DNA from: Streptomyces canus
GTDB lineage: Bacteria > Actinomycetota > Actinomycetes > Streptomycetales > Streptomycetaceae
Direction: 5' to 3'
DNA: 64,000 nt
NCBI RefSeq assembly: GCF_030816965.1
Contig: NZ_JAUSYQ010000002.1
Location: 4,373,001 to 4,437,000, forward strand
Shown: in pieces, positions 1 through 64,000 of the stretch
Position numbering within the stretch: position 1 is the first letter of the stretch
How the letters are laid out: the number at the start of each line of letters is the position of its first letter
Position numbers and translations under genes: made by a program
Notes under the pieces: model-generated
Database searches by the model: none
The model's input: only the letters and a program-made list of their open reading frames with translations
Told to the model about the DNA's origin: nothing

Positions 1-667
1 CGTGCCCGGTCAGACCTCCGACCGGCACGTGGTCGTCGACGATGATCACCAGTGGGGAACGGCCGTACGTCGCTGCTCGCAGCCGTATGAGCAGCTGCGG
101 GCGCAGTTCGTTCGCCCACTCCGTGCCGTCGCCCTCGATGACGTGGCCCCGGCTCGGCTGAAGGCCTCTTTCGTCCGTCACCAGCCGACGCACGCCCGCC
201 TCGGAGTCCAGGACGACGACGCCGGTGTCCATCGCCTGCCGCACGGCGAGCAGTGCCGTGGTGTAACGCCCCGAGCCGGGGGCTCCACGCAGCACCGCGA
301 TCCCGTGTCTGGTCAGGTGGTCGACCAGAGCGATGTGCGCGGCCGGTGCCACGTACAGCTCGCGCAGCCGGTCCAGGTCGTCCTCCGGGACCCGGCCGTC
401 GACAGGGTCGACGGCCGGGGTGCCGTAGTAGTTCTTGTAGATCGTCCCGGCCGCGTCACCGCTGCCGAAGCCGACGGCTCTCGCCTTGACTCCCCCGTCG
501 ATGACTGTCTGCGCCAGGCCCCGTTCCCGCAACTGCCGGATGTGATCGACCTGTTCGTCGGTCGTCTCCGTGCCGGCGGGTGTGGATGCGGCCTCCTCCT
601 CATCGGCGGACGGCTCAGCCGGAAGCGGGTCCATGCGTTCGCTCACGGGTTCGATCTTGTCGTCCAT
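1..667 (-). CDS. P-loop NTPase with shared FGSGDAA motif (3' end outside window)
   Basis: The visible 222 codons start at an ATG 13 nt downstream of the cyclase-like gene, so the two are probably co-transcribed. Residues 1-50 are acidic and low in complexity. Residues 67-82 hold a motif F-G-S-G-D-A-A-x-T-x-x-K-x-Y-Y-G that also ends the upstream protein. A Walker A-like loop GAPGSGRYT follows at about 128-136, and LVIIVDD near residue 207 reads as a Walker B strand. The protein continues past the window edge, so its C-terminal domains are unknown. The layout (short motif, then NTPase) is that of a STAND/NLR-like sensor, which is inference. No signal peptide or membrane segment is visible, so it is likely cytoplasmic. 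Confidence 0.75.
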   Translation of the reverse strand, partial: MDDKIEPVSERMDPLPAEPSADEEEAASTPAGTETTDEQVDHIRQLRERGLAQTVIDGGVKARAVGFGSGDAAGTIYKNYYGTPAVDPVDGRVPEDDLDRLRELYVAPAAHIALVDHLTRHGIAVLRGAPGSGRYTTALLAVRQAMDTGVVVLDSEAGVRRLVTDERGLQPSRGHVIEGDGTEWANELRPQLLIRLRAATYGRSPLVIIVDDHVPVGGLTGH

Positions 668-680
668 GTTTCACGCACCA

Positions 681-1433
681 TCACCCGTAGTACTTCTTGT
701 GCATGGTCCTCGCCGCGTCGCCACTGCCGAAGTGGAAGACGCCGCCCTTGTTCTTCTTCACCACGTTGGTGGGCGCGGGGGCCGCGGCCTCCTCCGGCTC
801 CGGGTCGGCCACGAGCGGCTCCAGCTCCTCCCGGCCGTGCTCCGGTACGTGGATCCAGCCGTAGCCGCTGAACTCCTTCTGGTGAACGTGCACCCTGACG
901 TACCGACTCGGATCCAGGCCCTGGCCCTCGCCTCGGAGCCGGACCACGTCCTGGTAGACCCGGTCGGAGACGATCAAGGCGAGATCGGTCGAGGCTAGAG
1001 CCTCCAGCACCCGCTTCAGCTGGGGCGCGTTGAGATAGCGGGCCACGGAGACGGGGGCGGGCCCGCTGTAGCCGAGAGCGGCCGTGCGGGCCACGCCGAA
1101 GTCGATGGCGAGCCGGAGCCGCATCCGCTCTTCTTCGGTGCGGTTGGCGTTGCGCTCGCCGAGCCGGACGGCCAGGTTCCGTACAAAGCCGCCGAGTACC
1201 ACCGGTTCCTGGGTTTCCAGCGGCAGGACGGCGAATTCCTGATCGCCTTGCGGCTGACGTTCCCAGGCCGTGCGGTCCAGGCCGCTGAGCACCGCCGCCT
1301 CTTCCAGCACCCGCACCAGGTCGGCTTGGCAGGCCTCCTGGCTCGGGGTGTCGAGGCGGCTGTACTTCTCCACATCGGCAGCCATGCACAGATGCCGCGT
1401 GATGATCTCCTGCGAATGTGATTGCGATGTCAT
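681..1433 (-). CDS. nucleotide-cyclase-homology protein with C-terminal FGSGDAA motif
   Basis: This 250-residue protein starts at an ATG; a longer TTG start at 1478 is less likely. Residues 14-200 resemble the cyclase-homology domain common in actinobacterial signalling and conflict proteins: the first strand reads MAADVEKYSR, and later come an AIDFGVART strand and an SVARYLNAPQLKRVL helix. I cannot show that the catalytic metal and base-binding residues are complete, so it may be a binding domain and not an enzyme. A Glu/Pro/Ala-rich linker leads to the last 16 residues, FGSGDAARTMHKKYYG, which match a motif in the neighbouring NTPase. The gene lies between a Crp-type regulator and that NTPase on the same strand, suggesting one signalling unit. 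Confidence 0.7.
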   Translation of the reverse strand: MTSQSHSQEIITRHLCMAADVEKYSRLDTPSQEACQADLVRVLEEAAVLSGLDRTAWERQPQGDQEFAVLPLETQEPVVLGGFVRNLAVRLGERNANRTEEERMRLRLAIDFGVARTAALGYSGPAPVSVARYLNAPQLKRVLEALASTDLALIVSDRVYQDVVRLRGEGQGLDPSRYVRVHVHQKEFSGYGWIHVPEHGREELEPLVADPEPEEAAAPAPTNVVKKNKGGVFHFGSGDAARTMHKKYYG

Positions 1434-1557
1434 GGCTCGGTCACCCGTCTGCCTTGGTCGAACGAGGTCGGGCGTCAACTGTGCGCCCGGAGGCGGGGAA
1501 CACCGAGTGGGTCGTAGAAATACGGTTTTCGGCAGGCGGTGCGGGCGACGGCCCCTG

Positions 1558-2325
1558 TTACGGAACGGCCGCGGGCAGCTGGGCGATTTCCCGCAGCCGA
1601 TTCAGGTCGAGGACAGTGGTGCGGCGGTAGCCGGTGGTGATGAGTTCGTCTCTGCGCAGTTCGGCGAGCGCCTTGTGGATGGTGACCTCCGCCGAGCCGG
1701 TGAGCGCGGCCAGTTCCGGCTGGGTGAGGTCGACCCCTATGACTAGCCCACGCGGCACCGGATGCCCGTACGAGGTCGCCAGCTCGGCGAGCACGCGGGC
1801 AAGCCGCACCTTGACCGGATACCCCCCGAACTCCACTCGCCGTTGGTTCGACCAGCGCAGCCGCTGCACGACGATCCGGTTGACCGCGCGCGCCGCCTCG
1901 GGGTGGGATTCGAGGAAGGACCGGAGGTCGGACTCGCGGACGATGCTGGCGACGATCTCTCCGCAGGCGGTGACCGTGGCCGACCTCGGCGCACCGTCGT
2001 CCATGGCGGCCATCTCCCCGACTATGTCTCCTCCGACCCGGATGGCGAGCAACGCCTCGTGGCCGTTGTCCAGGCGAGCGGTGACCTTGACGAATCCGGA
2101 GCGCAAGAGCACCACATGGTTGGAGAAGTCACCCTCACGGATCAGGATCTCTTCGGGTCGGTAACGGCAGCGGGTACCGATCCCGAGCAGCTTGGTGCGG
2201 ACGGGTTCCGACAGGCCCCCGAGGAAGCTGCGGGCGGGCCACCCCTCCAGGCCCTGGGATGGGGACTGCGGCGTCAAGGGCGCTCCTCTCCTTCTCCGCA
2301 CCGCTTTGATCTGTTTCTGATCCAT
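1558..2325 (-). CDS. Crp/Fnr family transcriptional regulator
   Basis: The 255-residue protein has a cyclic-nucleotide-binding beta barrel at about residues 40-150 and a Crp-type winged helix near 175-245 (LTQPELAALTGSAEVTIHKAL is the recognition region). The phosphate-binding cassette GEMAAMDDGAPRSATV keeps the Gly-Glu and Arg-Ser-Ala pattern of cAMP-binding Crp proteins, so a cyclic nucleotide ligand is plausible. It sits 124 bp upstream of the cyclase-like gene on the same strand, making a possible nucleotide-sensing operon. The N-terminus carries a basic stretch (KAVRRRRG) ahead of the sensor. The start is an ATG at 2325, and the promoter region is shared with the divergent Uma2 gene. Confidence 0.85.
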   Translation of the reverse strand: MDQKQIKAVRRRRGAPLTPQSPSQGLEGWPARSFLGGLSEPVRTKLLGIGTRCRYRPEEILIREGDFSNHVVLLRSGFVKVTARLDNGHEALLAIRVGGDIVGEMAAMDDGAPRSATVTACGEIVASIVRESDLRSFLESHPEAARAVNRIVVQRLRWSNQRRVEFGGYPVKVRLARVLAELATSYGHPVPRGLVIGVDLTQPELAALTGSAEVTIHKALAELRRDELITTGYRRTTVLDLNRLREIAQLPAAVP

Positions 2326-2576
2326 GCGAATCAGCTGTTCCAGAGAAGCAGTTGTCTGGGGACCAGGGCAGAGTGCGCGGAGGGTCTACTTGATGCGCTG
2401 GGCGCGCGCCAGGGGCGCACACCAGATCGATGAGCGCCCATGCAGCAGCCTCGGCTACTACGCGGATGCCAGCCGACGGGGAGGGCGTGAGCGAGATCAG
2501 CCTGCCGGACGGATGGCAGACAGTACGCTGATTCCAGCGGGATCGGGCCCGCAGCACAGTGTCCGGGAGGTGCTTC

Positions 2577-3143
2577 ATGACGGCCGAGATGGTGGCCCCG
2601 GCGTGGATGCATGAGCAGATCACGGCGGAGGAGTACGAGTCCTGGTCCGAGGAACAGTGCGCCGGCATTGAGATCGTGGACGGGATGGTCGTCGTGAGTC
2701 CGAGTGCGTCCAAGCGGCACAACAGGCTGGCCCGGATTCTGGCGAACGCCCTGGATGCCGCCTCGGGCCCGGAGTGGAACGCCGACACCGACTTCGACGT
2801 CCGGCTTCAGGACGTTCCGCTCACCAATCGCCGCCCTGACGTCGTCGTGTACCGCGCAGACACGCTCGACATCACCCCGACCCGCCCTGAGCACGTGCTG
2901 CTGGTCGCGGAGGTGGTGTCGCCAGGCTCGGAGACCACCGACCGGATCGTAAAGGTCGACCAGTACGCCAAGGCAGGCATCGGCTTCTACTGGCGCATCG
3001 AGCAGGCCGCGACAGGCGTTCCTCTCGTGTACACCTACCTTCTCGACCCCGCGACGAAGACCTACCGGGACGGAGACATGTTCACCGGCGTCCTCAAGGT
3101 AGTGGCCCCCTTCGCGGTGGAGATCGACCTCGGCCAGATCTGA
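2577..3143 (+). CDS. Uma2 family endonuclease (DUF820)
   Basis: The 188-residue product has the PD-(D/E)XK nuclease layout of the Uma2/DUF820 family. An N-terminal EIVDGMVVVSP strand supplies the first acidic residue, NRRPDVVVY the catalytic Asp, VAEVVSPGS the Glu, and RIVKVDQYAKAGI the Lys helix. These proteins are abundant in Streptomyces and cyanobacteria; their cellular role is not established. The ATG is preceded by GGGAGG at six bases spacing, which decides this start over one 18 bases upstream. It is divergent from the Crp-type regulator and followed by a strong terminator. Confidence 0.85.
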   Translation: MTAEMVAPAWMHEQITAEEYESWSEEQCAGIEIVDGMVVVSPSASKRHNRLARILANALDAASGPEWNADTDFDVRLQDVPLTNRRPDVVVYRADTLDITPTRPEHVLLVAEVVSPGSETTDRIVKVDQYAKAGIGFYWRIEQAATGVPLVYTYLLDPATKTYRDGDMFTGVLKVVAPFAVEIDLGQI

Positions 3144-3144
3144 C

Positions 3145-3174
3145 CACGCGCTGCTCAGCAGCCAGCAGCGCGTG
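3145..3174 (+). terminator. intrinsic-type terminator hairpin after the Uma2 gene
   Basis: Perfect 11-bp inverted repeat (CACGCGCTGCT and its complement) with an 8-nt loop, starting two bases after the Uma2 stop codon. There is no U tract, as is usual for Streptomyces. Confidence 0.7.
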
Positions 3175-3305
3175 AGCGATGCGTGAGCGGACTGCCAGCT
3201 ACAGGGCGGCATGAGCCGGATCAAGTGGCTCGCCGCGCGGTTCCGACCAGGGGAAACAGCACCACGCAGCAGCGCCAGGCATCCCCCGGCAAGGATCCAA
3301 TCCCA

Positions 3306-3347
3306 CTCCTAAAGCGGGTGTCGCAGGTTCGAATCCTGCCGGGGGCA
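3306..3347 (+). other. 3' half of a tRNA-Arg(CCT)-like gene, probable attR site
   Basis: The stretch contains an anticodon loop CTCCTAA, the 3' anticodon strand AGCGG, a complete T arm (GCAGG, loop TTCGAAT, CCTGC) and the 3' acceptor strand CGGGGGC with discriminator A. The sequence to the left does not supply the 5' anticodon strand, D arm or 5' acceptor strand, so no complete tRNA can fold. Integrases that target tRNA 3' ends leave exactly this kind of duplicate at the far end of the inserted element. By orientation the element lies to the left (1-3305) and the intact tRNA would lie beyond the window start. Bases 3283-3296 are a near-perfect inverted copy of 3333-3345, so the junction can also form a hairpin. 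Confidence 0.65.
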
Positions 3348-3366
3348 CCCCGCATGACCAGGCGCT

Positions 3367-3411
3367 CACGCGGAACGGCCCCGGACTCCTCGTCCGGGGC
3401 CGTTCCGCGTG
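3367..3411. terminator. bidirectional terminator hairpin
   Basis: Perfect 19-bp inverted repeat with a 7-nt loop (CTCCTCG). It ends at the base before the stop codon of the minus-strand gene that follows and probably stops transcription from both sides. Confidence 0.8.
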
Positions 3412-3771
3412 TCAGTGGTCGGAGTAGCGGAAGTCGCCCACGGTCCAGGCGCTGACGTCCTCGATCGCGACGCGGTACATCCCGCCCGTCTCCGGGATAC
3501 CCACCGTGCCCTGAAGGATCCGGGCGACGTGGAAGTGCAGATGCGTGGGCGGCCCGTCCTTCTTCACGGGGGTGTCGAAGACCGCCGAGAACTCGCCCAG
3601 ATCTGAGGAGTCCGTCAGCACCTCCGACACCCGCTGCCGCCACAAGGCTTCGGGAGCCAGTCGACCGGTGATGACGGCACCACCGGTGACCACGGTCAGG
3701 GACATGTGACTGCTCCGCCCGGACTCCACAAGGGCGGCGATGTCAACGATCAGCTCGTCAGGGTTCGCCAT
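3412..3771 (-). CDS. small conserved protein, possibly GvpU-like
   Basis: This 119-residue protein has no signal peptide. Its central part, a LTVVTGGAVITGRLAP strand pair followed by a helix, looks faintly like the GvpU gas-vesicle accessory family, but no other gas-vesicle gene is visible nearby and I would not rely on that. The C-terminal half is beta-rich (HLHFHVARILQGTV, MYRVAIEDVSAWTVGDF). It lies just outside the tRNA-fragment junction, so it is probably the first chromosomal gene beyond the element. Monocistronic, ATG start. Confidence 0.65.
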   Translation of the reverse strand: MANPDELIVDIAALVESGRSSHMSLTVVTGGAVITGRLAPEALWRQRVSEVLTDSSDLGEFSAVFDTPVKKDGPPTHLHFHVARILQGTVGIPETGGMYRVAIEDVSAWTVGDFRYSDH

Positions 3772-3869
3772 GGGACCGGATTCTATGCACCGTCCCCGGC
3801 GACACGGCCGGGGAGGTCAGCCGCCGCGGGTGTCGTAGGCCTGGTGACGGCGTTCGATGTGGGGTTCCG

Positions 3870-4022
3870 GTTCCGGCGATCCAGGCCGCGGTCGGCTTCC
3901 TGGCGCTTCAGATACTCGCGGCCGGGCTTCACCTGTCGCGCGGGGAGGCGAAGGACACCGGCCTGAACCTCGTTCTGATCCTCCTCGCCGCCGTCGCCGC
4001 GTGGCCGGCCACCGCGCTCTGA
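3870..4022 (+). pseudogene. C-terminal remnant of a small membrane protein
   Basis: One plus-strand frame ending at the TGA at 4020 encodes two convincing hydrophobic helices (AAVGFLALQILAAGLHL and LNLVLILLAAVAAWPATAL) joined by a short polar turn with SRGEAKD. No start codon with a ribosome-binding site is present in frame upstream; the frame becomes non-coding-like. It looks like the tail of a deleted membrane protein gene, but chance hydrophobicity cannot be excluded. Confidence 0.35.
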
Positions 4023-4038
4023 CGCACGGACCCGGCTG

Positions 4039-6192
4039 TCAGGGACTGGTGAGTACGACGAGTTGTTGCGTCGCCCGGGTCATCGCCACATAGCGGTCCA
4101 CCGCTCCCTCGATGCCCTCGCCGAAGTTCTGCGGGTCGACAAGAACCACCAGGTCGAACTCGAGGCCCTTCGAGAGTTCTGGAGGCAGGGAGCGGACCCG
4201 GGGCGTCGCCCGGAAGGCGGGGTCGCCGATGACGCAGGCGATGCCGTCGGGGTGGGCGGCCAGCCAGGTGTCCAGGGTCGGGGTCAGGTCGCCGGTCGAG
4301 CCGTGAGTGACGGGGGTGCCGGTGCTGCGGATGGAGGTCGGGACGTTGGCGTCGGGAAGGACGGCGCGGATGACCGGCTCGGCCTCCTTCATGATCTCTT
4401 CCGGGGTGCGGTAGTTGATGCTCAGGGACGACAGGGTGACGCGGTCCAGGCCGATCCGTTCGAGCCGTTCCTGCCACGACTCGGTGAAGCCGTGCCTCGC
4501 CTGGGCGCGGTCCCCGACGATGGTGAAGCTCCGGGACGGGCAGCGCAGCAGCAGCATCTGCCACTCCGCGTCGGTCAGTTCCTGCGCCTCGTCCACGACG
4601 ACGTGCGCGAAGGGGCCGGCGAGCAGGTCCGGGTCGGCGGTGTGCAGGGCGCTCTCGTCCACCAGAGCGTGGTGGAAGTCCTCGCCGCGGAGCATCGTCA
4701 CCAGGCCCATGCCGTACTCGTCGTCGGCGACCGCGCTCAGGTTGTCCACGACCGTGGCCATGCGCTCGCGTTCGGCGGCGAGGGTGGCCTCGTTCCGGCG
4801 CTTGCGGAGCGAGGTCTGCGGGTCGCCGAGCCGCTGCCGGGCCGCGTCCAGGAGCGGCAGGTCGGACACCGTCCAGGCCTGGCCGTCCGCGCGCTGGAGC
4901 TTGCGTACGTCGTCGCGGTCGAGCCAGGGGGCGCACATCCGCAGATAGGCGGGAACCGTCCACAGGTCCGAGACCAGGTCGGCCGCCTCGAGCAGGGGCC
5001 ACGCGCGGTTGAAGGCCGTGAGCAGCTCCCTGTTCTGGCGCAGGGACTTGCGGAGCAGGTTCTCCGGGGCGTCGCCCTCGTGCCTGTCCACCAGGATCGT
5101 GAGCAGTTCGTTCCAGACCAGGTCGCGCGCGTCGTTGTGCGGGGCGCCCTCCGCCGCGTCGAACGCCTCGGCCCAGTCGGTGGCGGTCAGCCGGATGTCG
5201 GACCAGTGGGTCGTGACGATCATGCCCTCGGTCGGCGGCTCCTCGTAGAACCTGACGGCCTTCTCGATCGCCTTCACCAGGTCCGCGGAGGACTTCAGCC
5301 GGGCCACCTCCGGGTCGGTCTCGACCCCTGCCATGGCTCCCTCGGCCACGAGATCCCGCAGGACACAGGTCTGTACGCCCTCCTCGCCGAGGCTCGGCAG
5401 GACGTCGGAGACGTAGGCCAGATAGGGCCGGTGCGGGCCGACGAACAGCACGCCGCCGCGGCGGTGGCCGAGGCGCGGGTCGGCGTGCAGGAGGTAGGCG
5501 GAGCGGTGCAGGGCGACCACGGTCTTGCCGGTGCCGGGACCGCCGTCGACGACGAGCGCGCCGCGGGATCCCGCGCGGATGATGGCGTCCTGGTCGGCCT
5601 GGATGGTGCCGAGGACGTCCCGCATCCGTTCCGAGCGGTCGCTGCCCAGGCTGGCGATGAAGGCGGACTGGTCGTCGAGGGAGGCGCGGTGCCCGGCGAA
5701 CCCGTCCGGGGCGAACACCTCGTCCCAGTAGTCGCTGATCCGGCCACCCGTCCAGCGGTACCTGCGGCGGCTGGCCAGCCCCATCGGGTTGGCGTGAGTG
5801 GCCCCGAAGAACGGCTCGGCCGCGGGGGACCGCCAGTCGACGAGCAGCCTGCGGCCCGTGCTGTCGGTGAGGCCGAGCCGTCCGACGTACACCGGCTCGG
5901 GGTCGTCGGCGGCGACCATGTGTCCGAGGCACAGGTCCAGGCCGAAGCGGCGCAGGGTGCGCAGCCGGGCGCTGAGCCGGTGGATCTCCGTGTCCCGGTC
6001 CATCGCCTCCTGGCCGATGCCGCCGGGCGCCCTGCGGGTGGCGTCGAGGGTGGCGGACAGTTCGGCGATCGTCTGCTCCAGGCACTCCGCGATGGCCGCG
6101 AAGTGCCGCTCGTCGGCGGCGGTCAGCGTCGGGTCGGCCTTGGCGGCGAGGCGCTCGGGAAGGGCGAACACGCTGGTGGGCAGGGAATTCAA
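4039..6192 (-). CDS. helR: HelR, RNA polymerase recycling ATPase (rifamycin protection)
   Basis: The 717-residue protein is a UvrD/HelD-like superfamily 1 motor. An N-terminal helical region of about 100 residues precedes a Walker A GGPGTGKT near residue 218 and a Walker B VVVDEAQELTD near 530. Later motifs include IVGDRAQARHGF, NYRTPEEI and a C-terminal VAMTRATQQLVVL. Known HelR proteins bind RNA polymerase and displace rifamycins. An exact RAE box about 320 bp upstream supports this assignment over generic HelD. The start is TTG with GGAG eight bases upstream. A 75-codon gene lies between the RAE and helR and is probably co-transcribed. Confidence 0.9.
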   Translation of the reverse strand: MNSLPTSVFALPERLAAKADPTLTAADERHFAAIAECLEQTIAELSATLDATRRAPGGIGQEAMDRDTEIHRLSARLRTLRRFGLDLCLGHMVAADDPEPVYVGRLGLTDSTGRRLLVDWRSPAAEPFFGATHANPMGLASRRRYRWTGGRISDYWDEVFAPDGFAGHRASLDDQSAFIASLGSDRSERMRDVLGTIQADQDAIIRAGSRGALVVDGGPGTGKTVVALHRSAYLLHADPRLGHRRGGVLFVGPHRPYLAYVSDVLPSLGEEGVQTCVLRDLVAEGAMAGVETDPEVARLKSSADLVKAIEKAVRFYEEPPTEGMIVTTHWSDIRLTATDWAEAFDAAEGAPHNDARDLVWNELLTILVDRHEGDAPENLLRKSLRQNRELLTAFNRAWPLLEAADLVSDLWTVPAYLRMCAPWLDRDDVRKLQRADGQAWTVSDLPLLDAARQRLGDPQTSLRKRRNEATLAAERERMATVVDNLSAVADDEYGMGLVTMLRGEDFHHALVDESALHTADPDLLAGPFAHVVVDEAQELTDAEWQMLLLRCPSRSFTIVGDRAQARHGFTESWQERLERIGLDRVTLSSLSINYRTPEEIMKEAEPVIRAVLPDANVPTSIRSTGTPVTHGSTGDLTPTLDTWLAAHPDGIACVIGDPAFRATPRVRSLPPELSKGLEFDLVVLVDPQNFGEGIEGAVDRYVAMTRATQQLVVLTSP

Positions 6193-6250
6193 GTCAGCAG
6201 CTCCGATGTGAGGTCATCTTCTACGACCACGAGGGCCGAGCCACGCGCGA

Positions 6251-6478
6251 TCACGCCCGGCCGGCCATGTCCAGCAGCGACTTCGCCGCCACCCGCGCTC
6301 CGTCCGTACACATGCTTGCGGCCACCTCGGTCGCCCGTACGCGGGTCTCCTCGGCCGGCGCCTTCGTGAACGCCGCCGTCGGCGACTCGTGCGTCGGCGT
6401 CGGACCGTCGCGCGAGAGTACCTGGTGGTCGGCCTCGTTGACGGATCCCATATCCCACCTATCCCCCATTTTCGACAT
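6251..6478 (-). CDS. small hypothetical protein between RAE and helR
   Basis: A 75-residue frame reads MSKMGDRWDMGSVNEADHQV at its start and ends in a helical Ala/Arg-rich segment (VAAKSLLDMAGRA). It begins 35 bp after the RAE box and ends 58 bp before helR on the same strand, so it would be the first gene of a rifamycin-inducible transcript. A start at the third Met (6451) is also possible because GGATAGGTGGG precedes it. I do not recognise the family. Codon use is acceptable but the evidence is mainly positional. Confidence 0.45.
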   Translation of the reverse strand: MSKMGDRWDMGSVNEADHQVLSRDGPTPTHESPTAAFTKAPAEETRVRATEVAASMCTDGARVAAKSLLDMAGRA

Positions 6479-6513
6479 TCCCCGGCTCAGGTCGGCAAGT
6501 CTGCGGCAGGACG

Positions 6514-6533
6514 GGGGCCTTGCCGCAAGCCCC
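6514..6533 (-). promoter_or_regulatory. RAE, rifamycin-associated element
   Basis: On the minus strand the 20 bases read GGGGCTTGCGGCAAGGCCCC, which as far as I recall is exactly the published rifamycin-associated element consensus. RAEs lie upstream of rifamycin-inactivating or rifamycin-protection genes in actinomycetes and confer induction by rifamycins. It faces helR. Confidence 0.9.
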
Positions 6534-6556
6534 CCGGTGCGCTATAGGTTGAACAT

Positions 6557-6592
6557 GGCAAGGAGGTGCTGACCTCCCTGCCTTTTTCTTTT
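6557..6592 (+). terminator. hairpin with U tract directly beyond the RAE (plus strand)
   Basis: An 11-bp stem with one mismatch (GGCAAGGAGGT against ACCTCCCTGCC) is followed by TTTTTCTTTT, a classic intrinsic terminator and rare in this GC-rich genome. A TATAGGTT -10-like box lies at 6544-6551 between the RAE and the hairpin. The five-codon frame ATG GCA AGG AGG TGC TGA lies inside the stem. It may end a very short RAE-driven plus-strand RNA, or stop read-through toward the xylan operon. Confidence 0.6.
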
Positions 6593-6615
6593 GCCGCGAG
6601 CATCCGGAAGATCAT

Positions 6616-6706
6616 CGAAACATTCGAAGATATAGATCGAGTGTCCGAAGCCTTACCCTCCGCAGTTGATCAGATATAGCCAGCTCACAGCCGATCGAAC
6701 CTTTCG
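6616..6706 (+). promoter_or_regulatory. two CGAA-N3-TTCG operators upstream of the xylanase gene
   Basis: CGAAACATTCG at 6616-6626 and CGAACCTTTCG at 6696-6706 are 11-base inverted repeats spaced 80 bp apart. Each is one base from CGAAACTTTCG, a motif I recall as reported upstream of Streptomyces xylanase genes. A TTGACA -35-like hexamer follows at 6732-6737, ahead of the xylanase start at 6761. Confidence 0.6.
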
Positions 6707-6760
6707 AATCATGTGTCGAAAGTGTTGACGCTTGACAGGGGCAGGCCAAAACTATGGGGC

Positions 6761-7429
6761 ATGAATTCCACACCCGCACACCCCACGCGCCGCAGTGTCT
6801 GCGGCCTCCTGCTGGCCACCGGGGCCACCCTGGCGCTGCCCGGCACCGCCGAGGCGGCCACGGTCATCACCACGAACCAGACCGGTACCAACAACGGGTA
6901 CTACTACTCGTTCTGGACGGACGCGCAGGGCACCGTCTCCATGACCCTGAACTCCGGCGGCAACTACAGCACTTCATGGCGCAACACCGGCAACTTCGTC
7001 GCCGGCAAGGGCTGGAGCAACGGCTCCCGCAGGACCGTGAGCTACTCGGGCAGCTTCAACCCGTCCGGCAACGCCTACCTGGCCCTCTACGGCTGGACCT
7101 CGAACCCGCTCGTGGAGTACTACGTCGTCGACAACTGGGGCACCTACCGGCCCACCGGAACGTACAAGGGCACCGTCACCAGCGACGGCGGCACGTACGA
7201 CATCTACCAGACCACCCGGTACAACGCCCCGTCCGTGGAAGGCACCAAGACCTTCAACCAGTACTGGAGCGTCCGGCAGTCGAGGCGGACCGGCGGCACC
7301 ATCACCACCGGCAACCACTTCGACGCGTGGGCCCGGGCCGGCATGCCGATGGGCAGCTTCAAGTACTACATGATCCTCGCGACCGAGGGTTACCAGAGCA
7401 GCGGCAGCTCGAACATCACGGTGTCCTGA
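6761..7429 (+). CDS. secreted GH11 endo-1,4-beta-xylanase
   Basis: The 222-residue precursor has a twin-arginine signal ([11 protein letters not shown], cleavage near AEAA) and one GH11 jelly-roll domain with no carbohydrate-binding module. The two catalytic glutamates are visible: [13 protein letters not shown] (nucleophile) and [12 protein letters not shown] (acid/base). It would cut internal bonds of xylan outside the cell. It overlaps the next gene by one base (TGATG), so the xylanase and acetylxylan esterase are translationally coupled, as in the S. lividans xlnB-axeA operon. The Tat signal is reminiscent of S. lividans XlnC. Two CGAA-N3-TTCG sites upstream suggest xylan-responsive control. 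Confidence 0.93.
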
Positions 7430-8105
7430 TGAGGGCCCGGTCGCACCTCCCGTTACTGGCCGCCGCCGCTCTGGCCGCCGCCGGCACCCTCACCGTCCCC
7501 GCCGCGGCTGCCCCCGCGCAGGCCGCCGCCTGCTCCGGATACGTCGGACTCACCTTCGACGACGGCCCGGGCAGCGGCACCACCACCCTGCTCAACTCCC
7601 TGAAGCAGTACGGCCTCAGGGCCACCATGTTCAACACGGGCCAGAACGCCGCCGCCAACCCGGCACTCGTCAGGGCCCAGGTCAGCGCAGGCATGTGGGT
7701 CGGCAACCACAGCTACACGCACCCGCATCTGACCCAGCAGAGCCAGGCCACCATCGACTCGGAGATCTCCCGCACCCAGCAGGCCGTCGCGAACGCGGGC
7801 GGCGGTACGCCCAGGCTGTTCAGGCCGCCGTACGGCGAGACCAACGCGACGGTGAAGGCCGTGGAGGCGAAGTACGGGCTGACCGAGGTCCTCTGGCAGG
7901 TCGACTCGCAGGACTGGAACAACGCCAGTACCGACGCGATCGTCGCGGCGGTCGGGCGGCTCACCAACGGGCAGGTCATCCTCATGCACGACTGGCCCGC
8001 CAACACCCGCGCGGCATCCCGCGCATCGCCCAGACACTGGCCGCCAAGGGGCTGTGCTCCGGCATGATCTCGCCCCAGACCGGCCGCGCGGTGGCGCCGG
8101 GCTGA
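7429..8105 (+). pseudogene. axeA: acetylxylan esterase (CE4 polysaccharide deacetylase), frameshifted near its end
   Basis: A signal peptide (cleavage near AQAAA) precedes a NodB-type CE4 domain with all five motifs: TFDDGP, HSYTHPHL, RPPYG, the DSQDW region and ILMHDW. Right after MHDWPANT the frame shifts, and an out-of-frame tail continues to a stop at 8067. The expected ending, IPRIAQTLAAKGLCSGMISP, lies in another frame and stops at 8105. One missing base around 8004-8014 explains it. Removing acetyl groups from xylan would help the coupled xylanase. A sequencing error or a recent mutation fits equally well. The altered product would keep the catalytic motifs but lose the last helix. Confidence 0.85.
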
Positions 8106-8128
8106 TCCACGGCCACGGCGACCCGTCT

Positions 8129-8164
8129 CGGCGCGGCGGTCGTCCCCCTTGGGCCGCCGCGCCG
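8129..8164. terminator. terminator between the esterase and the methyltransferase
   Basis: Perfect 11-bp inverted repeat CGGCGCGGCGG with its complement and a 14-nt loop, lying between two convergent genes. Confidence 0.7.
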
Positions 8165-8209
8165 AACGCGGCTCACCGCATCACCGCGCGAGTACGGCGC
8201 TCACAGTGC

Positions 8210-8986
8210 TCAGTGCTTGCGCCCCACCCCGCAGTAAGCGTCCACCCCGGCCGGGCCGGGCTCCTCCGGCCGCCACTCCGTCACCCGCACCACCCCCGGC
8301 TCGACCAGCTCCAGGCCGTCGAAGAACGCGGCGATGTCAGCCACGGGGCGTACGTGGTACGGCACCGCCCCGCTGGAGTTGTACGCCTCCGACGCCGCGA
8401 TCATCCCCTCACTCGTGGCGGTGCTGTCGCTGATGACCAGGTAACTGCCGGACGCCAGGCCCGACATGAGCCGCCGGACCAGGTCGACGGCCCGGTCGTG
8501 GTCGGCGACGTGGCCGAGGGTGTTGAGGATCATCAGGCCGACCGGCCGGGAGAGGTCGAGGGTGTCCGCGGCCGCCGCCAGGACGGACTCGGGGTCGTAC
8601 AGGTCGGCGTCCAGGTAGGCCGTCCTGCCCTCGGGTGCGCTGGTGAGCAGGGCGTTCGCGTGGGCCAGCACAATGGGGTCGTTGTCGACGTAGACGATCC
8701 GGGCGTCCGGGGCGACGTGCTGGGCGACCTCGTGCGTGTTGTCGGCGGTGGGCAGGCCGGTGCCGACGTCCAGGAACTGCCGTACGCCCTGCTCCCCGGC
8801 GAGATGGCGGACCGCGCGGCCCAGGAACCGCCGGCTGGTGACCGCCACGTCGACGAGGCCGGGGAAGATCTCCTTGATGTGGTCGCCGATCTCCCGGTCG
8901 ACCTCGTAGTTGTCCTTGCCGCCGACGAAGTAGTTCCAGAAGCGGGCGGAGTGCGGCTTGCTGGTGTCGACCGGGGTGTGCGGCAC
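8210..8986 (-). CDS. SAM-dependent methyltransferase (DUF574-type)
   Basis: The 258-residue protein belongs to the large Streptomyces DUF574 methyltransferase family. It has the family signature ARFWNYFVGGKDNYEVDRE near the N-terminus, motif I FLDVGTGLPTADNTHEVAQ, a VYVDNDPIVLAHA acidic strand and LMILNTLGHV. Substrates of this family are mostly unknown. GTG start at 8986, with AGGAG seven bases upstream; a longer frame upstream lacks the family pattern. It is divergent from the amidase gene, with about 200 bp of shared promoter region. Confidence 0.9.
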   Translation of the reverse strand: MPHTPVDTSKPHSARFWNYFVGGKDNYEVDREIGDHIKEIFPGLVDVAVTSRRFLGRAVRHLAGEQGVRQFLDVGTGLPTADNTHEVAQHVAPDARIVYVDNDPIVLAHANALLTSAPEGRTAYLDADLYDPESVLAAAADTLDLSRPVGLMILNTLGHVADHDRAVDLVRRLMSGLASGSYLVISDSTATSEGMIAASEAYNSSGAVPYHVRPVADIAAFFDGLELVEPGVVRVTEWRPEEPGPAGVDAYCGVGRKH

Positions 8987-9183
8987 GGCAACTCCTGCGG
9001 ACGAGGGGCGGGGCCCCGTTCGGCTGTGAATGCTGCAATTCCCCCCGCGGGGCGCGGTGTTGACGCAATCATGGGCACCGTCGGGGCGAGCACGTCCCAC
9101 TGAATGCCAACGAAACGTCAACGCACAAGATCCAAACGGTACTTGACGCGTTTTCGACGCACCTCCCGGAGGGAACCGCAGCC

Positions 9184-10101
9184 ATGGCCACACCCCTGTC
9201 CGCCGCGAAGATGCTCGCCGCCCTGAAGGCCGAGGGCCTCACCGTGCACGAGCACGCCGGCTGGAAGACCCACAACCGCGACGCGGCGTCCGGGAAGTCC
9301 TTCGGTCCCGTCATCGGGGTGCTGATCCACCACACCGGCGGGCACAACGACAAGGAGCTCTGCTACAAGGGCAGATCCGACCTGCCGGGGCCGCTGTGCC
9401 ACGCCTGGCTCGGCAAGACCGCCGGGCTGTGGATGATCGGCAACGGCCGTACCAACCACGCAGGTTACGCCGACATCGATGTCCTGAACGCGCTCCGCGA
9501 GGAGAAGCCGCTCCCCCACGACGACGTGGCCAGGGCCGACGGCAACGACTGTCTGTACGGCCTGGAGATCGAGAACCTCGGCAAGGGCGGGGACCCCTAC
9601 CCGAACGCGCAGTACCGGCAGGCCGTGCTGTGGGCGGCGGCGATCTGCCGGGCGCACGGCTGGAGCGAGAAGTCCGTCGCCGGGCACAAGGAGTGCCAGC
9701 CGGGGAAGATCGACCCGAGCTTCGACATGGACGATTTCCGGGCCGCCGTGAAGAAGCAACTGGCGGCGGGGCCCGGCAAGCCGGAGGCGACGAAGCCGGC
9801 GGGCAAGCCCCGCGTGGACCTGTCCCGGCTGGTCAAGGCCGCCAAGACCGATCCGGGGGCCAAGCAGGGCCACGTCAGCTACATGGCCGGCACCAACCTC
9901 ACCGAGGCCGCCCTCGTCGAACTCGGCTATCTCTCCCGGAGCTACGCGGGCGACGGCTCCTTCGGCACCACCACCGTCGCCGCCTACGCCAAGTGGCAGC
10001 GCCACCTGGGCTACAGCGGCGCCGACGCCAACGGCATCCCGGGCAAGGTCTCGCTGGCGAGGCTGGGCGAGAAGACGGGACTGTTCACGGTCGTGGCCTG
10101 A
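9184..10101 (+). CDS. N-acetylmuramoyl-L-alanine amidase with peptidoglycan-binding domain
   Basis: Residues 20-200 form an Amidase_2/PGRP-type zinc amidase. VLIHHTGGHND carries the first zinc His, LEIENLG the central region, and VAGHKECQPGKIDPSF the second His and the Cys/Asp ligand end. A Pro/Lys linker leads to a C-terminal peptidoglycan-binding module (LVELGYLSRSY, GDGSFGTTTVAAYAKWQRHL). No signal peptide is visible, which is typical of phage-derived endolysins, so this may be a prophage relic or be released by another route. GGAGGG precedes the ATG. Confidence 0.9.
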   Translation: MATPLSAAKMLAALKAEGLTVHEHAGWKTHNRDAASGKSFGPVIGVLIHHTGGHNDKELCYKGRSDLPGPLCHAWLGKTAGLWMIGNGRTNHAGYADIDVLNALREEKPLPHDDVARADGNDCLYGLEIENLGKGGDPYPNAQYRQAVLWAAAICRAHGWSEKSVAGHKECQPGKIDPSFDMDDFRAAVKKQLAAGPGKPEATKPAGKPRVDLSRLVKAAKTDPGAKQGHVSYMAGTNLTEAALVELGYLSRSYAGDGSFGTTTVAAYAKWQRHLGYSGADANGIPGKVSLARLGEKTGLFTVVA

Positions 10102-10222
10102 CCACCGGTCCGCCGCCGACCCGCCACCGGGCTCCGAGTTGCGGGTCGGCACCGTCCCTGCGCTACTGGCTGTATCCACCGAGCAGTCGCGGGGTCCTCT
10201 CTACAGGGAGAGGAGGCACATG

Positions 10223-11365
10223 ATGGCCAAGCGTCTGGTGATCTGCTGCGACGGGACATGGAATCTCGCCGACCAGCCGAGCAAGACCAATGTCGCCAAG
10301 GTGGCCCTGGCCGTACGGCGACGCTCCGCTGTCGGAACGGAACAGCGGGTGTACTACCACAGCGGGGTCGGCACGAACCGGCGGGAACGGCTGCGGGGCG
10401 GGGCGTTCGGGGTGGGGCTCTCGCGCAACGTGCTCGACGCCTACCGCTTCCTGATCCACACCTACGAACCCGGGGACACGCTGCACCTGTTCGGGTTCAG
10501 CCGGGGCGCGTTCACCGCGCGCAGTCTGGCGGGGCTGGTGCACAACTGCGGCATCCTGCGCCCGGAACAGGCCTACCGGATCGACGAGGCATGGGCGCTG
10601 TACCGCAGCCGCGTCGACAAACCGACCAGTGTGGCCGCGACGCTGTTCCGCAGGGCGTACGCGTACGAGACGGAGATCCGTTTCGTGGGCGTCTGGGACA
10701 CGGTCGGCTCCCTGGGCATCCCGGTTCCGGCGCCCTCGTTCCTGCAGCCGCTCGTCGACCGCTTCAACCACCGCTGGGCCTTCCACGACACCACCCTCAG
10801 CACATCGGTGAACGGCGCCTTCCAGGCCCTGGCCGTGGACGAGGAACGCTCGGCGTTCCCGCCGACGCTGTGGCGGCAGGACGAAGACGCCGCCGAAGGC
10901 CAGGAGTTGAGACAGGTCTGGTTCGCCGGTGTGCACACCGCCGTCGGGGGTGGCGAGAAGGACTCGGGCCTGTCCGACATCACCCTCCTGTGGATGGTCC
11001 GGCAGGCCGCCCGGTACGACCTGGAGTTCGACCCCCGGGTCCTCAGCGCGCAGGGGCCGGACACCATGGACCCGGACGAGTGCGTCGACTTCGCCGTCCA
11101 GCCGAACCCGACGGGCCCGTGGGATCCCTCCCGGAAAGGGTTCTACCGGCTCTTCAAGCCGCTGCACCGCCCCATGGGACAGGAGAAGGACGAGCAGGGC
11201 CGCCTCGTCGGCCACGAGTACCTGGCCGACTCGGTCCTGCTGCGCCGCAAGGACGACGCCGACTACCGCCCGCCGGCGCTCGAGAGCTACCTGAAGGAGT
11301 TCGGGGAGCAGCACGTCGAGGCGGTCCCCCTCACCGCCGCCGAAGGCGCGGTCGCCACTCCGTAG
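10223..11365 (+). CDS. DUF2235 alpha/beta hydrolase (Tle1-like phospholipase fold)
   Basis: The 380-residue protein opens with RLVICCDGTWN, the signature of DUF2235. It carries the nucleophile elbow LFGFSRGAFTAR with Ser in GxSxG. An acidic residue (VWDTVGSLG) and a later His (WFAGVHTAVGGG) complete a likely triad. The fold is shared with type VI secretion phospholipase effectors of the Tle1 class, but Streptomyces has no T6SS, so its job here is unknown. There are two adjacent ATGs; the second has AGGAGG at the better six-base spacing. A terminator overlaps the stop codon. Confidence 0.85.
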   Translation: MAKRLVICCDGTWNLADQPSKTNVAKVALAVRRRSAVGTEQRVYYHSGVGTNRRERLRGGAFGVGLSRNVLDAYRFLIHTYEPGDTLHLFGFSRGAFTARSLAGLVHNCGILRPEQAYRIDEAWALYRSRVDKPTSVAATLFRRAYAYETEIRFVGVWDTVGSLGIPVPAPSFLQPLVDRFNHRWAFHDTTLSTSVNGAFQALAVDEERSAFPPTLWRQDEDAAEGQELRQVWFAGVHTAVGGGEKDSGLSDITLLWMVRQAARYDLEFDPRVLSAQGPDTMDPDECVDFAVQPNPTGPWDPSRKGFYRLFKPLHRPMGQEKDEQGRLVGHEYLADSVLLRRKDDADYRPPALESYLKEFGEQHVEAVPLTAAEGAVATP

Positions 11366-11382
11366 GGTCCGGCGACCGCGCC
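11345..11382. terminator. terminator overlapping the DUF2235 stop codon
   Basis: GGCGCGGTCGCC at 11345-11356 pairs perfectly with 11371-11382; the TAG stop lies in the loop. Confidence 0.65.
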
Positions 11383-11408
11383 CGGGGCCTCGCGCTCCCC
11401 ACCGCCCT

Positions 11409-12647
11409 TCACCCGGTGCCGTTCGCCTCCGCGGCGGTCGGTGCACCCGCCGGCCCCCGCGCGTCGTCGCCCGGGGCACCCGGCTGTCGTTCCTCGCGCC
11501 TCTCCAGCGCGAAGAGCGTCAGGGTCACCGCGACCGACGCGGTCGCCATCAGTGTCATCGCCGTGGGCGGGGAGGTCAGTTGGGCCAGGGTGCCGGCGAG
11601 GACGGCGCTGATGCCCTGGAGGGCGACCATGCCGGTGGTGTGCAGGCCGAGGGCCTGGCCCGCGAGCTGGTCGGGGGTGAGGGACATCAGGCGTTCCTGG
11701 AGGACCAGGCTCGCGGCGAACCCGACGGAGGCGACGGTGGCGGCCACGACCGACAACGGCACTGACGGCCGTAGGACGAAGAACAGGTAGGGCGCCGCCA
11801 GCAGCAGGCGCAGCGGGGTGGCGAGACGGGGGCGCAGCGCGGGCGGCACCAGGCGGCCGACCGCCAGGTCGCCCACGAACATGCCCAGCGCCCCGCACGC
11901 GTACATCGTGCCTGCGGCCGCGGGGGCGTAGGAGACGTAGAGCGAATCGCTGCCGACCACCAGGCCGTTGGGGACCCACAGGCCCAGGTACGCCAGGCGG
12001 CGGGGGCGGGAGGACCACAGGAGGGCGTTGGTGCGCCAGGTCGCGGAGAAGGACGGACGGCCGGCCGAGCGCGGCGGGCGGGGCGTGAGGCCGACGTGAT
12101 TGACGAGGGCCGACGCCGCGTAGAAAGCCGCCGCGAGGAGCAGACAGACGCGGGGCGCCAGCAGGGCCAGCAGCGCGCCGCCGGTCGCGAAGCCGGTCAC
12201 CTGCACCAGGCCCCAGAGCATGTTGAACACCGAACGGCCGAGGACGTAGCCGTCCTTGGGCAGGATCTCGTTCATCAGTCCGCCGCGCACTCCCCCGCCG
12301 AGCGACGCGACCAGGCCCTGCAGGAGCAGGACGACGAAGACCGCCCAGACCGGCAGACCGGGCAGCGCCAGCACCGCCGTACCCGCCGCGAAGGCGAGGG
12401 AGATCACGGTCAGGATCGCGCGTGGGGGCAGGCGGTCGGCGCCGGAGAGCAGGAACGCGGCTCCCAGTAACTGCGCCAGCTGCGGTCCGAACATGCTCAC
12501 CGCCGACAGGAGCGGGGAGCCGGTGGCCCGGTAGACCAGCGTGGCCAGGGCCAGGCCGCCGATCGTCTGGGCGGCGGCGTAGCCGGCGAAGGAGAGGAGG
12601 AAGGGGGTGTATTCGGGGGTGCGGAAGAGGGTGCGGTAGCTGCGCAT
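11409..12647 (-). CDS. MFS transporter
   Basis: The 412-residue protein shows about twelve hydrophobic helices. It opens with a short RTLFRTPEYTPFLLSFAGYA segment typical of Streptomyces MFS exporters and ends with a hydrophilic Pro/Gly-rich cytoplasmic tail. The substrate is not evident. It is divergent from an ArsR-family regulator, and a perfect palindrome lies between them, so it is probably repressed by that neighbour in the absence of its substrate. No clear ribosome-binding site precedes the ATG. Confidence 0.88.
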   Translation of the reverse strand: MRSYRTLFRTPEYTPFLLSFAGYAAAQTIGGLALATLVYRATGSPLLSAVSMFGPQLAQLLGAAFLLSGADRLPPRAILTVISLAFAAGTAVLALPGLPVWAVFVVLLLQGLVASLGGGVRGGLMNEILPKDGYVLGRSVFNMLWGLVQVTGFATGGALLALLAPRVCLLLAAAFYAASALVNHVGLTPRPPRSAGRPSFSATWRTNALLWSSRPRRLAYLGLWVPNGLVVGSDSLYVSYAPAAAGTMYACGALGMFVGDLAVGRLVPPALRPRLATPLRLLLAAPYLFFVLRPSVPLSVVAATVASVGFAASLVLQERLMSLTPDQLAGQALGLHTTGMVALQGISAVLAGTLAQLTSPPTAMTLMATASVAVTLTLFALERREERQPGAPGDDARGPAGAPTAAEANGTG

Positions 12648-12686
12648 GCGGGGGAGTCTCGGAGCGGTCGGCGGCTGACGGTTAGT

Positions 12687-12706
12687 GTTTCGCGCGGTCG
12701 CGAAAC
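12687..12706. promoter_or_regulatory. palindromic operator between MFS and ArsR genes
   Basis: GTTTCGCG and CGCGAAAC form a perfect 8-bp inverted repeat around CGGT, 13 bp upstream of the regulator start. This is the position expected of an autoregulatory ArsR-type operator. Confidence 0.7.
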
Positions 12707-12718
12707 CAAGGGGGGTCC

Positions 12719-13723
12719 ATGGGCTGGTGGCAGGTCAACGCGGACACCCTCGTCCGCAGCCGGTTCGTGGTCTGCCCCTTCACCGAGACCTTCGCGACCC
12801 TGCGGCTGCTGCACACGGGCGCCGCCGCCCACCCGGGCGAGGAGGCCTGGCTCCGCACCCACCTGTCCGGCTACCGCGCGCGCCTCGCGGCCGACCCGGT
12901 GACCGCGCTGCTGGTGCGCTCGGCGATGGGCACGTCCTGGATCGCCGACTTCCTCGCGCCGCTGCCGCGCGACGGCACGCCCCTGGAGGTGACGCTCGCG
13001 CGGATCCGGGCGACCGACCCGGCCGAGGCCCGCGCGAACGTCCGGGTCTCCCTGCGCGGCCCGCTGCCCGCCGACCTGGAGCGGGACGACCTCCCGGAGC
13101 GGGCCGCCGCGCTCCTCGACTACGTCTGGACGCGGACCGTACGGCCGTACTGGGACCGTCGGCGGCGGATCCTGGAGGCGGACGTGGTCGCCCGGACCGC
13201 GCAGGTGAGCCGGGGCGGCTGGGCGGCCGTCATCGACTCCCTGACCCCGGGCCAGACCCGCTGGCTCGGCGACAACCGGCTCCAGGTGAACCGGCACGAG
13301 CGTCCGCCCCGCGAGATCTCCGGCGCCGAACTCGTCTTCGTCCCGGTCACCCCGGGCCGCGGCTGGGCGACGTGGGAGGAGCCGCGTCGGTACGCCATCG
13401 TCTACGGCTGCGCGGGCGCCCTCGCCGATCCGGGCGCCCGGAGCGTGCCCGCGAGCCTCGGCACGCTGCTCGGCGCCGCACGGGCCCGGGTGCTGGTCCT
13501 CCTGGACTCCCCCCTGAGCACGAGCCAGCTCGTCGCCGTGACCGGGCAGGGGCTGGGCTCGGTGGGACGGCATCTGCGGGTGCTGCTGGACGCGGGCCTG
13601 GTGGAGCGGCGGCGGGCCGGGCGGTCGGTGCTGTACGCGCGGACGGCGGCCGGGGAGGTGCTCGTGGAGGCGTCGGGGGCCGGAACCGGCGATTCACTGA
13701 GCGGAGTTAGCATCCGGTCATGA
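12719..13723 (+). CDS. DUF5937/ArsR-family winged-helix regulator
   Basis: The 334-residue protein has a long N-terminal domain (about 1-240) of the DUF5937 type found in Streptomyces. A C-terminal ArsR-like helix-turn-helix follows near 250-320: VLVLLDSPLSTSQLVAVTG, then SVGRHLRVLLDAGLVERRR and a wing GRSVLYAR. It probably represses itself and the divergent MFS gene through the palindrome at 12687-12706. AAGGGGGG precedes the ATG. Its stop overlaps the glutathione peroxidase start (ATGA), so the two are co-translated. Confidence 0.85.
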   Translation: MGWWQVNADTLVRSRFVVCPFTETFATLRLLHTGAAAHPGEEAWLRTHLSGYRARLAADPVTALLVRSAMGTSWIADFLAPLPRDGTPLEVTLARIRATDPAEARANVRVSLRGPLPADLERDDLPERAAALLDYVWTRTVRPYWDRRRRILEADVVARTAQVSRGGWAAVIDSLTPGQTRWLGDNRLQVNRHERPPREISGAELVFVPVTPGRGWATWEEPRRYAIVYGCAGALADPGARSVPASLGTLLGAARARVLVLLDSPLSTSQLVAVTGQGLGSVGRHLRVLLDAGLVERRRAGRSVLYARTAAGEVLVEASGAGTGDSLSGVSIRS

Positions 13724-14223
13724 CGACTACAGATGGTTCCTCTCCCCTGGACGTCGAGATCGGTGCCCTCACGGGCGGTTCCGCCGACCTCGGCCGGTAC
13801 GCCGGCAAGGCCGTCCTCATCGTGAACGTGGCTTCCAAGTGCGGGCTCACCCCGCAGTACAACGGCCTGGAGAAGCTCCAGGAGCGCTACGCGGAGCGGG
13901 GCTTCACCGTGCTCGGCGTGCCCTGCAACCAGTTCCTGGGGCAGGAGCCCGGCAGCGCCGAGGAGATCGCGGAGTTCTGCTCGGCGACGTACGGGGTGAC
14001 CTTCCCGCTGACCGAGAAGGTCGAGGTGAACGGCGAGGGGCGGCACGCGCTCTACGACCGTCTGGTGGGCTTCGCCGACGCGGAGGGGCACACCGGGGAC
14101 ATCCGCTGGAACTTCGAGAAGTTCCTGATCGGCCGGGACGGGTCGGTCGTGGCGAGGTTCTCCCCGCAGACGGAGCCGGAGTCGGACGAGGTCGTCACCG
14201 CCGTGGAGGGTGCGCTGGCGTAG
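13720..14223 (+). CDS. glutathione peroxidase family thiol peroxidase
   Basis: The 167-residue protein is a complete GPx-fold peroxidase. NVASKCGLTPQYNGLEKL holds the peroxidatic Cys (not Sec), GVPCNQFLGQEPGS the Gln motif with a possible resolving Cys, and WNFEKFLIG the Trp-Asn motif. In actinobacteria, which lack glutathione, such enzymes generally use thioredoxin or mycothiol-linked reductants (family knowledge). It is translationally coupled to the upstream ArsR-type regulator, which ties it to the same response as the divergent pump. Confidence 0.93.
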   Translation: MTTTDGSSPLDVEIGALTGGSADLGRYAGKAVLIVNVASKCGLTPQYNGLEKLQERYAERGFTVLGVPCNQFLGQEPGSAEEIAEFCSATYGVTFPLTEKVEVNGEGRHALYDRLVGFADAEGHTGDIRWNFEKFLIGRDGSVVARFSPQTEPESDEVVTAVEGALA

Positions 14224-14437
14224 GCGGCTGCGGGTCCGTCGGGCTGGTCGCCCAGCCCCCATCGAGCCGCACCCGACGCACACCCCCGGCCCCAGCGCCG
14301 CAGGCACACGCCGAGCCCCCTCGGCAAGGACGGCGATCTGGTCGAGAGGGCTCTGTGGTGGTGCTTGTGCTGTTGTCGTGAGCAGTTGTGATGTGCAGTT
14401 GTGGATGAACGGGACGGGGATCAGACCGGTCCGCCCC

Positions 14438-14629
14438 TCACACCTTGACCGAGGCCACGAAGGCGCTCCACGCCTCGGCGGGGAAGGCCAGCTTGGGGCC
14501 CTCGGGGATCTTCGTGTCGCCGAGTTCGAGTGCTTCCTCTTCGGTCGACCTCACCATCAGGCACGCCCCGTTGGCGTTGGTGTAGGTGGAGGTCGTCCAT
14601 GTGTCCAGGTTGCCCAGACGAATTGCCAT
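14438..14629 (-). CDS. DUF397 protein
   Basis: This 63-residue protein has the DUF397 pattern: a WTTSTYTNANGACLMV strand, an acidic middle, then a LAFPAEAWSAFVASVK helix. DUF397 genes sit beside DUF5753-type XRE regulators in great numbers in Streptomyces and are thought to act as toxin-like or partner proteins of the Scr1 type. The ATG has GGAGCG upstream. It lies 190 bp downstream of its probable partner regulator on the same strand, with a perfect inverted repeat between them. Confidence 0.85.
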   Translation of the reverse strand: MAIRLGNLDTWTTSTYTNANGACLMVRSTEEEALELGDTKIPEGPKLAFPAEAWSAFVASVKV

Positions 14630-14660
14630 ATTCGCTCCGTAGCCAGATGTGCAGAGTTCG

Positions 14661-14695
14661 GATCACGCCAACCTTCACTGATCGTTGGCGTGATC
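14661..14695. promoter_or_regulatory. 12-bp inverted repeat ahead of the DUF397 gene
   Basis: GATCACGCCAAC and GTTGGCGTGATC are perfect complements separated by 11 nt, 32 bp upstream of the DUF397 start. It could be a terminator for the regulator gene or an operator controlling DUF397. Confidence 0.5.
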
Positions 14696-14819
14696 GACGC
14701 TACTCGCCGACTTCCTCTTTCGGAGCAGCCATTCACTCTTCTGGCGGCATATTCCAAAGGACTCTTCCAGGCGGCCGGGGCTGGGGTGTACTATCCGGCC
14801 CGCCCAGTACGGAAGCGGT

Positions 14820-15689
14820 TCAACGGGTGTATTCCCGGGCGTACTCCTTGGCGATGTCCTCGATCAGCTGACGCGACTGGTCGACGTTGAGCGCCTGCGC
14901 CCTCAAGTGCTCGTACATCACGGTGTACTTCTGCACGTCGTGCGCCTTCTCCAGGTACAGGTCGCTGGTGACGCCCTCGATGTAGACGACGCTGGAATCG
15001 GCCGCGTCCGAGAACTCCAGAATGGAGTACTGGCCGCTGAGCCCCGGGTGCGCGCCGACGTCGAACGGCAGTACCTGCACGGTGATATGGGGCTGCTGGG
15101 ACATCTCGACGAGGTACTCCAACTGCTCGCGCATCACCTGCCGGCTGCCGACGACCCGGCGCAGGGCCGCCTCGTCCAGGACCACCCACAGCCGCAGCGG
15201 ATCACGCTCGGCCGCGACCCGGCTCTGCCGCCGCAGCCGCACCTCGACCCGCTTGTCGTTCTCCGTCTCCGTCGCCTCGGGCGCGCCGCCGCGCACGATG
15301 GCCTCGGCGTACGGCCGGGTCTGCAACAGGCCGGTGATGATCTGGGGTTCGTACACCCGCAGCGACTCGGCGTCGGTCTCCAGACCGATGTAGACGCTGT
15401 ACGGGATGTCCCCGAAGGCATGCCACCAGCCCTGCTGCCGCGAGTCCTTGGCCATCTGCATCAGGGAGTCGACGATGCGCTGGTCCTCGACCTCGTACAC
15501 CCCGCACAGGTCGCGGACATCGCGCTGGCTGATGCTGCGCCGGCCGTTCTCCAGCCGGCTGATCTTCGACTGCGACACGAGCAGCCGCTCCGCCACCTCT
15601 TCGGCCGTCATGCCCTTGAGCTCGCGGAGCCTGCGCAGCTCCTGGCCCAGCCGGCGCCGCCTGACGGTGGGATTGACATTGGACGCCAC
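14820..15689 (-). CDS. XRE regulator with DUF5753 (Scr1 family)
   Basis: The 289-residue protein has an N-terminal helix-turn-helix (RLGQELRRLRELKGMTAEEV, then SQSKISRLENGRR, residues 12-55). The DUF5753 ligand or partner domain covers about 100-280 (EPQIITGLLQTRPYAEA, VLPFDVGAHPGLSGQYSILEF, a C-terminal Ser-rich helix). It is the usual partner of the DUF397 protein encoded next on the strand. The start is GTG with GGAGGTG nine bases upstream. Confidence 0.9.
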   Translation of the reverse strand: MASNVNPTVRRRRLGQELRRLRELKGMTAEEVAERLLVSQSKISRLENGRRSISQRDVRDLCGVYEVEDQRIVDSLMQMAKDSRQQGWWHAFGDIPYSVYIGLETDAESLRVYEPQIITGLLQTRPYAEAIVRGGAPEATETENDKRVEVRLRRQSRVAAERDPLRLWVVLDEAALRRVVGSRQVMREQLEYLVEMSQQPHITVQVLPFDVGAHPGLSGQYSILEFSDAADSSVVYIEGVTSDLYLEKAHDVQKYTVMYEHLRAQALNVDQSRQLIEDIAKEYAREYTR

Positions 15690-16008
15690 GGGACGTGCAC
15701 CTCCGGCTGCGTGCCTCGTTCTTGACTTTGCGTATCTGCTGTTGAGCAGACTGCCACCAAGGTGCGTATTACCGCTGGGAAACGGTGTATATGCGCTGCG
15801 TACACGTCAGTCGAGGGTCGCTGGGCCGACCGTGCCCGGACATGCGGCCGCGCGGGGTGGCGGAACCCGGCGACGCCCGATGTGCGGACGTACGGTTCCG
15901 TCGCCCCGCGCGGACCAGCGGCTCCCGAACCGGTCTTTGGGGACTGACGGTGCGGCGGCTGAGTGGTGCGGGTCGTGCTGTCGGCGGTGCGTGCCGTGGA
16001 ACTGCGGC
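15690..16008. other. gene-free intergenic stretch
   Basis: I see no coding frame with a ribosome-binding site here. It must hold the promoter of the minus-strand XRE gene and the 3' end signals of the GPP34 gene. A TTGAC hexamer on the plus strand at 15723-15728 is isolated. Confidence 0.5.
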
Positions 16009-16764
16009 TCAGTGAGCCACGGCGCGCGCCATCGGTCCTCGGCGCGGTTGCATCGGAACGCCGCGAGCGGGTTCCGGTGCGGGCCTGGCTCCCGGGGCGG
16101 CCTGGCGGCCGGCGGGTGCCGGGCTACGACGTGGCTGTGCGGCCACACCGTTCTGGACGTCCATCACGGCGTGCGCGACGAGACCGCCCATCGGGTCGTG
16201 CCTGATGAGGTCCCGCAGCCGGGACCTCGAGGACCGTCCCTCGTTGCCCGGATACAGGTGCTTGCCGAGGCCGACCGCGTGTGCCAGGGCGGCGAGCGCG
16301 GCGGTCCGCGGGTCCGGCGGTACACCGGTGCGGATCGCCGAGTCCAGTCGGGACTTGATCTCCCGGCTGATCTCGTTGTCCGTCGCCTGATAGCGAGTCG
16401 TCGGCAGCACTCCGCACATCTGACCCGCCACGGCATGAACCATGCCGCACCGCTCCAGATGCGAGAGGTAAGTCTGGCGGAGCCCCAGTCGCGGCCCGCC
16501 GATCCAGTTCACTGCCCGCACGGGAGCGCCACGCCTTCGCAGCAACTCCAACGCGCAGTCCAAAGTCGGATCTCCAGTCGGCCGTGGGGCTACCACGGCG
16601 ATACGATCCCCGTCTGGGGCTATCCGTCCGGCCAGCGCCAGCTCCACTAGCTGCGCTCCGGCCAGACCGAGGTCGAGCGACTGCGGCTGCGCGGTGGTAC
16701 CCGTGGTCGGGTCCAACGCCAGCAGCAGAAGCTCCTCCGGAAGTGTTCTGCGGCTCCTGCCCAT
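16009..16764 (-). CDS. GPP34 (GOLPH3-like) phosphoprotein
   Basis: The 251-residue protein begins with LPEELLLLALDPTTGTT and continues with LDLGLAGAQLVELALAGRI, the signature of the GPP34 domain related to Golgi phosphoprotein 3. In eukaryotes that domain binds phosphoinositides; its role in actinobacteria is unknown. Residues 1-200 cover the domain and the last 45 are a Pro/Arg-rich tail. GGGGAGG precedes the ATG. It is divergent from the carboxypeptidase gene. Confidence 0.85.
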   Translation of the reverse strand: MGRSRRTLPEELLLLALDPTTGTTAQPQSLDLGLAGAQLVELALAGRIAPDGDRIAVVAPRPTGDPTLDCALELLRRRGAPVRAVNWIGGPRLGLRQTYLSHLERCGMVHAVAGQMCGVLPTTRYQATDNEISREIKSRLDSAIRTGVPPDPRTAALAALAHAVGLGKHLYPGNEGRSSRSRLRDLIRHDPMGGLVAHAVMDVQNGVAAQPRRSPAPAGRQAAPGARPAPEPARGVPMQPRRGPMARAVAH

Positions 16765-17014
16765 CCATGCCTCCCCGCGTGGATGACAGACAGGGTGACC
16801 CCTCTCACATTGGTCTGTCGAGGGTGCGTGACCTCTTTGTAGTGGAACCGGTAGGTATGTCGTTCTCGTCTACCGCTTGGGACAGCGCCACACACAGGAC
16901 ACTGGTACATGGTTCGGACAGCGGGGTGTGGCGGCTGCCCGGGCGGCGATTCAACGGTTCGGCAGGCGCAGGGTGACGGATACCGATCACCCGCGGCACA
17001 TGGAGGAGGCATCG

Positions 17015-19483
17015 GTGGCGGGCGAGTCCCCCGACAGGTCGAAGCAGCGCGAGTCGTCGGCAGAACCGACGTCGGGGAGCGCGAGTACGGTTCCCGAGGC
17101 GAGGAGTTCCGCCCGCGATCCCCGGCTCGCGGTGGCGCGGGAGTCCATCTCCCTCGGCGGCGTCGACACGGCCACGAGGGTCTTCTCGGTACGTGACCTC
17201 CCGGAGACCCCCGAGAAGCCCGCCGAGAGCCCCACAGACGCCGGAACGGGCGGATCCGACACGGGGAAGCCCGACGACGCCCCCTCGGCCGCGGAGAAGC
17301 GCCCTGAGGACGCCGACGGGGCAGAGGGCCCGGAGGACTCGGCCACGGCCGAGAGCCCCGGCGACTCCGAAACGGCGGAAGACGCGGACGCCACGGACAC
17401 GACCGACGACCCGGACGATTCCGGTACGGCCGAGAGCTCCGGCGACTCCGGCGACTCCGGCACAGCGGGAGACCCGGACGCCACGGACTCGACCGAGGAA
17501 CCGGACGATTCGGCCTCGGCCGGGAGTTCCAGCGACTCCGGCGCGCCCGACGCGCGGCTGCGGGACGCGGTGGCGGCGTGGGTTCGCACAGGGGACGAGA
17601 AGACCGGGCCCGACGGCAGCTCCAGCAAGGCGGAGGCCGCGAAGAAACCCGAGGGCAAGGGCGCCGAGCCCGCCGGCGAGGTCTCCGAGGACGAGTCCGC
17701 CTCTGACACGGGGCCGAAATCCGGCACGGACACCGACGCGGCGACCGAGACGGCCGTAGCCGACGACGAGGACCACGTCCCGGACACCGGCGACTCGAAC
17801 CCCCCAGGGGCGCGGGGAACTGCGGGACCCGCCCCCACCGACCCGCACACGGACGACAAGCCCGGCGGCGACGGCGAGGCCCCCGAAGACGGTGGGTCCG
17901 GTGACGCGGGCGTGAGCGACAAGGCACCCGTCGACCAGCCCACCGCCGTCTTCAAGGCACCCCGGCCCCCCGTGGACCAGCCCACCACCATGCTGAAGCT
18001 CGGCAAGGCGGCGGAGGCAGCGACGGCGGCGGCAGCTGAGCCCAAGGATGCCGGCGCCCCCCGCAAGCCGGAGACCCCCGCCGAGCGGACGAGCAAGTTC
18101 GTCGCATTGAAGGCCCTCGACGAGCCGCGCGAGTCGCGGCCGAAGGCGGACGTGACCGCCGCCGTTCCCCAGGTCGGCCCGGAGCGGACCACGCAGCAGC
18201 CCCTGCCGCCGAAGCCGCCCCTCGACCTGCTCGCGGAGCTCACCAACACCCCGCCGCCCCCGCCCAGCCCCCTGCGCACCCTCGGCCGCCGGGTCAAGAT
18301 CTGGACCCCGATCCTCATCCTCCTGGTCGTCGCGTTTGCGATCGCGCAGAGCCTGCGCCCGCTGCCGGGTCCCACCCTCAGCCTCACCGCCGAGGACTCC
18401 TACACCTTCGACGGCAGCAAGGCCACCCTCCCCTGGCCCGCCCAGGGTCAGGGCTGGCTGGACGTCAACGGCGTCGGCACGATGGGGAACTTCGGCAAGC
18501 AGACCCCCGTCGCGATCGGCTCCGTGGCCAAGGCCATGACCGCCTACATCGTCCTGAAGGACCACCCCCTCAAGTCCGGCGAGGAGGGCGCGAAGATCAC
18601 CGTCGACGCGCTCGCCGAGAAGGAGGGCGGCTACAACAAGCAGGGCGAGTCCACCCTCAACACCGTCAAGGAGGGCGACGTCCTCACCCAGAGGCAGGCG
18701 ATCGCGGCGATCATGATCCCCTCCGCCAACAACATCGCCCGGCTGCTCGCCCGCTGGGACTCCGGTTCCGAGGCGGCGTTCATCAAGAAGATGAACGACA
18801 CCGCCCAGGAACTCGGCATGAAGAACACGAAGTACACCGACGCCTCGGGCCTGAAGGAGACCACCGTCTCCACCGCCGAGGACCAGGTGAAGCTCGGCAA
18901 CGAGCTGGTGAAGATCCCGGCGCTGATGGAGATCACGTCCATGGGACAGTGGATCGATCCGTCCGGACAGAAGTGGTACAACTACAACTATCTGGTCCCC
19001 TACACCGGCATCGGCATCAAGACCGGCACCACCAGCGCCGCCGGCGGCAACCTCCTCTTCGCATCCCGCAAGGAGGTCGGTGGGGAGACCGTCACCGTCG
19101 TCGGCGCGATCCTCGGCCAGCACAAGGCGCCGATCATCAAGACCGTCAACGACGTCAGCAAGGTCGCGCTGCTCGCTGCCGAGGACGCCCTGACCTCGGC
19201 GAAGATCCTCAAGAAGGGTGACGTCGTCGGATACGTGGACGACGGCCTGGGCGGTCACACCCCCGTCGTGCTCACCAAGGACGTCACCGCCGTCGGCTGG
19301 GCCGGCTTCAAGGTGAAGCTGTCCTTCACCGCCGACGACGTACCGCACACCGCGAAGGCCGGCACCAAGGTCGGCAGCCTCACCGTCGGTGACGGCGAGG
19401 GCGGCGCGGTCAAGGTGCCGGTCACCCTGCAGAAGGATCTGACCGAACCGGGATTCACCGACAAGCTGACCCGCGTCGGCTGA
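17015..19483 (+). CDS. dacA: D-alanyl-D-alanine carboxypeptidase (peptidase S11) with acidic N-terminal domain
   Basis: The start is taken at a GTG preceded by GGAGGAGG, giving 822 residues. Residues 1-425 are disordered, very acidic and Ser/Thr/Gly-rich with Asp-Ser-Gly repeats. A single membrane segment (ILILLVVAFAIAQSL, about 428-450) anchors it. The exported S11 penicillin-binding domain follows with all three active-site motifs: SVAK near 502, SAN near 569 and KTG near 669. It trims stem peptides of peptidoglycan. An N-in topology would put the long acidic domain in the cytoplasm, where it could be a phosphorylation or interaction platform; that is inference. Confidence 0.9.
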   Translation: MAGESPDRSKQRESSAEPTSGSASTVPEARSSARDPRLAVARESISLGGVDTATRVFSVRDLPETPEKPAESPTDAGTGGSDTGKPDDAPSAAEKRPEDADGAEGPEDSATAESPGDSETAEDADATDTTDDPDDSGTAESSGDSGDSGTAGDPDATDSTEEPDDSASAGSSSDSGAPDARLRDAVAAWVRTGDEKTGPDGSSSKAEAAKKPEGKGAEPAGEVSEDESASDTGPKSGTDTDAATETAVADDEDHVPDTGDSNPPGARGTAGPAPTDPHTDDKPGGDGEAPEDGGSGDAGVSDKAPVDQPTAVFKAPRPPVDQPTTMLKLGKAAEAATAAAAEPKDAGAPRKPETPAERTSKFVALKALDEPRESRPKADVTAAVPQVGPERTTQQPLPPKPPLDLLAELTNTPPPPPSPLRTLGRRVKIWTPILILLVVAFAIAQSLRPLPGPTLSLTAEDSYTFDGSKATLPWPAQGQGWLDVNGVGTMGNFGKQTPVAIGSVAKAMTAYIVLKDHPLKSGEEGAKITVDALAEKEGGYNKQGESTLNTVKEGDVLTQRQAIAAIMIPSANNIARLLARWDSGSEAAFIKKMNDTAQELGMKNTKYTDASGLKETTVSTAEDQVKLGNELVKIPALMEITSMGQWIDPSGQKWYNYNYLVPYTGIGIKTGTTSAAGGNLLFASRKEVGGETVTVVGAILGQHKAPIIKTVNDVSKVALLAAEDALTSAKILKKGDVVGYVDDGLGGHTPVVLTKDVTAVGWAGFKVKLSFTADDVPHTAKAGTKVGSLTVGDGEGGAVKVPVTLQKDLTEPGFTDKLTRVG

Positions 19484-19504
19484 TCCCGAACCGGGACGGA
19501 CACC

Positions 19505-19558
19505 GCACGCGGCCCACCGGCCGGACCCCGCCCGGGTTCCGGACGGCGGGCCGCGTGC
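19505..19558. terminator. terminator after the carboxypeptidase gene
   Basis: GCACGCGGCCC at 19505-19515 pairs perfectly with 19548-19558; the inner loop can form a second CCGG-rich hairpin. Confidence 0.65.
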
Positions 19559-19637
19559 TAGCGTCACGAACCGGGGCAGGTCGACGCTGGGGCGCGGCCG
19601 GGAAATGAAGACGGGACACCACGGGGAGTGCCTTCAG

Positions 19638-21491
19638 GTGGCCACTGCGGAGCCGACACGCGCCGACGACACCGACCCGGGCCCGGGTACCGGCCCGCGA
19701 ATACGCGAGCCCGCAGAACCCGAGACCGGGAACGGCAGCCCTCCCACGGGCCTCAGGGCCAGGATCTGGACCGCTCTCCTCGCGCTGCGTGAGCGGCTGC
19801 TGCGCCACCCCGTCCTCTCCATGACCGCGCTCTCCGGCGTCCTCCACATCGTCTGGTTCTTCACGTTCGCGAACAGTGGCGGCGACCTCGCGGCGCAGGA
19901 CGCGTGGGCCGAGTTCGTCGGCCGACACCCGGACTCCGCGTACAACCTGGCCTGGTACGGCGGCATGCACCCGGTGTCGTACAGCATCGTCTCGCCGTAT
20001 CTGATGTCGGTCCTCGGCGTCCGTACGACGATGATGCTGGCCGGGACCGTCTCGGCCGGACTGCTGACGCTGGTCCTCATCCGCAGCCGGTCGGTGAGGA
20101 ACCCCCTGTGGGCCTCGCTGGCGGGCGTGTACGCCTTCCTGTGCAACGCGGCCTCGGGCCGGGTGACCTTCGGACTCGGCACGGTGTTCGCGCTCGGCGC
20201 GGTCGCCGTCGTCTTCTGCTGGCCGCACCGCTGGCGCTACAAACGCTGGGCGAAAGCCCTCTGCGCGGCCCCGCTCGCCGCGCTCGCGACCATGGCCTCA
20301 CCGGTCGCCGGCCTGTTCGTGGGCCTGGTGGCGGTCGCCCTCTTCCTGCAGAAACGGCGTCCGGGCGCCTGGGCCCTGGGCATCGCGCCCACGGCAGTCG
20401 TCGCCGTGTCCGCGTGGCTCTTCCCGTTCGCCGGCACCCAACCGATGAAGATCGCCTCGGTGCTCCTGCCGCTGGCCTACGGCCTTCTGGTCTTCCTCCT
20501 CGTCCCGCGCGAGTGGACGACGGTCCGGATCACGGCCGGGGTCTACAGCCTGTCGGTCGTCCTGGTCTGGCTGGTGAGCTCCCAGATCGGCTCCAACATC
20601 TCGCGCCTGTCGATGCTGTTCGCGGGGGTGGCCCTGGCGGCCGCGCTGCCCTTCGCGGTGCCGCGCACCCGCAAGTGGTACGCCATCGTCATCGCCTTCG
20701 CCGGCTTCACCACCTGGATCGGCTTCAAGTCCGTCGACGACGTCGTCCACACGACCCCCACGGCGTCCTGGGCACGCGAGCTGGCCCCCCTCGTCAACGA
20801 GCTCCAGGAGGTCGGCGCCGAGAAGGGCCGCGTCGAGGTCGTACCGGCCGCCTCCCACCGCGAGGCGTCCGCGCTCGCGCCGTACGTCAACCTCGCCCGG
20901 GGCTGGAACCGGCAGGCCGACATGGAGCGCAACCCGCTCTTCTACGACGACACCCTGAACTCCGCGAACTACCACGAGTGGCTCCAGCGCTGGGCCGTGC
21001 ACTTCGTGGTCGTGCCGAAGGACGAGCCCGACGGGGACGGGGGCGAGCGGGAGCGGGAGCTGGTCCAGCGCGGGATGCCGTATCTGAAGCAGATCTGGGG
21101 CGACGCGAACTGGCAGCTGTTCCAGGTGACCGACCCGGCGCCGCTCGCCTCCCCGAACACGGTGGTCGACCGGGCCGCGCAGGGCGAGATGACGATGCGG
21201 GTGAAGAAGGCCGGGCGCATCCTCATCCGGATCCCCTACTCGCCCTGGCTGTCGATCGTGGACGCGAAGGGCAACAAGCTGAAGCCGCCGCAGGAGACGG
21301 ACGCGTCGAAGGAGCGGGAGGACGGGGAGCCCAAGACCTTCGACAACGTCAACGGGTGCCTGATGGAGACGCCGGAGGACGCGGACGGGGACAAGTGGAC
21401 GATGCTGCTCGCGCCGAAGGCGGGGACGTATCGGCTGGCTGCGCCGTACACGGTGCCGCGCGGGACGCCCTGTCCGGATGAGCTGAAGTGA
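19638..21491 (+). CDS. polytopic membrane protein, glycosyltransferase-like, function unknown
   Basis: The 617-residue protein has a 40-residue acidic N-terminus and about eleven hydrophobic helices up to residue 385. A soluble C-terminal part of about 230 residues follows (WARELAPLVNELQEVG onward). A conserved loop after the first helix carries acidic residues (GGDLAAQDAWAEFV). The plan recalls lipid-linked-sugar glycosyltransferases of the GT-C class, but I cannot assign a substrate. GTG start with GGGGAG upstream; an in-frame ATG at 19605 is the alternative. It follows the carboxypeptidase gene, so a cell-envelope role fits. Confidence 0.75.
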   Translation: MATAEPTRADDTDPGPGTGPRIREPAEPETGNGSPPTGLRARIWTALLALRERLLRHPVLSMTALSGVLHIVWFFTFANSGGDLAAQDAWAEFVGRHPDSAYNLAWYGGMHPVSYSIVSPYLMSVLGVRTTMMLAGTVSAGLLTLVLIRSRSVRNPLWASLAGVYAFLCNAASGRVTFGLGTVFALGAVAVVFCWPHRWRYKRWAKALCAAPLAALATMASPVAGLFVGLVAVALFLQKRRPGAWALGIAPTAVVAVSAWLFPFAGTQPMKIASVLLPLAYGLLVFLLVPREWTTVRITAGVYSLSVVLVWLVSSQIGSNISRLSMLFAGVALAAALPFAVPRTRKWYAIVIAFAGFTTWIGFKSVDDVVHTTPTASWARELAPLVNELQEVGAEKGRVEVVPAASHREASALAPYVNLARGWNRQADMERNPLFYDDTLNSANYHEWLQRWAVHFVVVPKDEPDGDGGERERELVQRGMPYLKQIWGDANWQLFQVTDPAPLASPNTVVDRAAQGEMTMRVKKAGRILIRIPYSPWLSIVDAKGNKLKPPQETDASKEREDGEPKTFDNVNGCLMETPEDADGDKWTMLLAPKAGTYRLAAPYTVPRGTPCPDELK

Positions 21492-21505
21492 TCAGCGCAG
21501 TGTGA

Positions 21506-22345
21506 TCAGCGCAGTTGATCCACGTAGGTGTCCGTGCCCGGGACTGTCGGGACGAAAGGCGCCAGCAGCTCCACGCGTCCGAGCCCTGACTCGGTGACGT
21601 TGTCCTCCAGGCGCGTGAACCAGGGGTCCCAGCACTCCCTCGGGTCCGTCTCCAGGAACCACAGCAGCGTGAGGCGCGTGTCCACCCCCTCGACCTGCTT
21701 CACGTAGGTCATGCGGTCGCCGGGGAGGGGGGTCGGGCGGAAGACGGTCACCATCGCCGTCGGGGAGCCCGTCACGCTCTTCGGCAGGTGCCGCGAGACC
21801 AGCCACTCCAGCAACTCCCCCCGCCGCTCCGGGGATTCCGAGTCGATCACCTCCAGCACCAAGCCCCGGTACGGGTGGTCCAGGGCGTGGAAGTCCCTCG
21901 GGCCCGCCGCCCCGTCGCGGTAGACCGTGGACTCGTGGTCCTGGAACGCCGTGAAGACGTGGGTGCGGTCGCGGTAGACGCGGGCGTCGCGGTTGAGGCG
22001 CTTGTTGATGGCCACCGTCCACTTCATGTGGTCGTCGTAGCGGCCGTCGGTGACCCAGTAGGTGGAGAGATAGCAGCCCGCCGTCACCGGCTGGGCCACG
22101 GCCGACTTCTCCGGGACGCGCAGCAGTTGGAGGTCACGGGTGGCCACCCAGCGGCGTCCTGCGTACATCCAGGGCATGGCCATCGCTCCCGCGATGAAGT
22201 GATCGTCCTCGTACCAGCGGTTGTAGGCGTACTCGTGGCCGGGATGCGGTTCGACCATGGTGATCAGCGCGTGGCCGGGGCGGACTCCGTAGGGCCCTAC
22301 GGCGGCCAGTTCGGCGTACGTCTCGCTGTGGGTCTCTTCTGACAT
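21506..22345 (-). CDS. EthD-like/dimeric alpha-beta-barrel protein
   Basis: The 279-residue protein has two similar halves. Each contains a strand-helix pattern reminiscent of EthD/ferredoxin-like barrels (ALITMVEPHPGHEYAYNRWY with DDHFIAGAMAMPWMYAGRRW, and later YRGLVLEVIDSES). Such proteins often accompany oxidative catabolism. It is divergent from an SDR gene across a CTGAC-N5-GTCAG palindrome, the same site found before the catabolic genes at 54-63 kb. GGAGGGAAG precedes the ATG. The substrate is unknown. Confidence 0.65.
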   Translation of the reverse strand: MSEETHSETYAELAAVGPYGVRPGHALITMVEPHPGHEYAYNRWYEDDHFIAGAMAMPWMYAGRRWVATRDLQLLRVPEKSAVAQPVTAGCYLSTYWVTDGRYDDHMKWTVAINKRLNRDARVYRDRTHVFTAFQDHESTVYRDGAAGPRDFHALDHPYRGLVLEVIDSESPERRGELLEWLVSRHLPKSVTGSPTAMVTVFRPTPLPGDRMTYVKQVEGVDTRLTLLWFLETDPRECWDPWFTRLEDNVTESGLGRVELLAPFVPTVPGTDTYVDQLR

Positions 22346-22377
22346 GGGACCTTCCCTCCTCCAGCACTCGCCCATAC

Positions 22378-22395
22378 TCTGACGCCCCGTCAGAT
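22378..22395. promoter_or_regulatory. operator A, CTGAC-N5-GTCAG palindrome
   Basis: CTGACGCCCCGTCAG at 22379-22393 lies between the divergent EthD-like and SDR genes, 34 bp from one start and 29 bp from the other. Confidence 0.7.
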
Positions 22396-22423
22396 AATGC
22401 GCCAGAGCAGGGAGGCCGCCGGT

Positions 22424-23212
22424 ATGTCACTTCTCTCCGGGAAGACCGTCGTCGTGTCGGGTGTCGGCGCCGGGCTCGGTCATCAGGTCGCCGCGGCCGT
22501 CGTGCGGGACGGCGGGAACGCCGTGCTGGGTGCGCGGACCGAGGCGAACCTCGCGAAGAGCGCCGCCGAGATCGATCCGGACGGGGCGCACACGGCGTAC
22601 CGGTCGACGGACATCACCGACGAGCAACAGTGCGTGCGGCTCGCGGAGTTGGCGGTGGAGCGGTTCGGGCGGCTGGACGCGGTCGTGCAGGTGGCCGCGT
22701 GGGACAGCTACTTCGGCGGACTCGAGGACGCGGACTTCGCGACGTGGCAGTCGGTCATCGACGTGAACCTGCTGGGGTCGCTGCGGATGACCCGGGCGTG
22801 TCTGGCGGGACTGAAGGCGGCGGGCGGGGGGTCGGTCGTGTTCGTCGGGACGCAGTCTGCCGTGGCCGCCCCCTCGCAGGTGCGGCAGGCCGCGTACGCC
22901 GCCTCGAAGGGGGCGCTGACCAGCGCGATGTACTCGCTGGCGCGGGAGCTCGGGCCGCACCGGATCCGGGTCAACACCGTGTTGCCGGGCTGGATGTGGG
23001 GGCCGCCGGTGCAGGCGTACGTGCAGTTCACCGCGCATACGGAGAAGGTGCCGGAGGCGGACGTGCTCAAGCGGCTCACCGACCGGATGGCGCTGCCCGA
23101 TCTCGCGACCGACGGGGACGTGGCGGACGCGACGGTGTTCCTGGCCTCGGACCGGGCGCGGGCGATCACCGGACAGTCGTTGCTGGTCAACGCCGGGGAG
23201 CTGATGCGGTGA
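22424..23212 (+). CDS. short-chain dehydrogenase/reductase
   Basis: The 262-residue protein is a classical SDR, with cofactor motif VVVSGVGAGLGHQV (Gly-rich, NAD(P)), an Asp after STDI, and catalytic YAASK with Ser upstream (VFVGTQSAVAAPSQ). In place of the usual NNAG the active-site strand reads VQVAAWDS, an unusual variant. A C-terminal LVNAGELMR closes the fold. GGGAGG precedes the ATG. It is divergent from the EthD-like gene across operator A, so both probably belong to one catabolic regulon. Confidence 0.88.
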   Translation: MSLLSGKTVVVSGVGAGLGHQVAAAVVRDGGNAVLGARTEANLAKSAAEIDPDGAHTAYRSTDITDEQQCVRLAELAVERFGRLDAVVQVAAWDSYFGGLEDADFATWQSVIDVNLLGSLRMTRACLAGLKAAGGGSVVFVGTQSAVAAPSQVRQAAYAASKGALTSAMYSLARELGPHRIRVNTVLPGWMWGPPVQAYVQFTAHTEKVPEADVLKRLTDRMALPDLATDGDVADATVFLASDRARAITGQSLLVNAGELMR

Positions 23213-23338
23213 GTTCATGTAGATGAACGCAGGCCATCATCTCGAATATCTTTACCTCCCTTTGACCTTACACCAGCTTGTCGTGTCCACGTGGTGGCGC
23301 CCACGATGAGCGCCGGGCTGATCCCTGGGAGGGCGCAC

Positions 23339-24904
23339 ATGAACGGTCTCGACTGGGCCGTGCTCATCGGCTATTTCGGCGTGATGGTCGCGATCGGCGT
23401 CTGGTCGCACAAACGGGTGGACGACGTCAGCGACTTCTTCACGGCCGGCGGCAAGATGCCGTGGTGGCTGTCGGGCATCTCGCACCACATGTCGGGCTAC
23501 AGCGCGGTGATGTTCACCGGGTACGCGGGCATCGCCTACACGTACGGCGTCACGTCGTTCGTCACCTGGTCCTTCCCCATCGCACTCGGCATCGCCATCG
23601 GCTCGAAGCTGTTCGCGCCGCGTATCAACCGGCTGCGCTCACGGCTCCATGTGGCTTCCCCGCTCGAATACCTGAAGAACCGCTACGACTTGAAGACCCA
23701 GCAGGCGCTGGCCTGGTCGGGCATGCTGCTGAAGATCGTGGACGTGGGCGCCAAGTGGGCCGCGATCGCGACCCTGTTGTCCGTCTTCACCGGGATCTCG
23801 CTCAACCAGGGCATCCTCATCACCGGCGGCATCACGGCCGTCTACTGCACGATCGGCGGTCTGTGGGCCGACGCGCTGACGGAGTTGGGCCAGTTCGTCA
23901 TCCAACTCCTCGCCGGTGTCGCGATGTTCGTCGCCGTCGTCCTCAAGCTCAACGACAAGGGCATCGGCTTCTTCGGCGCCTGGGACGAGCCTGAGCTCCA
24001 GGGTCACGGAGAGCCGCTGGTGGGGCCGTACGGCACGGTCTTCCTGCTCGCGTTCCTCTTCATCAAGCTCTTCGAGTACAACGGCGGCATGCTCAACCAG
24101 GCCCAGCGCTACATGGCCACGGCGAACGCGCACGAGGCCGAGCGCTCGGCACGGCTGTCGGCGATCCTGTGGCTGGTGTGGCCGGTCGTCCTGTTCTTCC
24201 CCATGTGGATGTCACCGCTGCTGGTCCAGTCGCAGAAGCCCGACGGCTCCGACTCCTACGGCCTGATGACCGAACAGCTGCTTCCGCACGGCCTGTTGGG
24301 CCTGGTGATCGTCGGCTTCTTCTCGCACACGATGGCCATGTGCTCCTCCGACGCCAACGCGATCGCGGCCGTCTTCACCCGGGACTGCGCACCGGTGGTG
24401 TGGCGCAGGGCGCGCAGCTGGAGCCAGGGACAGGGCCTCAGGGTCGCGCGCATCGCCACGGTCGTCTTCCTCGGCCTGTCGATGGCGGCGGCGACCCAGG
24501 TCAACTCCCCCGCGTTCAAGGACATCATCACCGTCGTGATCAAGTGGGTGGCCGGACTCATGGGCCCGATGGCCATCCCGATGATGCTCGGCCTGCTGCG
24601 CCCGTTCCGCCGCTCCGGCCCGACGGCCGCGCTCACCAGCTGGTCGATGGGTCTGCTCGCCTTCTGGCTGGTCAACTACCCGATCAACTGGAACGTCGAC
24701 GGCGGTGTCCCGCTCCAGTACCAGGTCTCGATCCCGCTGGCGGTCTCGCTGATCCTGTACATCCTCGTCGGCTTCATCAAGCCCGAGGACACTCCGGAAC
24801 GCCTCGCGATCATCGAGAAGATCAACACGGACGGGGACGGGGCGGCGGCCGCGGCGATCCCGACTCCGGTGGGGCCGGCGGACCGTACACCGGTGAAGGA
24901 CTGA
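23339..24904 (+). CDS. sodium:solute symporter (SSS family)
   Basis: The 521-residue protein has about thirteen membrane helices. It carries SSS features such as SDFFTAGGKMPWWLSGISHHMSG after helix 1 and a central NQAQRYMATANAHEAERSA loop. The conserved unwound helix 1 region suggests a functional Na+-coupled carrier, probably for a sugar or organic acid; the substrate cannot be read. The ATG at 23339 has GGGAGGG upstream. It ends at a strong terminator. Confidence 0.9.
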   Translation: MNGLDWAVLIGYFGVMVAIGVWSHKRVDDVSDFFTAGGKMPWWLSGISHHMSGYSAVMFTGYAGIAYTYGVTSFVTWSFPIALGIAIGSKLFAPRINRLRSRLHVASPLEYLKNRYDLKTQQALAWSGMLLKIVDVGAKWAAIATLLSVFTGISLNQGILITGGITAVYCTIGGLWADALTELGQFVIQLLAGVAMFVAVVLKLNDKGIGFFGAWDEPELQGHGEPLVGPYGTVFLLAFLFIKLFEYNGGMLNQAQRYMATANAHEAERSARLSAILWLVWPVVLFFPMWMSPLLVQSQKPDGSDSYGLMTEQLLPHGLLGLVIVGFFSHTMAMCSSDANAIAAVFTRDCAPVVWRRARSWSQGQGLRVARIATVVFLGLSMAAATQVNSPAFKDIITVVIKWVAGLMGPMAIPMMLGLLRPFRRSGPTAALTSWSMGLLAFWLVNYPINWNVDGGVPLQYQVSIPLAVSLILYILVGFIKPEDTPERLAIIEKINTDGDGAAAAAIPTPVGPADRTPVKD

Positions 24905-24945
24905 CCTCGGCCTCCTGAGTACCCGCTCTCCTCGGAGCACTCGGT

Positions 24946-24982
24946 CCCCTCAACCGCCTCGCCTTCTCGGGCGGTTGAGGGG
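24946..24982. terminator. terminator after the symporter gene
   Basis: CCCCTCAACCGCC at 24946-24958 pairs perfectly with 24970-24982, followed by ATTGCTTT. The propeller-protein frame starts only seven bases beyond it. Confidence 0.8.
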
Positions 24983-24988
24983 ATTGCT

Positions 24989-27094
24989 TTGCCGGATCAT
25001 TGCGGCCCGTGTACTCCAGAGTTCGACGGCGGCCTGTGGCGCTCGGACGACGACGGGCGGCACTGGAAGCCCCTGTCCGACCAGCAGCAGACCCTCGCCA
25101 TGGGCGCCCTGGCCGTGAACCCCGCCGACCACTCCCTGTGGATAGGCACCGGCGAGCCCAGCAACTCCGGCGACTCCTACACCGGCCTCGGCATCTACCG
25201 CTCCACCGACCGGGGCAACACGTGGAAGCAGGTGGGCAGGCGGATCGACGGCAGCATCGTCCCCCGCATCACCTTCGACGGCCGGGGGAACGTCTACGCG
25301 GCCACCGACGAGGGCGTCCTGCGCCGCGCCGCCGACGACATCACCGCCGACTGGACGGTCGCCCTCGCCCCCGGCGCCCCGGACACCCGCTGGTCCTCGG
25401 CCGCCACCGACGTCGCCGTACGCCCCGGAACCGGCGGGCGGCAGGTGACCGCCGTGATCGCGCGCCAGTTCTACGGCGTCGGCGACGCGAACGGCGTCTA
25501 CCAGTCCGACGACTCCGGGAAACCCGGCACCTGGCACAAGGTCACCCCGACCGGCGACCTCGCGGGCGTCACCCCCGGCCGGTCGAGTCTGTCGTACTCG
25601 GCCGACGGCCACGAACTGTTCGCCCTCGTCGGTGACGCCTCGGGCAGCAGCGACCAGGGCGCGGTGTACCGCTCGGCCACCGGTGACGCGGCCGGCCCCT
25701 GGACGACGGTCGCCGACGAGGACGTCCTCAAGGCATCCGGCGCGCAGAACAGCGACCCGGCCGGCGCCGCCTGGTACAACCAGTACGTCGCCGTGGACCC
25801 CGCCGACCCCGACCACGTGTACGCGGGCTTCTCCGAGGTGTTCGAGAGCTGGGACGCCGGGAAGACCTGGGCGACCATCGGCCCGTACTGGAACTACGGC
25901 CTGAAGTGCTACACCAACGGGCTGATAGCGGGCGGCTGCCCGATGACCACCCACGCCGACCAGCACGCCCTCGCCTTCGGCCCCGGCCACCGCGTCTACT
26001 TCGGCAACGACGGCGGCGTCTACGAGCGCTCGGCGACCCTGCGTCCGGACCCCGAGCTGCCCTCGAAGGGCTGGACCAACCTCAACCAGGACCTGCGCAC
26101 CCTCCAGTACTACGACGCCGCCTACGGGACCGACCCGGCGACCGGCGCCCTGTCCACCTGGGGCGGCACCCAGGACAACGGCAACGTGCTGAGCCTGCCC
26201 GGCGCGCGGGAGCTGTACCAGCCCTCGGGCGGCGACGGCGGCTTCGTCCTCGTCGACCCGGCCGACGCCGACCGCGCCGTCAACGAGTACGTCGACCTGG
26301 ACATGAGCCTGACCACCAACGGCGGCCGCTCCGACGGCACCACGCCCTCCTTCACCGGCATCTCCCCCGCCTGCGACTGGAACGCCGACCTCAAGGGCTG
26401 CGACCCGGGCCCCGAGTTCATCGCCCCCTACACCTCCGACACCGCCGACGTGAACCACTGGGTCGCGGGCGGCCGTTACGTGTGGGACAACGCCGGGAAG
26501 GGCTGGGACACTCGCTGCACCGCCGACTCCTGTGACTGGACCGCCGTCCACGACACCGGCGAGGACCACGCCGTCACCGCCCTCGGCGTGAACGGCTCCG
26601 TGACGTACGCGGGCTGGGAGGACTGGAGCGGCGAGCAGTACGCCAGCGGCATCGACACCGATGCGGGCGGCACCTGGCACCGGCTCACGGCGCCGCTGCC
26701 GAACCGGTACGTCACCTCGCTCACCGTCGACCCGCACGACGCCCGCCACGTCTGGGCCACGTACGGCGGCTTCACCCGCTCCTACGTCTCCGGCGCGGGC
26801 GAGGGCCACGTTTTCGAGAGCACCGACGGCGGCACCACCTGGACCGACCGCACCGGCGACCTGCCGGACGCGCCGGCCGGGGCGCTCGCCCTGTGGCACG
26901 GCCACGTGGTCGTCGGCACGGACGTCGGCGTCTTCGCCGCCGCGCCCACCGCGTCCGGCTCGTGCACCTGGTACCGGCTCGGCGGCGCACTGCCCCACGC
27001 CGGAATCGTCTCCCTGGACGTCTCACCCGACGGCGGACGCCTCCTGGTGGCGACGCACGGACGCGGACTCTGGTCCGCGCAGGCACCGCTGTAA
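24989..27094 (+). CDS. 5'-truncated BNR/beta-propeller glycosyl-hydrolase-like protein
   Basis: The 701-codon frame encodes repeated BNR/Asp-box blades (GLWRSDDDGRHWKPL, IYRSTDRGNTWKQV, VFESTDGGTTWTDR), the fold of sialidases and GH74-type enzymes. It opens mid-blade with FDGGLWRSDDDG, has no signal peptide although the rest looks extracellular, and its only possible start is a TTG without a ribosome-binding site, seven bases after the symporter terminator. The 5' end, signal peptide and promoter therefore seem deleted. No catalytic residues can be assigned. It may be untranslated. Confidence 0.7.
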   Translation: MPDHCGPCTPEFDGGLWRSDDDGRHWKPLSDQQQTLAMGALAVNPADHSLWIGTGEPSNSGDSYTGLGIYRSTDRGNTWKQVGRRIDGSIVPRITFDGRGNVYAATDEGVLRRAADDITADWTVALAPGAPDTRWSSAATDVAVRPGTGGRQVTAVIARQFYGVGDANGVYQSDDSGKPGTWHKVTPTGDLAGVTPGRSSLSYSADGHELFALVGDASGSSDQGAVYRSATGDAAGPWTTVADEDVLKASGAQNSDPAGAAWYNQYVAVDPADPDHVYAGFSEVFESWDAGKTWATIGPYWNYGLKCYTNGLIAGGCPMTTHADQHALAFGPGHRVYFGNDGGVYERSATLRPDPELPSKGWTNLNQDLRTLQYYDAAYGTDPATGALSTWGGTQDNGNVLSLPGARELYQPSGGDGGFVLVDPADADRAVNEYVDLDMSLTTNGGRSDGTTPSFTGISPACDWNADLKGCDPGPEFIAPYTSDTADVNHWVAGGRYVWDNAGKGWDTRCTADSCDWTAVHDTGEDHAVTALGVNGSVTYAGWEDWSGEQYASGIDTDAGGTWHRLTAPLPNRYVTSLTVDPHDARHVWATYGGFTRSYVSGAGEGHVFESTDGGTTWTDRTGDLPDAPAGALALWHGHVVVGTDVGVFAAAPTASGSCTWYRLGGALPHAGIVSLDVSPDGGRLLVATHGRGLWSAQAPL

Positions 27095-27097
27095 CGG

Positions 27098-27138
27098 GTC
27101 GGGGGCGGGCGTCCGGTCACGGGATGCCCGCCCCCGAC
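27098..27138. terminator. terminator between convergent genes
   Basis: Perfect 13-bp inverted repeat GTCGGGGGCGGGC with its complement and a 15-nt loop. Confidence 0.75.
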
Positions 27139-27180
27139 CACAGTCCTGTGGACGAAGCGCTGAGTGCGATCGGGGCGATG

Positions 27181-28299
27181 TCATGCCCGCGGGTATCGCG
27201 CCAGCCAGCCGGGAGACGCCCCCGCCGGACCATGCAGCGCGGGCCCTTGGGTCATCTCCATGGCGAAGTCGTCGGCGAGTTCGAGGAGAGTGGGCCGGCC
27301 CTCCAATTCCGCCAGCCAGGCCGGCGGGAGGGCCGTCTCGCCGTGCAGGGCGCCCAGCAGGCCGCCGGTGAGGGCGCCGGCCGCGGCCGAGGGGCCGTCG
27401 TGGTTCACGGCAAGGCACAGACCGTGCCGTACGTCCTCCCCGACCAGCGCGCAGTACACGGAGGCGGACAGCAGCCCGTCCGCCGAACCGTCGGCGGCGA
27501 GTTCCTCCACCCGCGCCGGGGTGGGCATCCCCTGCCGTACGGCACCGAGCGCGTGCTGGAGCGCGTCCGAGACGGGCTCGTGCCCGGGCCGCGCGGCCAG
27601 CAGTGCGAGCGCCCGCTGCACCGCCCCGTCGAGACTGTCGCCGAGGGCCAGCGCGTGCACGATCACGGCGTACGCGCCCGCCGACAGATAGGCGACGGGA
27701 TGCCCGTGGGTCTGCGCGGCACACTCGACAGCCAGCTGTACGACGAGCTGCGGCTCCCAGCCGACCAGCAGCCCGAAGGCCGCGGAACGGGCCGTGGCCT
27801 CGGGCCCGAGCTCGCTCGGGTTCTTGGGCGACTCCAGCGTCCCCATGGTGTCGTCGCCGAACCCGAGGAGCAGCGACCGGGTCGGGTCGCGGCGGGCGTA
27901 CAGCCACTCCTCCCGGGCCAGCCACCCGTCGTCCTTGCGCCGCTCGTCGGGTCCCCAGTCCCGCTGGGTGGCGGCCCACCGCAGATACGCCCGGTGCAGA
28001 TCGGTGGGCGGATGCCAGGCGCCGGTGTCCCGTCGGACCTGGGCCCGTATGAGCCCGTCCACCGTGAAGAGGCTGAGCTGGGTGAGATGAGTGACGGCAC
28101 CGCGTCGGCCGTACCCGAACCCGAGGTCCACGAGCCCCTCGGCGCCGTACGACTCCCGGATCTCGTCCAGTCCCAGCCCGTCGACCGGCGCGCCCAGCGC
28201 GTCACCCACGGCCACCCCGAGAAGCGTCCCACGCACCCGGCTACGGAAGTCCTGCTGCTCGGCACGCCCCCAGACGACGGCCCCGGCTGTCGCACCCAC
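27181..28299 (-). CDS. ADP-ribosylglycohydrolase-fold protein lacking the metal-site Asp residues
   Basis: Residues 15-340 follow the ADP-ribosylglycohydrolase fold, beginning RVRGTLLGVAVGDALGAPVDGL. The magnesium-binding motifs are altered. The usual T-D-D-T is replaced by VTHLTQLSLF, and the usual His-x-Gly-Asp-Ser-Asp is replaced by HDGPSAAAGAL. The protein is therefore probably a non-catalytic binder of ADP-ribose or a related ligand, or uses another chemistry. The start is GTG with GGGAGG just upstream; a longer frame of 50 codons lacks the fold. It stands alone, 261 bp from the next gene. Confidence 0.8.
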   Translation of the reverse strand: MGATAGAVVWGRAEQQDFRSRVRGTLLGVAVGDALGAPVDGLGLDEIRESYGAEGLVDLGFGYGRRGAVTHLTQLSLFTVDGLIRAQVRRDTGAWHPPTDLHRAYLRWAATQRDWGPDERRKDDGWLAREEWLYARRDPTRSLLLGFGDDTMGTLESPKNPSELGPEATARSAAFGLLVGWEPQLVVQLAVECAAQTHGHPVAYLSAGAYAVIVHALALGDSLDGAVQRALALLAARPGHEPVSDALQHALGAVRQGMPTPARVEELAADGSADGLLSASVYCALVGEDVRHGLCLAVNHDGPSAAAGALTGGLLGALHGETALPPAWLAELEGRPTLLELADDFAMEMTQGPALHGPAGASPGWLARYPRA

Positions 28300-28560
28300 C
28301 AAGACCTCCCATGGCGACCGTCCGTATGTACGACGCTCAGCACTGTAATCGACGGGGAGTGGGAGGTTCAGGGGGCGTGTGGGTATGCGAGGTGAGCCCC
28401 GATTGACCCGTGAAGGGTGGTTATCACCTGGAACGGCGTGGACGGTCACCCATTCTGGTCACCGCCGGAACAGCGGTGGTCCCGGCCCACGAGCTCGCTG
28501 ACCTGCAAAGGGGTCTGGCTCGGTGATCGCCTTCCGGCCCGCCGAGCCCACGGCTGACGA

Positions 28561-31056
28561 TTATCCGGCGGCCCCGCGCACCTGATCCCGTACCGCACGC
28601 GCCCGCTCGTCGTCCGGGTTCGACGCGCATGCGCGTTCCGCGTCGGCGACGGCCGCGTCGAAGGCGGCGAGGGCGAGGTGGGTTTCGGCTCGGCGGCACA
28701 GGGCCCAGGTGTAGTCGGGGTCGAGGTCCAGGGCGCGGTTCAGGGCGGCGAGGGCCTCCTCGAAGCGGCCCAGTTGGGACAGGGCGGCGCCTCGGCTCGC
28801 GTGGGCCGAGGCGTACTCGGGGGCGAGGGCGAGTACGTGATCGTAGTCGCGGAGGGACTCCTCGAGGCGGCCGGCGTTGCGGAGGGCGTCGCCGCGCTCG
28901 CAGCGGCCCCAGGGCCAGTCCGGCTGAAGGGTGACCGCTCGGTCGAGGTCGGCCAGTTGGCGGGCGGCGTCGCCGAGGCCGCGCCATACGCGGGCGCGGC
29001 GGACCAGGGCCCAGGTGTAGTCGGGTTTGAGGTCGAGTGCCCGGTCCAAGTCCGCCCGTGCGGCGTCGAGTTCGCCTCGGGTCAGGCGGACGGCGCCTCG
29101 GGACGCCCAGGCCGAGTGGTGGGCGGGGTCCAGTTCGATCCCCGTGTCCAGGTCTCTGAGCGCTTCGTCGCCGTGGTTCAGCACCCTGTGGTACTCACCC
29201 CGCGCCGAGTGGGCGGAGGCGTTGTCCGGCTCCAGCGCGATGGCCCGGTCCAGGTCGTCGACCGCCGCTTCGTAGTCGCCGAGTTCGCCGCGCACGGAGG
29301 AACGACCCCGATAGGCGCGCGCGAGCCCGGCATCCAGCGCCACCGCCCGGTCGTACTCGCGCAGTGCCTCCTCCAGATCGCCGAGGAGCCGTAGCGCGCT
29401 GCCCCGTACCACTCGGGCGTGTGCCTGGGCCGGTTCGTCGAGGGTCGCCCGGGACAGCAGTCGGGCGAGTGCGGCGGGCACGCCGCCCTCGGTGAGCGTC
29501 CGGGACAGTTCGCTCCCCCACCGGGAGACCGCTTCCGTGTCGCCGTCCCGGCCCGCGTCCAGCAGGGTCCGTGCCCACCGGGCCGCGGTGACATCGTCCG
29601 TGTCGCAGGCGTCCACGAAGTCCCGCAGCACCAGCGGCAGCGCGACACGCGCCTGAGCGCACAGCAGGTGGTAGGACTCGGCGAGCCGCAGCTCCCGCCA
29701 CTCCTCGTCCGACCACAGCTCCCCGTCCGTGCGCCCGGCTTCGGGCTCCGCCCGCCACTCGCCGAAAATCCGGGCCAGACGCCCCTGTTGTCGGACCCAG
29801 CCGCGCGGTGACCGCCCGCGCTGCATCCGCAGCATCGCCTCCCGCACCAGGTCGTGGTAGCGGAGCCGGTCGCCGCGGTCGGTGACGAACGGCAGGGACC
29901 GCAGCCAGGCGAAGAGCTGTTCCACCTCGTCGTCCGGGCAGTCCACGGCCGCCCGGAACACGTCCATGTCCAGTTGCCGGGGCAGCGAGCACGCGAGGGC
30001 CGCGGATCGCCGTACCGGATCCTGTTCCCACTTCAGGAAGCGTTCTACGGCCGTCGCACTCGGGTCGCTGATGTCGTCGGGGTCGGTGGGGCGCTGCTCG
30101 GCGAGGGTCGACACGAGGACCGGCAGTCCGCCCGTGAGGCGCAGCACCTCCTCCACCACGGGCTCGGCGACCACTCCCTTGCCCGCCAGCAGCCCCCGGG
30201 CCTCCGCCTCCGTGAACGGTCCGAGGGGCACGTCCGTCATGAAGTCGGCGAAGGCGCCCCAGCGGGCGGTGTCGAAGGGGCGTTGGCCCGCCGTCACCAC
30301 GACGACCGTGGCGGGGAGGGTGCCGTACCGGTCGCCGGTCATGACCTCGTGCAGCCAGCCTTCGAGGAAGGGGCTGGTCCGTTCGTACGTGTCGAAGAAG
30401 AGGACGATCCAGGGGGCCGCGGCCGCCGCGTCGGTGAGTTCGTTCAGAAGCACCGGGGTGAGTACTCGCTCCGGGTGCATGACCAGTTGGACGTCTTCCT
30501 GGCTGCGGAAGCGCGCGCTGAGGCCGGCCCGCAACCGGTCGGCGCCCTCGGCGAGTTGAGCCGCGTCCAGGACTCCCGCGAAGGCTCCCACGCCCGGCAT
30601 CATTCCCAGTCCGGCCAGTCCTGCCCGCGCCGCGGCCATGCTGCCCGCCGACGGCCCCTCGGGCTCCGCTTCGAGGGTGGCGACGGCGACGGCCTCCGCC
30701 TCGCGCCGACGTTCGCGGTGGGTGGCGAGGAGTCGTTCCAGTTCCTTGAAGCGGCAGCCCTGGGCGCCCAGTTGACGGCCGATCTCCGACATCGCCTCCG
30801 GCACGCTGCCGACCCTCTCATCGACATACGTCGTGAACGCGCCTTTCTCGCGGGCCACTTGTTCCAGTTCTCGCACCAGGAACGTCTTTCCGACACCGGC
30901 GTTGCCGTGCACATGGAAGAGGAACCGGTGCCGCTCGTCCTCGGGCGCCAGGTCGAGGTTGCGCCGGAACGCCGCCCGCTCGTCACTCCGCCCCACGAAC
31001 CCGGCCCGCCTGCGCTGCCGGATCAACTCCTGCATCGACGGCCGCGTAGGCCTCAT
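28561..31056 (-). CDS. STAND-type ATPase with C-terminal TPR repeats
   Basis: The 831-residue protein starts with a short helical segment, then GFVGRSDERAAFRRNL and a Walker A HVHGNAGVGKTFLV (about 50-58). WIVLFFDTYERTSPFL acts as Walker B, and TGGLPVLVSTL marks the end of the NTPase core. A winged-helix-like segment (PRQLDMDVFRAAVDC) follows. From about residue 540 to the end there are at least seven TPR repeats of the ALREYDRAVALDAGLARAYR type. Such proteins oligomerise after ligand sensing. No effector domain is fused to it, so its output must be another protein or a regulatory interaction. Confidence 0.85.
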   Translation of the reverse strand: MRPTRPSMQELIRQRRRAGFVGRSDERAAFRRNLDLAPEDERHRFLFHVHGNAGVGKTFLVRELEQVAREKGAFTTYVDERVGSVPEAMSEIGRQLGAQGCRFKELERLLATHRERRREAEAVAVATLEAEPEGPSAGSMAAARAGLAGLGMMPGVGAFAGVLDAAQLAEGADRLRAGLSARFRSQEDVQLVMHPERVLTPVLLNELTDAAAAAPWIVLFFDTYERTSPFLEGWLHEVMTGDRYGTLPATVVVVTAGQRPFDTARWGAFADFMTDVPLGPFTEAEARGLLAGKGVVAEPVVEEVLRLTGGLPVLVSTLAEQRPTDPDDISDPSATAVERFLKWEQDPVRRSAALACSLPRQLDMDVFRAAVDCPDDEVEQLFAWLRSLPFVTDRGDRLRYHDLVREAMLRMQRGRSPRGWVRQQGRLARIFGEWRAEPEAGRTDGELWSDEEWRELRLAESYHLLCAQARVALPLVLRDFVDACDTDDVTAARWARTLLDAGRDGDTEAVSRWGSELSRTLTEGGVPAALARLLSRATLDEPAQAHARVVRGSALRLLGDLEEALREYDRAVALDAGLARAYRGRSSVRGELGDYEAAVDDLDRAIALEPDNASAHSARGEYHRVLNHGDEALRDLDTGIELDPAHHSAWASRGAVRLTRGELDAARADLDRALDLKPDYTWALVRRARVWRGLGDAARQLADLDRAVTLQPDWPWGRCERGDALRNAGRLEESLRDYDHVLALAPEYASAHASRGAALSQLGRFEEALAALNRALDLDPDYTWALCRRAETHLALAAFDAAVADAERACASNPDDERARAVRDQVRGAAG

Positions 31057-31112
31057 CGGTCACACTCCCGTGTCCGTCCCCACCTGCTCCGCCCCAGTGT
31101 GGCAACAAGTGA

Positions 31113-31159
31113 GGGCCGTGAGACCCCGCGCCCGGAGCATCCGGTGGGTCCCACGGCCC
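31113..31159. terminator. terminator between LamG and STAND genes
   Basis: GGGCCGTGAGACC and GGTCCCACGGCCC form an imperfect 13-bp stem with one mismatch, directly downstream of the LamG gene on the minus strand. Confidence 0.55.
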
Positions 31160-31186
31160 TGTAACCCCGACTCGCTCAGACAGGCA

Positions 31187-33337
31187 TCAGCACAGGCACG
31201 GGTCGGTGCCCCAGCCCAGCCCGTTGATCTCGTCCGCGCTCAGGGCGCCGGCGTACGCCTGCACCTCGTCCACATCGCCGTGCAGGTACTCGCCCCATCC
31301 GTCGCCGGTCCGGGCCCGGCCGATCTGCAGGGGACCGGTGCTCGGCCAGCCGTTCGGGAAGTCCGCGGTCGCGGCGGTGATGCTCCCTCCGTCGATGTGG
31401 AGCCTGATCTGGTCCGTGGCGTCGTCGTAGACGACCGCGAGCCGGTGTCCGCGGCCCTCGCCGCCGTCCGCCGCGGCGACCTGCGCCACCACGGTCTCGG
31501 CCGCGCCCTGTTCGTCCCGCTGCGGCATCACCAGTTGCCAGGCGTGCTTCGAGGGCTGGTAGCGCACCTTGAAGGCGTCGGTGTGCTCACCGCCCTGCGA
31601 GAGCACGGTCATCGGACGGTCCGGCTCGGCGTCCGCCAGGCGTACGACCACGCCGACGGTGAAGCTGTCCGACGTGTCGACGACCGGGCCGTCCGTGGCC
31701 GCGTAGCCGGTGCGGCCGTCCAGCGTCAGATGGCCGTCGCCCACGAGCGGGGACGGGATCACGGGGCAGTCCGGGTCGAGTTCCGGGAGGCACGAGCTGT
31801 CGGGACTGCGGTAGATGGCGGCGCCGTCCCCCAGCTTCAGGGGCGCGCCGCCGTTCTGGTCGGGGCTGGCGCCGGCCGGGGCCGTCTCCAGGGACCAGTG
31901 GCCGAGCAATCCCGGTTGGTGACGCGCCAGTTGGCTCGCCTCGGCCGGGACGACCACCCGGTCGTGGACCCGCACGTCGCCGAGGTCACCGCGCCAGCGG
32001 TCGCGGTAGGCCTCGCCATGGCGGACGCGGCCGATCTGGAAGGCGCCGGTGGTCGCGGCGGGCGCGGCCTCTGCCTCGGTGCCGACCTCATGGCCGTTGA
32101 CATAGAGCTTCGCGTGTCCGGTCTCGGCGTCGTACACACCCAGCAGGTGGGCCCACTCGCCGGTCTCCGGTGCGCCGCCGGACACCCGTGCGTCCCCGAT
32201 GGCGAACGACCAGAGGGGCGTCGTGCCCTCCTGGCGCAGGCCGAGTGTGAACGCCGCTGACCGGCCCGCGTCCTGGCCGGCGACGGTCATGGTCCGGTCG
32301 GTGCGCGCGGGCCGTACCCACGCGCTCACCGCGAAGGTCTTGCGCGGGTCGGCGACCGCCGGGGCGTCCGGGGTGAGATAGCCGTGGCTGCTGCCGTCCA
32401 GGTGGGCCGTGGAGGCCAGGTCGGTGCCCCGGGGGGCCGGACCGCCGAAGCTCACACCGGAACCGGCACGCGCGGCCGTTCCCTTCTCGGCTCCCGCACT
32501 CGTGGCTCCCGCCGCGTCGTCCAGCCGCCAGTGGGCTACCGGGGCGCGGCCGGACTGCACGTAGAAGCGGTACGTGGACTCACCGCTGCTGCGTCCGGAG
32601 CGGTCGATGGCGCGGACGGTCAGCCTGTCCGGCCCCGAACGCAACGGCAGGAAGGGCACGGTCACGCTCCCGCCCGGCTGCTTCGGCTGAACGGTCGCGT
32701 ACGGCCCGCCGATGAAGTTGTACGTGTAGGCCACGACGTCGTCCGAGGGCGAGTCCATGGTGAAGTGGCCGTACACGCCCACTCCATCCACCCAGAGCAC
32801 GTCCTCGGGGTATTCGGGAGAGGTGATCGTCGCCCGCTCGGGGCTCACGTCGTCGTAGACGAACTCGCAGACGGAGCCCGCGCCTTCGGAGCTCCAGGGG
32901 GACTTCTCCGTGCCGTCGTCCGCCCGGACGTGCCAGGAGACGACGGTGTTCGCCGGGATACTGTCCTGCGGCATCCGCCACAGCTGCCGAGCGCCAGAGA
33001 GTGTCGCGTTCGTGGTGTACGTGAGCCTCTGCTCCACCCCGTCGGCATCCGTCCACCAGGCCTCGAACTCGCCCTTGACCATGTTGGCCTCGGCGGGCTG
33101 GTTGTCCTCCTCAGGGTCGTACAGGGCTGCGCGCAGCGTGGGCGGCGCTCCCACGTACGCCCGGTCCTCCCCTGTCGCGCACGCCTTGGTCTCCGTCGTG
33201 AGGTCCTCGACGAGCGGCTGCTTCGGCGGCAGGTTGTCCGCCGCGTGCGCCACGCCGGACGTGGCCGCCACGACGGCCGCCATGGAGCACCCCACCGCCC
33301 ACAGTCTGCCGCCACGTGATCTTCCCGGTCTGTTCAA
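31187..33337 (-). CDS. secreted protein with two LamG/concanavalin-like domains
   Basis: The start is set at a TTG because GGGAGGGGAC lies just upstream and it places a proper signal peptide at the N-terminus (LWAVGCSMAAVVAATSGVAHA, cleavage before ADN). The mature protein of about 680 residues has an N-terminal beta-sandwich region. Two LamG-type domains follow: VAHWRLDDAAGATSAG to the VRVHDRVV strand, and LLGHWSLETAPAG to VDEVQAYAGALSADEI. Such domains bind glycans or act as toxin or wall-protein scaffolds. The last residues, GWGTDPCLC, contain two Cys. Confidence 0.85.
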   Translation of the reverse strand: MNRPGRSRGGRLWAVGCSMAAVVAATSGVAHAADNLPPKQPLVEDLTTETKACATGEDRAYVGAPPTLRAALYDPEEDNQPAEANMVKGEFEAWWTDADGVEQRLTYTTNATLSGARQLWRMPQDSIPANTVVSWHVRADDGTEKSPWSSEGAGSVCEFVYDDVSPERATITSPEYPEDVLWVDGVGVYGHFTMDSPSDDVVAYTYNFIGGPYATVQPKQPGGSVTVPFLPLRSGPDRLTVRAIDRSGRSSGESTYRFYVQSGRAPVAHWRLDDAAGATSAGAEKGTAARAGSGVSFGGPAPRGTDLASTAHLDGSSHGYLTPDAPAVADPRKTFAVSAWVRPARTDRTMTVAGQDAGRSAAFTLGLRQEGTTPLWSFAIGDARVSGGAPETGEWAHLLGVYDAETGHAKLYVNGHEVGTEAEAAPAATTGAFQIGRVRHGEAYRDRWRGDLGDVRVHDRVVVPAEASQLARHQPGLLGHWSLETAPAGASPDQNGGAPLKLGDGAAIYRSPDSSCLPELDPDCPVIPSPLVGDGHLTLDGRTGYAATDGPVVDTSDSFTVGVVVRLADAEPDRPMTVLSQGGEHTDAFKVRYQPSKHAWQLVMPQRDEQGAAETVVAQVAAADGGEGRGHRLAVVYDDATDQIRLHIDGGSITAATADFPNGWPSTGPLQIGRARTGDGWGEYLHGDVDEVQAYAGALSADEINGLGWGTDPCLC

Positions 33338-33429
33338 CTGTCCCCTCCCCGCGCTTCCTTGAGCCTGTTCACACAGGCCGCTGGAGGCTAACAAGGAGCA
33401 CTGACATCGTCGAAGCGGTTTCCGGTTAG

Positions 33430-33945
33430 ATGAGCTCCATGGCATCGACACCCCCACGCACCACACGAAGCGCACTCCACCTCTCCGCCACCCTCCTCAC
33501 CGCGAGCGTCACGCTGTACATAGCGCTCGTGGCGTTCGGGAACATCACGGACTTCGGGACCAACCAGGCGTTCGTACAGCATGTTCTCGCGATGGATACG
33601 ACGTTCAAGGACGACGATCTGATGTGGAGAGCCATCACCAGCAAGGGACTTCAGAACACGGCGTACGTCGCGATCATCGTCTGGGAGACGCTCGCGGCGC
33701 TCGTGCTGATCTACGGCACGTGGCTGTGGGTGCGCGGGGACGATCCGCGTGCCCGGCGCTTCTCCACCTACGGCCTGCTCATGCTCATGCTGCTCTTCGG
33801 CGCCGGGTTCATCGCGATCGGCGGGGAGTGGTTCTCCATGTGGCAGTCGGACACCTGGAACGGCCTGGACGCGGCGCTGCGGGTGTTCGTGCTGAGCGGA
33901 GTCGTGCTGCTGGTGGTCAACCTGCCGGACCGCAGCGCTAGTTGA
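33430..33945 (+). CDS. DUF2165 family membrane protein
   Basis: The 171-residue protein has four predicted membrane helices and the DUF2165 signature: FGNITDFGTNQAFVQHVLAM after helix 1, then WETLAALVLIYGTW, and GGEWFSMWQS before the last helix. The family is annotated as small integral membrane proteins of unknown function. A second ATG lies at 33439; neither has a strong ribosome-binding site, so a leaderless transcript is possible. It is divergent from the LamG gene and overlaps the next convergent gene by eight bases. Confidence 0.85.
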   Translation: MSSMASTPPRTTRSALHLSATLLTASVTLYIALVAFGNITDFGTNQAFVQHVLAMDTTFKDDDLMWRAITSKGLQNTAYVAIIVWETLAALVLIYGTWLWVRGDDPRARRFSTYGLLMLMLLFGAGFIAIGGEWFSMWQSDTWNGLDAALRVFVLSGVVLLVVNLPDRSAS

Positions 33946-34498
33946 CGACGACGACCTTCGTCCCCGTCTCGCCGAACGTCCACAGTGCCGACCCGTCCGC
34001 CGTCTTCATGCGGATGCCGCCGGTCTGGACGCCGTTCGCGGGCGGGGGCGAGGAGCCGTCCACCGCGTTGGAGAAGGCGACGTTCACGCCGCCCACGGCG
34101 GTGAAGTACACGATGTGCTCGATCCGCACGCCGTCGGACCCGGTCGTCGGGTCTCCCCGGCGCAGCGAGACCGAGTAGGTGCCGGGGGCCGGGTCCACCG
34201 TCCCCGGCCAGACGGCGAAGGTCCGCCGGGGCGCCTCGCTCGCGTCGATCAGCCAGACCCGCTTGTCGCCGAGCGAGTAGACGATCCGGCGGCCGGTCCC
34301 GGAGGCGTCCGGGACCGCGGTCGCCGACGGCTCGGGCTGCGCGGACGCGCGCGGGGACGCCGAGACGCTCGGCCGGGCGGTGGCGGCCACGCTCGGCTTC
34401 GTTCCCTTGTCGGCCTGTACGGCCAGGGCGACGACGGCGGCGACCGCCCCCACGGTCAGACCCGTCACCCAGACCTTCGGGGCTGGCACGGCACGCAT
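33938..34498 (-). CDS. degenerate L,D-transpeptidase (YkuD)-like exported protein
   Basis: The 186-residue protein has an N-terminal signal anchor (VWVTGLTVGAVAAVVALAV) and a Ser/Pro/Ala linker. The C-terminal domain has the YkuD order: RIVYSLGDKRVWLID, a TFAVWPG strand, APGTYSV, and GETGTKVVVV. Where active enzymes have an invariant His and the S-H-G-C-R motif, this protein has NVAFSNAVDG and VQTGGIRM. Both catalytic residues are therefore missing, and it should not crosslink peptidoglycan; a binding role is more likely. The assignment rests on the strand pattern and is moderately secure. Confidence 0.65.
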   Translation of the reverse strand: MRAVPAPKVWVTGLTVGAVAAVVALAVQADKGTKPSVAATARPSVSASPRASAQPEPSATAVPDASGTGRRIVYSLGDKRVWLIDASEAPRRTFAVWPGTVDPAPGTYSVSLRRGDPTTGSDGVRIEHIVYFTAVGGVNVAFSNAVDGSSPPPANGVQTGGIRMKTADGSALWTFGETGTKVVVVN

Positions 34499-34565
34499 CT
34501 CCTCGGCTAAGGATCCCCGTCGAACGGGGGTCGGATCATCGTACCGGCCCCCGCCGAGACACCTT

Positions 34566-34594
34566 TCCCGTCAGTTCCCGTCAGTTCCCGTCAG
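34566..34594. repeat. three direct 10-bp repeats at the end of fbiC
   Basis: Three head-to-tail copies of CCCGTCAGTT (the last incomplete) lie across the fbiC stop region. Each contains CCGTCAG, the half-site of the palindrome found before the catabolic genes; this may be coincidence. Confidence 0.7.
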
Positions 34595-37203
34595 TCCAGC
34601 ACCGGCAGCAGCTCCGGCAGGTGCCCGTCGGAGACCTGCGCGGCCTTCTGCCGCTCCTCGGACACCTCCCCGTACAGGGTCGTGCGCGGGCGGGCGGGAC
34701 GGCCCGCCGCCTCCGCCACCGCGATCAGGTCCTTCACCGACTTGTACGAGCCGTACGACGAACCCGCCATCCGCGAGATCGTCTCCTCCATCAGCGTGCC
34801 GCCCAGGTCGTTCGCCCCCGAGCGGAGCATCTCCGCCGCGCCCTCCGTACCCAGTTTGACCCAGCTGGTCTGGATGTTCGGCACCCAGGGGTGGAGCAGC
34901 AGGCGTGCCATCGCCGTCACCGCCCTGTTGTCCCGCATGGACGGGCCGGGGCGGGCGATGCCGGCCAGGTACACCGGGGCGTTGGTGTGGATGAAAGGGA
35001 GCGTCACGAACTCCGTGAAGCCGCCCGTGCGTTGCTGGATTCCGGCCAGCGTGCGCAGGTGGCCCAGCCAGTGGCGTGGCTGGTCCACATGGCCGTACAT
35101 CATCGTCGACGAGGACCTGATGCCGACCTCGTGCGCGGTCTCGATCACCTCGATCCAGGTCGCCGTCGGCAGCTTGCCCTTGGTCAGCACCCAGCGGACC
35201 TCGTCGTCGAGGATCTCGGCGGCCGTGCCGGGGATGGAGTCGAGGCCGGCCTCCTTGGCCGTCGTCAGCCACTCGCGGATGGACATGCCGGTGCGGGTCG
35301 CGCCGTTGACGACCTCCATCGGGGAGAAGGCGTGCACATGCATGCCGGGCACCCGCTCCTTCACCGCGCGCGCGATGTCGAAGTACGCCGTCCCCGGCAG
35401 GTCCGGGTGGATCCCGCCCTGCATGCAGACCTCCACCGCGCCCACCTCCCAGGCCTGTTGGGCGCGGTCGGCCACCTGGTCCAGGGACAGGGTGTAGGCG
35501 TCGGCGTCGGTGCGCCGCTGGGCGAAGGCGCAGAACCGGCAGCCCGTGTAGCAGACGTTGGTGAAGTTGATGTTCCGCGTGACGATGTACGTGACGTCGT
35601 CTCCGGCCACCGACTTGCGGACGTCGTCGGCCACCTGGCACAGGGCGTCCAGGGCGGGCCCGTCCGCATGCAGCAGGGCGAGGGCCTCTTCGTCGGTCAG
35701 GCGCGTGGGGTCGTCGGCGGCGACCCGCAGCGCCTCCCGTACGTCCGTGTCGATGCGCTCGGGCACCATGCCGGGGGCGGCCGCCTCGCGCAGGGCGCCC
35801 CAGTCGCCGTAGACCTCGTCGAAGTCGTCGCGGCGGTCGGACGTACGGCCCTCGGTGTCGATCGTGGCGTGCAGATCCGTGCGGCCGGACGGGACGAAGA
35901 CCTCCTCCGGCTCCTGCCAGGGCAGTCCCCGCGGAAGGGCGTCGGGGCGTGCCAGGCCCGTCTCCGGGTCCGCCAGCGCCGCCACGTGCGGTCGCAGCCG
36001 TGGGTCCAGCCAGGGCTCGCCGCGCTGCACGAACTCGGGGTACACGCAGAGACGTTCCCGCAGCTCGAAACCGGCCGCCGCGGACCGCTCGGTGAGCTCC
36101 TCGATCTGCGGCCAGGGCCGCTCGGGGTTCACGTGGTCGATGGTGAGCGGACTGACCCCGCCCCAGTCGTCGATCCCCGCCCCGATCAGACGCTCGTACT
36201 CGCTGTCGACCAGGTTCGGTGGGGCCTGGATGTTGGCGGCCGGGCCCATGATGAGGCGGGCGACGGCCACCGCGGCGACCAGTTCGTCCAGTTCCGCGTC
36301 GGGCATGCCGCGCATCGCGGTGTCCGGCTTGGCGCGGAAGTTCTGGATGATCAGTTCCTGGATGCTGTGATACGCCCGTGCTGTGCGCCGGAGCGCGAAG
36401 AGGGACTCGGCGCGCTCCTCGTACGTCTCCCCGATCCCGATGAGGATGCCGCTCGTGAAAGGCACCGACGAACGCCCGGCGTCCTCCAGGACCCGCAGCC
36501 GTACGGCGGGTTCCTTGTCGGGGGAGCCGTGGTGCGGTCCGCCGGGCTCGGACCAGAGCCGCTCGGCGGTCGTCTCCAGCATCATGCCCATGCTCGGCGC
36601 GACGGGCTTCAGCCGCTGGAAGTCGGTCCAGGACAGCACGCCCGGGTTGAGGTGGGGCAGCAGGCCCGTCTCCTCCAGGATGCGGATGGAGATCGCCCGG
36701 ACGTAGGCGATGGTGTCGTCGTAGCCATGGGCGTCAAGCCACTCCCTCGCCTCCGGCCAGCGGTCCTCGGGCTTGTCACCGAGGGTGATCAGGGCTTCCT
36801 TGCAGCCCAGCGCGGCGCCCTTGCGGGCCACGTCCAGGACCTCGTCGGGGGACATGAACATGCCGTGGCCGGCCCGGCGGAGCTTGCCGGGCACGGTCAC
36901 GAACGTGCAGTAGTGGCACTTGTCCCGGCACAGCCGGGTGAGGGGGATGAAGACGCTCTTCGAGTACGTGATGACACCGGGGCGGCCCGCCTGGGCGAGG
37001 CCCGCGTCCCTGACGCGGGCGGCCGACGCGGTGAGGTCGTCCAGGGCCGGGCCGCGGGCCTGGAGCAGCACCGCGGCCTCGGAGACGTCGAGGGCGACGC
37101 CGTCCCGGGCACGTTTGAGAGCGCGACGCATGGAGTTCTCGGTGGGGCCGGTACCGCCGGGGCGGTCGGTGGGGCCGGTTCCGGAGGTCGCGGAAGTCGT
37201 CAT
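34591..37203 (-). CDS. fbiC: FO synthase, bifunctional CofG/CofH
   Basis: The 870-residue protein fuses two radical SAM domains that make the deazaflavin FO of coenzyme F420. The CofG-like half carries CRDKCHYC (about 93-100), and the CofH-like half carries CYTGCRFC (about 555-562); each is the CX3CX2C cluster motif. The first half should use 5-amino-6-ribitylamino-uracil-derived adduct and the second half tyrosine, per family knowledge. F420-dependent enzymes are frequent in this window: the LLM oxidoreductase directly upstream, two more near 53-56 kb, and the DDN-like protein at 44.9 kb. Confidence 0.97.
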
Positions 37204-37261
37204 CCTTCGAGCATACGAGCGGTGTGATCAGGGCAGAGGTGTCGCCCGAAGGTGGGTGACG

Positions 37262-38104
37262 TCACACGCTCTCACCATCCCCCTGGACATAACGGGCATA
37301 CTCGTCAAGCACCTTGAGCACCTCGCTCTCCCCCGCCGGGGGCAGCTGCAGCACGACCTCCTCGATCCCGAGCTCGGCGTAGTGGGCGAGCTTGCCGGGG
37401 GTGGGGACGACGGCGTACGGGACGACCTGGAGGGCGGCCGCGTCGCGGCCCGCGTCGGCCCAAGCGGTGCGCAGCACGGGCAGGGACTCGGTCAGGCCGC
37501 GGCCGCCGATGGGCAGCCAGCCGTCGGCGTACTCGCAGATGTGGGAGAACAGCTTCGGCCCTGCGGCGCCGCCCACGAGAGTCCGCTTCCGAACGGGCTT
37601 GGGGAAGGCGTGGCTGGCCCGGACACTCCCGAACTCCCCCTCGTAGGCCGTCGGTTCGTCCGCCCAGAGCGCCTGCATCAGCGCCATCCGGTCCCGGACC
37701 AGCTCCCTGCGCGTCCGCCACTCGACGCCGTGATCGGCGGCTTCTTCGACGTTCCAGCCGAACCCGAGCCCGAGCGTGAACCGTCCGCCGGAGAGGTGGT
37801 CGAGGGTCGCGATCTGCTTGGCGAGGTCGATCGGGTCGTGCTGGGCAACGAGCGTGATGCCGGTGCCGAGACCGAGCCGCTCGGTGACGGCGGCGGCCTG
37901 GCCGAGCGCGACGAAGGGGTCGAGGGTACGGCCGTACTCGCGCGGCAGGTCGCCGCCGGCCGGGTACGGGGTGGTCCGCTCGACGGGGATGTGGGTGTGC
38001 TCGGGCAGATACAGCCCGGCGAAGCCCCGCGCCTCCAGCTCACGGGCGATCCGGGTCGGGGTGATGGTCTCGTCGGTGAGGAAGATCGTCACGGAAATGC
38101 GCAT
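37262..38104 (-). CDS. LLM class F420-dependent oxidoreductase
   Basis: The 280-residue protein is a luciferase-like TIM barrel. It shows LPEHTHIPV near residue 34, LGTGITLVAQHDPIDLAKQIATLDHLSGGRFTLG (residues 78-112 region) and FGWNVEEAADHG. These are typical of the F420-dependent subgroup. It lies 58 bp upstream of fbiC on the same strand, so cofactor synthesis and use may be co-regulated. The substrate is unknown. Confidence 0.9.
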   Translation of the reverse strand: MRISVTIFLTDETITPTRIARELEARGFAGLYLPEHTHIPVERTTPYPAGGDLPREYGRTLDPFVALGQAAAVTERLGLGTGITLVAQHDPIDLAKQIATLDHLSGGRFTLGLGFGWNVEEAADHGVEWRTRRELVRDRMALMQALWADEPTAYEGEFGSVRASHAFPKPVRKRTLVGGAAGPKLFSHICEYADGWLPIGGRGLTESLPVLRTAWADAGRDAAALQVVPYAVVPTPGKLAHYAELGIEEVVLQLPPAGESEVLKVLDEYARYVQGDGESV

Positions 38105-38658
38105 GACTGCATCTGTACCGGGCGGGGGCCGGGATGTCCATACCGACTGGTCGGCATCTGGGCGGGACTTTGTGGAGGGGCGGAGTGAGTGGAGTGGGCG
38201 GAGTGAGCCGGGGGACGGACCGGGTGGGCCGGGTGGGCGGACCGAGTGGGCCGTGGGCCGAGTGGCCGGGTGGGCCCGGTGGGCGGGTGCGTCGGGAGCG
38301 GTGCCTGTCGGGCGGGGCGGTGCGGCGCCCGTCGGCGGGGGGCCGGTGGGGGCGCCTGCCGGCCGGGGACCGGTGCGGGCGCCTGCCGGCGGTGGCCGTG
38401 CGGGCGCCTGCCGGCCGGGGACCGGTGCGGGCGCCTGCCGACGGTGGCCGGTGCGGGTGTCGGTCGCCCGGGGACCGGTGCGGTGTCGGTCGGCCAGGGC
38501 CGGGGCGAGCGCCTGTCGGCGGGGGACCGACCGGTTCGGGGTCGGTCATCTGTCGGGGGTGTCGGTCCGATGTCGGCGGCTTGTCGATGGGGCCCCGGAA
38601 CCTTTCTGGAGACGGCCGGTGACCACCCGACCGGCCCCACACCCCTCAAGGAGTCACC
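38105..38658. repeat. gene-free GC-rich region with a 26-bp minisatellite (core 38337-38525)
   Basis: About seven degenerate tandem copies of a 26-bp unit (typical unit GGGGACCGGTGCGGGCGCCT followed by GCCGGC) occupy 38337-38525. They are preceded by shorter GGGTGGGCC-type runs from 38180. Several frames stay open across the array but their products are simple Pro/Arg/Gly-rich repeats with no start signals. The TetX-like gene begins directly after the region, so its promoter must lie at or near the array. Confidence 0.75.
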
Positions 38659-39792
38659 ATGACCACCCACGTCACGATCATCGGCGCCGGACTCGGCGGC
38701 CTCACGCTCGCCCGCGTCCTGCACGTCAACGGCATCCCGGCCACCGTCTACGAGGCGGAGTCCTCACCGTCGGCGCGTGCGCAGGGCGGGATGCTCGACA
38801 TCCACGACTACAACGGACAGCTCGCCCTCCAGGCGGCCGGCCTGATGGACGAGTTCCGCGGTCTCATCCTGGAGGGTCGTGAGGCGACGCGGTTGCTCGA
38901 CCGGGACGGGACCGTCCTGTTCGAGAAGGCCGACGACGGCACCGGCGGCCGCCCCGAGGTGCAGCGCGGCGAGCTGCGTCAACTCCTGCTGGACTCGCTC
39001 CCGGCCGGCACGGTCCGCTGGGGCCACAAGGTCAGCGGCGTCCGGGCTCTCGGCGAGGGCCGCCACGAGGTGACCTTCGCCGACGGCGGGAGCGTCGTCA
39101 CCGGTCTGCTGGTCGGCGCGGACGGCGCCTGGTCACGGGTGCGGCCACTGCTCTCCACCGCCACACCCGAGTACACCGGCATGTCGTCCGTCGAGACCTA
39201 CCTGTACGACGCCGACATCCGGCGCCCGGCCACCGCGAAGGCGGTCGGCGACGGGGCACTGTTCGCGCTGGTGCCGGGAAAGGGGCTCACCGCGCACCGC
39301 GAGAAGGGCGGCACCCTGCACACCTACACGATGCTCGCGCGGCCGCAGGACTGGTTCGCCGCCGTCGACTTCACCGACCCCGCCGCGGCCACCACCCGCA
39401 TCGCGGCGGAGTTCGATGGCTGGGCCCCCGAACTCACCGCCCTGATCACCGACACCGACACCGCACCGGTCCTGCGCCCCCTCTACGCATTGCCGGCCGA
39501 ACACCGGTGGGACCGGGTCCCGGGCGTGACCCTCCTTGGCGACGCCGCCCACCTCGCGGCCCCCAATGGCGAGGGCGCCAACCTGGCCATGCTCGACGGC
39601 GCCGAACTCGGCCAGGCCCTGGCCGCCCACCCCGACAACCTCGAGACCGCGCTCATCGCGTACGAGCAGGCCATGTTCCCCCGCAGCACCGAGGCCGCCA
39701 CCGAGGGCGCCGAACTGTACGAGTTCATGTTCGGCGAAACCACACCCCATGGGCTGCTGAGCATGTTCACGGGTCAGGGGGAGAGCGCCTGA
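38659..39792 (+). CDS. FAD-dependent monooxygenase, TetX-like
   Basis: The 377-residue protein has the Rossmann start TIIGAGLGGLTLARVL and the second FAD motif LLGDAAHLAAPNGEGANLA, which is the variant found in Tet(X)-type monooxygenases. A middle region with VGADGAWSRVRPLL is typical of class A flavoprotein hydroxylases. It could hydroxylate an aromatic or polyketide compound; whether it acts on tetracyclines cannot be judged from sequence. CAAGGAG precedes the ATG. It stands alone after the minisatellite. Confidence 0.88.
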   Translation: MTTHVTIIGAGLGGLTLARVLHVNGIPATVYEAESSPSARAQGGMLDIHDYNGQLALQAAGLMDEFRGLILEGREATRLLDRDGTVLFEKADDGTGGRPEVQRGELRQLLLDSLPAGTVRWGHKVSGVRALGEGRHEVTFADGGSVVTGLLVGADGAWSRVRPLLSTATPEYTGMSSVETYLYDADIRRPATAKAVGDGALFALVPGKGLTAHREKGGTLHTYTMLARPQDWFAAVDFTDPAAATTRIAAEFDGWAPELTALITDTDTAPVLRPLYALPAEHRWDRVPGVTLLGDAAHLAAPNGEGANLAMLDGAELGQALAAHPDNLETALIAYEQAMFPRSTEAATEGAELYEFMFGETTPHGLLSMFTGQGESA

Positions 39793-39901
39793 GCCACGGC
39801 CCGCCTTCGGTGGAACCGTGACCCACGGAGCTCAGAGACCACGTCTACGATCCGTCCAGGTCGACGGCGGTGGAATCCTCGTGCAGCCCCGCTGCGTCCC
39901 T

Positions 39902-41734
39902 TCAGCGGCCAAGGCGTGAGCGAATCATGTTCACCATGGCGTTGACTTCGTTGATGCGCAGCATGCGCGCAAGGGTGATGAACAGAGCGACCAGCACCGT
40001 CGCTCCGGCGGCGAGTGCGGTGAGCGCGGCGACAACGGGGGGGTGAATCGCTGCCATCAGCCAGGCGGCGATCGCTCCGGCTGCCAGGGACGCGGGGAGG
40101 CTCGCCCCAATGAGGCGCACGTAAGTTCGGATGACGTGACGACCGTCGAGGTCGCCGCCGAGCCGGCTGCGGAGTCGTTTCCAGGCGATGCCGACGCCGA
40201 TGACGTAGGCCAGGCCGTATACGCAGGCCATGCCGGTCACGGCCCACCGCGCGGGAAGCAGGAGATAGGCAGCAAAAGATCCAACGCCGTTCACCAGCGC
40301 GACGATGAGGGTGTTGAAGAAGGGGGTGCGGGTGTCTTCGTACGCATAGAAGCCGCGCAGTACTACGTACTGCACCGAATAGGGGATCAGCCCCAAGGCG
40401 AAGGCCATCAGGACGAAGCCGATGTTGCGGGCGCCTTCCTCGCCGGCTCCGGCGTAGAGCAGCCGAATCAGCGGCACTCCGAGAGCAAGAAATGCGAAGG
40501 CACAGGGAACGATAGCGACTGCCGACGTACGCAGCCCCTGTGAGATGTCGTCTCGCACTGCTCCGTGATCGCCGTCGGCGGCTGCGCGGGCGATGCGGGG
40601 AAGGATGGCTGTCATCACAGAGACGGTGATGATGGCCTGCGGCATCTGCCACAGCAGGAGCGCGTAGTTGTACGCAGTGATGCCGGTACCGGGGTGCCCG
40701 GCCCGCTCTGCGACTGCGCCGGCGGCGGTGGCAAGACGCGTCACGACGACCATGCCGGCTTGATTGACGAGCACGAACAGGAAGGTCCATTTCGCGAGGC
40801 CAAGAGCTTTCCCTAGACCGTGGCCACGCCAGTCGAAGCGGAGGCGGATCCGAAATCCTGATTCACGCAGATAGGGGACCATGGCCAGAGCCTGAACCGT
40901 CAGCCCCAGAAGGGTGCCGACACCAAGCAGGCGCACTCCCTGCGGCGTGATCGATGATGCCGACATACCCGAGTGTGTAGCCGTGCCGAATACCCAGAGG
41001 AATGACCCGAAAGCGACGATGATCAGGATGTTGTTCAGAACGGGCGTCCACATCATGGCCCCGAACCGCCCGCGCGCATTGAGGATCTGCCCCATCACCA
41101 CATGAATCCCCATGAAGAACATGGTGGGCAGGCAGTAACGGGCGAAGATTACCGCGACACGGAATTGGTCAGGATGGGCGGCCATGGACGGCGCCATGAC
41201 ACGGATTAATTCCGGCGCTGCAACGACACATATCAGGGTGGTCGAACCGAGGAATGTGATGACCAAGGTGATGAGACGGTTGGCGTATGCAGCACCTCCG
41301 TCGGAGTCCTCTTTCATCGATCGCACCAACTGTGGAATGAAGACCGCATTGAGGGCGCCTCCGCCCACCAACACGTAAATCATGGTGGGCAGCGTATTGG
41401 CCACCTGGTAGGTGTCATTTAGCGTTCCCACACCCAGCGCCGCCCCCATGACCAGAGTGCGCAGAAAACCAGTCAAGCGTGACACCAGAGTTCCAGCCGC
41501 CATCACAGCACTGGACTTCATAAGACCGGCGGACTGCTTGCCATCGGAGCTCTGTCCAGCAACTGGCATCGCGTCAGTCACGACAGAATTCATGGCTGAG
41601 GCAGAACCGGACACTCGGCGAAGCTGGAGCGTCTCGAAGTCGCGGGCAGCCCTGTCCGGCACGGGATTCCGGACACGCTCCCGTAGCCCGGGCTCCGAGG
41701 CGGCTGTGCGGCTGCCCTCACCTTCAATGTTCAT
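39902..41734 (-). CDS. MurJ-type lipid II flippase paralogue
   Basis: The 610-residue protein has a polar N-terminus of about 80 residues and then fourteen membrane helices. It carries MurJ/MviN features: RLTGFLRTLVMGAALGVG, ANTLPTMIYVLVGGGALNAVFIPQL, and GFYAYEDTRTPFFNTLIVALVNG. The housekeeping MurJ of Streptomyces normally sits near the origin among parAB-type genes, so this is likely an extra copy. Base composition is lower in G+C than its neighbours and transposase remnants follow directly, which suggests acquisition. An ATG 51 bp further upstream is an alternative start. Confidence 0.85.
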   Translation of the reverse strand: MNIEGEGSRTAASEPGLRERVRNPVPDRAARDFETLQLRRVSGSASAMNSVVTDAMPVAGQSSDGKQSAGLMKSSAVMAAGTLVSRLTGFLRTLVMGAALGVGTLNDTYQVANTLPTMIYVLVGGGALNAVFIPQLVRSMKEDSDGGAAYANRLITLVITFLGSTTLICVVAAPELIRVMAPSMAAHPDQFRVAVIFARYCLPTMFFMGIHVVMGQILNARGRFGAMMWTPVLNNILIIVAFGSFLWVFGTATHSGMSASSITPQGVRLLGVGTLLGLTVQALAMVPYLRESGFRIRLRFDWRGHGLGKALGLAKWTFLFVLVNQAGMVVVTRLATAAGAVAERAGHPGTGITAYNYALLLWQMPQAIITVSVMTAILPRIARAAADGDHGAVRDDISQGLRTSAVAIVPCAFAFLALGVPLIRLLYAGAGEEGARNIGFVLMAFALGLIPYSVQYVVLRGFYAYEDTRTPFFNTLIVALVNGVGSFAAYLLLPARWAVTGMACVYGLAYVIGVGIAWKRLRSRLGGDLDGRHVIRTYVRLIGASLPASLAAGAIAAWLMAAIHPPVVAALTALAAGATVLVALFITLARMLRINEVNAMVNMIRSRLGR

Positions 41735-41786
41735 GCGTGATCCATCGCTCCATCCATCCATATCTCCGACTACCGCTACGGCCACG

Positions 41787-41954
41787 TCACCCTACCGGCG
41801 CGGCAACTCTGCGAAGCCCGCCGGACGTTGCGGACAGCGTGCTTCGACTCCGTAATGCCTCAGCCTTCAACTCGGCGTCAGACACCACATCTCTGCCGTG
41901 GTCGTTGAGATTCTCGATTCCCCAGTGCCCGCGTACGCATCCGCCCACCCGGAC
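41787..41954 (-). pseudogene. ISAs1-type transposase C-terminal remnant
   Basis: A minus-strand frame reads CVRGHWGIENLNDHGRDVV and ends SATSGGLRRVAAPVG. The R-x-HW-x-IEN core followed by RDV is the signature near the end of ISAs1-family DDE transposases. Nothing of the N-terminal two thirds or the terminal repeats can be recognised, so this is a decayed copy. It lies just upstream of the MurJ-like gene. Confidence 0.7.
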
Positions 41955-42029
41955 GAGGAGTGCGGGAAGCCCCGCATCAGTCCCCCATCACCTTCTTCGT
42001 AGCCCCGCAATGGGGCTTCCGGCCTCTTC

Positions 42030-42520
42030 AGAGACAGCAAGGCTCTTCGTCATGCGGATGTGGCGATCGCTGCCGTGCCCAGGCCGGGCGAGTACGACCG
42101 CCGACTGCACGTCAAGGCTCCCGACCAGCGGCCGCCCGACAGCGAACCCGAACACCACGGAGTTCTCGGCAAGTTGAAGGCCGTCGGCTTCGACGACGAC
42201 GTGGCCGGCGAGGCCGGCGAGGCCCCACGGACGGCCGAGCGGCTGATCGACGACGTCTTCACCACCCTCGCGGCGCCCGCAGCTCGGCTTCCCGAATCCG
42301 GAGTGAGCAGCCCTCCCGACGAGGAACCAAGCAGCTCAAGCGGGCCTTCTTCCTGGCCACCTGCACGGCCTCGGCCGACCCGGTCTCGCGGGCCACCTGC
42401 GACAAGAAGAACGCTCGCTACGACAAGAAGAACGCTCGGGGAAGGCACCACACCCAAGCCCTCCTCTGCCTCGCGAGACGACAAGCCGGCGGCGTGCGCG
42501 ACCCAAGTTACAGGTCCGAG
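42030..42520 (+). pseudogene. IS110-type transposase remnant with frameshifts
   Basis: Two plus-strand frames carry pieces of an IS110 transposase. A central segment reads KAVGFDDDVAGEAGEAPRT, and the C-terminal segment reads KQLKRAFFLATCTASADPVS, continuing into RHHTQALLCLARR. The frames differ, so at least one indel separates them. A 21-bp internal duplication repeats DKKNAR. The element is dead and no terminal repeats are recognisable. Confidence 0.65.
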
Positions 42521-42766
42521 ATGGGCGACTCCCGAGGTGGCATGAATTCTTACTCTGCTCGGTGCCGCACTTACCTTCCACTAGCAACAACTACTTAAAT
42601 TGCGACAAATTCGGGCGAAATGCAGGTCAAGAAAGATCGATTCTCGCCAATCCTTATCCACCTCGACCGAAAACAATCTCTGGTCACTGTTGGGTGCCTC
42701 ATGGATAGTTAGCGACCGCACATGAAATCAGGCCCGGTAAACCGTCTCTTCACGAGAGGAAAACGA

Positions 42767-43108
42767 GTGCGTCGAATAGTGGCGACTGTGGCAGCGACAG
42801 GTTTCCTGCTCGCACTTGGAACTGGTGTCAGCACGGCGTCAACCCAGACCGACTCCGCTGACCACCCGGACGTCGTGAGCCCTAAAACGAGCTATAGCTT
42901 CGCATGCACCCTGCCACAAGGTAACTACGCCAATTACTCGTTCAGCGACGGAATCACGTCCACCACGATCTACTACAACAACCACTGCTCCAGCGGGATA
43001 TATGTCAGGGTGCATGTCGGCTCGGGAAGCTCGTGCTGGCTCACCCCGGCCGGCAAGGGCAGCGCGGTCTTCGACGCCGGGGTGATAAGCATCACCGAAG
43101 GATGCTGA
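42767..43108 (+). CDS. small secreted cysteine-containing protein
   Basis: From a GTG preceded by GAGAGGAAAAC the product is 113 residues, with a signal peptide (RRIVATVAATGFLLALGTGV, cleavage near STAS). The mature part of about 90 residues has four Cys (SFACTLPQG, NNHCSSG, SSCWLTP, TEGC) and a Tyr/Asn/Ser-rich beta character, suggesting a small disulphide-bonded secreted protein. I do not recognise the family. An in-frame ATG at 42722 lacks a ribosome-binding site. Its lower G+C and the adjacent transposase debris suggest acquisition. Confidence 0.7.
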   Translation: MRRIVATVAATGFLLALGTGVSTASTQTDSADHPDVVSPKTSYSFACTLPQGNYANYSFSDGITSTTIYYNNHCSSGIYVRVHVGSGSSCWLTPAGKGSAVFDAGVISITEGC

Positions 43109-43182
43109 GAGGCAGTTCGCCGCTGATGCAACGGCGGATCTGAATACGTCCGTCTCACGCTTTCACCCCCCGGCATTCATGG

Positions 43183-43212
43183 CGGCCCGTCAGTTCAACT
43201 GACGGGCCGTTT
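43183..43212. terminator. terminator after the small secreted protein gene
   Basis: CGGCCCGTCAGTT and AACTGACGGGCCG are perfect complements around a single C, followed by TTTCGCCTTGTT. Confidence 0.75.
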
Positions 43213-43247
43213 CGCCTTGTTCTGACGGCCTGCCGGTTCTGCGCTCA

Positions 43248-43654
43248 TGACGTCGGCGGTATGGGTGTGGGAGCCCTTGTGGCCGCTGCCGGCTCCCCGA
43301 AGAAGCCGTACCGGCTCAGGGCGCTGCGCAGGTCGTCCCCGATCCGGATCGGCGGCAGCGGCATCGTCCCGTTCACCATGCCGTCCCCCCGTCCCGCACT
43401 CCGCCCACAGCAGCTTCCCGCCCTTCCACGCGCCCAGTTCGCGCAGTACCGACACGCCCGTCGCGTCGGCGCAGGCCCGCACCAAGTGCAGGCCGCGGCC
43501 GTTCTCGGCGTCCGGGGCGGCGGGAGGCTTGTCGGTCGTGAAGCCGGGTGGGACCCGGGGGTCGGTGTCCCAGACGGCTACCCGGACCCGCCCGAGGGAC
43601 GGCGACAGGAGACGGAAGGCGTACGGCCCCTTCGTGCGGCAGGGGCAGCTGCCA
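43248..43654 (-). pseudogene. truncated RsbW-like ATP-binding regulator
   Basis: A minus-strand frame encodes only the C-terminal half of a histidine-kinase-like ATPase of the anti-sigma type: SLGRVRVAVWDTDPRVPPGF, then ENGRGLHLVRACADATGVSV and GKLLWAECG. The N-terminal half with the first ATP-binding motif is absent and the upstream sequence does not continue it. A separate 44-codon frame starting at 43380 (VNGTMPLPPIRIGDDLRSAL) reads through the 3' part and could be a small coupled gene. Confidence 0.6.
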
Positions 43655-43777
43655 GTGCTGCTGGATGCCGAGGCCCTTCTGACGAAGTACCGGAACCTGC
43701 TGGACATCGTGGAAGCCACCGCCCTCAGTCCCGAGAAGTCCCGGGATCTGATCCATTCCATCGCCCAGAACCTGTGA
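43625..43777 (+). pseudogene. C-terminal remnant of a DUF5753 regulator
   Basis: The plus-strand frame ending at 43777 reads LLTKYRNLLDIVEATALSPE and then KSRDLIHSIAQNL, which is the end of a DUF5753/Scr1-type protein. The DNA-binding and ligand domains are missing and the sequence upstream belongs to an antisense ATPase fragment. A DUF397 gene follows 10 bases later, so this was a regulator-DUF397 pair that lost most of the regulator. Confidence 0.6.
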
Positions 43778-43787
43778 GGGAGCCGAC

Positions 43788-43952
43788 ATGATCACGGACC
43801 GTTGGCAGAAGTCGTCCTACTGCCAGGAAGGCGACGCCTGCGTCCACATATCCACCGACCTCAACAAAGTTCACATCACGGACTCCGATGCCGCCCAAAT
43901 CATCGTCACCGTCAGCCACGGCGCCTTCGCCGCCCTGCTGAAGTCACTCTGA
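43788..43952 (+). CDS. DUF397 protein, orphaned
   Basis: The 54-residue product reads WQKSSYCQEGDACVHIST near its start and ends HGAFAALLKSL, the DUF397 pattern. GAGGGAG precedes the ATG. Its partner regulator is reduced to a remnant just upstream, so this copy may be unregulated or decaying. It overlaps the convergent endonuclease/phosphatase gene by nine bases. A complete regulator-DUF397 pair exists at 14.4-15.7 kb. Confidence 0.75.
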   Translation: MITDRWQKSSYCQEGDACVHISTDLNKVHITDSDAAQIIVTVSHGAFAALLKSL

Positions 43953-44771
43953 CCCGTCCGCCAGGTCCGCCACCACCGCCGCATGGTCCGACGGCCAGAC
44001 CCCGTCCACCGGACCGTCGCCCGCGCGCCGGACGCCCAGGACATGGCCCAGCCCCCTAGCCCCTGGCGGGCCCACGTGGATGTAGTCGATACGGACCGGT
44101 GGGGCCACGCGGACGTACGGGTTCGCCGGGTCCCACGTCGCGGAGGGTGCCGTCGGATCCGCGTACTCCCAGGCGTCCAGGAAGAGTTGGTCCGGGGCGG
44201 CCGGGGCCGTCTTGTAGCCGCCGAAGAGGCGGACCTCGTCGGAGTCGGGCCAGGCGTTGAAGTCGCCGGTGATCACCGGGGGGAACTCGGTGCCGGAGCG
44301 GTGGGCGGCCACGAACTCCGCCAGCGCTGTGACCTGTTGGCAGCGGATCGCAGAGGCGGTGGGGGCCGAGGTGAGGTGGGTGGTGAAGAAGGGGATGTCG
44401 TACGACGGGCCGGCCAGCCGGGTGTGGAAGGCGAGGCGGCCGTCGTCCAGCGCATCGGGGGCCGGCAGCCGCAGGACCGCCTGGTCGATCACCGGCCAGC
44501 GGCTCAGCACCGCGTTGCCGACCTCGACCCCCGGGTCGCCGATCCGCCGCTGCCAGCGCTCCGAGGCGGGCGACGGGGCCCACGCCCAGTGCAGGCCGAG
44601 CTCGCCCGCGAGCCACTCCGCGAGGTTCTCACCACCTGAACCGCCCGCCGACCACACCTCCTGCAGGCCCACCACATCCGGCCGCAGCTCCCGCAGCACC
44701 GTCAGGATCGCCTTCTGGCGTTCCTCCCACGGTCCGAAGCGCCACCACAGGTTCCAGGTCACCACGCGCAT
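43944..44771 (-). CDS. endonuclease/exonuclease/phosphatase family protein
   Basis: The 275-residue protein is a complete EEP-fold hydrolase: RVVTWNLWWRFG, GLQEVWSAG (metal Glu), FFTTHLTSAP (His), VITGDFNAWPDSDEV (Asp-x-Asn) and WPSDHAAVVADL (Asp-His). The family includes nucleases and phospholipid phosphatases; the target here is not evident. No signal peptide is visible, so it acts in the cytoplasm. Confidence 0.9.
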   Translation of the reverse strand: MRVVTWNLWWRFGPWEERQKAILTVLRELRPDVVGLQEVWSAGGSGGENLAEWLAGELGLHWAWAPSPASERWQRRIGDPGVEVGNAVLSRWPVIDQAVLRLPAPDALDDGRLAFHTRLAGPSYDIPFFTTHLTSAPTASAIRCQQVTALAEFVAAHRSGTEFPPVITGDFNAWPDSDEVRLFGGYKTAPAAPDQLFLDAWEYADPTAPSATWDPANPYVRVAPPVRIDYIHVGPPGARGLGHVLGVRRAGDGPVDGVWPSDHAAVVADLADGSE

Positions 44772-44875
44772 CGCCTACACCCCTCGTCCGCCCGGCCGCA
44801 CCCTGAGATCATCGAGGCCGACGGTCAGGTTACGGAAGACCGGAGAGAAGACCAGAGACAGGAGTCTCACCACCC

Positions 44876-45268
44876 ATGTCCCGCGACGCCGAGCGCAAGT
44901 ACCGCGCAGCCACGGCCTTCCAGCGCCGCCTCAACCCGATCATGCGCCGACTGCCGCTCCAGACCGTCCTGGAGACCACCGGCCGCACCTCGGGCCTGCC
45001 CCGCAGGACCCCGGTGGGCGGCAAGCGGGTCGGCCAGTCCTTCTGGCTGGTCTCCGAGTTCGGCGAGCGTTCGCAGTACGTCCGCAACATCAAGGCGGAT
45101 CCCCGGGTGCGGGTGCGCATCCGGGGGCGGTGGCACGCCGGGACCGCCCATCTCATGCCGGACGACGACACCGCCGTACGACTGCGCTCGCTGCCCCTGA
45201 TGAACAGCGCGGCGGTACGGGCCATAGGGGCCGGGCAGTTGACCGTGCGGGTGGATCTGGACCGCTGA
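44876..45268 (+). CDS. DDN-like deazaflavin-dependent nitroreductase (DUF385)
   Basis: The 130-residue protein has the split-barrel of F420-dependent DDN-type enzymes: LETTGRTSGLPRRTPVGG binds the cofactor phosphates, WLVSEFGERSQYVRNIKADP and VRVRIRGRW continue the fold. Members reduce quinones or nitro compounds with F420H2. It may use the cofactor made by FbiC encoded at 34.6 kb. It stands alone before the MmyB-like regulator. Confidence 0.85.
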   Translation: MSRDAERKYRAATAFQRRLNPIMRRLPLQTVLETTGRTSGLPRRTPVGGKRVGQSFWLVSEFGERSQYVRNIKADPRVRVRIRGRWHAGTAHLMPDDDTAVRLRSLPLMNSAAVRAIGAGQLTVRVDLDR

Positions 45269-45407
45269 GGAGCCTGCCAACTAGGCAGCGAGCAAGACCT
45301 GTCCTGGGACGATCAGGCTCTGGGTAAGGCCCTTTCCGATACGGTGGATCGCGCCGAACCGGACAGTCCCTTCGGCATGTGTTGTGTTCGCGGAGGCTGA
45401 GAGAAGG

Positions 45408-46232
45408 ATGGACCGGTCGCTGCTGGCCGACTTTCTCCGGGCACGCCGGGAGGTGCTGCAACCGGAGGACGTCGGGCTTCCCCGCGGGCCGCGGCGTCGT
45501 ACCGGGGGGCTGCGGCGCGAGGAGGTCGCCGCGCTGGCCGGCATGTCGGTCGACTACTACAGCCGGATCGAGCAGCAGCGCGGTCCGATGCCGTCCGAGC
45601 AGGTGCTCGCCGGGCTCGCCCGGGGACTGCACCTCAGCCTGAGCGAGCGGGACCACCTCTTCGACCTCGCCGGGCACTCGGCACCGCGGCGGCACCTGCG
45701 CGAGGACCACGTCAGCCCCACCATGATGCGCATCGTCGAACGGCTCGCGGACACACCGGCGTTGGTGATGTCCCGCTTCAACGAGACGCTGCTGCAGAAT
45801 CAATCGGCGGTCGCCCTGCTCGGCGACTACACCGGCTTCACCGGAATGTCCCGCTACCTGGTCTACCGCTGGTTCACCGACCCCGCACAACGCGAGCTCT
45901 ACCCCGCCGAGGACCACGATCTACGAGGCAGGGTCTTCACCTCGGAGATCCGGGCGGCGTACACGGCGGACCCTCAGGGAACCGCAGGTGAGATCGTCAC
46001 CGCACTGCTGGAGGTCAGCCCGGAATTCGCCGAGGTCTGGCGGTTGCACGAGGTGGACGTCACCCACCACAACGACCTCAAGCGCTACCGCCATCCCGAG
46101 CTGGGCGAACTGGAGCTGTACTGCCAGCGCCTGATCGACCCCGACCAGGCCCAGGAACTGCTCGTCTTCTCCGCCACACCCGGCTCACCCAGCTACGAAA
46201 AGCTCCAACTCCTGGCCACCGTGCGGGACTAG
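45408..46232 (+). CDS. MmyB-like helix-turn-helix regulator (copy 1)
   Basis: The 274-residue protein has an XRE helix-turn-helix (GGLRREEVAALAGMSVDYYS, residues 30-60) and a C-terminal MmyB-like ligand-binding PAS domain (MMRIVERLADTPALVMSRFN onward). It is nearly identical to the gene at 46891. The two agree almost base for base over the first 400 and last 200 bases and differ most in the middle. Its TAG stop is directly followed by the left terminal repeat of the inserted element, so its original C-terminus may have been cut by the insertion. Confidence 0.88.
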   Translation: MDRSLLADFLRARREVLQPEDVGLPRGPRRRTGGLRREEVAALAGMSVDYYSRIEQQRGPMPSEQVLAGLARGLHLSLSERDHLFDLAGHSAPRRHLREDHVSPTMMRIVERLADTPALVMSRFNETLLQNQSAVALLGDYTGFTGMSRYLVYRWFTDPAQRELYPAEDHDLRGRVFTSEIRAAYTADPQGTAGEIVTALLEVSPEFAEVWRLHEVDVTHHNDLKRYRHPELGELELYCQRLIDPDQAQELLVFSATPGSPSYEKLQLLATVRD

Positions 46233-46770
46233 TGCCGCATCAGGCAACGTTCGCCCTGCCGTGATGCAGCGCTCGGTTGCTGCGTCGGGCGGCATCGGGC
46301 GGCATCGGGCGGCCAGAATGATCACGTGGCTGAACGGGTGCAGGGGCACCGGTTCGGTGGTGACCTGGCGGCGGACCCAGATGGTGCTGTTCCGCGCAAA
46401 GCATGCCCGTGGCGAAGATCGCCGAGGCGACGTTCACCAGTGCGGACCGGGTCCGGATGTGATCCACAACTTCAACGCGGATGGCTTCGAGGCGCTCTAC
46501 CCGAAGTACAAGGGCGGCAGGCCCGCGCTACTACGCACGACGGCACCGACCACGCCAGCCACAAACAGCAGGGCAGCGTGATCCGCCGCTGCATCATCTG
46601 GCGGAACAAGCATGCCGCCGACGAACGCCTCCGCGAGGTCGTCAACAGGGCTGGGTCTGGGAGGGATGGGTGAGTGCGGCTACCGACGGAGACTTCGCCC
46701 TCGGCCCGCTCATCTGACACACACCACCGAGCGATGCCTCATGACAGGGCGAACGTTGCCTGATGCGGCA
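46233..46770 (+). mobile_element. 538-bp internally deleted IS630-type element with perfect 26-bp terminal repeats
   Basis: Bases 46233-46258 and 46745-46770 are perfect inverted complements (TGCCGCATCAGGCAACGTTC at the start of the left arm). Inside lie pieces of an IS630-type transposase. The N-terminal helix-turn-helix part reads MPVAKIAEATFTSADRVR, then VIHNFNADGFEALYPKYKGG. A C-terminal piece reads GSVIRRCIIWRNKHAADERL. They are in different frames, and the catalytic DDE middle is missing. The element could move only with a transposase supplied elsewhere, so it resembles a MITE. It sits exactly between two duplicate regulator genes. Confidence 0.8.
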
Positions 46771-46890
46771 ACGAGTCATCTCCACCTGCACCGCTCGGTC
46801 TGCCACGGACAACTTGTCCGTGGATAAGTAAGGCCTTCATCCGGGTTCTGATCAACGCCACGCTTGCTCAGTCGAACAAGGGAGGCTGAG

Positions 46891-47757
46891 ATGGACCGGG
46901 CGCTGCTGGCCGACTTTCTCCGGGCACGCCGGGAGGTGCTGCAGCCGGAGGATGTGGGGCTTCCCCGCGGGCCGCGGCGTCGTACCGGGGGGCTGCGGCG
47001 CGAGGAGGTCGCCGCGTTGGCCGGCATGTCGGTCGACTACTACAGCCGGATCGAGCAGCAGCGCGGTCCGATGCCGTCCGAGCAGGTGCTCGCCGGGCTC
47101 GCCCGGGGACTGCACCTCAGCCTGAGCGAACGGGACCACCTCTTCGACCTCGCCGGGCACTCGGCGCCACGTCGGGTCCTGCGCGGGGATCACGTCAGCC
47201 CCACCATGATGCGCATCGTCGAACGGCTCGCGGACACACCGGCGTTGGTGATGTCCCGGTTCAACGAGACGCTGCTGCAGACCCGTCCGGCCATCGCTCT
47301 GCTGGGCGACTACACCCGCTTCAGCGGAATGTCCCGCTACCTGGTCTACCGCTGGTTCACCGACCCCGCACAACGCGCGCTCTACCCCGCCGAGGACCAC
47401 GCCCTGCGCGGCAGGGTCTTCACCGTCGACCTGCGGACGGTGTACACCGCGGACCCGCAGGGCCGGGCCGGCGAGATCGTCGCGGCGCTCCTGGCCACCA
47501 GCGCCGAGTTCGCCGAGGTCTGGCGGCTGCACGAGGTGGACGTCACCCACCACAACGACCTCAAGCGCTACCGCCATCCCGAGCTGGGCGAACTGGAGCT
47601 GTACTGCCAGCGCCTGATCGACCCCGACCAGGCCCAGGAACTGCTCGTCTTCTCCGCCACACCCGGCTCACCCAGCTACGAAAAGCTCCAACTCCTGCCC
47701 GCCGTGGGCGCTCAGGCATCGCATGACCCAAAAGTGCTTCGAAAGGATTTCCCATGA
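46891..47757 (+). CDS. MmyB-like helix-turn-helix regulator (copy 2)
   Basis: The 288-residue protein has the same XRE helix-turn-helix and MmyB-like ligand domain as copy 1, plus a C-terminal extension (VGAQASHDPKVLRKDFP) that copy 1 lacks. GGGAGG precedes the ATG. Its stop overlaps the oxidoreductase start (ATGA), so it is co-translated with that gene and probably controls it. In Streptomyces this regulator type commonly adjoins a dehydrogenase that it represses. Confidence 0.9.
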   Translation: MDRALLADFLRARREVLQPEDVGLPRGPRRRTGGLRREEVAALAGMSVDYYSRIEQQRGPMPSEQVLAGLARGLHLSLSERDHLFDLAGHSAPRRVLRGDHVSPTMMRIVERLADTPALVMSRFNETLLQTRPAIALLGDYTRFSGMSRYLVYRWFTDPAQRALYPAEDHALRGRVFTVDLRTVYTADPQGRAGEIVAALLATSAEFAEVWRLHEVDVTHHNDLKRYRHPELGELELYCQRLIDPDQAQELLVFSATPGSPSYEKLQLLPAVGAQASHDPKVLRKDFP

Positions 47758-48698
47758 AGGCAGTACGTTTCCACGAGTTCGGCGAACCGAGCGTCCTGCG
47801 TCACGAGGACGTCGAGCAGCCCGTACCCGGCGCGGGCCAGGTTCTGATCCGGGTCGCCGCGACCTCCTTCAACGGTGTCGACGGCAACATCCGCGGGGGC
47901 TTCATGCAGGGCCCCATCCCGGTGACGTTGCCGCACACTCCCGGCATCGACGTCTCCGGCACGGTCGAGTCGCTGGGTGAGGGCGTGGCCGGCCTCGAGA
48001 TCGGCGATCGGGTCGTCGGCTTCCTGCCGATGGCGGAGACCGGCGCTGCCGCGGAGTACGTGGTGGCTCCGGCCGAGATACTGACGCCGGCGCCCCGGAG
48101 CATCCCGCTGCCCGACGCCGCCGCGCTGCCGTTGGTGGGTCTCACGGCCTGGCAGGCCCTGTTCGACCACGCGAAGCTGGCGCCGGGGCAGCGCGTGCTC
48201 ATCAACGGCGCGGGCGGCGCGGTCGGCGGCTACGCCGTGCAGCTGGCCAAGAACGCCGGCGCGTACGTGATCGCCACAGCCGGCCCGCGCAGCAGCGAGC
48301 ACGTCGCGACGGCGGGTGCCGACGAGGTCGTCGACCACACCGCCACCGAGGTGACCGCGGCGGTGACCGAGCCGGTCGACGTCGTGCTCAACCTCGCGCC
48401 GATCGAGCCGGCGCAGCTGGCCGGGCTGCTCACCGTGATCCGTTCCGGTGGAGTGCTGGTGAACACCACGGTGTGGATGCCCGCGCCCAGCGACGAACCA
48501 CGCGGCGTGCGCGGCATCGACCTGTTCGTCAACAGCGACGCCGAACAGCTGTCGCGGCTGGTGTCGCTGGTCGACTCCGGCGAGCTGCGCGTCGACGTGG
48601 CGCAGCGAGTGCCGCTGGTGGAGCTGCCGGCAGTCCACACCCGGGCCGCCACGGGCGAGCTGCACGGCAAGGTCGTCATCGTCGCGCCCGGCACCTGA
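47754..48698 (+). CDS. NADP-dependent quinone oxidoreductase-like protein
   Basis: The 314-residue protein is a medium-chain dehydrogenase of the zinc-free quinone oxidoreductase type. Its N-terminal catalytic domain reads KAVRFHEFGEPSVLRHEDVE, and the cofactor motif is VLINGAGGAVGGYAVQLAK. The zinc-binding Cys set is absent. It is translationally coupled to the MmyB-like regulator upstream and precedes a cupin gene by 36 bp, forming a three-gene operon with regulator and cupin. Confidence 0.9.
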   Translation: MKAVRFHEFGEPSVLRHEDVEQPVPGAGQVLIRVAATSFNGVDGNIRGGFMQGPIPVTLPHTPGIDVSGTVESLGEGVAGLEIGDRVVGFLPMAETGAAAEYVVAPAEILTPAPRSIPLPDAAALPLVGLTAWQALFDHAKLAPGQRVLINGAGGAVGGYAVQLAKNAGAYVIATAGPRSSEHVATAGADEVVDHTATEVTAAVTEPVDVVLNLAPIEPAQLAGLLTVIRSGGVLVNTTVWMPAPSDEPRGVRGIDLFVNSDAEQLSRLVSLVDSGELRVDVAQRVPLVELPAVHTRAATGELHGKVVIVAPGT

Positions 48699-48734
48699 TC
48701 CTCACCTGACCGCCCCTTGAAGGAGACGCCCCCG

Positions 48735-49235
48735 ATGATTCCCGACGATGACCCGTCCCGCTCGCTGACCGTGGCGGACCCCGACGATCCCGGCACGACG
48801 CACATCGCTCTGGTGGGCAACACGTACGCCATGCTGGTCACCGGCGAGCAGACCGACGGCCGGTACTGCCTGATCGACATGCGCGTCCCCGACGGCGGCG
48901 GCCCGCCGCCGCACCGGCACGACTTCGAGGAGATGTTCACGATCCTCGAGGGCGAGATCGAGTTCACCTTCCGCGGCGAGAAGCACACGGTGCGGGCCGG
49001 GTCCACGGTCAACATCCCGGCCAACGCTCCGCACAACTTCCGCAACGCCTCGGGGGCGCCGGCCCGCATGCTGTGCATGTGCACCCCCGCCGGCCAGGAC
49101 GAGTACTTCACGCGCATCGGCGATGTCGTCGCGGGCAAGGACGCGCCGCCGCCGCAGCTGTCGGAGGACGAGCTCATGGAGCGCCGCCGCCGCGCGGTCG
49201 AGTTGGCCTCGACGTACCGGAGCGAGTTCCTGTGA
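48735..49235 (+). CDS. cupin domain protein
   Basis: The 166-residue protein carries both cupin motifs: GGPPPHRHDFEEMFTILEG (His, His, Glu ligands) and NIPANAPHNFRNAS (His). A helical C-terminal tail follows (LSEDELMERRRRAVELASTY). AAGGAG lies nine bases before the ATG. It is the last gene of the regulator-oxidoreductase-cupin operon. The substrate is unknown. Confidence 0.88.
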   Translation: MIPDDDPSRSLTVADPDDPGTTHIALVGNTYAMLVTGEQTDGRYCLIDMRVPDGGGPPPHRHDFEEMFTILEGEIEFTFRGEKHTVRAGSTVNIPANAPHNFRNASGAPARMLCMCTPAGQDEYFTRIGDVVAGKDAPPPQLSEDELMERRRRAVELASTYRSEFL

Positions 49236-49257
49236 GGGGCAGGAGCACATGAGCAAG

Positions 49258-49304
49258 CGGCGCGGCGGCGGCCCCCGCTCCAGCGGGAAGCCACCGCCGC
49301 GCCG
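49258..49304. terminator. terminator after the cupin operon
   Basis: A GC-rich arm GCGGCGCGGCGGCGG pairs with CCACCGCCGCGCCGC around 17 nt with one mismatch, between convergent genes. Confidence 0.6.
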
Positions 49305-49322
49305 CTCAGAAGGTCACATGTG

Positions 49323-49859
49323 TCACTTCGCCGGCTTGTAGAAGGCGTACGTCGCGGTGTACGCCACGCTCACCTGGTCCGTGCCGGTGCAGGCGGTGGC
49401 CGGGGCGACACCGCCGGTGGTGTTCAGGCGCTGTATGTAGGAGACGCCCGCGAAGACGCCCGCGCCCCGGGTGGCGGTGGCCTGGAGCAGGAGCTCGGGG
49501 ATGGTGCCGGTCTTGGGGGAGCTGGCGATCGCCGCGGCGTTCACCGCGCTGCCGTCCACCGTGGAGACCCAGACGGGGCCACGGGAGTGCAGGGCGACCG
49601 TGCGGCCTCTCCTGTCCGACAGGGTGGCGGCCGGCTCCAGGAGCTTCCAGGCACCGTCGGTGCAGGTGTAGGTCTGCACGCCCCGGGCCGGGTAGACGCC
49701 CGTCAGCTTGTTGCCGTCGGGCACCTTGAGGGCCGCGGGGGCCTTCACGGGCTTCGGCGCGGCGTCCGCGGGGGCCGCGTTACCGGCGGTCGTCCCCAGG
49801 AAGGCGGTCGCGGCGGCGAGGGCTGCGGTGGTCAGGGCGAGACGCTTGGTGAGCTTCAA
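49323..49859 (-). CDS. secreted DUF3455 protein
   Basis: The 178-residue protein has a signal peptide (KRLALTTAALAAATAFLGTT, cleavage near GNAA). One DUF3455 domain follows with ARGVQTYTCTDGAWKLLEP, HSRGPVWVSTVDGSAV and a C-terminal ATACTGTDQVSVAYTATYAF strand. Two Cys may form a disulphide. The family is known as secreted proteins of unknown function. Monocistronic. Confidence 0.88.
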   Translation of the reverse strand: MKLTKRLALTTAALAAATAFLGTTAGNAAPADAAPKPVKAPAALKVPDGNKLTGVYPARGVQTYTCTDGAWKLLEPAATLSDRRGRTVALHSRGPVWVSTVDGSAVNAAAIASSPKTGTIPELLLQATATRGAGVFAGVSYIQRLNTTGGVAPATACTGTDQVSVAYTATYAFYKPAK

Positions 49860-49977
49860 AACGGTTCTCCGGAAGGGTTCTTGACTGGCCTTCAGTACAG
49901 CGACATCGATGTCGCCGCCCCCGGTGCGGGACTCTACGGGCCCGCCCGAGGGTTACCGGCCAGTTGGCCGAACCTTG

Positions 49978-50040
49978 TCCAGAGAAGCCGCCTCCCCGTC
50001 CAGAGAAGCCGCCTCCCCGTCCCGAGAAGCCGCCTCACCC
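49978..50040. repeat. three tandem 21-bp repeats at the end of the aldehyde dehydrogenase gene
   Basis: Three head-to-tail copies of a 21-bp unit (GTCCAGAGAAGCCGCCTCCC plus one base, the third copy with small changes) abut the stop codon of the aldehyde dehydrogenase gene. They have no coding role. Confidence 0.75.
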
Positions 50041-51576
50041 CGGCCAGACGATCGACTGCACCTCGCTGTAGGCGTGCAGCGCGTACGACCCGCAGTCCCG
50101 TCCGACCCCGCTGCTGCGGAAGCCTCCGAACGGCGCCTCCATGTTGCGGCCGACCGTGTTGACCCCGACTCCCCCAGCTCGTAGTCGTCGTGCCACTCGG
50201 AAGGCGCGGGCGACGTCCCCGGACCAGACGTAGTCGATGAGGCCGTAGTCGCTGTCGTTGGCGAGCGCGATGCCCTCCTCCTCGTCGTCGAAGGGCGTCA
50301 CGGTCACGACCGGGCCGAAGATCTCCTCGCGGACGACCCGCATGTCGCGGTGGCAGTCGGCGAGGAGGGTGGGGGCGACGTAGAAACCGCGGTCGAGAGC
50401 AGGACGTTCACCGCCGACGACCACGCGGGCGCCTTCCTTGCGGCCGAGTTCGACGTACGACTCCACCCGCTCCCGGTGCGCCGCCGAGATCACCGGCCCG
50501 ACGACCGTCCCCGCCTCCCGGGGGTTGCCGACCTTCAATCTGCCTGTGTATCCGGCCAGTTGATCGACGAGTCGCTCGTAGATGCCCCGCTGCACCAGCA
50601 CCCGCGTCGGTGCCGTACAGATCTGTCCGCTGTAGAAGGAGAAGGTGGTTCCGATCCCGGCCACGGCCGACGCGAGATCCGCGTCCTCGAAGACGACCGC
50701 CGCTCCCTTCCCGCCCAGCTCCATCAACTGCCGCTTCATGGACCGCCCGCACACCTCGCCGATGCGCTGTCCGACCGCCGTGGAGCCGGTGAAGCTGACC
50801 ATGTCGACGTCCGGGGAGTCGACCGCGGCCTCACCGACCTCCACGGAACGGCCGCTCACCACGTTCACGACCCCGCGCGGCACCCCGGCGGCCTCCAGCG
50901 CCTCCGCCATGCGGTAGACGGAGAGGGGGTCCTGCGGGGCGGGCTTCACGACCACCGTGTTGCCCATGGCGAGCGCGGGGGCGATCTTGCCCGCCGGGTT
51001 CGCCCAGGGGTTGTTGTACGACGTGATGCAGGTGACGACCCCCACGGGCTGCCGGACGGCCAGCGCGCCCATCACCGCGGCCTTCCCCATCGGCCCGGCC
51101 TCGTTGATCTGCGGCGGGATCGCCCACTCGGCGGGCTCGACCTGCGCGTACCGCCGGAAGCGGGCGGCGGCGACGCCGACCTGCATCCCTCGGGCCACAC
51201 CCGTGGTCGCGCCGGTCTCGGCCTGGGCGAGTTCGGCGTACGGCACCAGGCGGGAACGGATGATGTCGGAGGCCCGGGCCAGCAAAGCGCCCCGTTCCTC
51301 CGGCGTCGTGCGCGACCACGCCCCGAAGGCCTCGCGGGCCGCGGCACAGGCCGCGTGCACCTGATCCCGCGAGGCCTCCGGAGCCCACCCGACGGTCTCC
51401 TCGGTGGCCGGATCGACCACCGCGTAGTGGCCGCCGTCGGGCGCCACCCACTCCCCACCGACGAACAGCTTCTGCGCGTCCGAGGAACCACCCGAGCCGG
51501 TCACCTGGCGGGCACCCCCCGAAGAACCACCGGAACCACCGGAACCACCACCCGAAGCACCGCCCGACGGAGTCAC
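50035..51576 (-). CDS. aldehyde dehydrogenase
   Basis: The 513-residue protein has the complete ALDH fold: the cofactor region SYNNPWANPAGKIAPALAMG and VVKPAPQDP, FTGSTAVGQRI, the general-base Glu in LMELGGKGAAVVF, and the nucleophile Cys in YSGQICTAPTRV. The start is a GTG overlapping the upstream stop (GTGA), which gives an unusual N-terminal 35 residues made almost only of Gly and Ser; the true start could be the later Val of VTGSGGSSDAQ. It is the last gene of an operon with an amidohydrolase and an LLM oxidoreductase. Confidence 0.88.
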   Translation of the reverse strand: MTPSGGASGGGSGGSGGSSGGARQVTGSGGSSDAQKLFVGGEWVAPDGGHYAVVDPATEETVGWAPEASRDQVHAACAAAREAFGAWSRTTPEERGALLARASDIIRSRLVPYAELAQAETGATTGVARGMQVGVAAARFRRYAQVEPAEWAIPPQINEAGPMGKAAVMGALAVRQPVGVVTCITSYNNPWANPAGKIAPALAMGNTVVVKPAPQDPLSVYRMAEALEAAGVPRGVVNVVSGRSVEVGEAAVDSPDVDMVSFTGSTAVGQRIGEVCGRSMKRQLMELGGKGAAVVFEDADLASAVAGIGTTFSFYSGQICTAPTRVLVQRGIYERLVDQLAGYTGRLKVGNPREAGTVVGPVISAAHRERVESYVELGRKEGARVVVGGERPALDRGFYVAPTLLADCHRDMRVVREEIFGPVVTVTPFDDEEEGIALANDSDYGLIDYVWSGDVARAFRVARRLRAGGVGVNTVGRNMEAPFGGFRSSGVGRDCGSYALHAYSEVQSIVWPG

Positions 51577-53303
51577 CTCGTGCTCACCGTCCGCGTGTCC
51601 CGCCCGGACCGCAGCACCCGGCCCGGTACGGCCCCGCTCACCACGTCGTCCCGGATCGCCTCGACCCCGTTGACCCACACGGCCCGTACCCCGATGGCCT
51701 TGGAGTCGAGCCGCGGGCTGTCACCCGGCAGGTCGTGCACCAGGGTGGCCGTGCCCGCGGCGATCCGTTCCGGGTCGAAGAGCACGAGGTCCGCATGGAA
51801 GCCCTCCTCGATCCGTCCGCGCTCGCGCAGGCCGAACAGCTGGGCCGGGTCGTCGGTGAGCATCTTCACGGCCTGCTCCAACGACGTCAGCCGCCGCCCG
51901 CGCAGACAGTCCCCGATGAAGCGGGTCGTGTACGGCGCCCCGCACATCCGGTCCAGATGCGCGCCGGCGTCGGACCCGCCGAGCAGCACGTCCTCGTGCT
52001 GCCAGGCCTCGGCACGCATCGCCCAGGACGCCGGGTCGTTGTCGGTGGGCATGGGCCACAGGACCGTACGCAACGAGTCGGCCGCGCAGATGTCGACCAG
52101 CGCGGCGAAGGGCTCCTGCCCGCGCTCGGCCGCGATGTCCTCCACGACCCGCCCGCTGAGTCCGCGGTTCGTCTCGCTGTAGGTGTCGCCGATGACGTAC
52201 CGCCCGAAGTTGGTCAGCCGTCGGAAGACCCCGGCCTCCTTGGACTGGGACTGCCTGAGCAGTTCCTTCTGTACGTCGGGATCGCGCAGCCGCTCGATCC
52301 GCTCGGGGACGGGCAGTGCGAGAACCGGTCCCCAGCCGGGGATCAGGTTCAGCGCGCAGAAGGTGCCCAGGGACATGTTCATCGGGGTGAGGATCGGCAT
52401 GGTCAGCGCCACCACCCGGCCGCCCGCCTTCCGGGCCTGCTCGCTCGCGAACAGCTGCCGCGGCACCCGCTCCGGCACAGACGAGTCGATGGTCAGCACG
52501 TTCCAGTTCAACGGCCGCCCGGCCGCCGCGCTCATCTCCGCGAACAGTTCGATCTCGGCGTCGCTGAACTGGTCGAGACACCCGGCGACGATCGCCTCGA
52601 TCTGCGTCCCCTCGTGCTCCCCGACGGCCCGTGACAGGGCCAGCAGCTCGGCGGGCAGCGCGTGCCGGGACGCCACGGGCTTTCCGTCGCCGTCGGAGTG
52701 CGTGGACGACTGGGTGGTGGAGAAACCCCAGGCGCCGGCGTCCATGGCCTCGTGGAACAGCCGCAGCATCTGGGCGAGTTGCTCCTCGGACGGCTGCCCT
52801 CCGATGGCCTCCGGCCCCATGACATACCGCCGCAGCGCGCAATGGCCCACCATGAAACCGGCGTTGACCGCGATCCGGCCTTCGAGAGCGTCCAGGTACT
52901 CGCCGAAGGAGTGCCAGCTCCAGGGTGCCCCCTCCTCCAGAGCGACCAGCGACATCCCCTCGACCTTGGACATCATCCGGCGGGTGTAGTCGGCGTCGTC
53001 CGGGCGGCCCGGGTTCAGCGGCGCCAGGGTGAAGCCGCAGTTCCCGGCGGCGACCGTGGTGACCCCGTGGTTGAGGGAAGGGGTCGCGTACGGGTCCCAG
53101 AACAGCTGGGCATCGTAGTGGGTGTGGGGGTCGACGAACCCGGGGGCGAGGACGAGTCCGGTGGCGTCCTCGCTGGTGCGGGCGTCTTCGGTGACGTGGC
53201 CGACGACGGCGATACGACCGTCACGGATGCCGACGTCGGCGATGCGGGCGGGGGCGCCCGTGCCGTCGACGACGGTCGCCCCTTTGATGAGGTGGTCGAG
53301 CAT
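51573..53303 (-). CDS. amidohydrolase of the D-aminoacylase type
   Basis: The 576-residue protein is a metal-dependent amidohydrolase: GLVLAPGFVDPHTHYDAQLF holds the first two metal His residues, HGVTTVAAGNCGFTLAP the Cys region typical of N-acyl-D-amino-acid deacylases, and LLGGSDAGAHLDRM the final Asp. In catabolic clusters these proteins open lactams or cleave N-acyl or cyclic amide substrates; the substrate here is unknown. It is 14 bp downstream of the LLM oxidoreductase and overlaps the aldehyde dehydrogenase start. Confidence 0.9.
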   Translation of the reverse strand: MLDHLIKGATVVDGTGAPARIADVGIRDGRIAVVGHVTEDARTSEDATGLVLAPGFVDPHTHYDAQLFWDPYATPSLNHGVTTVAAGNCGFTLAPLNPGRPDDADYTRRMMSKVEGMSLVALEEGAPWSWHSFGEYLDALEGRIAVNAGFMVGHCALRRYVMGPEAIGGQPSEEQLAQMLRLFHEAMDAGAWGFSTTQSSTHSDGDGKPVASRHALPAELLALSRAVGEHEGTQIEAIVAGCLDQFSDAEIELFAEMSAAAGRPLNWNVLTIDSSVPERVPRQLFASEQARKAGGRVVALTMPILTPMNMSLGTFCALNLIPGWGPVLALPVPERIERLRDPDVQKELLRQSQSKEAGVFRRLTNFGRYVIGDTYSETNRGLSGRVVEDIAAERGQEPFAALVDICAADSLRTVLWPMPTDNDPASWAMRAEAWQHEDVLLGGSDAGAHLDRMCGAPYTTRFIGDCLRGRRLTSLEQAVKMLTDDPAQLFGLRERGRIEEGFHADLVLFDPERIAAGTATLVHDLPGDSPRLDSKAIGVRAVWVNGVEAIRDDVVSGAVPGRVLRSGRDTRTVSTR

Positions 53304-53317
53304 GGAACCGAACCCCC

Positions 53318-54436
53318 TTACGCAGATTCGCGGAACCGCGTGGTCCGGTGCACCGGATCCGTGTCGATCTTCGGAATCACGTGCTCCCCGATGAGCCGGA
53401 TCGTCTGCAGCGTCTCCTCCTTCGGCACCCCCACCGGCAGCCCGAAGCTCAGCTGGTCCGCCCCGGCCTGCTCCCAGCGCTTGCACTGCCGGACCACCTC
53501 GTCCGGGTCCCCGCAGATCAGCAGCTCCTCCTCGATGAGCACCTCGACGAACTCCGCGGTGTACTCGGGCAGCGTCTCCGGCCACACCGGGAACCCCTCG
53601 GGTCGCGGGAAGGTGTCGTGGTACCGGAACACCAGGGACGGCAGATAGTGCAGCCCCCCGTTCACGGCGATCTCGATCGCCTCGGCGTGCGTCGGCGCGC
53701 AGATGGCCGTGGTCGTCACCATCACGTTGTCGTTGACGAAGTCCCCGATCGGCTCGGCGTCGACCACCGCCGTCTTGTACTGCTCGAGGACCCACTCCAT
53801 GTCGGAGACCTTCTGCACGCTGAAGCCCAGCACCCCGAGCCCCTTGCGCGCGGCCATGGCGTACGACGGCGGTGACCCGGCCGCGTACCACATCGCGGGG
53901 TGCGACTTCCCGTACGGCTTCGGCAGCACCTTCCGCGGCGGCAGCTGCCAGTGCTTGCCCTGGAAGCCGGCGTACTCGTCCTGGAGCCACATCCTGGGGA
54001 ACTCCGCGATGGTCTCTTCCCAGATCTCCTTGGTGTAGTTCATATCGGTCACGCCCGGTATGAACCCGAGGATCTCGTGCGAGCCCGCCCCGCGCCCGCT
54101 GCCGAACTCGAAGCGGTTCTCGGTGAGATGGTCGAGCATGGCCACCTTCTCGGCGACCTTCACGGGGTGGTTGACCTGCGCAAGGGGGTTGAAGATGCCG
54201 GAGCCGAGATGGATCCGCTCGGTCGCGTGCGCGAGGTACCCGAGGAACACGTCGTTGGCGGAGAGGTGCGAGTACTCCTCCAGGAAGTGGTGCTCGGACG
54301 CCCAGGCGTACTTGAAGCCGGACCGGTCCGCCTGGATGACGTACTCGGTCTCCTCCATCAGCGCCTTGTGCTCGGCCAGCGGGTCGGTCTCGGCACGTTT
54401 GCCCACGTATCCCTGTACAAAGAGCCCGAATTCCAA
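53318..54436 (-). CDS. LLM class flavin-dependent oxidoreductase
   Basis: The 372-residue protein is a luciferase-like monooxygenase: EFGLFVQGYVGKRAE opens the barrel, WASEHHFLEEYSHLSANDVF carries the His-His motif, NPLAQVNHPVKVAEKVAMLD and NRFEFGSGRGAGSHE follow. The only available start is TTG at 54436, since a stop codon lies in frame seven bases upstream. The GTG at 54446 belongs to another frame. Two CTGAC-N5-GTCAG palindromes lie 41 and 106 bp upstream, so this is the first gene of the three-gene unit running to the aldehyde dehydrogenase. Confidence 0.9.
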   Translation of the reverse strand: MEFGLFVQGYVGKRAETDPLAEHKALMEETEYVIQADRSGFKYAWASEHHFLEEYSHLSANDVFLGYLAHATERIHLGSGIFNPLAQVNHPVKVAEKVAMLDHLTENRFEFGSGRGAGSHEILGFIPGVTDMNYTKEIWEETIAEFPRMWLQDEYAGFQGKHWQLPPRKVLPKPYGKSHPAMWYAAGSPPSYAMAARKGLGVLGFSVQKVSDMEWVLEQYKTAVVDAEPIGDFVNDNVMVTTTAICAPTHAEAIEIAVNGGLHYLPSLVFRYHDTFPRPEGFPVWPETLPEYTAEFVEVLIEEELLICGDPDEVVRQCKRWEQAGADQLSFGLPVGVPKEETLQTIRLIGEHVIPKIDTDPVHRTTRFRESA

Positions 54437-54476
54437 GGAGGTTCACCGTCCCCAGTCTGTCTCTGACACTCCTGTT

Positions 54477-54494
54477 TCTGACACACCGTCAGAT
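54477..54494. promoter_or_regulatory. operator B, CTGAC-N5-GTCAG palindrome
   Basis: TCTGACACACCGTCAGAT lies 41 bp upstream of the LLM oxidoreductase start. Confidence 0.65.
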
Positions 54495-54541
54495 TTCTGA
54501 TCCGCCGCCGACTGTGGCACCGGGCGCATACACCGTCAATA

Positions 54542-54559
54542 GCTGACGGGCCGTCAGAT
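54542..54559. promoter_or_regulatory. operator C, CTGAC-N5-GTCAG palindrome
   Basis: CTGACGGGCCGTCAG is a 7+1+7 perfect palindrome. It overlaps the SDR stop codon and lies 65 bp upstream of operator B, so the pair could bind one regulator cooperatively. Confidence 0.65.
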
Positions 54560-55324
54560 GACGGAGACCCCGGCGAGCCACCCGCCGTCGATCACGAACG
54601 GCTGGCCGGTGATGTACGAGGAGTCGGCGGAGGTCAGGAAGAGCGCGAGCGCCGCCACCTCCTCCGGCCGCCCGATCCGGCCCAGCGGGACGACCTTGCG
54701 GTAGAACCGGTCGAGCCCCCGGGATGCCTCCTCGCCGTCCGCCGACGGATCCAGGACCGCCGGGTTGGACATCGCGGTGTCCACGGCACCCGGGCACATG
54801 GCGTTGACCCGGATACCGCGCGGTGCCAGCTCCAGCGCGGCGACCCGGGTGAGCCCGAGGATCGCGTGCTTGGAGGCCGCGTAGGCGCCCACGCCCGCCA
54901 TCCCGGTCACCCCGGTGTAGGAGGCGGTGTTGACGATCGTGCCGCCGTCGGACAGGACCGGCGCCACGGTCCTGATGCCGAGGAAGCAGCCGACCTGGTT
55001 GACGTTCACGACCTGCATGAACTCGTCGAGGGGGGTGTCGAGAAGGGAGTTGAAGCGCAGGATGCCGGCGTTGTTGACGAGCCCGTCGACCCGGCCGTAC
55101 TCCTCGACCACGGTCTGTGCCGCCCGCCGCCAGTCGGGCTCCTGGCTCACGTCCAGGTGGACGTACAGCGCCCCGATCTCCTCGGCGAGCGCCTTCCCCT
55201 GCTCGTCCAGCACATCTCCTACGACGACCTCGGCGCCCTCCTCCCGGAACAGCCGGGCCTCCTGCTCGCCCTGCCCGCGCGCCGCGCCGGTGACGAGGAC
55301 GACGCGTCCGTCCAGCTTGCCCAT
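54554..55324 (-). CDS. short-chain dehydrogenase/reductase
   Basis: The 256-residue protein is a classical SDR close to hydroxysteroid dehydrogenases: VLVTGAARGQGEQEARLF (cofactor), VGDVLDEQG (Asp selecting NAD), LVNNAGILRF, NTASYTGVTGMAGVGAYAASK (Ser, Tyr, Lys) and PGAVDTAMSNP. GGAG precedes the ATG. It lies 11 bp after the second LLM oxidoreductase gene and closes the operon that begins with the amidohydrolase at 57.5 kb. Confidence 0.93.
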   Translation of the reverse strand: MGKLDGRVVLVTGAARGQGEQEARLFREEGAEVVVGDVLDEQGKALAEEIGALYVHLDVSQEPDWRRAAQTVVEEYGRVDGLVNNAGILRFNSLLDTPLDEFMQVVNVNQVGCFLGIRTVAPVLSDGGTIVNTASYTGVTGMAGVGAYAASKHAILGLTRVAALELAPRGIRVNAMCPGAVDTAMSNPAVLDPSADGEEASRGLDRFYRKVVPLGRIGRPEEVAALALFLTSADSSYITGQPFVIDGGWLAGVSVI

Positions 55325-55335
55325 GCGGTGACTCC

Positions 55336-56253
55336 TCAGAGGTGGGGGCCTATGTCGGCGCCGAACGCCGAGATCTGGTCGATGAGTTCGGTACGTCCGC
55401 GGCTGCGGAAGCGCACCTGGATCTGGTCCACGCCCATCGCGCGGTAGGCACGCAGTGACGCGGCGAGTGCGTCGGGCGCGCCGCTGAGCGTCCGGCTGCC
55501 GACGTCCCACGTGGGCGTGCCGACGTAGAGCGGCTCGGCGATGGCCCCGACGCTGAACGGCCCTTCGATGCCCGCCTCCGCGCGCAGCCGCCGTATCCGC
55601 TCGATCTGTGCGGGCAGCCGGTCCCGGGGGTCCCCCTGGGGCAGCCACCCGTCACCCTTGAGCGCGGCCCGGCGTACGGCGGCCGGAGAGGACCCGCCGA
55701 CCCACACCGGTACGCGGGACTGCACGGGCCGTGGCCGCTGGCCGAGGCCCTCGAAGTCGTAGAGCTTGCCGTGGTGTTCGGGGTACTCCTCGGGCCCCAG
55801 GGTCTTTCGCAGCGCGTCGATCGACTCGTCGAGGACGGCGCCGCGACCCGCGAAGTCGACCCCGAGCGCCTCGAACTCCTCCTGCACATGTCCGGCGCCG
55901 ACGCCGAGGATCAGCCGGCCGCCGCTGAGATGGTCGAGGGTGGCGTACTGCTTGGCGGTGAGCAGGGGGTGCCGCAGCCCGACCACCGCCACATGACTCA
56001 GCAGCCGCGCCCGTTCGGTCACGCCCGCCAGGAAGGCGAGGGTGGCGACCGGGTCGTACCAGACCGTGCTCATCGCGGGGGCGAGGCGGCGTGGGACGGC
56101 CACGTGGTCGCAGGCCGCGATGTACGCGAACCCGGCACGGTCGGCGGCCCCGGCCACCTCGGCGAGGTCTTCAGGCCCGGCGCCGGCCTCCCAGGGCTCG
56201 GCGTAGATCGTGCTCTGGGACTGGACGGGGAGCTGGATGCCGTACTCGATCAC
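55336..56253 (-). CDS. LLM class F420-dependent oxidoreductase
   Basis: The 305-residue protein is a luciferase-like TIM barrel: IEYGIQLPVQSQSTIYAEPW, ACDHVAVPRRLAPAM, RHPLLTAKQYATLDHLSGGR and LGVGAGHVQEEFEALGVDF, typical of the F420-dependent subgroup. The GTG start overlaps the upstream stop (GTGA), so it is translationally coupled to the amidohydrolase. With the SDR that follows it forms an oxidoreductive trio. Confidence 0.9.
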   Translation of the reverse strand: MIEYGIQLPVQSQSTIYAEPWEAGAGPEDLAEVAGAADRAGFAYIAACDHVAVPRRLAPAMSTVWYDPVATLAFLAGVTERARLLSHVAVVGLRHPLLTAKQYATLDHLSGGRLILGVGAGHVQEEFEALGVDFAGRGAVLDESIDALRKTLGPEEYPEHHGKLYDFEGLGQRPRPVQSRVPVWVGGSSPAAVRRAALKGDGWLPQGDPRDRLPAQIERIRRLRAEAGIEGPFSVGAIAEPLYVGTPTWDVGSRTLSGAPDALAASLRAYRAMGVDQIQVRFRSRGRTELIDQISAFGADIGPHL

Positions 56254-57482
56254 TTCGGGCCGTCCCAGAGGCCGTCCGGGGTGAGGCCGAGCAGGTCGAT
56301 GGCGTTGCCGCGGACGATCCGCTCCACCACGTCGGCGTCCAGGTGCCCCATCTGGGCCTCCCCGACCTCCCTCGACTTGGGCCACGTCGAGTCGGAGTGG
56401 GGGTAGTCGGTCTCGTACAGCACGTTCCCCACGCCGATCGCGGCGAGGTTCTTCAGGCCGAACGCGTCGTCGAAGAAGCAGCCGTAGACGTGCTCGGTGA
56501 AGAGCTCGGACGGCGGGCGGTGGACCTTGTCGGCGACGCCGCCCCAGCCGCGGTTCTCCTCCCAGACCACGTCGGCGCGCTCCAGGATGTAGGGGATCCA
56601 GCCGATCTGACCCTCGGCGTACATGATCTTCAGGTTCGGGAAGCGCTCGAACTTGCCGCTCATCAGCCAGTCGACCATCGAGAAGCAGCAGTTGGCGAAG
56701 GTGATCGTGGAGCCGACGGCGGGCGGGGCGTCGGCGGAGGTGGAGGGCATACGGCTGCTGGAGCCGATGTGCATCGCGATGACCGTGCCGGTCTCGTCGC
56801 AGGCGGCGAGGAAGGGGTCCCAGTCGTCGGAGTGGACGGAGGGCAGGCCCAGGTGCGGGGGTATCTCGGAGAAGGCGACGGCGCGAACGCCTCGGGCGGC
56901 GTTGCGGCGGACCTCCGCGGCGGCCAGCTCGGCGTCCCAGAGCGGGATCAGGGTGAGCGGTATGAGCCGGCCCTGCGCGTCGGGGCCGCACCACTCCTCC
57001 ACCATCCAGTCGTTGTAGGCCTGGACGCAGAGCAGGCCCAGTTCGTGGTCCTTGGCCTCGGTGAAGGTCTGGCCGCAGAAACGCGGGAAGGTCGGGAAGC
57101 AGACGGCCGACTGGACGTGGTTGACGTCCATGTCGGCGAGGCGCTGCGGGACGTCGTAGGAGCCGGGGCGCATCTGTTCGTACGTGATGACCTCCAGCTT
57201 GATCTCGTCCCTGCTGTAGCCGACCGCCGTGTCGAGACGGGTGAGGGGGCGCTGGAGTCCCTCGTACAGCCACCAGTCGCCGAGGGGTCCGTCGTCCCCG
57301 GGGGCGCCCATCACGGGTTTGAAGCGGCCGCCCAGGAAGCTGATCTCCTTGAGCGGGGCGCGGACGATGCGGGGGCCGGTGTCGAGGTACTTCTTCGGGA
57401 GCCGGTTCTGCCAGACGTCGGAGGGCTCCACCGTGTGGTCGTCGACGGAGATGATCTTCGGAAGTGCCGTCGTGGTCTCCAT
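56250..57482 (-). CDS. amidohydrolase family (Amidohydro_2) hydrolase/decarboxylase
   Basis: The 410-residue protein has the metal site of Amidohydro_2 enzymes: IISVDDHTVEPSDVWQNRL (here D-D-H where many have D-x-H-x-H), AMHIGSSSRMPS (His) and VLYETDYPHSDSTWPKS (Asp, His). The family includes decarboxylases and hydrolases of ring-cleavage products. A GTG three codons upstream is an alternative start. Operator D lies 21 bp upstream, so this gene heads the operon with the LLM oxidoreductase and SDR. Confidence 0.9.
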   Translation of the reverse strand: METTTALPKIISVDDHTVEPSDVWQNRLPKKYLDTGPRIVRAPLKEISFLGGRFKPVMGAPGDDGPLGDWWLYEGLQRPLTRLDTAVGYSRDEIKLEVITYEQMRPGSYDVPQRLADMDVNHVQSAVCFPTFPRFCGQTFTEAKDHELGLLCVQAYNDWMVEEWCGPDAQGRLIPLTLIPLWDAELAAAEVRRNAARGVRAVAFSEIPPHLGLPSVHSDDWDPFLAACDETGTVIAMHIGSSSRMPSTSADAPPAVGSTITFANCCFSMVDWLMSGKFERFPNLKIMYAEGQIGWIPYILERADVVWEENRGWGGVADKVHRPPSELFTEHVYGCFFDDAFGLKNLAAIGVGNVLYETDYPHSDSTWPKSREVGEAQMGHLDADVVERIVRGNAIDLLGLTPDGLWDGPK

Positions 57483-57502
57483 GGCGCTCACGGTAGCGCC
57501 GA

Positions 57503-57520
57503 TCTGACGGCCCGTCAGCT
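57503..57520. promoter_or_regulatory. operator D, CTGAC-N5-GTCAG palindrome
   Basis: CTGACGGCCCGTCAG, a 7+1+7 perfect palindrome, 21 bp upstream of the amidohydrolase start. Confidence 0.7.
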
Positions 57521-57690
57521 AGGTGTGCGGCGGCCGATGCCGACGGTTCCCGTGCGGAAGTGTGCGGAGAGAGAGTGAGGGCCTTGTGATATACCGCGCG
57601 CCCATCTGTGATCAGCCTCCCCACAGCTGACGCATCCGCCATGGACAAGGCAAACTGACCGAGTTGTAAACAGGCCCTAGGGGGACGGCG

Positions 57691-60600
57691 ATGGACGGTG
57701 TACCGCGGGTGCCGGAGCAGAGGCGTCCCGGCTCCTCGGCGGGGGCCGGGGAGGACACGGGCTCCGTGGCGGGGGCCGGGGGGTACGAGGGCCTCGCGGC
57801 GGGGATCGGGGAGGGCCCGGACCCCGCGAGCGGAGCCGTGCAACATGCGGGCCCCGTGGCGGGAGTCGGGGAGGGCCCGGGCTCTGCGGCGGAAGCCGGG
57901 CAACATGCGGGCCTCGCGGCGGGGGTCGGTCAACACACCAACCTCGCGACGGGAGTCGGAGAGGACACAGACTCGGCGGCGGGACTTGCGCGACACGCGA
58001 GCCCCGCGACCGGAGCCGAGCAGCACACGGACCCCGCGGCGCGAGCCGGACAACACACCAACCCCGCGACGGGAGTCGGAGAGGACACAGACTCGGCGGC
58101 GGGACTTGCGCGACACGCGAGCCCCGCGACCGGAGCCGAGCAGCACACGGACCCCGCGGCGCGAGCCGGACAACACACCAACCCCGCGACGGGAGTCGGA
58201 GAGGACACGGACCCTGCGGCGGGAGCCGGGCAACATGCGGGCCCCGTGGCGGAAGTCGGGGATAGCCCGGGCGCCGCGACCGGAGCCGGCCAACACACCA
58301 ACCCCGCCACCGGAGCCGCGCACCACACCAACCCCGCCACCGGATCCGAGCAGCACACCAACCCCGCGACGGCGCCCGCACCGCTGCGCTTCAGCGTGCT
58401 CGGGCCGGTGCGTGCCCGGCGTGGCGAGGAGGTGCTGAACACCGGCTCACCCCAGCAACGCGCGCTGCTCGCCGCCCTGTTGCTGCGCGAGGGCCGTACC
58501 GCGACCGCCGCCGAGCTGATCGACGCCCTGTGGGGCGAGGAACCGCCCTCCCAGGCCCTGGCCGCCGTGCGCACGTACGCCTCCCGGCTCCGCAAGATCC
58601 TCGGCCCCGGGATCCTGGTCAGCGAGTCCGGCGGTTACGCGATCCGCGGGCTCGGCGAGGACGCGCTCGACCTGGCCGCCGCCCAGGAACTCGCCACCGA
58701 GGCGGAGAAGGCCCGCAGCACCGGGGACCTGGGCCATGCGCGGGACGCGCTGACCCGGGCGCTGGCCCTGTGGGACGGCGAGGTGCTCGCGGGAGTGCCG
58801 GGGCCGTACGCCGAGGCACAGCGCGTGCGTCTTCAGGAGTGGCGGCTGCAACTCCTCGAAACCCGCCTCGACATGGACCTGGAGCAGGGCTGCCACGCGG
58901 AGGCGGTCTCCGAACTCACCGCCCTCACCGCCGAACACCCCCTGCGCGAGCGCCTGCGCGAGCTGCTCATGCTGGCCCTGTACCGCTCCGGCCGCCAGGC
59001 GGAGGCCCTCGCGGTCTACGCCGACACCCGCCGCCTGCTCGCCGACGAACTCGGCGTCGACCCCCGTCCCGGCCTGCGCGAACTCCAGCAGCGCATCCTC
59101 CAGGCCGACCCCGGCCTCGCGGCCCCCTCCTCCCCGCAGCCCGAACCGGTCGCCGCCCCCGTCCGGCCCGCCCAACTACCGGCCACGGTCCCGGACTTCA
59201 CCGGCCGCGCGTCCTTCGTCACCGAACTGAGCCAGGTGCTCGCCTCAGGCTCCGAGGGCCGCGTGATGGCGGTCTCCGCGCTGGCCGGCATCGGCGGCGT
59301 CGGCAAGACGACCCTCGCGGTGCACGTGGCCCACCAGTGCCGCGCGGCCTTCCCCGACGGGCAGCTCTACGTCGACCTCCAGGGCGCGGGGTCCCGGGCG
59401 GCCGAGCCGGAGACGGTCCTCGGCGCCTTCCTCAGAGCCCTCGGCACCGCCGACTCCGCGATCCCGGACTCCCTTCAGGAGCGGTCCGCCCTGTACCGCT
59501 CGGTCCTCGACGGCCGCCGGGTCCTGGTCCTGCTCGACAACGCGCGCGACGCGGCCCAGATACGGCCCCTGCTGCCGGGCACGGAAGGCTGCGCGGCCCT
59601 GGTGACCTCCCGGGTCCGCATGGTCGACCTCGCCGGAGCCCACCTGGTCGACCTGGACGTGATGTCCCCCGACGAGGCCCTCCAGCTGTTCACCAAGATC
59701 GTCGGCGAGGAACGGGTCGCCTCCGAGCGCAAGGCCGCCCTCGACGTGGTCGCCGCCTGCGGGTTCCTCCCGCTCGCCATCCGCATCGCCGCCTCCCGCC
59801 TGGCGGCCCGCCGCACCTGGACGGTCTCCGTCCTCGCGGCGAAGCTCGCCGACGAACGCCGCCGCCTCGACGAACTCCAGGCCGGCGACCTCGCGGTGAA
59901 GGCCACCTTCGAACTCGGCTACGGCCAGCTGGAGCCCGCCCAGGCCCGCGCCTTCCGCCTGCTGGGCCTCGCCGACGGCCCGGACATCTCGCTCGCCGCG
60001 GCCGCCGCCGTACTGGACCTGCCCGTCGAGGACACCGAGGACCTTCTGGAGGCCCTGGTCGACACCTCGCTGCTGGAGTCGGCGGCGCCCGGCCGCTACC
60101 GGTTCCACGATCTCGTACGGCTCTACGCGCGTGCGTGCGCCGAACGCGACGAGTGGCCGCCCAGTGAGCGGGAGGCGGCGCTGTCCCGGCTGCTGGACTT
60201 CTATCTCTCGACCGCGGCCGCCGTGTACGCCATCGAGCGTCCCGGCGACCGGCTGGTGGAGCACCTGGAGGAGATCCGCTACCCCGGGCTGTCCTTCGCG
60301 GACCGCCACACCGCCCAGGACTGGCTGTACGCGGAGGCCAACGCCCTGCTCGCCTTCGTCCAGCAGTGCGCGAAGGGGGCCCTGCTGCGGCGCGCGGTGG
60401 ATCTGCTGTGGGTGGCGAAGGACCTGGCCGAGTCGGGGGCCAACTCCAAGCAGTACGAGGTCGCCGCCGTCGCCCTGCGGGACGCGGCCGACGCGGCGGA
60501 CGACCCGCGCAGCCGCGCGCGTGCGCTCACCACCCTGACCGCCGTCCACCTCGTCGCCGGCCGCTTCGAGCAGGCCGACGCGGAGGCCCGGCTGGCCATG

Positions 60601-61275
60601 GACCTCGCCCGCGCGGCGGACGACCTGGCGCCCCGCTGCTGGGCGGCCAACGACCGCGGCATCATCGCGCTCTACCAAGGGCGTCACCCCGAGGGCGAGG
60701 CGTATCTGAAGGAGGCCATCGAGAGCTTCCGGCTCGACCGGAACCTCGCGGGCGAGGCCAGCGCGCTGTGCAACCTCTCCCGCATCCACCTGGCCATGGG
60801 GCAGAGCACCAGCGCCGTGGAACTCGCCCAGCAGGGCATCGCCATCTACGACCGGCTCGGGCACGCCCTGCGCGGCGCGAACGGCCGGTACGCGCTGGGC
60901 CTGGCGCTCACCGGGCAGGGGCGCCTGGACGCCGCCGTGGACCGGCTGACGGAGGCGCTCGAGGTCTTCCGCGACAGCCGGCAGCGACTGTGGGAGGGCA
61001 TGACGCTCTTCCGGCTCGCCGAGGCACACCTCGTCGGCCGCAGGCCCGCGCAGGCCGCCGCCCTGACCGAGCAGGCCCTGGCCGTACTGCGGGGCATCGG
61101 CGGCGAGTGGCGGCGCGGCAACGTCCTGACGGTCCTCGGCCGCGCCCTCAGCGGGCTCGGGCAGCCCGGCCGGGCGGAGGCGTGCTGGGAGGAGGCGCTC
61201 GGCATCTTCGAGCAGCTGGGCTCGCCGGAGGCGGCCGACGTACGGCTCCTGCTCACCCCGTCGGCCACCGTGTAG
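57691..61275 (+). CDS. afsR: AfsR, SARP-family global regulator with N-terminal decapeptide repeats
   Basis: The 1194-residue protein has an N-terminal region (about 9-232) made of decapeptide repeats. A SARP DNA-binding domain follows (LRFSVLGPVRARRGEEVLN, about 233-325), then the BTAD helical domain to about 470 and an NB-ARC ATPase with GIGGVGKTT near 533 and VLVLLDNARDAAQ. A TPR region runs from about 880 to the end. AfsR is a pleiotropic activator of secondary metabolism, phosphorylated by AfsK in S. coelicolor, and activates afsS. The afsS homologue lies 200 bp downstream with an AfsR-type box in between, which secures the name. Without the repeats its length is close to known AfsR proteins (about 990). 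GGGGGA precedes the ATG. Confidence 0.9.
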   Translation: MDGVPRVPEQRRPGSSAGAGEDTGSVAGAGGYEGLAAGIGEGPDPASGAVQHAGPVAGVGEGPGSAAEAGQHAGLAAGVGQHTNLATGVGEDTDSAAGLARHASPATGAEQHTDPAARAGQHTNPATGVGEDTDSAAGLARHASPATGAEQHTDPAARAGQHTNPATGVGEDTDPAAGAGQHAGPVAEVGDSPGAATGAGQHTNPATGAAHHTNPATGSEQHTNPATAPAPLRFSVLGPVRARRGEEVLNTGSPQQRALLAALLLREGRTATAAELIDALWGEEPPSQALAAVRTYASRLRKILGPGILVSESGGYAIRGLGEDALDLAAAQELATEAEKARSTGDLGHARDALTRALALWDGEVLAGVPGPYAEAQRVRLQEWRLQLLETRLDMDLEQGCHAEAVSELTALTAEHPLRERLRELLMLALYRSGRQAEALAVYADTRRLLADELGVDPRPGLRELQQRILQADPGLAAPSSPQPEPVAAPVRPAQLPATVPDFTGRASFVTELSQVLASGSEGRVMAVSALAGIGGVGKTTLAVHVAHQCRAAFPDGQLYVDLQGAGSRAAEPETVLGAFLRALGTADSAIPDSLQERSALYRSVLDGRRVLVLLDNARDAAQIRPLLPGTEGCAALVTSRVRMVDLAGAHLVDLDVMSPDEALQLFTKIVGEERVASERKAALDVVAACGFLPLAIRIAASRLAARRTWTVSVLAAKLADERRRLDELQAGDLAVKATFELGYGQLEPAQARAFRLLGLADGPDISLAAAAAVLDLPVEDTEDLLEALVDTSLLESAAPGRYRFHDLVRLYARACAERDEWPPSEREAALSRLLDFYLSTAAAVYAIERPGDRLVEHLEEIRYPGLSFADRHTAQDWLYAEANALLAFVQQCAKGALLRRAVDLLWVAKDLAESGANSKQYEVAAVALRDAADAADDPRSRARALTTLTAVHLVAGRFEQADAEARLAMDLARAADDLAPRCWAANDRGIIALYQGRHPEGEAYLKEAIESFRLDRNLAGEASALCNLSRIHLAMGQSTSAVELAQQGIAIYDRLGHALRGANGRYALGLALTGQGRLDAAVDRLTEALEVFRDSRQRLWEGMTLFRLAEAHLVGRRPAQAAALTEQALAVLRGIGGEWRRGNVLTVLGRALSGLGQPGRAEACWEEALGIFEQLGSPEAADVRLLLTPSATV
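57717..58386 (+). repeat. 30-bp coding repeats (decapeptides) with a 120-bp perfect duplication
   Basis: About 22 in-frame 30-bp units encode decapeptides such as AGQHTNPATG, VGEDTDSAAG, LARHASPATG and AEQHTDPAAR. Four units form a 120-bp higher-order repeat; 57961-58080 and 58081-58200 are identical base for base. Units near the ends are more diverged than those in the middle, as expected of expansion by unequal exchange or slippage. Confidence 0.9.
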
Positions 61276-61292
61276 GGCGCCCGGCGGACCGG

Positions 61293-61314
61293 CGTTCATC
61301 GTTCGTTTATCGCC
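61293..61314 (+). promoter_or_regulatory. AfsR box in the afsS promoter
   Basis: CGTTCATCGTT and CGTTTATCGCC are 11-bp direct repeats (heptamers CGTTCAT and CGTTTAT), the arrangement bound by SARP proteins next to the -35 region of afsS in S. coelicolor. A -10 region should lie shortly downstream. Confidence 0.8.
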
Positions 61315-61403
61315 GCACGGCACCCTCAGGTTGTCGATCCGTCGCGTCGGGGGGCAGACGGGTCAGCGGTGGTCTCCATCGCTAGGGTTACCGACCCTGA
61401 CAT

Positions 61404-61441
61404 GCCCGCCCGGCGGCCCTCGGGGGAGTCGCCGGGCGGGC
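61404..61441 (+). promoter_or_regulatory. strong hairpin in the afsS leader
   Basis: GCCCGCCCGGCG and CGCCGGGCGGGC form a perfect 12-bp stem with a 14-nt loop, 34 bp before the afsS start and downstream of the AfsR box. It could be the afsR terminator, an attenuator of afsS, or both. Confidence 0.65.
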
Positions 61442-61475
61442 TTCGCCCATCACACAAACGGGAGAGTCACCACCC

Positions 61476-61664
61476 ATGAGTGCAACCGAGAAGCAGGACG
61501 GCACGGTCAAGCCGCTCGACAACCACGCCACGGGGACCGAGGACGAGGTCAAGCCGCTCGACAACCACGCCACGGGCGCCGAGAAGGTCGTCACCCTGGC
61601 CGTCGGCACGACGGACGGCACGGTCAAGCCGCTCGACAACCACGCCACGGACGAAGAGGCCTGA
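61476..61664 (+). CDS. afsS: AfsS-like small regulatory protein
   Basis: The 62-residue acidic protein contains three copies of VKPLDNHATG or a close variant (near residues 11-20, 25-34 and 50-58). AfsS proteins of about 63 residues carry similar Asp-Asn-His repeats and act downstream of AfsR to raise antibiotic production; their biochemical role is unsettled. GGGAGAG precedes the ATG. Its position after afsR matches S. coelicolor. Because of the repeated short units it could also be mistaken for a multi-core peptide precursor, but no modification enzymes are nearby. Confidence 0.9.
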   Translation: MSATEKQDGTVKPLDNHATGTEDEVKPLDNHATGAEKVVTLAVGTTDGTVKPLDNHATDEEA

Positions 61665-61747
61665 CAAGGACTTACCTCGCACGGGGATCGGCCGCGGCGG
61701 CGCGGAGGGGGAGCCGTCGCGGCCGAGGCATGTCCGGGGCCGGTCAC

Positions 61748-63298
61748 TCAGAACCGGCGCAGCTCCCCCTTCACCACCTTCCCGCTCGCGTTCCGCGGCA
61801 GCGCCGCCACGAACTCCACCGACCTCGGCACCTTGTAGTTCGCCATCTCCCGGCGGGCCCAGGCGATCAGGTCGTCGGCGGTGAGGACCGAGCCCGGGCG
61901 GCGGACCACGTACGCCTTGCCGACCTCGCCGAGCCGTGCGTCGGGCACGCCGACGACCGCCACGTCGGCCACCGCCGGGTGCAGCCCGAGCAGTTGCTCT
62001 ATCTCCGCCGGGTAGGCGTTGAAGCCGCCCACGATGAACATGTCCTTGAGCCGGTCGGTGATCCGCAGGTTGCCCGCCGCGTCCAGGACGCCGATGTCAC
62101 CGGTGCGCAGCCAGCCGTCCTCCGTCACGGCCTCGGCGGTGGCCGCCTCGTCCTCGTAGTAGCCGCGCATCACGTTGAAGCCGCGGACCAGGACCTCGCC
62201 GGGCTCGCCGGGCGGTGCCTCGACCCGTACCTCCGTCCCGGGGATGGCCCGCCCGGACGTCGACGCGATCACCGGCAGCGGGTCGCCGCGCCGGCACATC
62301 GTCACGATGCCGCTCGCCTCCGAGAGGCCGTACGCGGTCAGGACCGTCTCCACGCCCAGCTCGCCGTGCAGTTGCTCGACCAGCCTGAGCGGCACCACCG
62401 CCGCACCCGTCACCACCAGGCGCAGCGCGGACAGGTCGTGGGAATCGCGCGCCGGATGGTCGAGGAGCGACTGGTGGAGGGTCGGCGGGCCCGGCAGCAC
62501 CGAGACCCGTTCCGCCGCGATGTTCGCCAGCGCGGTGTCGACGTTGAACACCGGTTGCGGGATCATCGTCGCCCCGCGCATCAGACAGGCGATCACTCCG
62601 GCCTTGTAACCGAAGGTGTGGAAGAAGGGGTTCACGATCAGGTAGCGGTCGCCCTGCCGCAGCCCGGCCAGTTCGCACCAGACGTCGTACGCCCGCAAGG
62701 TCTGCTCGTGGGTGATCACCGCGCCCTTGGGGCGGCCGGTGGTCCCGGAGGTGAAGACGATGTCCGAGGGCCAGGACCCCTCGACCGCCGAGGCCCTGGC
62801 CCGCGCCTCGGCCTGACCGACCCCGTCCCCGCTCGCCAGGAAGTCCTTCCAGGTACGGAAGTCCGCCGGGGCGTCGTCCGACAGCACCACCACCTGCTCC
62901 AGCTCTGGCAGTGCCGGACCCTCCGCGACGGCCCGGCGCAGGGACGCCACGTACGACGTCCCCAGGAAGGTGCCGGTCACGAACAGCAGCCGGGTCCCGC
63001 TCCGGCGCAGCACATCCGCCGCCTCGGCGCCCTTGAAGCGGGTGTTGAGGGGCACCAGGACCGCGCCCGCCGACACCGCGCCCAGCGCCGAGACCATCCA
63101 GTCCAGGGAGTTGGGGGCCCAGACGGCCACCCGGTCACCCGGCCGCACGCCGTTGGCGATGCAGGCGGCCGCCGCCCGCTCCACGCGGGCGCCCAACTCG
63201 CCGTACGTGACCCGGCTGCGGCCCTCCACGACCGCCTCCGCGGCGGCGTACCGCTCCGCGGCCCGGGCGACCAGCTCCGGGATGCTCCGCCACTCCAC
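61748..63298 (-). CDS. FadD3-like acyl-CoA ligase
   Basis: The 516-residue protein is a complete ANL-family ligase: the AMP motif DIVFTSGTTGRPKGAV, YGLSEASGIVTMC, GWLRTGDIGVLD, RITDRLKDMFIVGGFNAYP and the C-terminal catalytic Lys in PRNASGKVVKGELRRF. It most resembles FadD3-type enzymes that activate the ring C/D propionate from steroid breakdown, but many related ligases act on other acids. GTG start with GGGGAGG upstream. It is divergent from the thiolase gene, with two operator palindromes between them. Confidence 0.88.
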   Translation of the reverse strand: MEWRSIPELVARAAERYAAAEAVVEGRSRVTYGELGARVERAAAACIANGVRPGDRVAVWAPNSLDWMVSALGAVSAGAVLVPLNTRFKGAEAADVLRRSGTRLLFVTGTFLGTSYVASLRRAVAEGPALPELEQVVVLSDDAPADFRTWKDFLASGDGVGQAEARARASAVEGSWPSDIVFTSGTTGRPKGAVITHEQTLRAYDVWCELAGLRQGDRYLIVNPFFHTFGYKAGVIACLMRGATMIPQPVFNVDTALANIAAERVSVLPGPPTLHQSLLDHPARDSHDLSALRLVVTGAAVVPLRLVEQLHGELGVETVLTAYGLSEASGIVTMCRRGDPLPVIASTSGRAIPGTEVRVEAPPGEPGEVLVRGFNVMRGYYEDEAATAEAVTEDGWLRTGDIGVLDAAGNLRITDRLKDMFIVGGFNAYPAEIEQLLGLHPAVADVAVVGVPDARLGEVGKAYVVRRPGSVLTADDLIAWARREMANYKVPRSVEFVAALPRNASGKVVKGELRRF

Positions 63299-63328
63299 AT
63301 CGGCCTCCCCGAAAGCGGCAACACGCTA

Positions 63329-63371
63329 GCTGACTACCCGTCAGATTAGCTGTAGCCTGACGGGCTGTCAG
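63329..63371. promoter_or_regulatory. operators E and F, two CTGAC-N5-GTCAG palindromes
   Basis: CTGACTACCCGTCAG (63330-63344) and CTGACGGGCTGTCAG (63357-63371) lie 27 bp apart centre to centre in the divergent promoter between the CoA ligase and thiolase genes. Confidence 0.7.
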
Positions 63372-63403
63372 CAGGCCTCACAGTGTGCGGAGGTGCGAGC
63401 AGC

Positions 63404-64000
63404 GTGACCCTCAAGGACGCCACGGCGATCGTCGGCATCGGACGGACCCCCTTCGCCAGACACCTCGCCGAGGACGAGCGAACCCTGGCCTGCCGGGCCG
63501 TTCTCGCCGCCCTCGACGACGCCGGGATCGCCCCCGGCGAGGTCGACGCCCTGGCCTCGTACACCATGGAGGAGACGGACGAGGTCGAGCTGGCCAAGGC
63601 CGTCGGCCTCGGCGACCTCACGTTCTTCAGCAAGGTCGGCTACGGCGGCGGCGGTTCGTGCGCGACGGTCGCGCATCTCGCGGCGGCGATAGCGAGCGGC
63701 CAGGCGAGCGTCGGCGTCGCCTGGCGGTCGCGGAAGCGCGGCTCGGGGCCCCGCCCCTGGACCAACACCACCGTCCAGCTCCCCACCCCGGCCCAGTGGA
63801 CGAGACCCTTCGGCCTGCTCCGCCCCGCCGACGAGATCGCCATGCTCACCCGCCGCTACCTGCACGAGTACGGGGCCACCCGCGACCACCTCTTCAACGT
63901 CGCCCTCGCCTGCCGCAACCGCGCCAACCAGAACCCCGCCGCGATCATGTACGACCGCCCCCTGACCCGCGAGATGTACATGTCCTCCCGCTGGATCAGC
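63404..64000 (+). CDS. thiolase/lipid-transfer protein (3' end outside window)
   Basis: The visible 199 codons start at a GTG with GGAGG upstream. They match the N-terminal half of thiolase-like lipid-transfer proteins: ATAIVGIGRTPFARHL, RAVLAALDDAGIAPGEVDAL, KVGYGGGGSCATVAHLAAAI (with the Cys at the thiolase nucleophile position) and EYGATRDHLFNVALACRNRA. Such proteins cleave or carry acyl-CoA chains in steroid and fatty-acid breakdown. It is divergent from the FadD3-like ligase and shares operators E and F. Confidence 0.88.
   Translation, partial: MTLKDATAIVGIGRTPFARHLAEDERTLACRAVLAALDDAGIAPGEVDALASYTMEETDEVELAKAVGLGDLTFFSKVGYGGGGSCATVAHLAAAIASGQASVGVAWRSRKRGSGPRPWTNTTVQLPTPAQWTRPFGLLRPADEIAMLTRRYLHEYGATRDHLFNVALACRNRANQNPAAIMYDRPLTREMYMSSRWIS

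Follow-up and report, generated by a model that had tools for sequence, protein, structure and literature searches.

A matched 16-residue motif in a class III cyclase-like protein and a P-loop protein of a Streptomyces canus operon: a candidate sensor-to-second-messenger relay

In bacterial amyloid signalling systems (BASS 1-10), which comprise BELL, CHAT and TIR effectors and NLR sensors, two neighbouring proteins carry a matched short motif in disordered tails, one at its C-terminus and the other at its N-terminus. According to the accessible sections of a review (PMC7889193), known effectors hold this motif at the C-terminus, and what amyloid signalling leads to in filamentous bacteria is yet to be explored. 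The same sections describe the fungal pairs NWD2/HET-S and PNT1/HELLP, in which a sensor and the effector next to it carry the same short templating motif, and the motif families do not cross-seed. Pycsar systems consist of a pyrimidine cyclase (PycC) with PycTM or PycTIR, and the accessible part of one report (PMC11224242) gives described pyrimidine cyclases non-canonical base-contact residues. In the iSTAND/vWA-MoxR ternary systems with EADs (Kaur et al. 2020, 2021), an inactive STAND-like sensor and an enzyme share a matched adaptor element; the parts of these papers available to us (PMC7159879, PMC8195603) describe the enzyme as infrequently a cNMP cyclase and link some relatives to CRP-like regulators.

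The operon analysed here resembles BASS in the position and disorder of its matched motif, in the many motif families of its relatives in filamentous actinobacteria, and in the BELL-like proteins of some loci. It differs in that the motif-bearing putative effector is a class III cyclase, a type absent from those listed in the accessible sections of the review (PMC7889193), in that the partner in the window has a degenerate P-loop, and in the two-motif adaptors of some related loci. As in Pycsar, a cyclase of predicted class III fold adjoins a cyclic-nucleotide-binding (CNB) protein, and about half of the related loci have PycTM-like neighbours; unlike Pycsar, the cyclase has no PADLOC PycC match, its CNB neighbour is a transcription factor of the Crp type, and a separate, motif-coupled partner is present. 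What cyclase and partner have in common is a disordered stretch of 16 residues rather than the folded EAD or death-like domain of the iSTAND systems, and the eight window-segment proteins scanned had no MoxR or vWA match in Pfam. Whereas the fungal effector is a membrane-targeting cell-death protein, the effector here would be an enzyme making a diffusible signal. Our searches of open-licence literature found nothing joining "amyloid signaling motif" with cyclase, nothing on topic joining Pycsar with amyloid in the text accessible, and nothing joining Pycsar with SPFH, or nSTAND with nucleotide cyclase and Streptomyces.

The window is a stretch of 64,000 nucleotides of the S. canus genome (contig NZ_JAUSYQ010000002.1, positions 4,373,001 to 4,437,000), and the operon runs on past its left edge. 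As originally predicted, genes for a Crp-type regulator, a cyclase-like protein and a P-loop protein were all found on the minus strand (Table 1). The missing 3′ end of the P-loop gene was recovered in the extended locus (L002 10538-12667; genome C2:4371538-4373667), giving a complete protein of 709 aa. A PycTM-like gene is among the neighbours. The gene after the P-loop partner is conserved and was labelled SPFH/Band-7-like by eye; Pfam gave no SPFH/Band-7 match for it.

Table 1. Positions of features in the window
Feature	Position	Strand	Remarks
P-loop protein, N-terminal 222 of 709 residues	1..667	minus	remainder left of the window, C2:4371538-4373000
Paired motif FGSGDAAGTIYKNYYG near the N-terminus of the P-loop protein, residues 67-82	422..469	minus	
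Class III cyclase-like protein, 250 aa, ATG start	681..1433	minus	
Paired motif FGSGDAARTMHKKYYG at the C-terminus of the cyclase	684..731	minus	
R132, transition-state arginine position	1038..1040	minus	aligns with Arg of canonical VNVAAR
Metal aspartate D64 (GD)	1242..1244	minus	D in 120/120 homologues; aligns with canonical GD
Metal aspartate D20	1374..1376	minus	D in 120/120 homologues; aligns with Asp of canonical FxDLVG
Candidate operator, CGTA-N4-TACG palindrome	1512..1525	.	within the most conserved block between the Crp and cyclase genes
Crp-type regulator	1558..2325	minus	Pfam cNMP_binding E 4e-18, HTH_Crp_2 E 9.4e-14; start possibly internal
Crp phosphate-binding cassette GEMAAMDDGAPRS	1981..2019	minus	compared in 45 operon-linked Crps
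43-bp exact repeat of tRNA-Arg 3′ end	3306..3348	plus	candidate right att-like edge of module-bearing segment

The cyclase tail FGSGDAARTMHKKYYG and the partner motif FGSGDAAGTIYKNYYG were identical at 12 of 16 residues, in agreement with the original prediction, and their coding stretches at 39 of 48 bases, with different synonymous codons at 5 of the 12 identical residues. When the tail was shuffled 20,000 times and compared with P0121, an orthologue of the partner with 96% identity, the number of matches never exceeded 8/16. A 24-position motif profile matched the cyclase (E = 4.8e-14) and the partner (E = 3.6e-13) in the strain's own 10.7-Mb genome, where the next match had an E-value of 0.35 and no third copy was found. 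The profile search that had been proposed as a check, run on 295 genomes of the genus, gave matches in two (this genome and G478), in each solely at the adjoining pair. A FGSGDAARTMHKKYYG-type motif was kept in the 39 closest cyclase relatives, while the remaining 81 of the 120 listed cyclases lacked it and carried other tails. A pattern search found the partner motif in 39 of 41 homologues, the two misses being a protein without the N-terminus and a divergent form.

Pairwise identity was higher in the motif than in the linker for both the cyclase (0.76 versus 0.53) and the partner (0.74 versus 0.38). In the predicted structures, pLDDT was <50 for cyclase residues 223-250, which include the tail motif, and for partner residues 52-88, which span theirs. 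According to these models, the motifs sit in poorly conserved, predicted-disordered linkers outside the folded domains. The two outcomes that had been named as damaging to the idea, a longer structured domain holding the motif in both proteins and its absence from orthologous pairs, were not seen, and the motif, specific and conserved in orthologous pairs, ends one protein and stands near the start of the next, as in bacterial amyloid signalling. The charged character of the window motif (RTMHKKYYG) counts against an amyloid reading. By eye, Gly, Asn and Val are abundant in several of the other motifs of the family, and Pfam amyloid-motif models matched none of the 31 motifs scanned.

Across the family, 48 of 114 tails matched a neighbour at a shuffle p ≤ 0.01, where about one was expected, although the loci are related by descent and such counts are not independent. 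The matching partner was the next same-strand gene in 43 of the 48, and at least one of these cases (L188) looks compositional. When the neighbours of ten random other loci were substituted, none reached the own score for 41 of the 48 tails, and one or two did for the other seven. No significant partner was found for 66 of the 114 tails, including those of L044 and L049, which had no neighbour match in an earlier scan of 53 tails either. In that first scan, 12 of the 53 own scores were >68, against loose controls with a mean of 42 and a 99th percentile of 68; because several of these matches were compositional, masked tests were adopted instead. The first, stricter low-complexity mask blanked Gly/Asn-rich motifs and placed the own partner at the top in 8/30 pairs (permutation p = 5e-5). 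A milder mask, picked after that result, placed it at the top against other subfamilies in 11/30 (permutation p = 5e-5, the lowest value that the test can give), a number kept low in part by motif classes common to more than one subfamily. Genes in related loci came from a home-made codon-score caller, with some wrong starts, and 8 of 134 loci without a cyclase call (e.g. L153 from G377) were excluded. The sequences indicate that, family-wide, one enzyme body carries many interchangeable motif versions.

Five loci contain a small two-motif adaptor that, from its sequence matches, seems to connect the cyclase with a STAND-type ATPase. In all four adaptors tested, the halves separately matched the STAND protein (p = 0.001) and the cyclase (p = 0.001-0.014). 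A small helical protein with a similar end motif lies beside the cyclase in three loci by eye and in L165 with p = 0.005; such proteins are called BELL-like here after the review's description of BELL. The gene after the cyclase encodes a NACHT-type ATPase above the Pfam cut-off in L044, and a TPR protein with AAA_16 matches below the cut-off in L048 and L049.

The window cyclase has the class III catalytic fold as judged from its model and sequence. Among its homologues, G63 was invariant (120/120), and Arg stood at position 132 in 118 of the 119 that could be read. D20, D64 and R132 were assigned to the canonical metal and transition-state positions by a profile alignment of modest confidence. 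Gln60 replaces the canonical Lys that contacts the base, and Val128 the transition-state Asn (Asn in 27/120 homologues); with these two residues the product cannot be named and a loss of activity is possible. PADLOC PycC profiles gave no match to the cyclase up to E = 0.1, and a search of solved-structure sequences with the cyclase profile returned one weak, irrelevant match. By analogy, the cyclase is the likelier effector of the pair, because its motif is C-terminal as in BASS effectors and its metal residues are kept.

The partner has a predicted architecture of a disordered N-terminus, a P-loop domain and helical repeats. Its description as an NLR/STAND-like NTPase held in part: the P-loop domain is present and nSTAND3 matched weakly (E = 0.0015, below the Pfam cut-off), but the repeats are HEAT/ARM-like, Walker A is altered, and the protein is not a demonstrated NLR. 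Foldseek matches were mostly HEAT/ARM-type and other helical repeats, with TM-scores of at most 0.22 of the query among the best 50. The Walker A sequence, GAPGSGR, has Arg in place of Lys, as do 60 of 70 readable rows, and the Walker B VDD is kept in the window partner while its acid is lost in most relatives as aligned. These features make ATP-driven assembly doubtful, and with such a degenerate P-loop the window partner is not a typical NLR.

The window Crp has a CNB domain with the phosphate-binding Glu/Arg/Ser and an HTH. The intact cyclic-nucleotide cassette that had been predicted was present, and in readable rows of operon-linked Crps its Arg was found in 44/44 and its Ser in 42/44, with Glu in 37 and Asp in 7 at the acidic position. 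According to the profile built here, a Crp lies within four genes of 104 of the 120 related cyclases, directly upstream on the same strand in 91. The palindrome block between Crp and cyclase was readable in all six window-type loci, with perfect arms in five and one altered arm in L097, and is a candidate Crp-binding operator. The CNB part matched the PADLOC PycTIR model (E = 4.1e-19). Asn at the EcCRP S128 position (counted along the helix) would, by analogy with PycTIR, point to uracil specificity. This reading was dropped since mycobacterial Crp/Fnr proteins in the PDB share the Asn, and no base specificity is inferred from the Crp.

PycTM-like genes lie near 61 of the 120 related cyclases, and Pfam identified PycTM in two representative loci (E = 5e-20 and 1.2e-7). 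The PycTM-like gene of the window is on the opposite strand and matched below the Pfam cut-off (E = 0.015) and in PADLOC (E = 3.3e-6). The cyclase family was found in 73 of 150 genomes of the genus, and the window subtype in 2 of 295. The operons of L074, L075, L087, L089, L091 and L162 lie beside rpsL/rpsG and an rpoC-like gene, a seemingly fixed place (labels by eye). In the window, the module possibly lies within an att-like-bounded segment between tRNA-Arg repeats: the source tRNA-Arg gene of the 43-bp repeat is at C2:4367241-4367314, 9.0 kb leftwards, and ARAGORN called the repeat copy a 64-base tRNA-Phe. No empty att site was found among eight loci with the right-flank gene, which had no tRNA in the stretch compared, so the 43-bp repeat is the evidence for an island.

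We favour, at a probability of roughly one half, the reading that the operon is a sensor-to-second-messenger relay, in which BASS-like templating from a sensor activates the cyclase, and Crp and a Pycsar-like effector respond to the cNMP produced. By analogy, the layout of the shared tag suggests that a sensor switches on a second-messenger alarm. The partner would detect an invader or damage and then assemble, its N-terminal motif would nucleate a cross-beta, BASS-like template, and the C-terminal motif of the cyclase would join it. Class III cyclases act as dimers, so clustering would switch on cNMP synthesis. The cNMP could act on Crp to direct operon expression, perhaps via the palindrome, and also on the product of a gene next to the operon, a PycTM-like membrane protein, leading to growth arrest or cell death. 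Of the sensor-transducer or immune module in the original prediction, the matched motif and its layout stand; the window partner is not a demonstrated NLR. More tentatively, there may be an actinobacterial immune class in which several unrelated types of sensor, sometimes through a two-motif relay adaptor, gate class III cyclases by prion-like templating on matched motifs, and cNMP drives Crp and PycTM-type killers.

The same tails could instead be non-amyloid docking peptides that bind each other or a shared third protein and hold the cyclase and partner in a complex. Their shortness, disorder and matching, together with the charged window motif, fit docking as well, and the accessible part of PMC8195603 describes EAD systems in which sensor and enzyme carry matched adaptor domains that are not amyloid. 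We consider docking rather unlikely, given the lack of a further motif copy in the strain's genome, the Gly/Asn/Val-rich motifs of several relatives, and the near-identity of the two sides, which fits templating better than third-partner docking; moreover, BELL-like neighbours in four loci end in a motif resembling that of the cyclase, an arrangement described for BASS in the accessible sections of PMC7889193. That the likeness arose by chance or by recent short-tract duplication, as a motif of merely 16 residues might, has a negligible probability: it is already contradicted by the shuffles and by the profile specificity in this genome and the 295 genomes, the synonymous codons differ, and orthologues of each protein retain the motif despite their divergence.

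An improbable alternative is that the cyclase fold has lost catalysis and serves as a scaffold or nucleotide sensor, with the module signalling by protein contact only. Gln60 and Val128 favour it, as do the inactive cNMP cyclase domains reported for vWA conflict proteins in the accessible part of PMC7159879, but the invariance of D20, G63 and D64, the near-invariance of R132 and the adjoining Crp with an intact cassette in most loci argue against it, and described pyrimidine cyclases likewise have non-canonical base contacts (PMC11224242, accessible part). The several operons beside rpsL/rpsG and the rpoC-like gene would suit a cAMP-Crp regulator that serves housekeeping or development and plays no part in defence. 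This too seems unlikely in view of the patchy occurrence of the family and window subtype, the turnover of motifs and partners, the PycTM neighbours and the position of the window copy between tRNA-Arg repeats.

If the relay reading is correct, amyloid signalling would have, in a diffusible cNMP, an output that amplifies and can be measured, and one enzyme body with interchangeable tags would offer a clean test of motif specificity and insulation. In the two-motif adaptors, bacteria would have a counterpart of the RHIM relays of necroptosis. Amyloid signalosomes and Pycsar-type second-messenger defence would be joined in a single pathway, and parallel pathways would be kept apart by the identity of their motifs.

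The original prediction was that a cyclase-like protein and an adjacent NLR/STAND-like NTPase share a motif of the bacterial amyloid signalling (BASS) type. The C-terminal tail of the cyclase and residues 67-82 of the partner were identical at 12 of 16 residues, and the best of 20,000 shuffled tails reached 8 of 16 matches against a partner orthologue 96% identical. At the DNA level only 39 of 48 bases were identical and 5 codon differences were synonymous, indicating that the pair is not a fresh copy. In the profile search proposed with that prediction, a profile built from 20 short sequences matched the cyclase (E = 4.8e-14) and the partner (E = 3.6e-13) in their own genome, with the next match at E = 0.35; across 295 Streptomyces genomes it matched in two genomes only, each solely at the adjacent pair. 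These results indicate that the shared motif is real and specific, and the pairing is almost certainly genuine. The motif is rather likely to be amyloid in nature.

Two alternatives were that the motif is absent from orthologous pairs or belongs to a longer structured domain. The former proved false. Protein searches gave 222 cyclase relatives, and the motif pattern occurred in all 39 closest cyclases (P0001-P0039) and was absent from the other 81 of the best 120, which were examined. Among the matches listed, 39 of the 41 partner relatives found carried it (at least 41 relatives, among at least 8000 candidates), the two exceptions being a fragment without the N-terminus and a divergent form. 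Across 39 cyclases, the 16-residue motif had a mean pairwise identity of 0.76, compared with 0.53 for the linker and 0.81 for the body; across 38 partners, the motif reached 0.74, the linker 0.38 and the N-tail 0.30. As for the latter alternative, AlphaFold2 pLDDT was <50 at residues 223-250 of the cyclase and 52-88 of the partner, so that, as far as prediction tells, neither motif lies within a longer structured domain. The order Crp, cyclase, partner was found in all six window-type loci (L002, which holds the window module, and L093-L097, from S. spinosus, S. macrolidinus, Streptomyces sp. NRRL F-5135, S. thermodiastaticus and S. tailanensis), and in five of them a PycTM-like gene lies on the other strand.

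Short C-terminal tails differed among 23 paralogous cyclases that were 53-62% identical to the window protein (cyclase alignment A1), and the family was present in 73 of 150 Streptomyces genomes (profile search, E ≤ 1e-10). Neighbourhoods were drawn from these genomes and from several other searches, giving 134 loci. A home-made gene caller identified 128 cyclase genes in 126 of them; 120 cyclases were kept once identical or contained ones were removed. When 114 tails were scored against the first 160 residues encoded by genes up to three places away (shuffle-test floor p = 0.005), 48 matched a neighbour at p ≤ 0.01, with about one expected, and in 43 of these the matching protein was encoded by the next same-strand gene. 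The other 66 showed no neighbour match at this threshold and distance. Among the significant tails, that of L188 looks compositional and that of L190 depends on a doubtful small gene. In a set of 30 cyclase-partner pairs, own partners scored 51 and other pairings 31 (permutation p = 5e-5, the test floor), and 18 pairs were individually significant (p ≤ 0.01).

At L168, GDQHGVSGGQVTGDV was present on both the cyclase and the matching protein, and at L037, VDARGAVFGFGS was paired with VDASGAAFGFGA. By eye, SQYVHQGAAVG-type tails pair with QWADYGVNVG of a 90-101-residue neighbour (L103-L113, L117) and SGRDTNVWK with AMRDVNIYT (L123); six SQYVHQGAAVG-type loci were also significant in the shuffle test (L034, L035, L107, L108, L111, L112). 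Where the cyclase has a RHIM-like tail (L034, L035, L103-L113 and others of L101-L124), the genes after it mostly encode a motif protein of 80-100 residues, a protein of about 210-280 aa, an HTH_17 protein and one of 370-385 aa that had no Pfam match; in several of these loci, Crp is preceded by a protein of 1479-1487 aa whose AAA_16/nSTAND-type matches fall below the cut-off.

In four loci (L066, L067, L070 and L072), the neighbours of the cyclase include a STAND-type ATPase and a small two-motif protein (77-110 residues, after removal of 33 residues from one called start that was too early). Its N-half matched the ATPase N-terminus in all four (p = 0.001, the floor) and its C-half the cyclase tail (p = 0.001, 0.002, 0.014 and 0.001, respectively); crosswise comparisons were not significant (lowest p = 0.086). 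With a fifth case in L165, recognised by profile and by eye, the adaptors span 73-110 residues and possibly represent a general relay design. In L066, L067, L070 and L165, the gene next to the cyclase encoded a 138-152-residue protein ending, by eye, in a motif resembling that of the cyclase (p = 0.005 in L165). The N-terminal part of these proteins has a related counterpart fused within 348-375-residue GRDTNVYK-class cyclases (profile E = 6.4e-9 to 1.9e-4, in a small protein set), and L077 holds a similar protein (E = 1e-5, same set). They appear BELL-like by the description in excerpts of PMC7889193, not by profile.

The predicted P-loop was present in the partner, whose 3′ gene end, sought left of the window, was recovered. 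The loop reads GAPGSGR, with Arg in place of Lys; across 70 readable rows of the partner family, this position held 60 Arg, 6 Lys and 4 Ala, and as aligned most rows lacked the Walker B acid. Because of these replacements, the partner resembles the inactive STAND sensors described by Kaur and colleagues (PMC7159879, PMC8195603, in excerpt) more than an ATP-switching NLR, and it is not a typical NLR. Elsewhere, the gene after the cyclase encoded a NACHT protein above the Pfam cut-off (L044) or a TPR protein with AAA_16 matches below it (L048, L049). The L048 tail scored 87 in a first scan, versus ≤51 in controls, and was not significant in the later shuffle test; no tail match to neighbours was found in L044 or L049.

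Using profiles built in this analysis, Crp was found within four genes of 104 of the 120 cyclases (immediately upstream on the same strand in 91), a partner-family protein near 68 and a PycTM-like protein near 61, its identity being supported by Pfam in two representatives (E = 5e-20 and 1.2e-7). The cassette arginine of Crp was conserved in 44 of 44 readable rows, in agreement with the intact cyclic-nucleotide cassette noted originally. A DUF4407 protein recurs downstream in one operon subtype (L042, L037 and relatives; 9 of 120 loci; Pfam E = 2.6e-51 in L042).

Features of the module and its surroundings
Feature	Position	Strand or placement	Remarks
Crp	window 1558-2325	minus	
Cyclase-like protein	window 681-1433	minus	250 aa
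Motif on cyclase tail	window 684-731		
P-loop partner	window, from 667 leftwards	minus	709 aa in full; remainder left of window
Motif on partner	window 422-469		residues 67-82
CGTA-N4-TACG palindrome	window 1512-1525	between Crp and cyclase genes	conserved; candidate Crp operator
Uma2-family putative endonuclease gene	window 2559-3143	divergent from Crp	Pfam E = 9.2e-20; within repeat-bracketed segment
PycTM-like gene	L002 9102-9641	opposite to module	Pfam E = 0.015 (below cut-off); PADLOC E = 3.3e-6
Intact tRNA-Arg(CCT)	L002 6241-6314; ends at genome 4367314	left edge of bracketed segment	
43-bp exact copy of tRNA-Arg(CCT) 3′ end	genome 4376306-4376348; window 3306-3348		ARAGORN: short tRNA-Phe

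In the 10.66-Mb host genome, where the window spans bases 4373001-4437000 of contig C2, tRNA-Arg and its 43-bp repeat bracket about 9 kb containing the module and the Uma2-type gene; the repeat is att-like, a putative mark of site-specific integration. Pfam found no integrase among eight proteins scanned in the window segment, and none of eight loci inspected showed an empty site. Downstream of the module lie an OmpA-like protein and two without an assigned Pfam family. The Crp-cyclase-partner operons of L074, L075, L087, L089, L091 and L162 adjoin rpsL and mostly rpsG, and in several the opposite flank carries a large rpoC-like gene (labels by eye). They seemingly occupy a fixed chromosomal place, in contrast to the window copy, whose setting is island-like. 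As to distribution, among 296 genomes drawn across the phylum, eight had strong matches (E ≤ 1.5e-24), six within the genus and two in other families of the class, and 13 further matches were weaker.

As a general logic, matching elements carried by both sensor and enzyme are already known. BASS motifs are described with BELL, CHAT or TIR effectors in excerpts of PMC7889193, compared with which a class III cyclase as the motif-bearing enzyme appears new; EADs connect inactive STANDs to cNMP cyclases in infrequent cases (PMC8195603, in excerpt), whereas here a short, putatively amyloid-type motif takes that role. Motif exchange across a cyclase family that usually has Crp and often PycTM as a neighbour, and the predicted two-motif adaptors, also appear new, and a literature search among open-licence papers found no title describing this combination. 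Because the cyclase has its motif at the C-terminus, as known BASS effectors do, it is most likely the signalling effector and the partner the sensor. The cyclase has the class III fold and metal aspartates (D20 and D64) and is probably catalytic. Sensing by the partner would be followed by motif templating, clustering would switch on the cyclase, and the cNMP made would act on Crp and PycTM, with defence as the outcome; we give this whole chain a probability of about 0.5.
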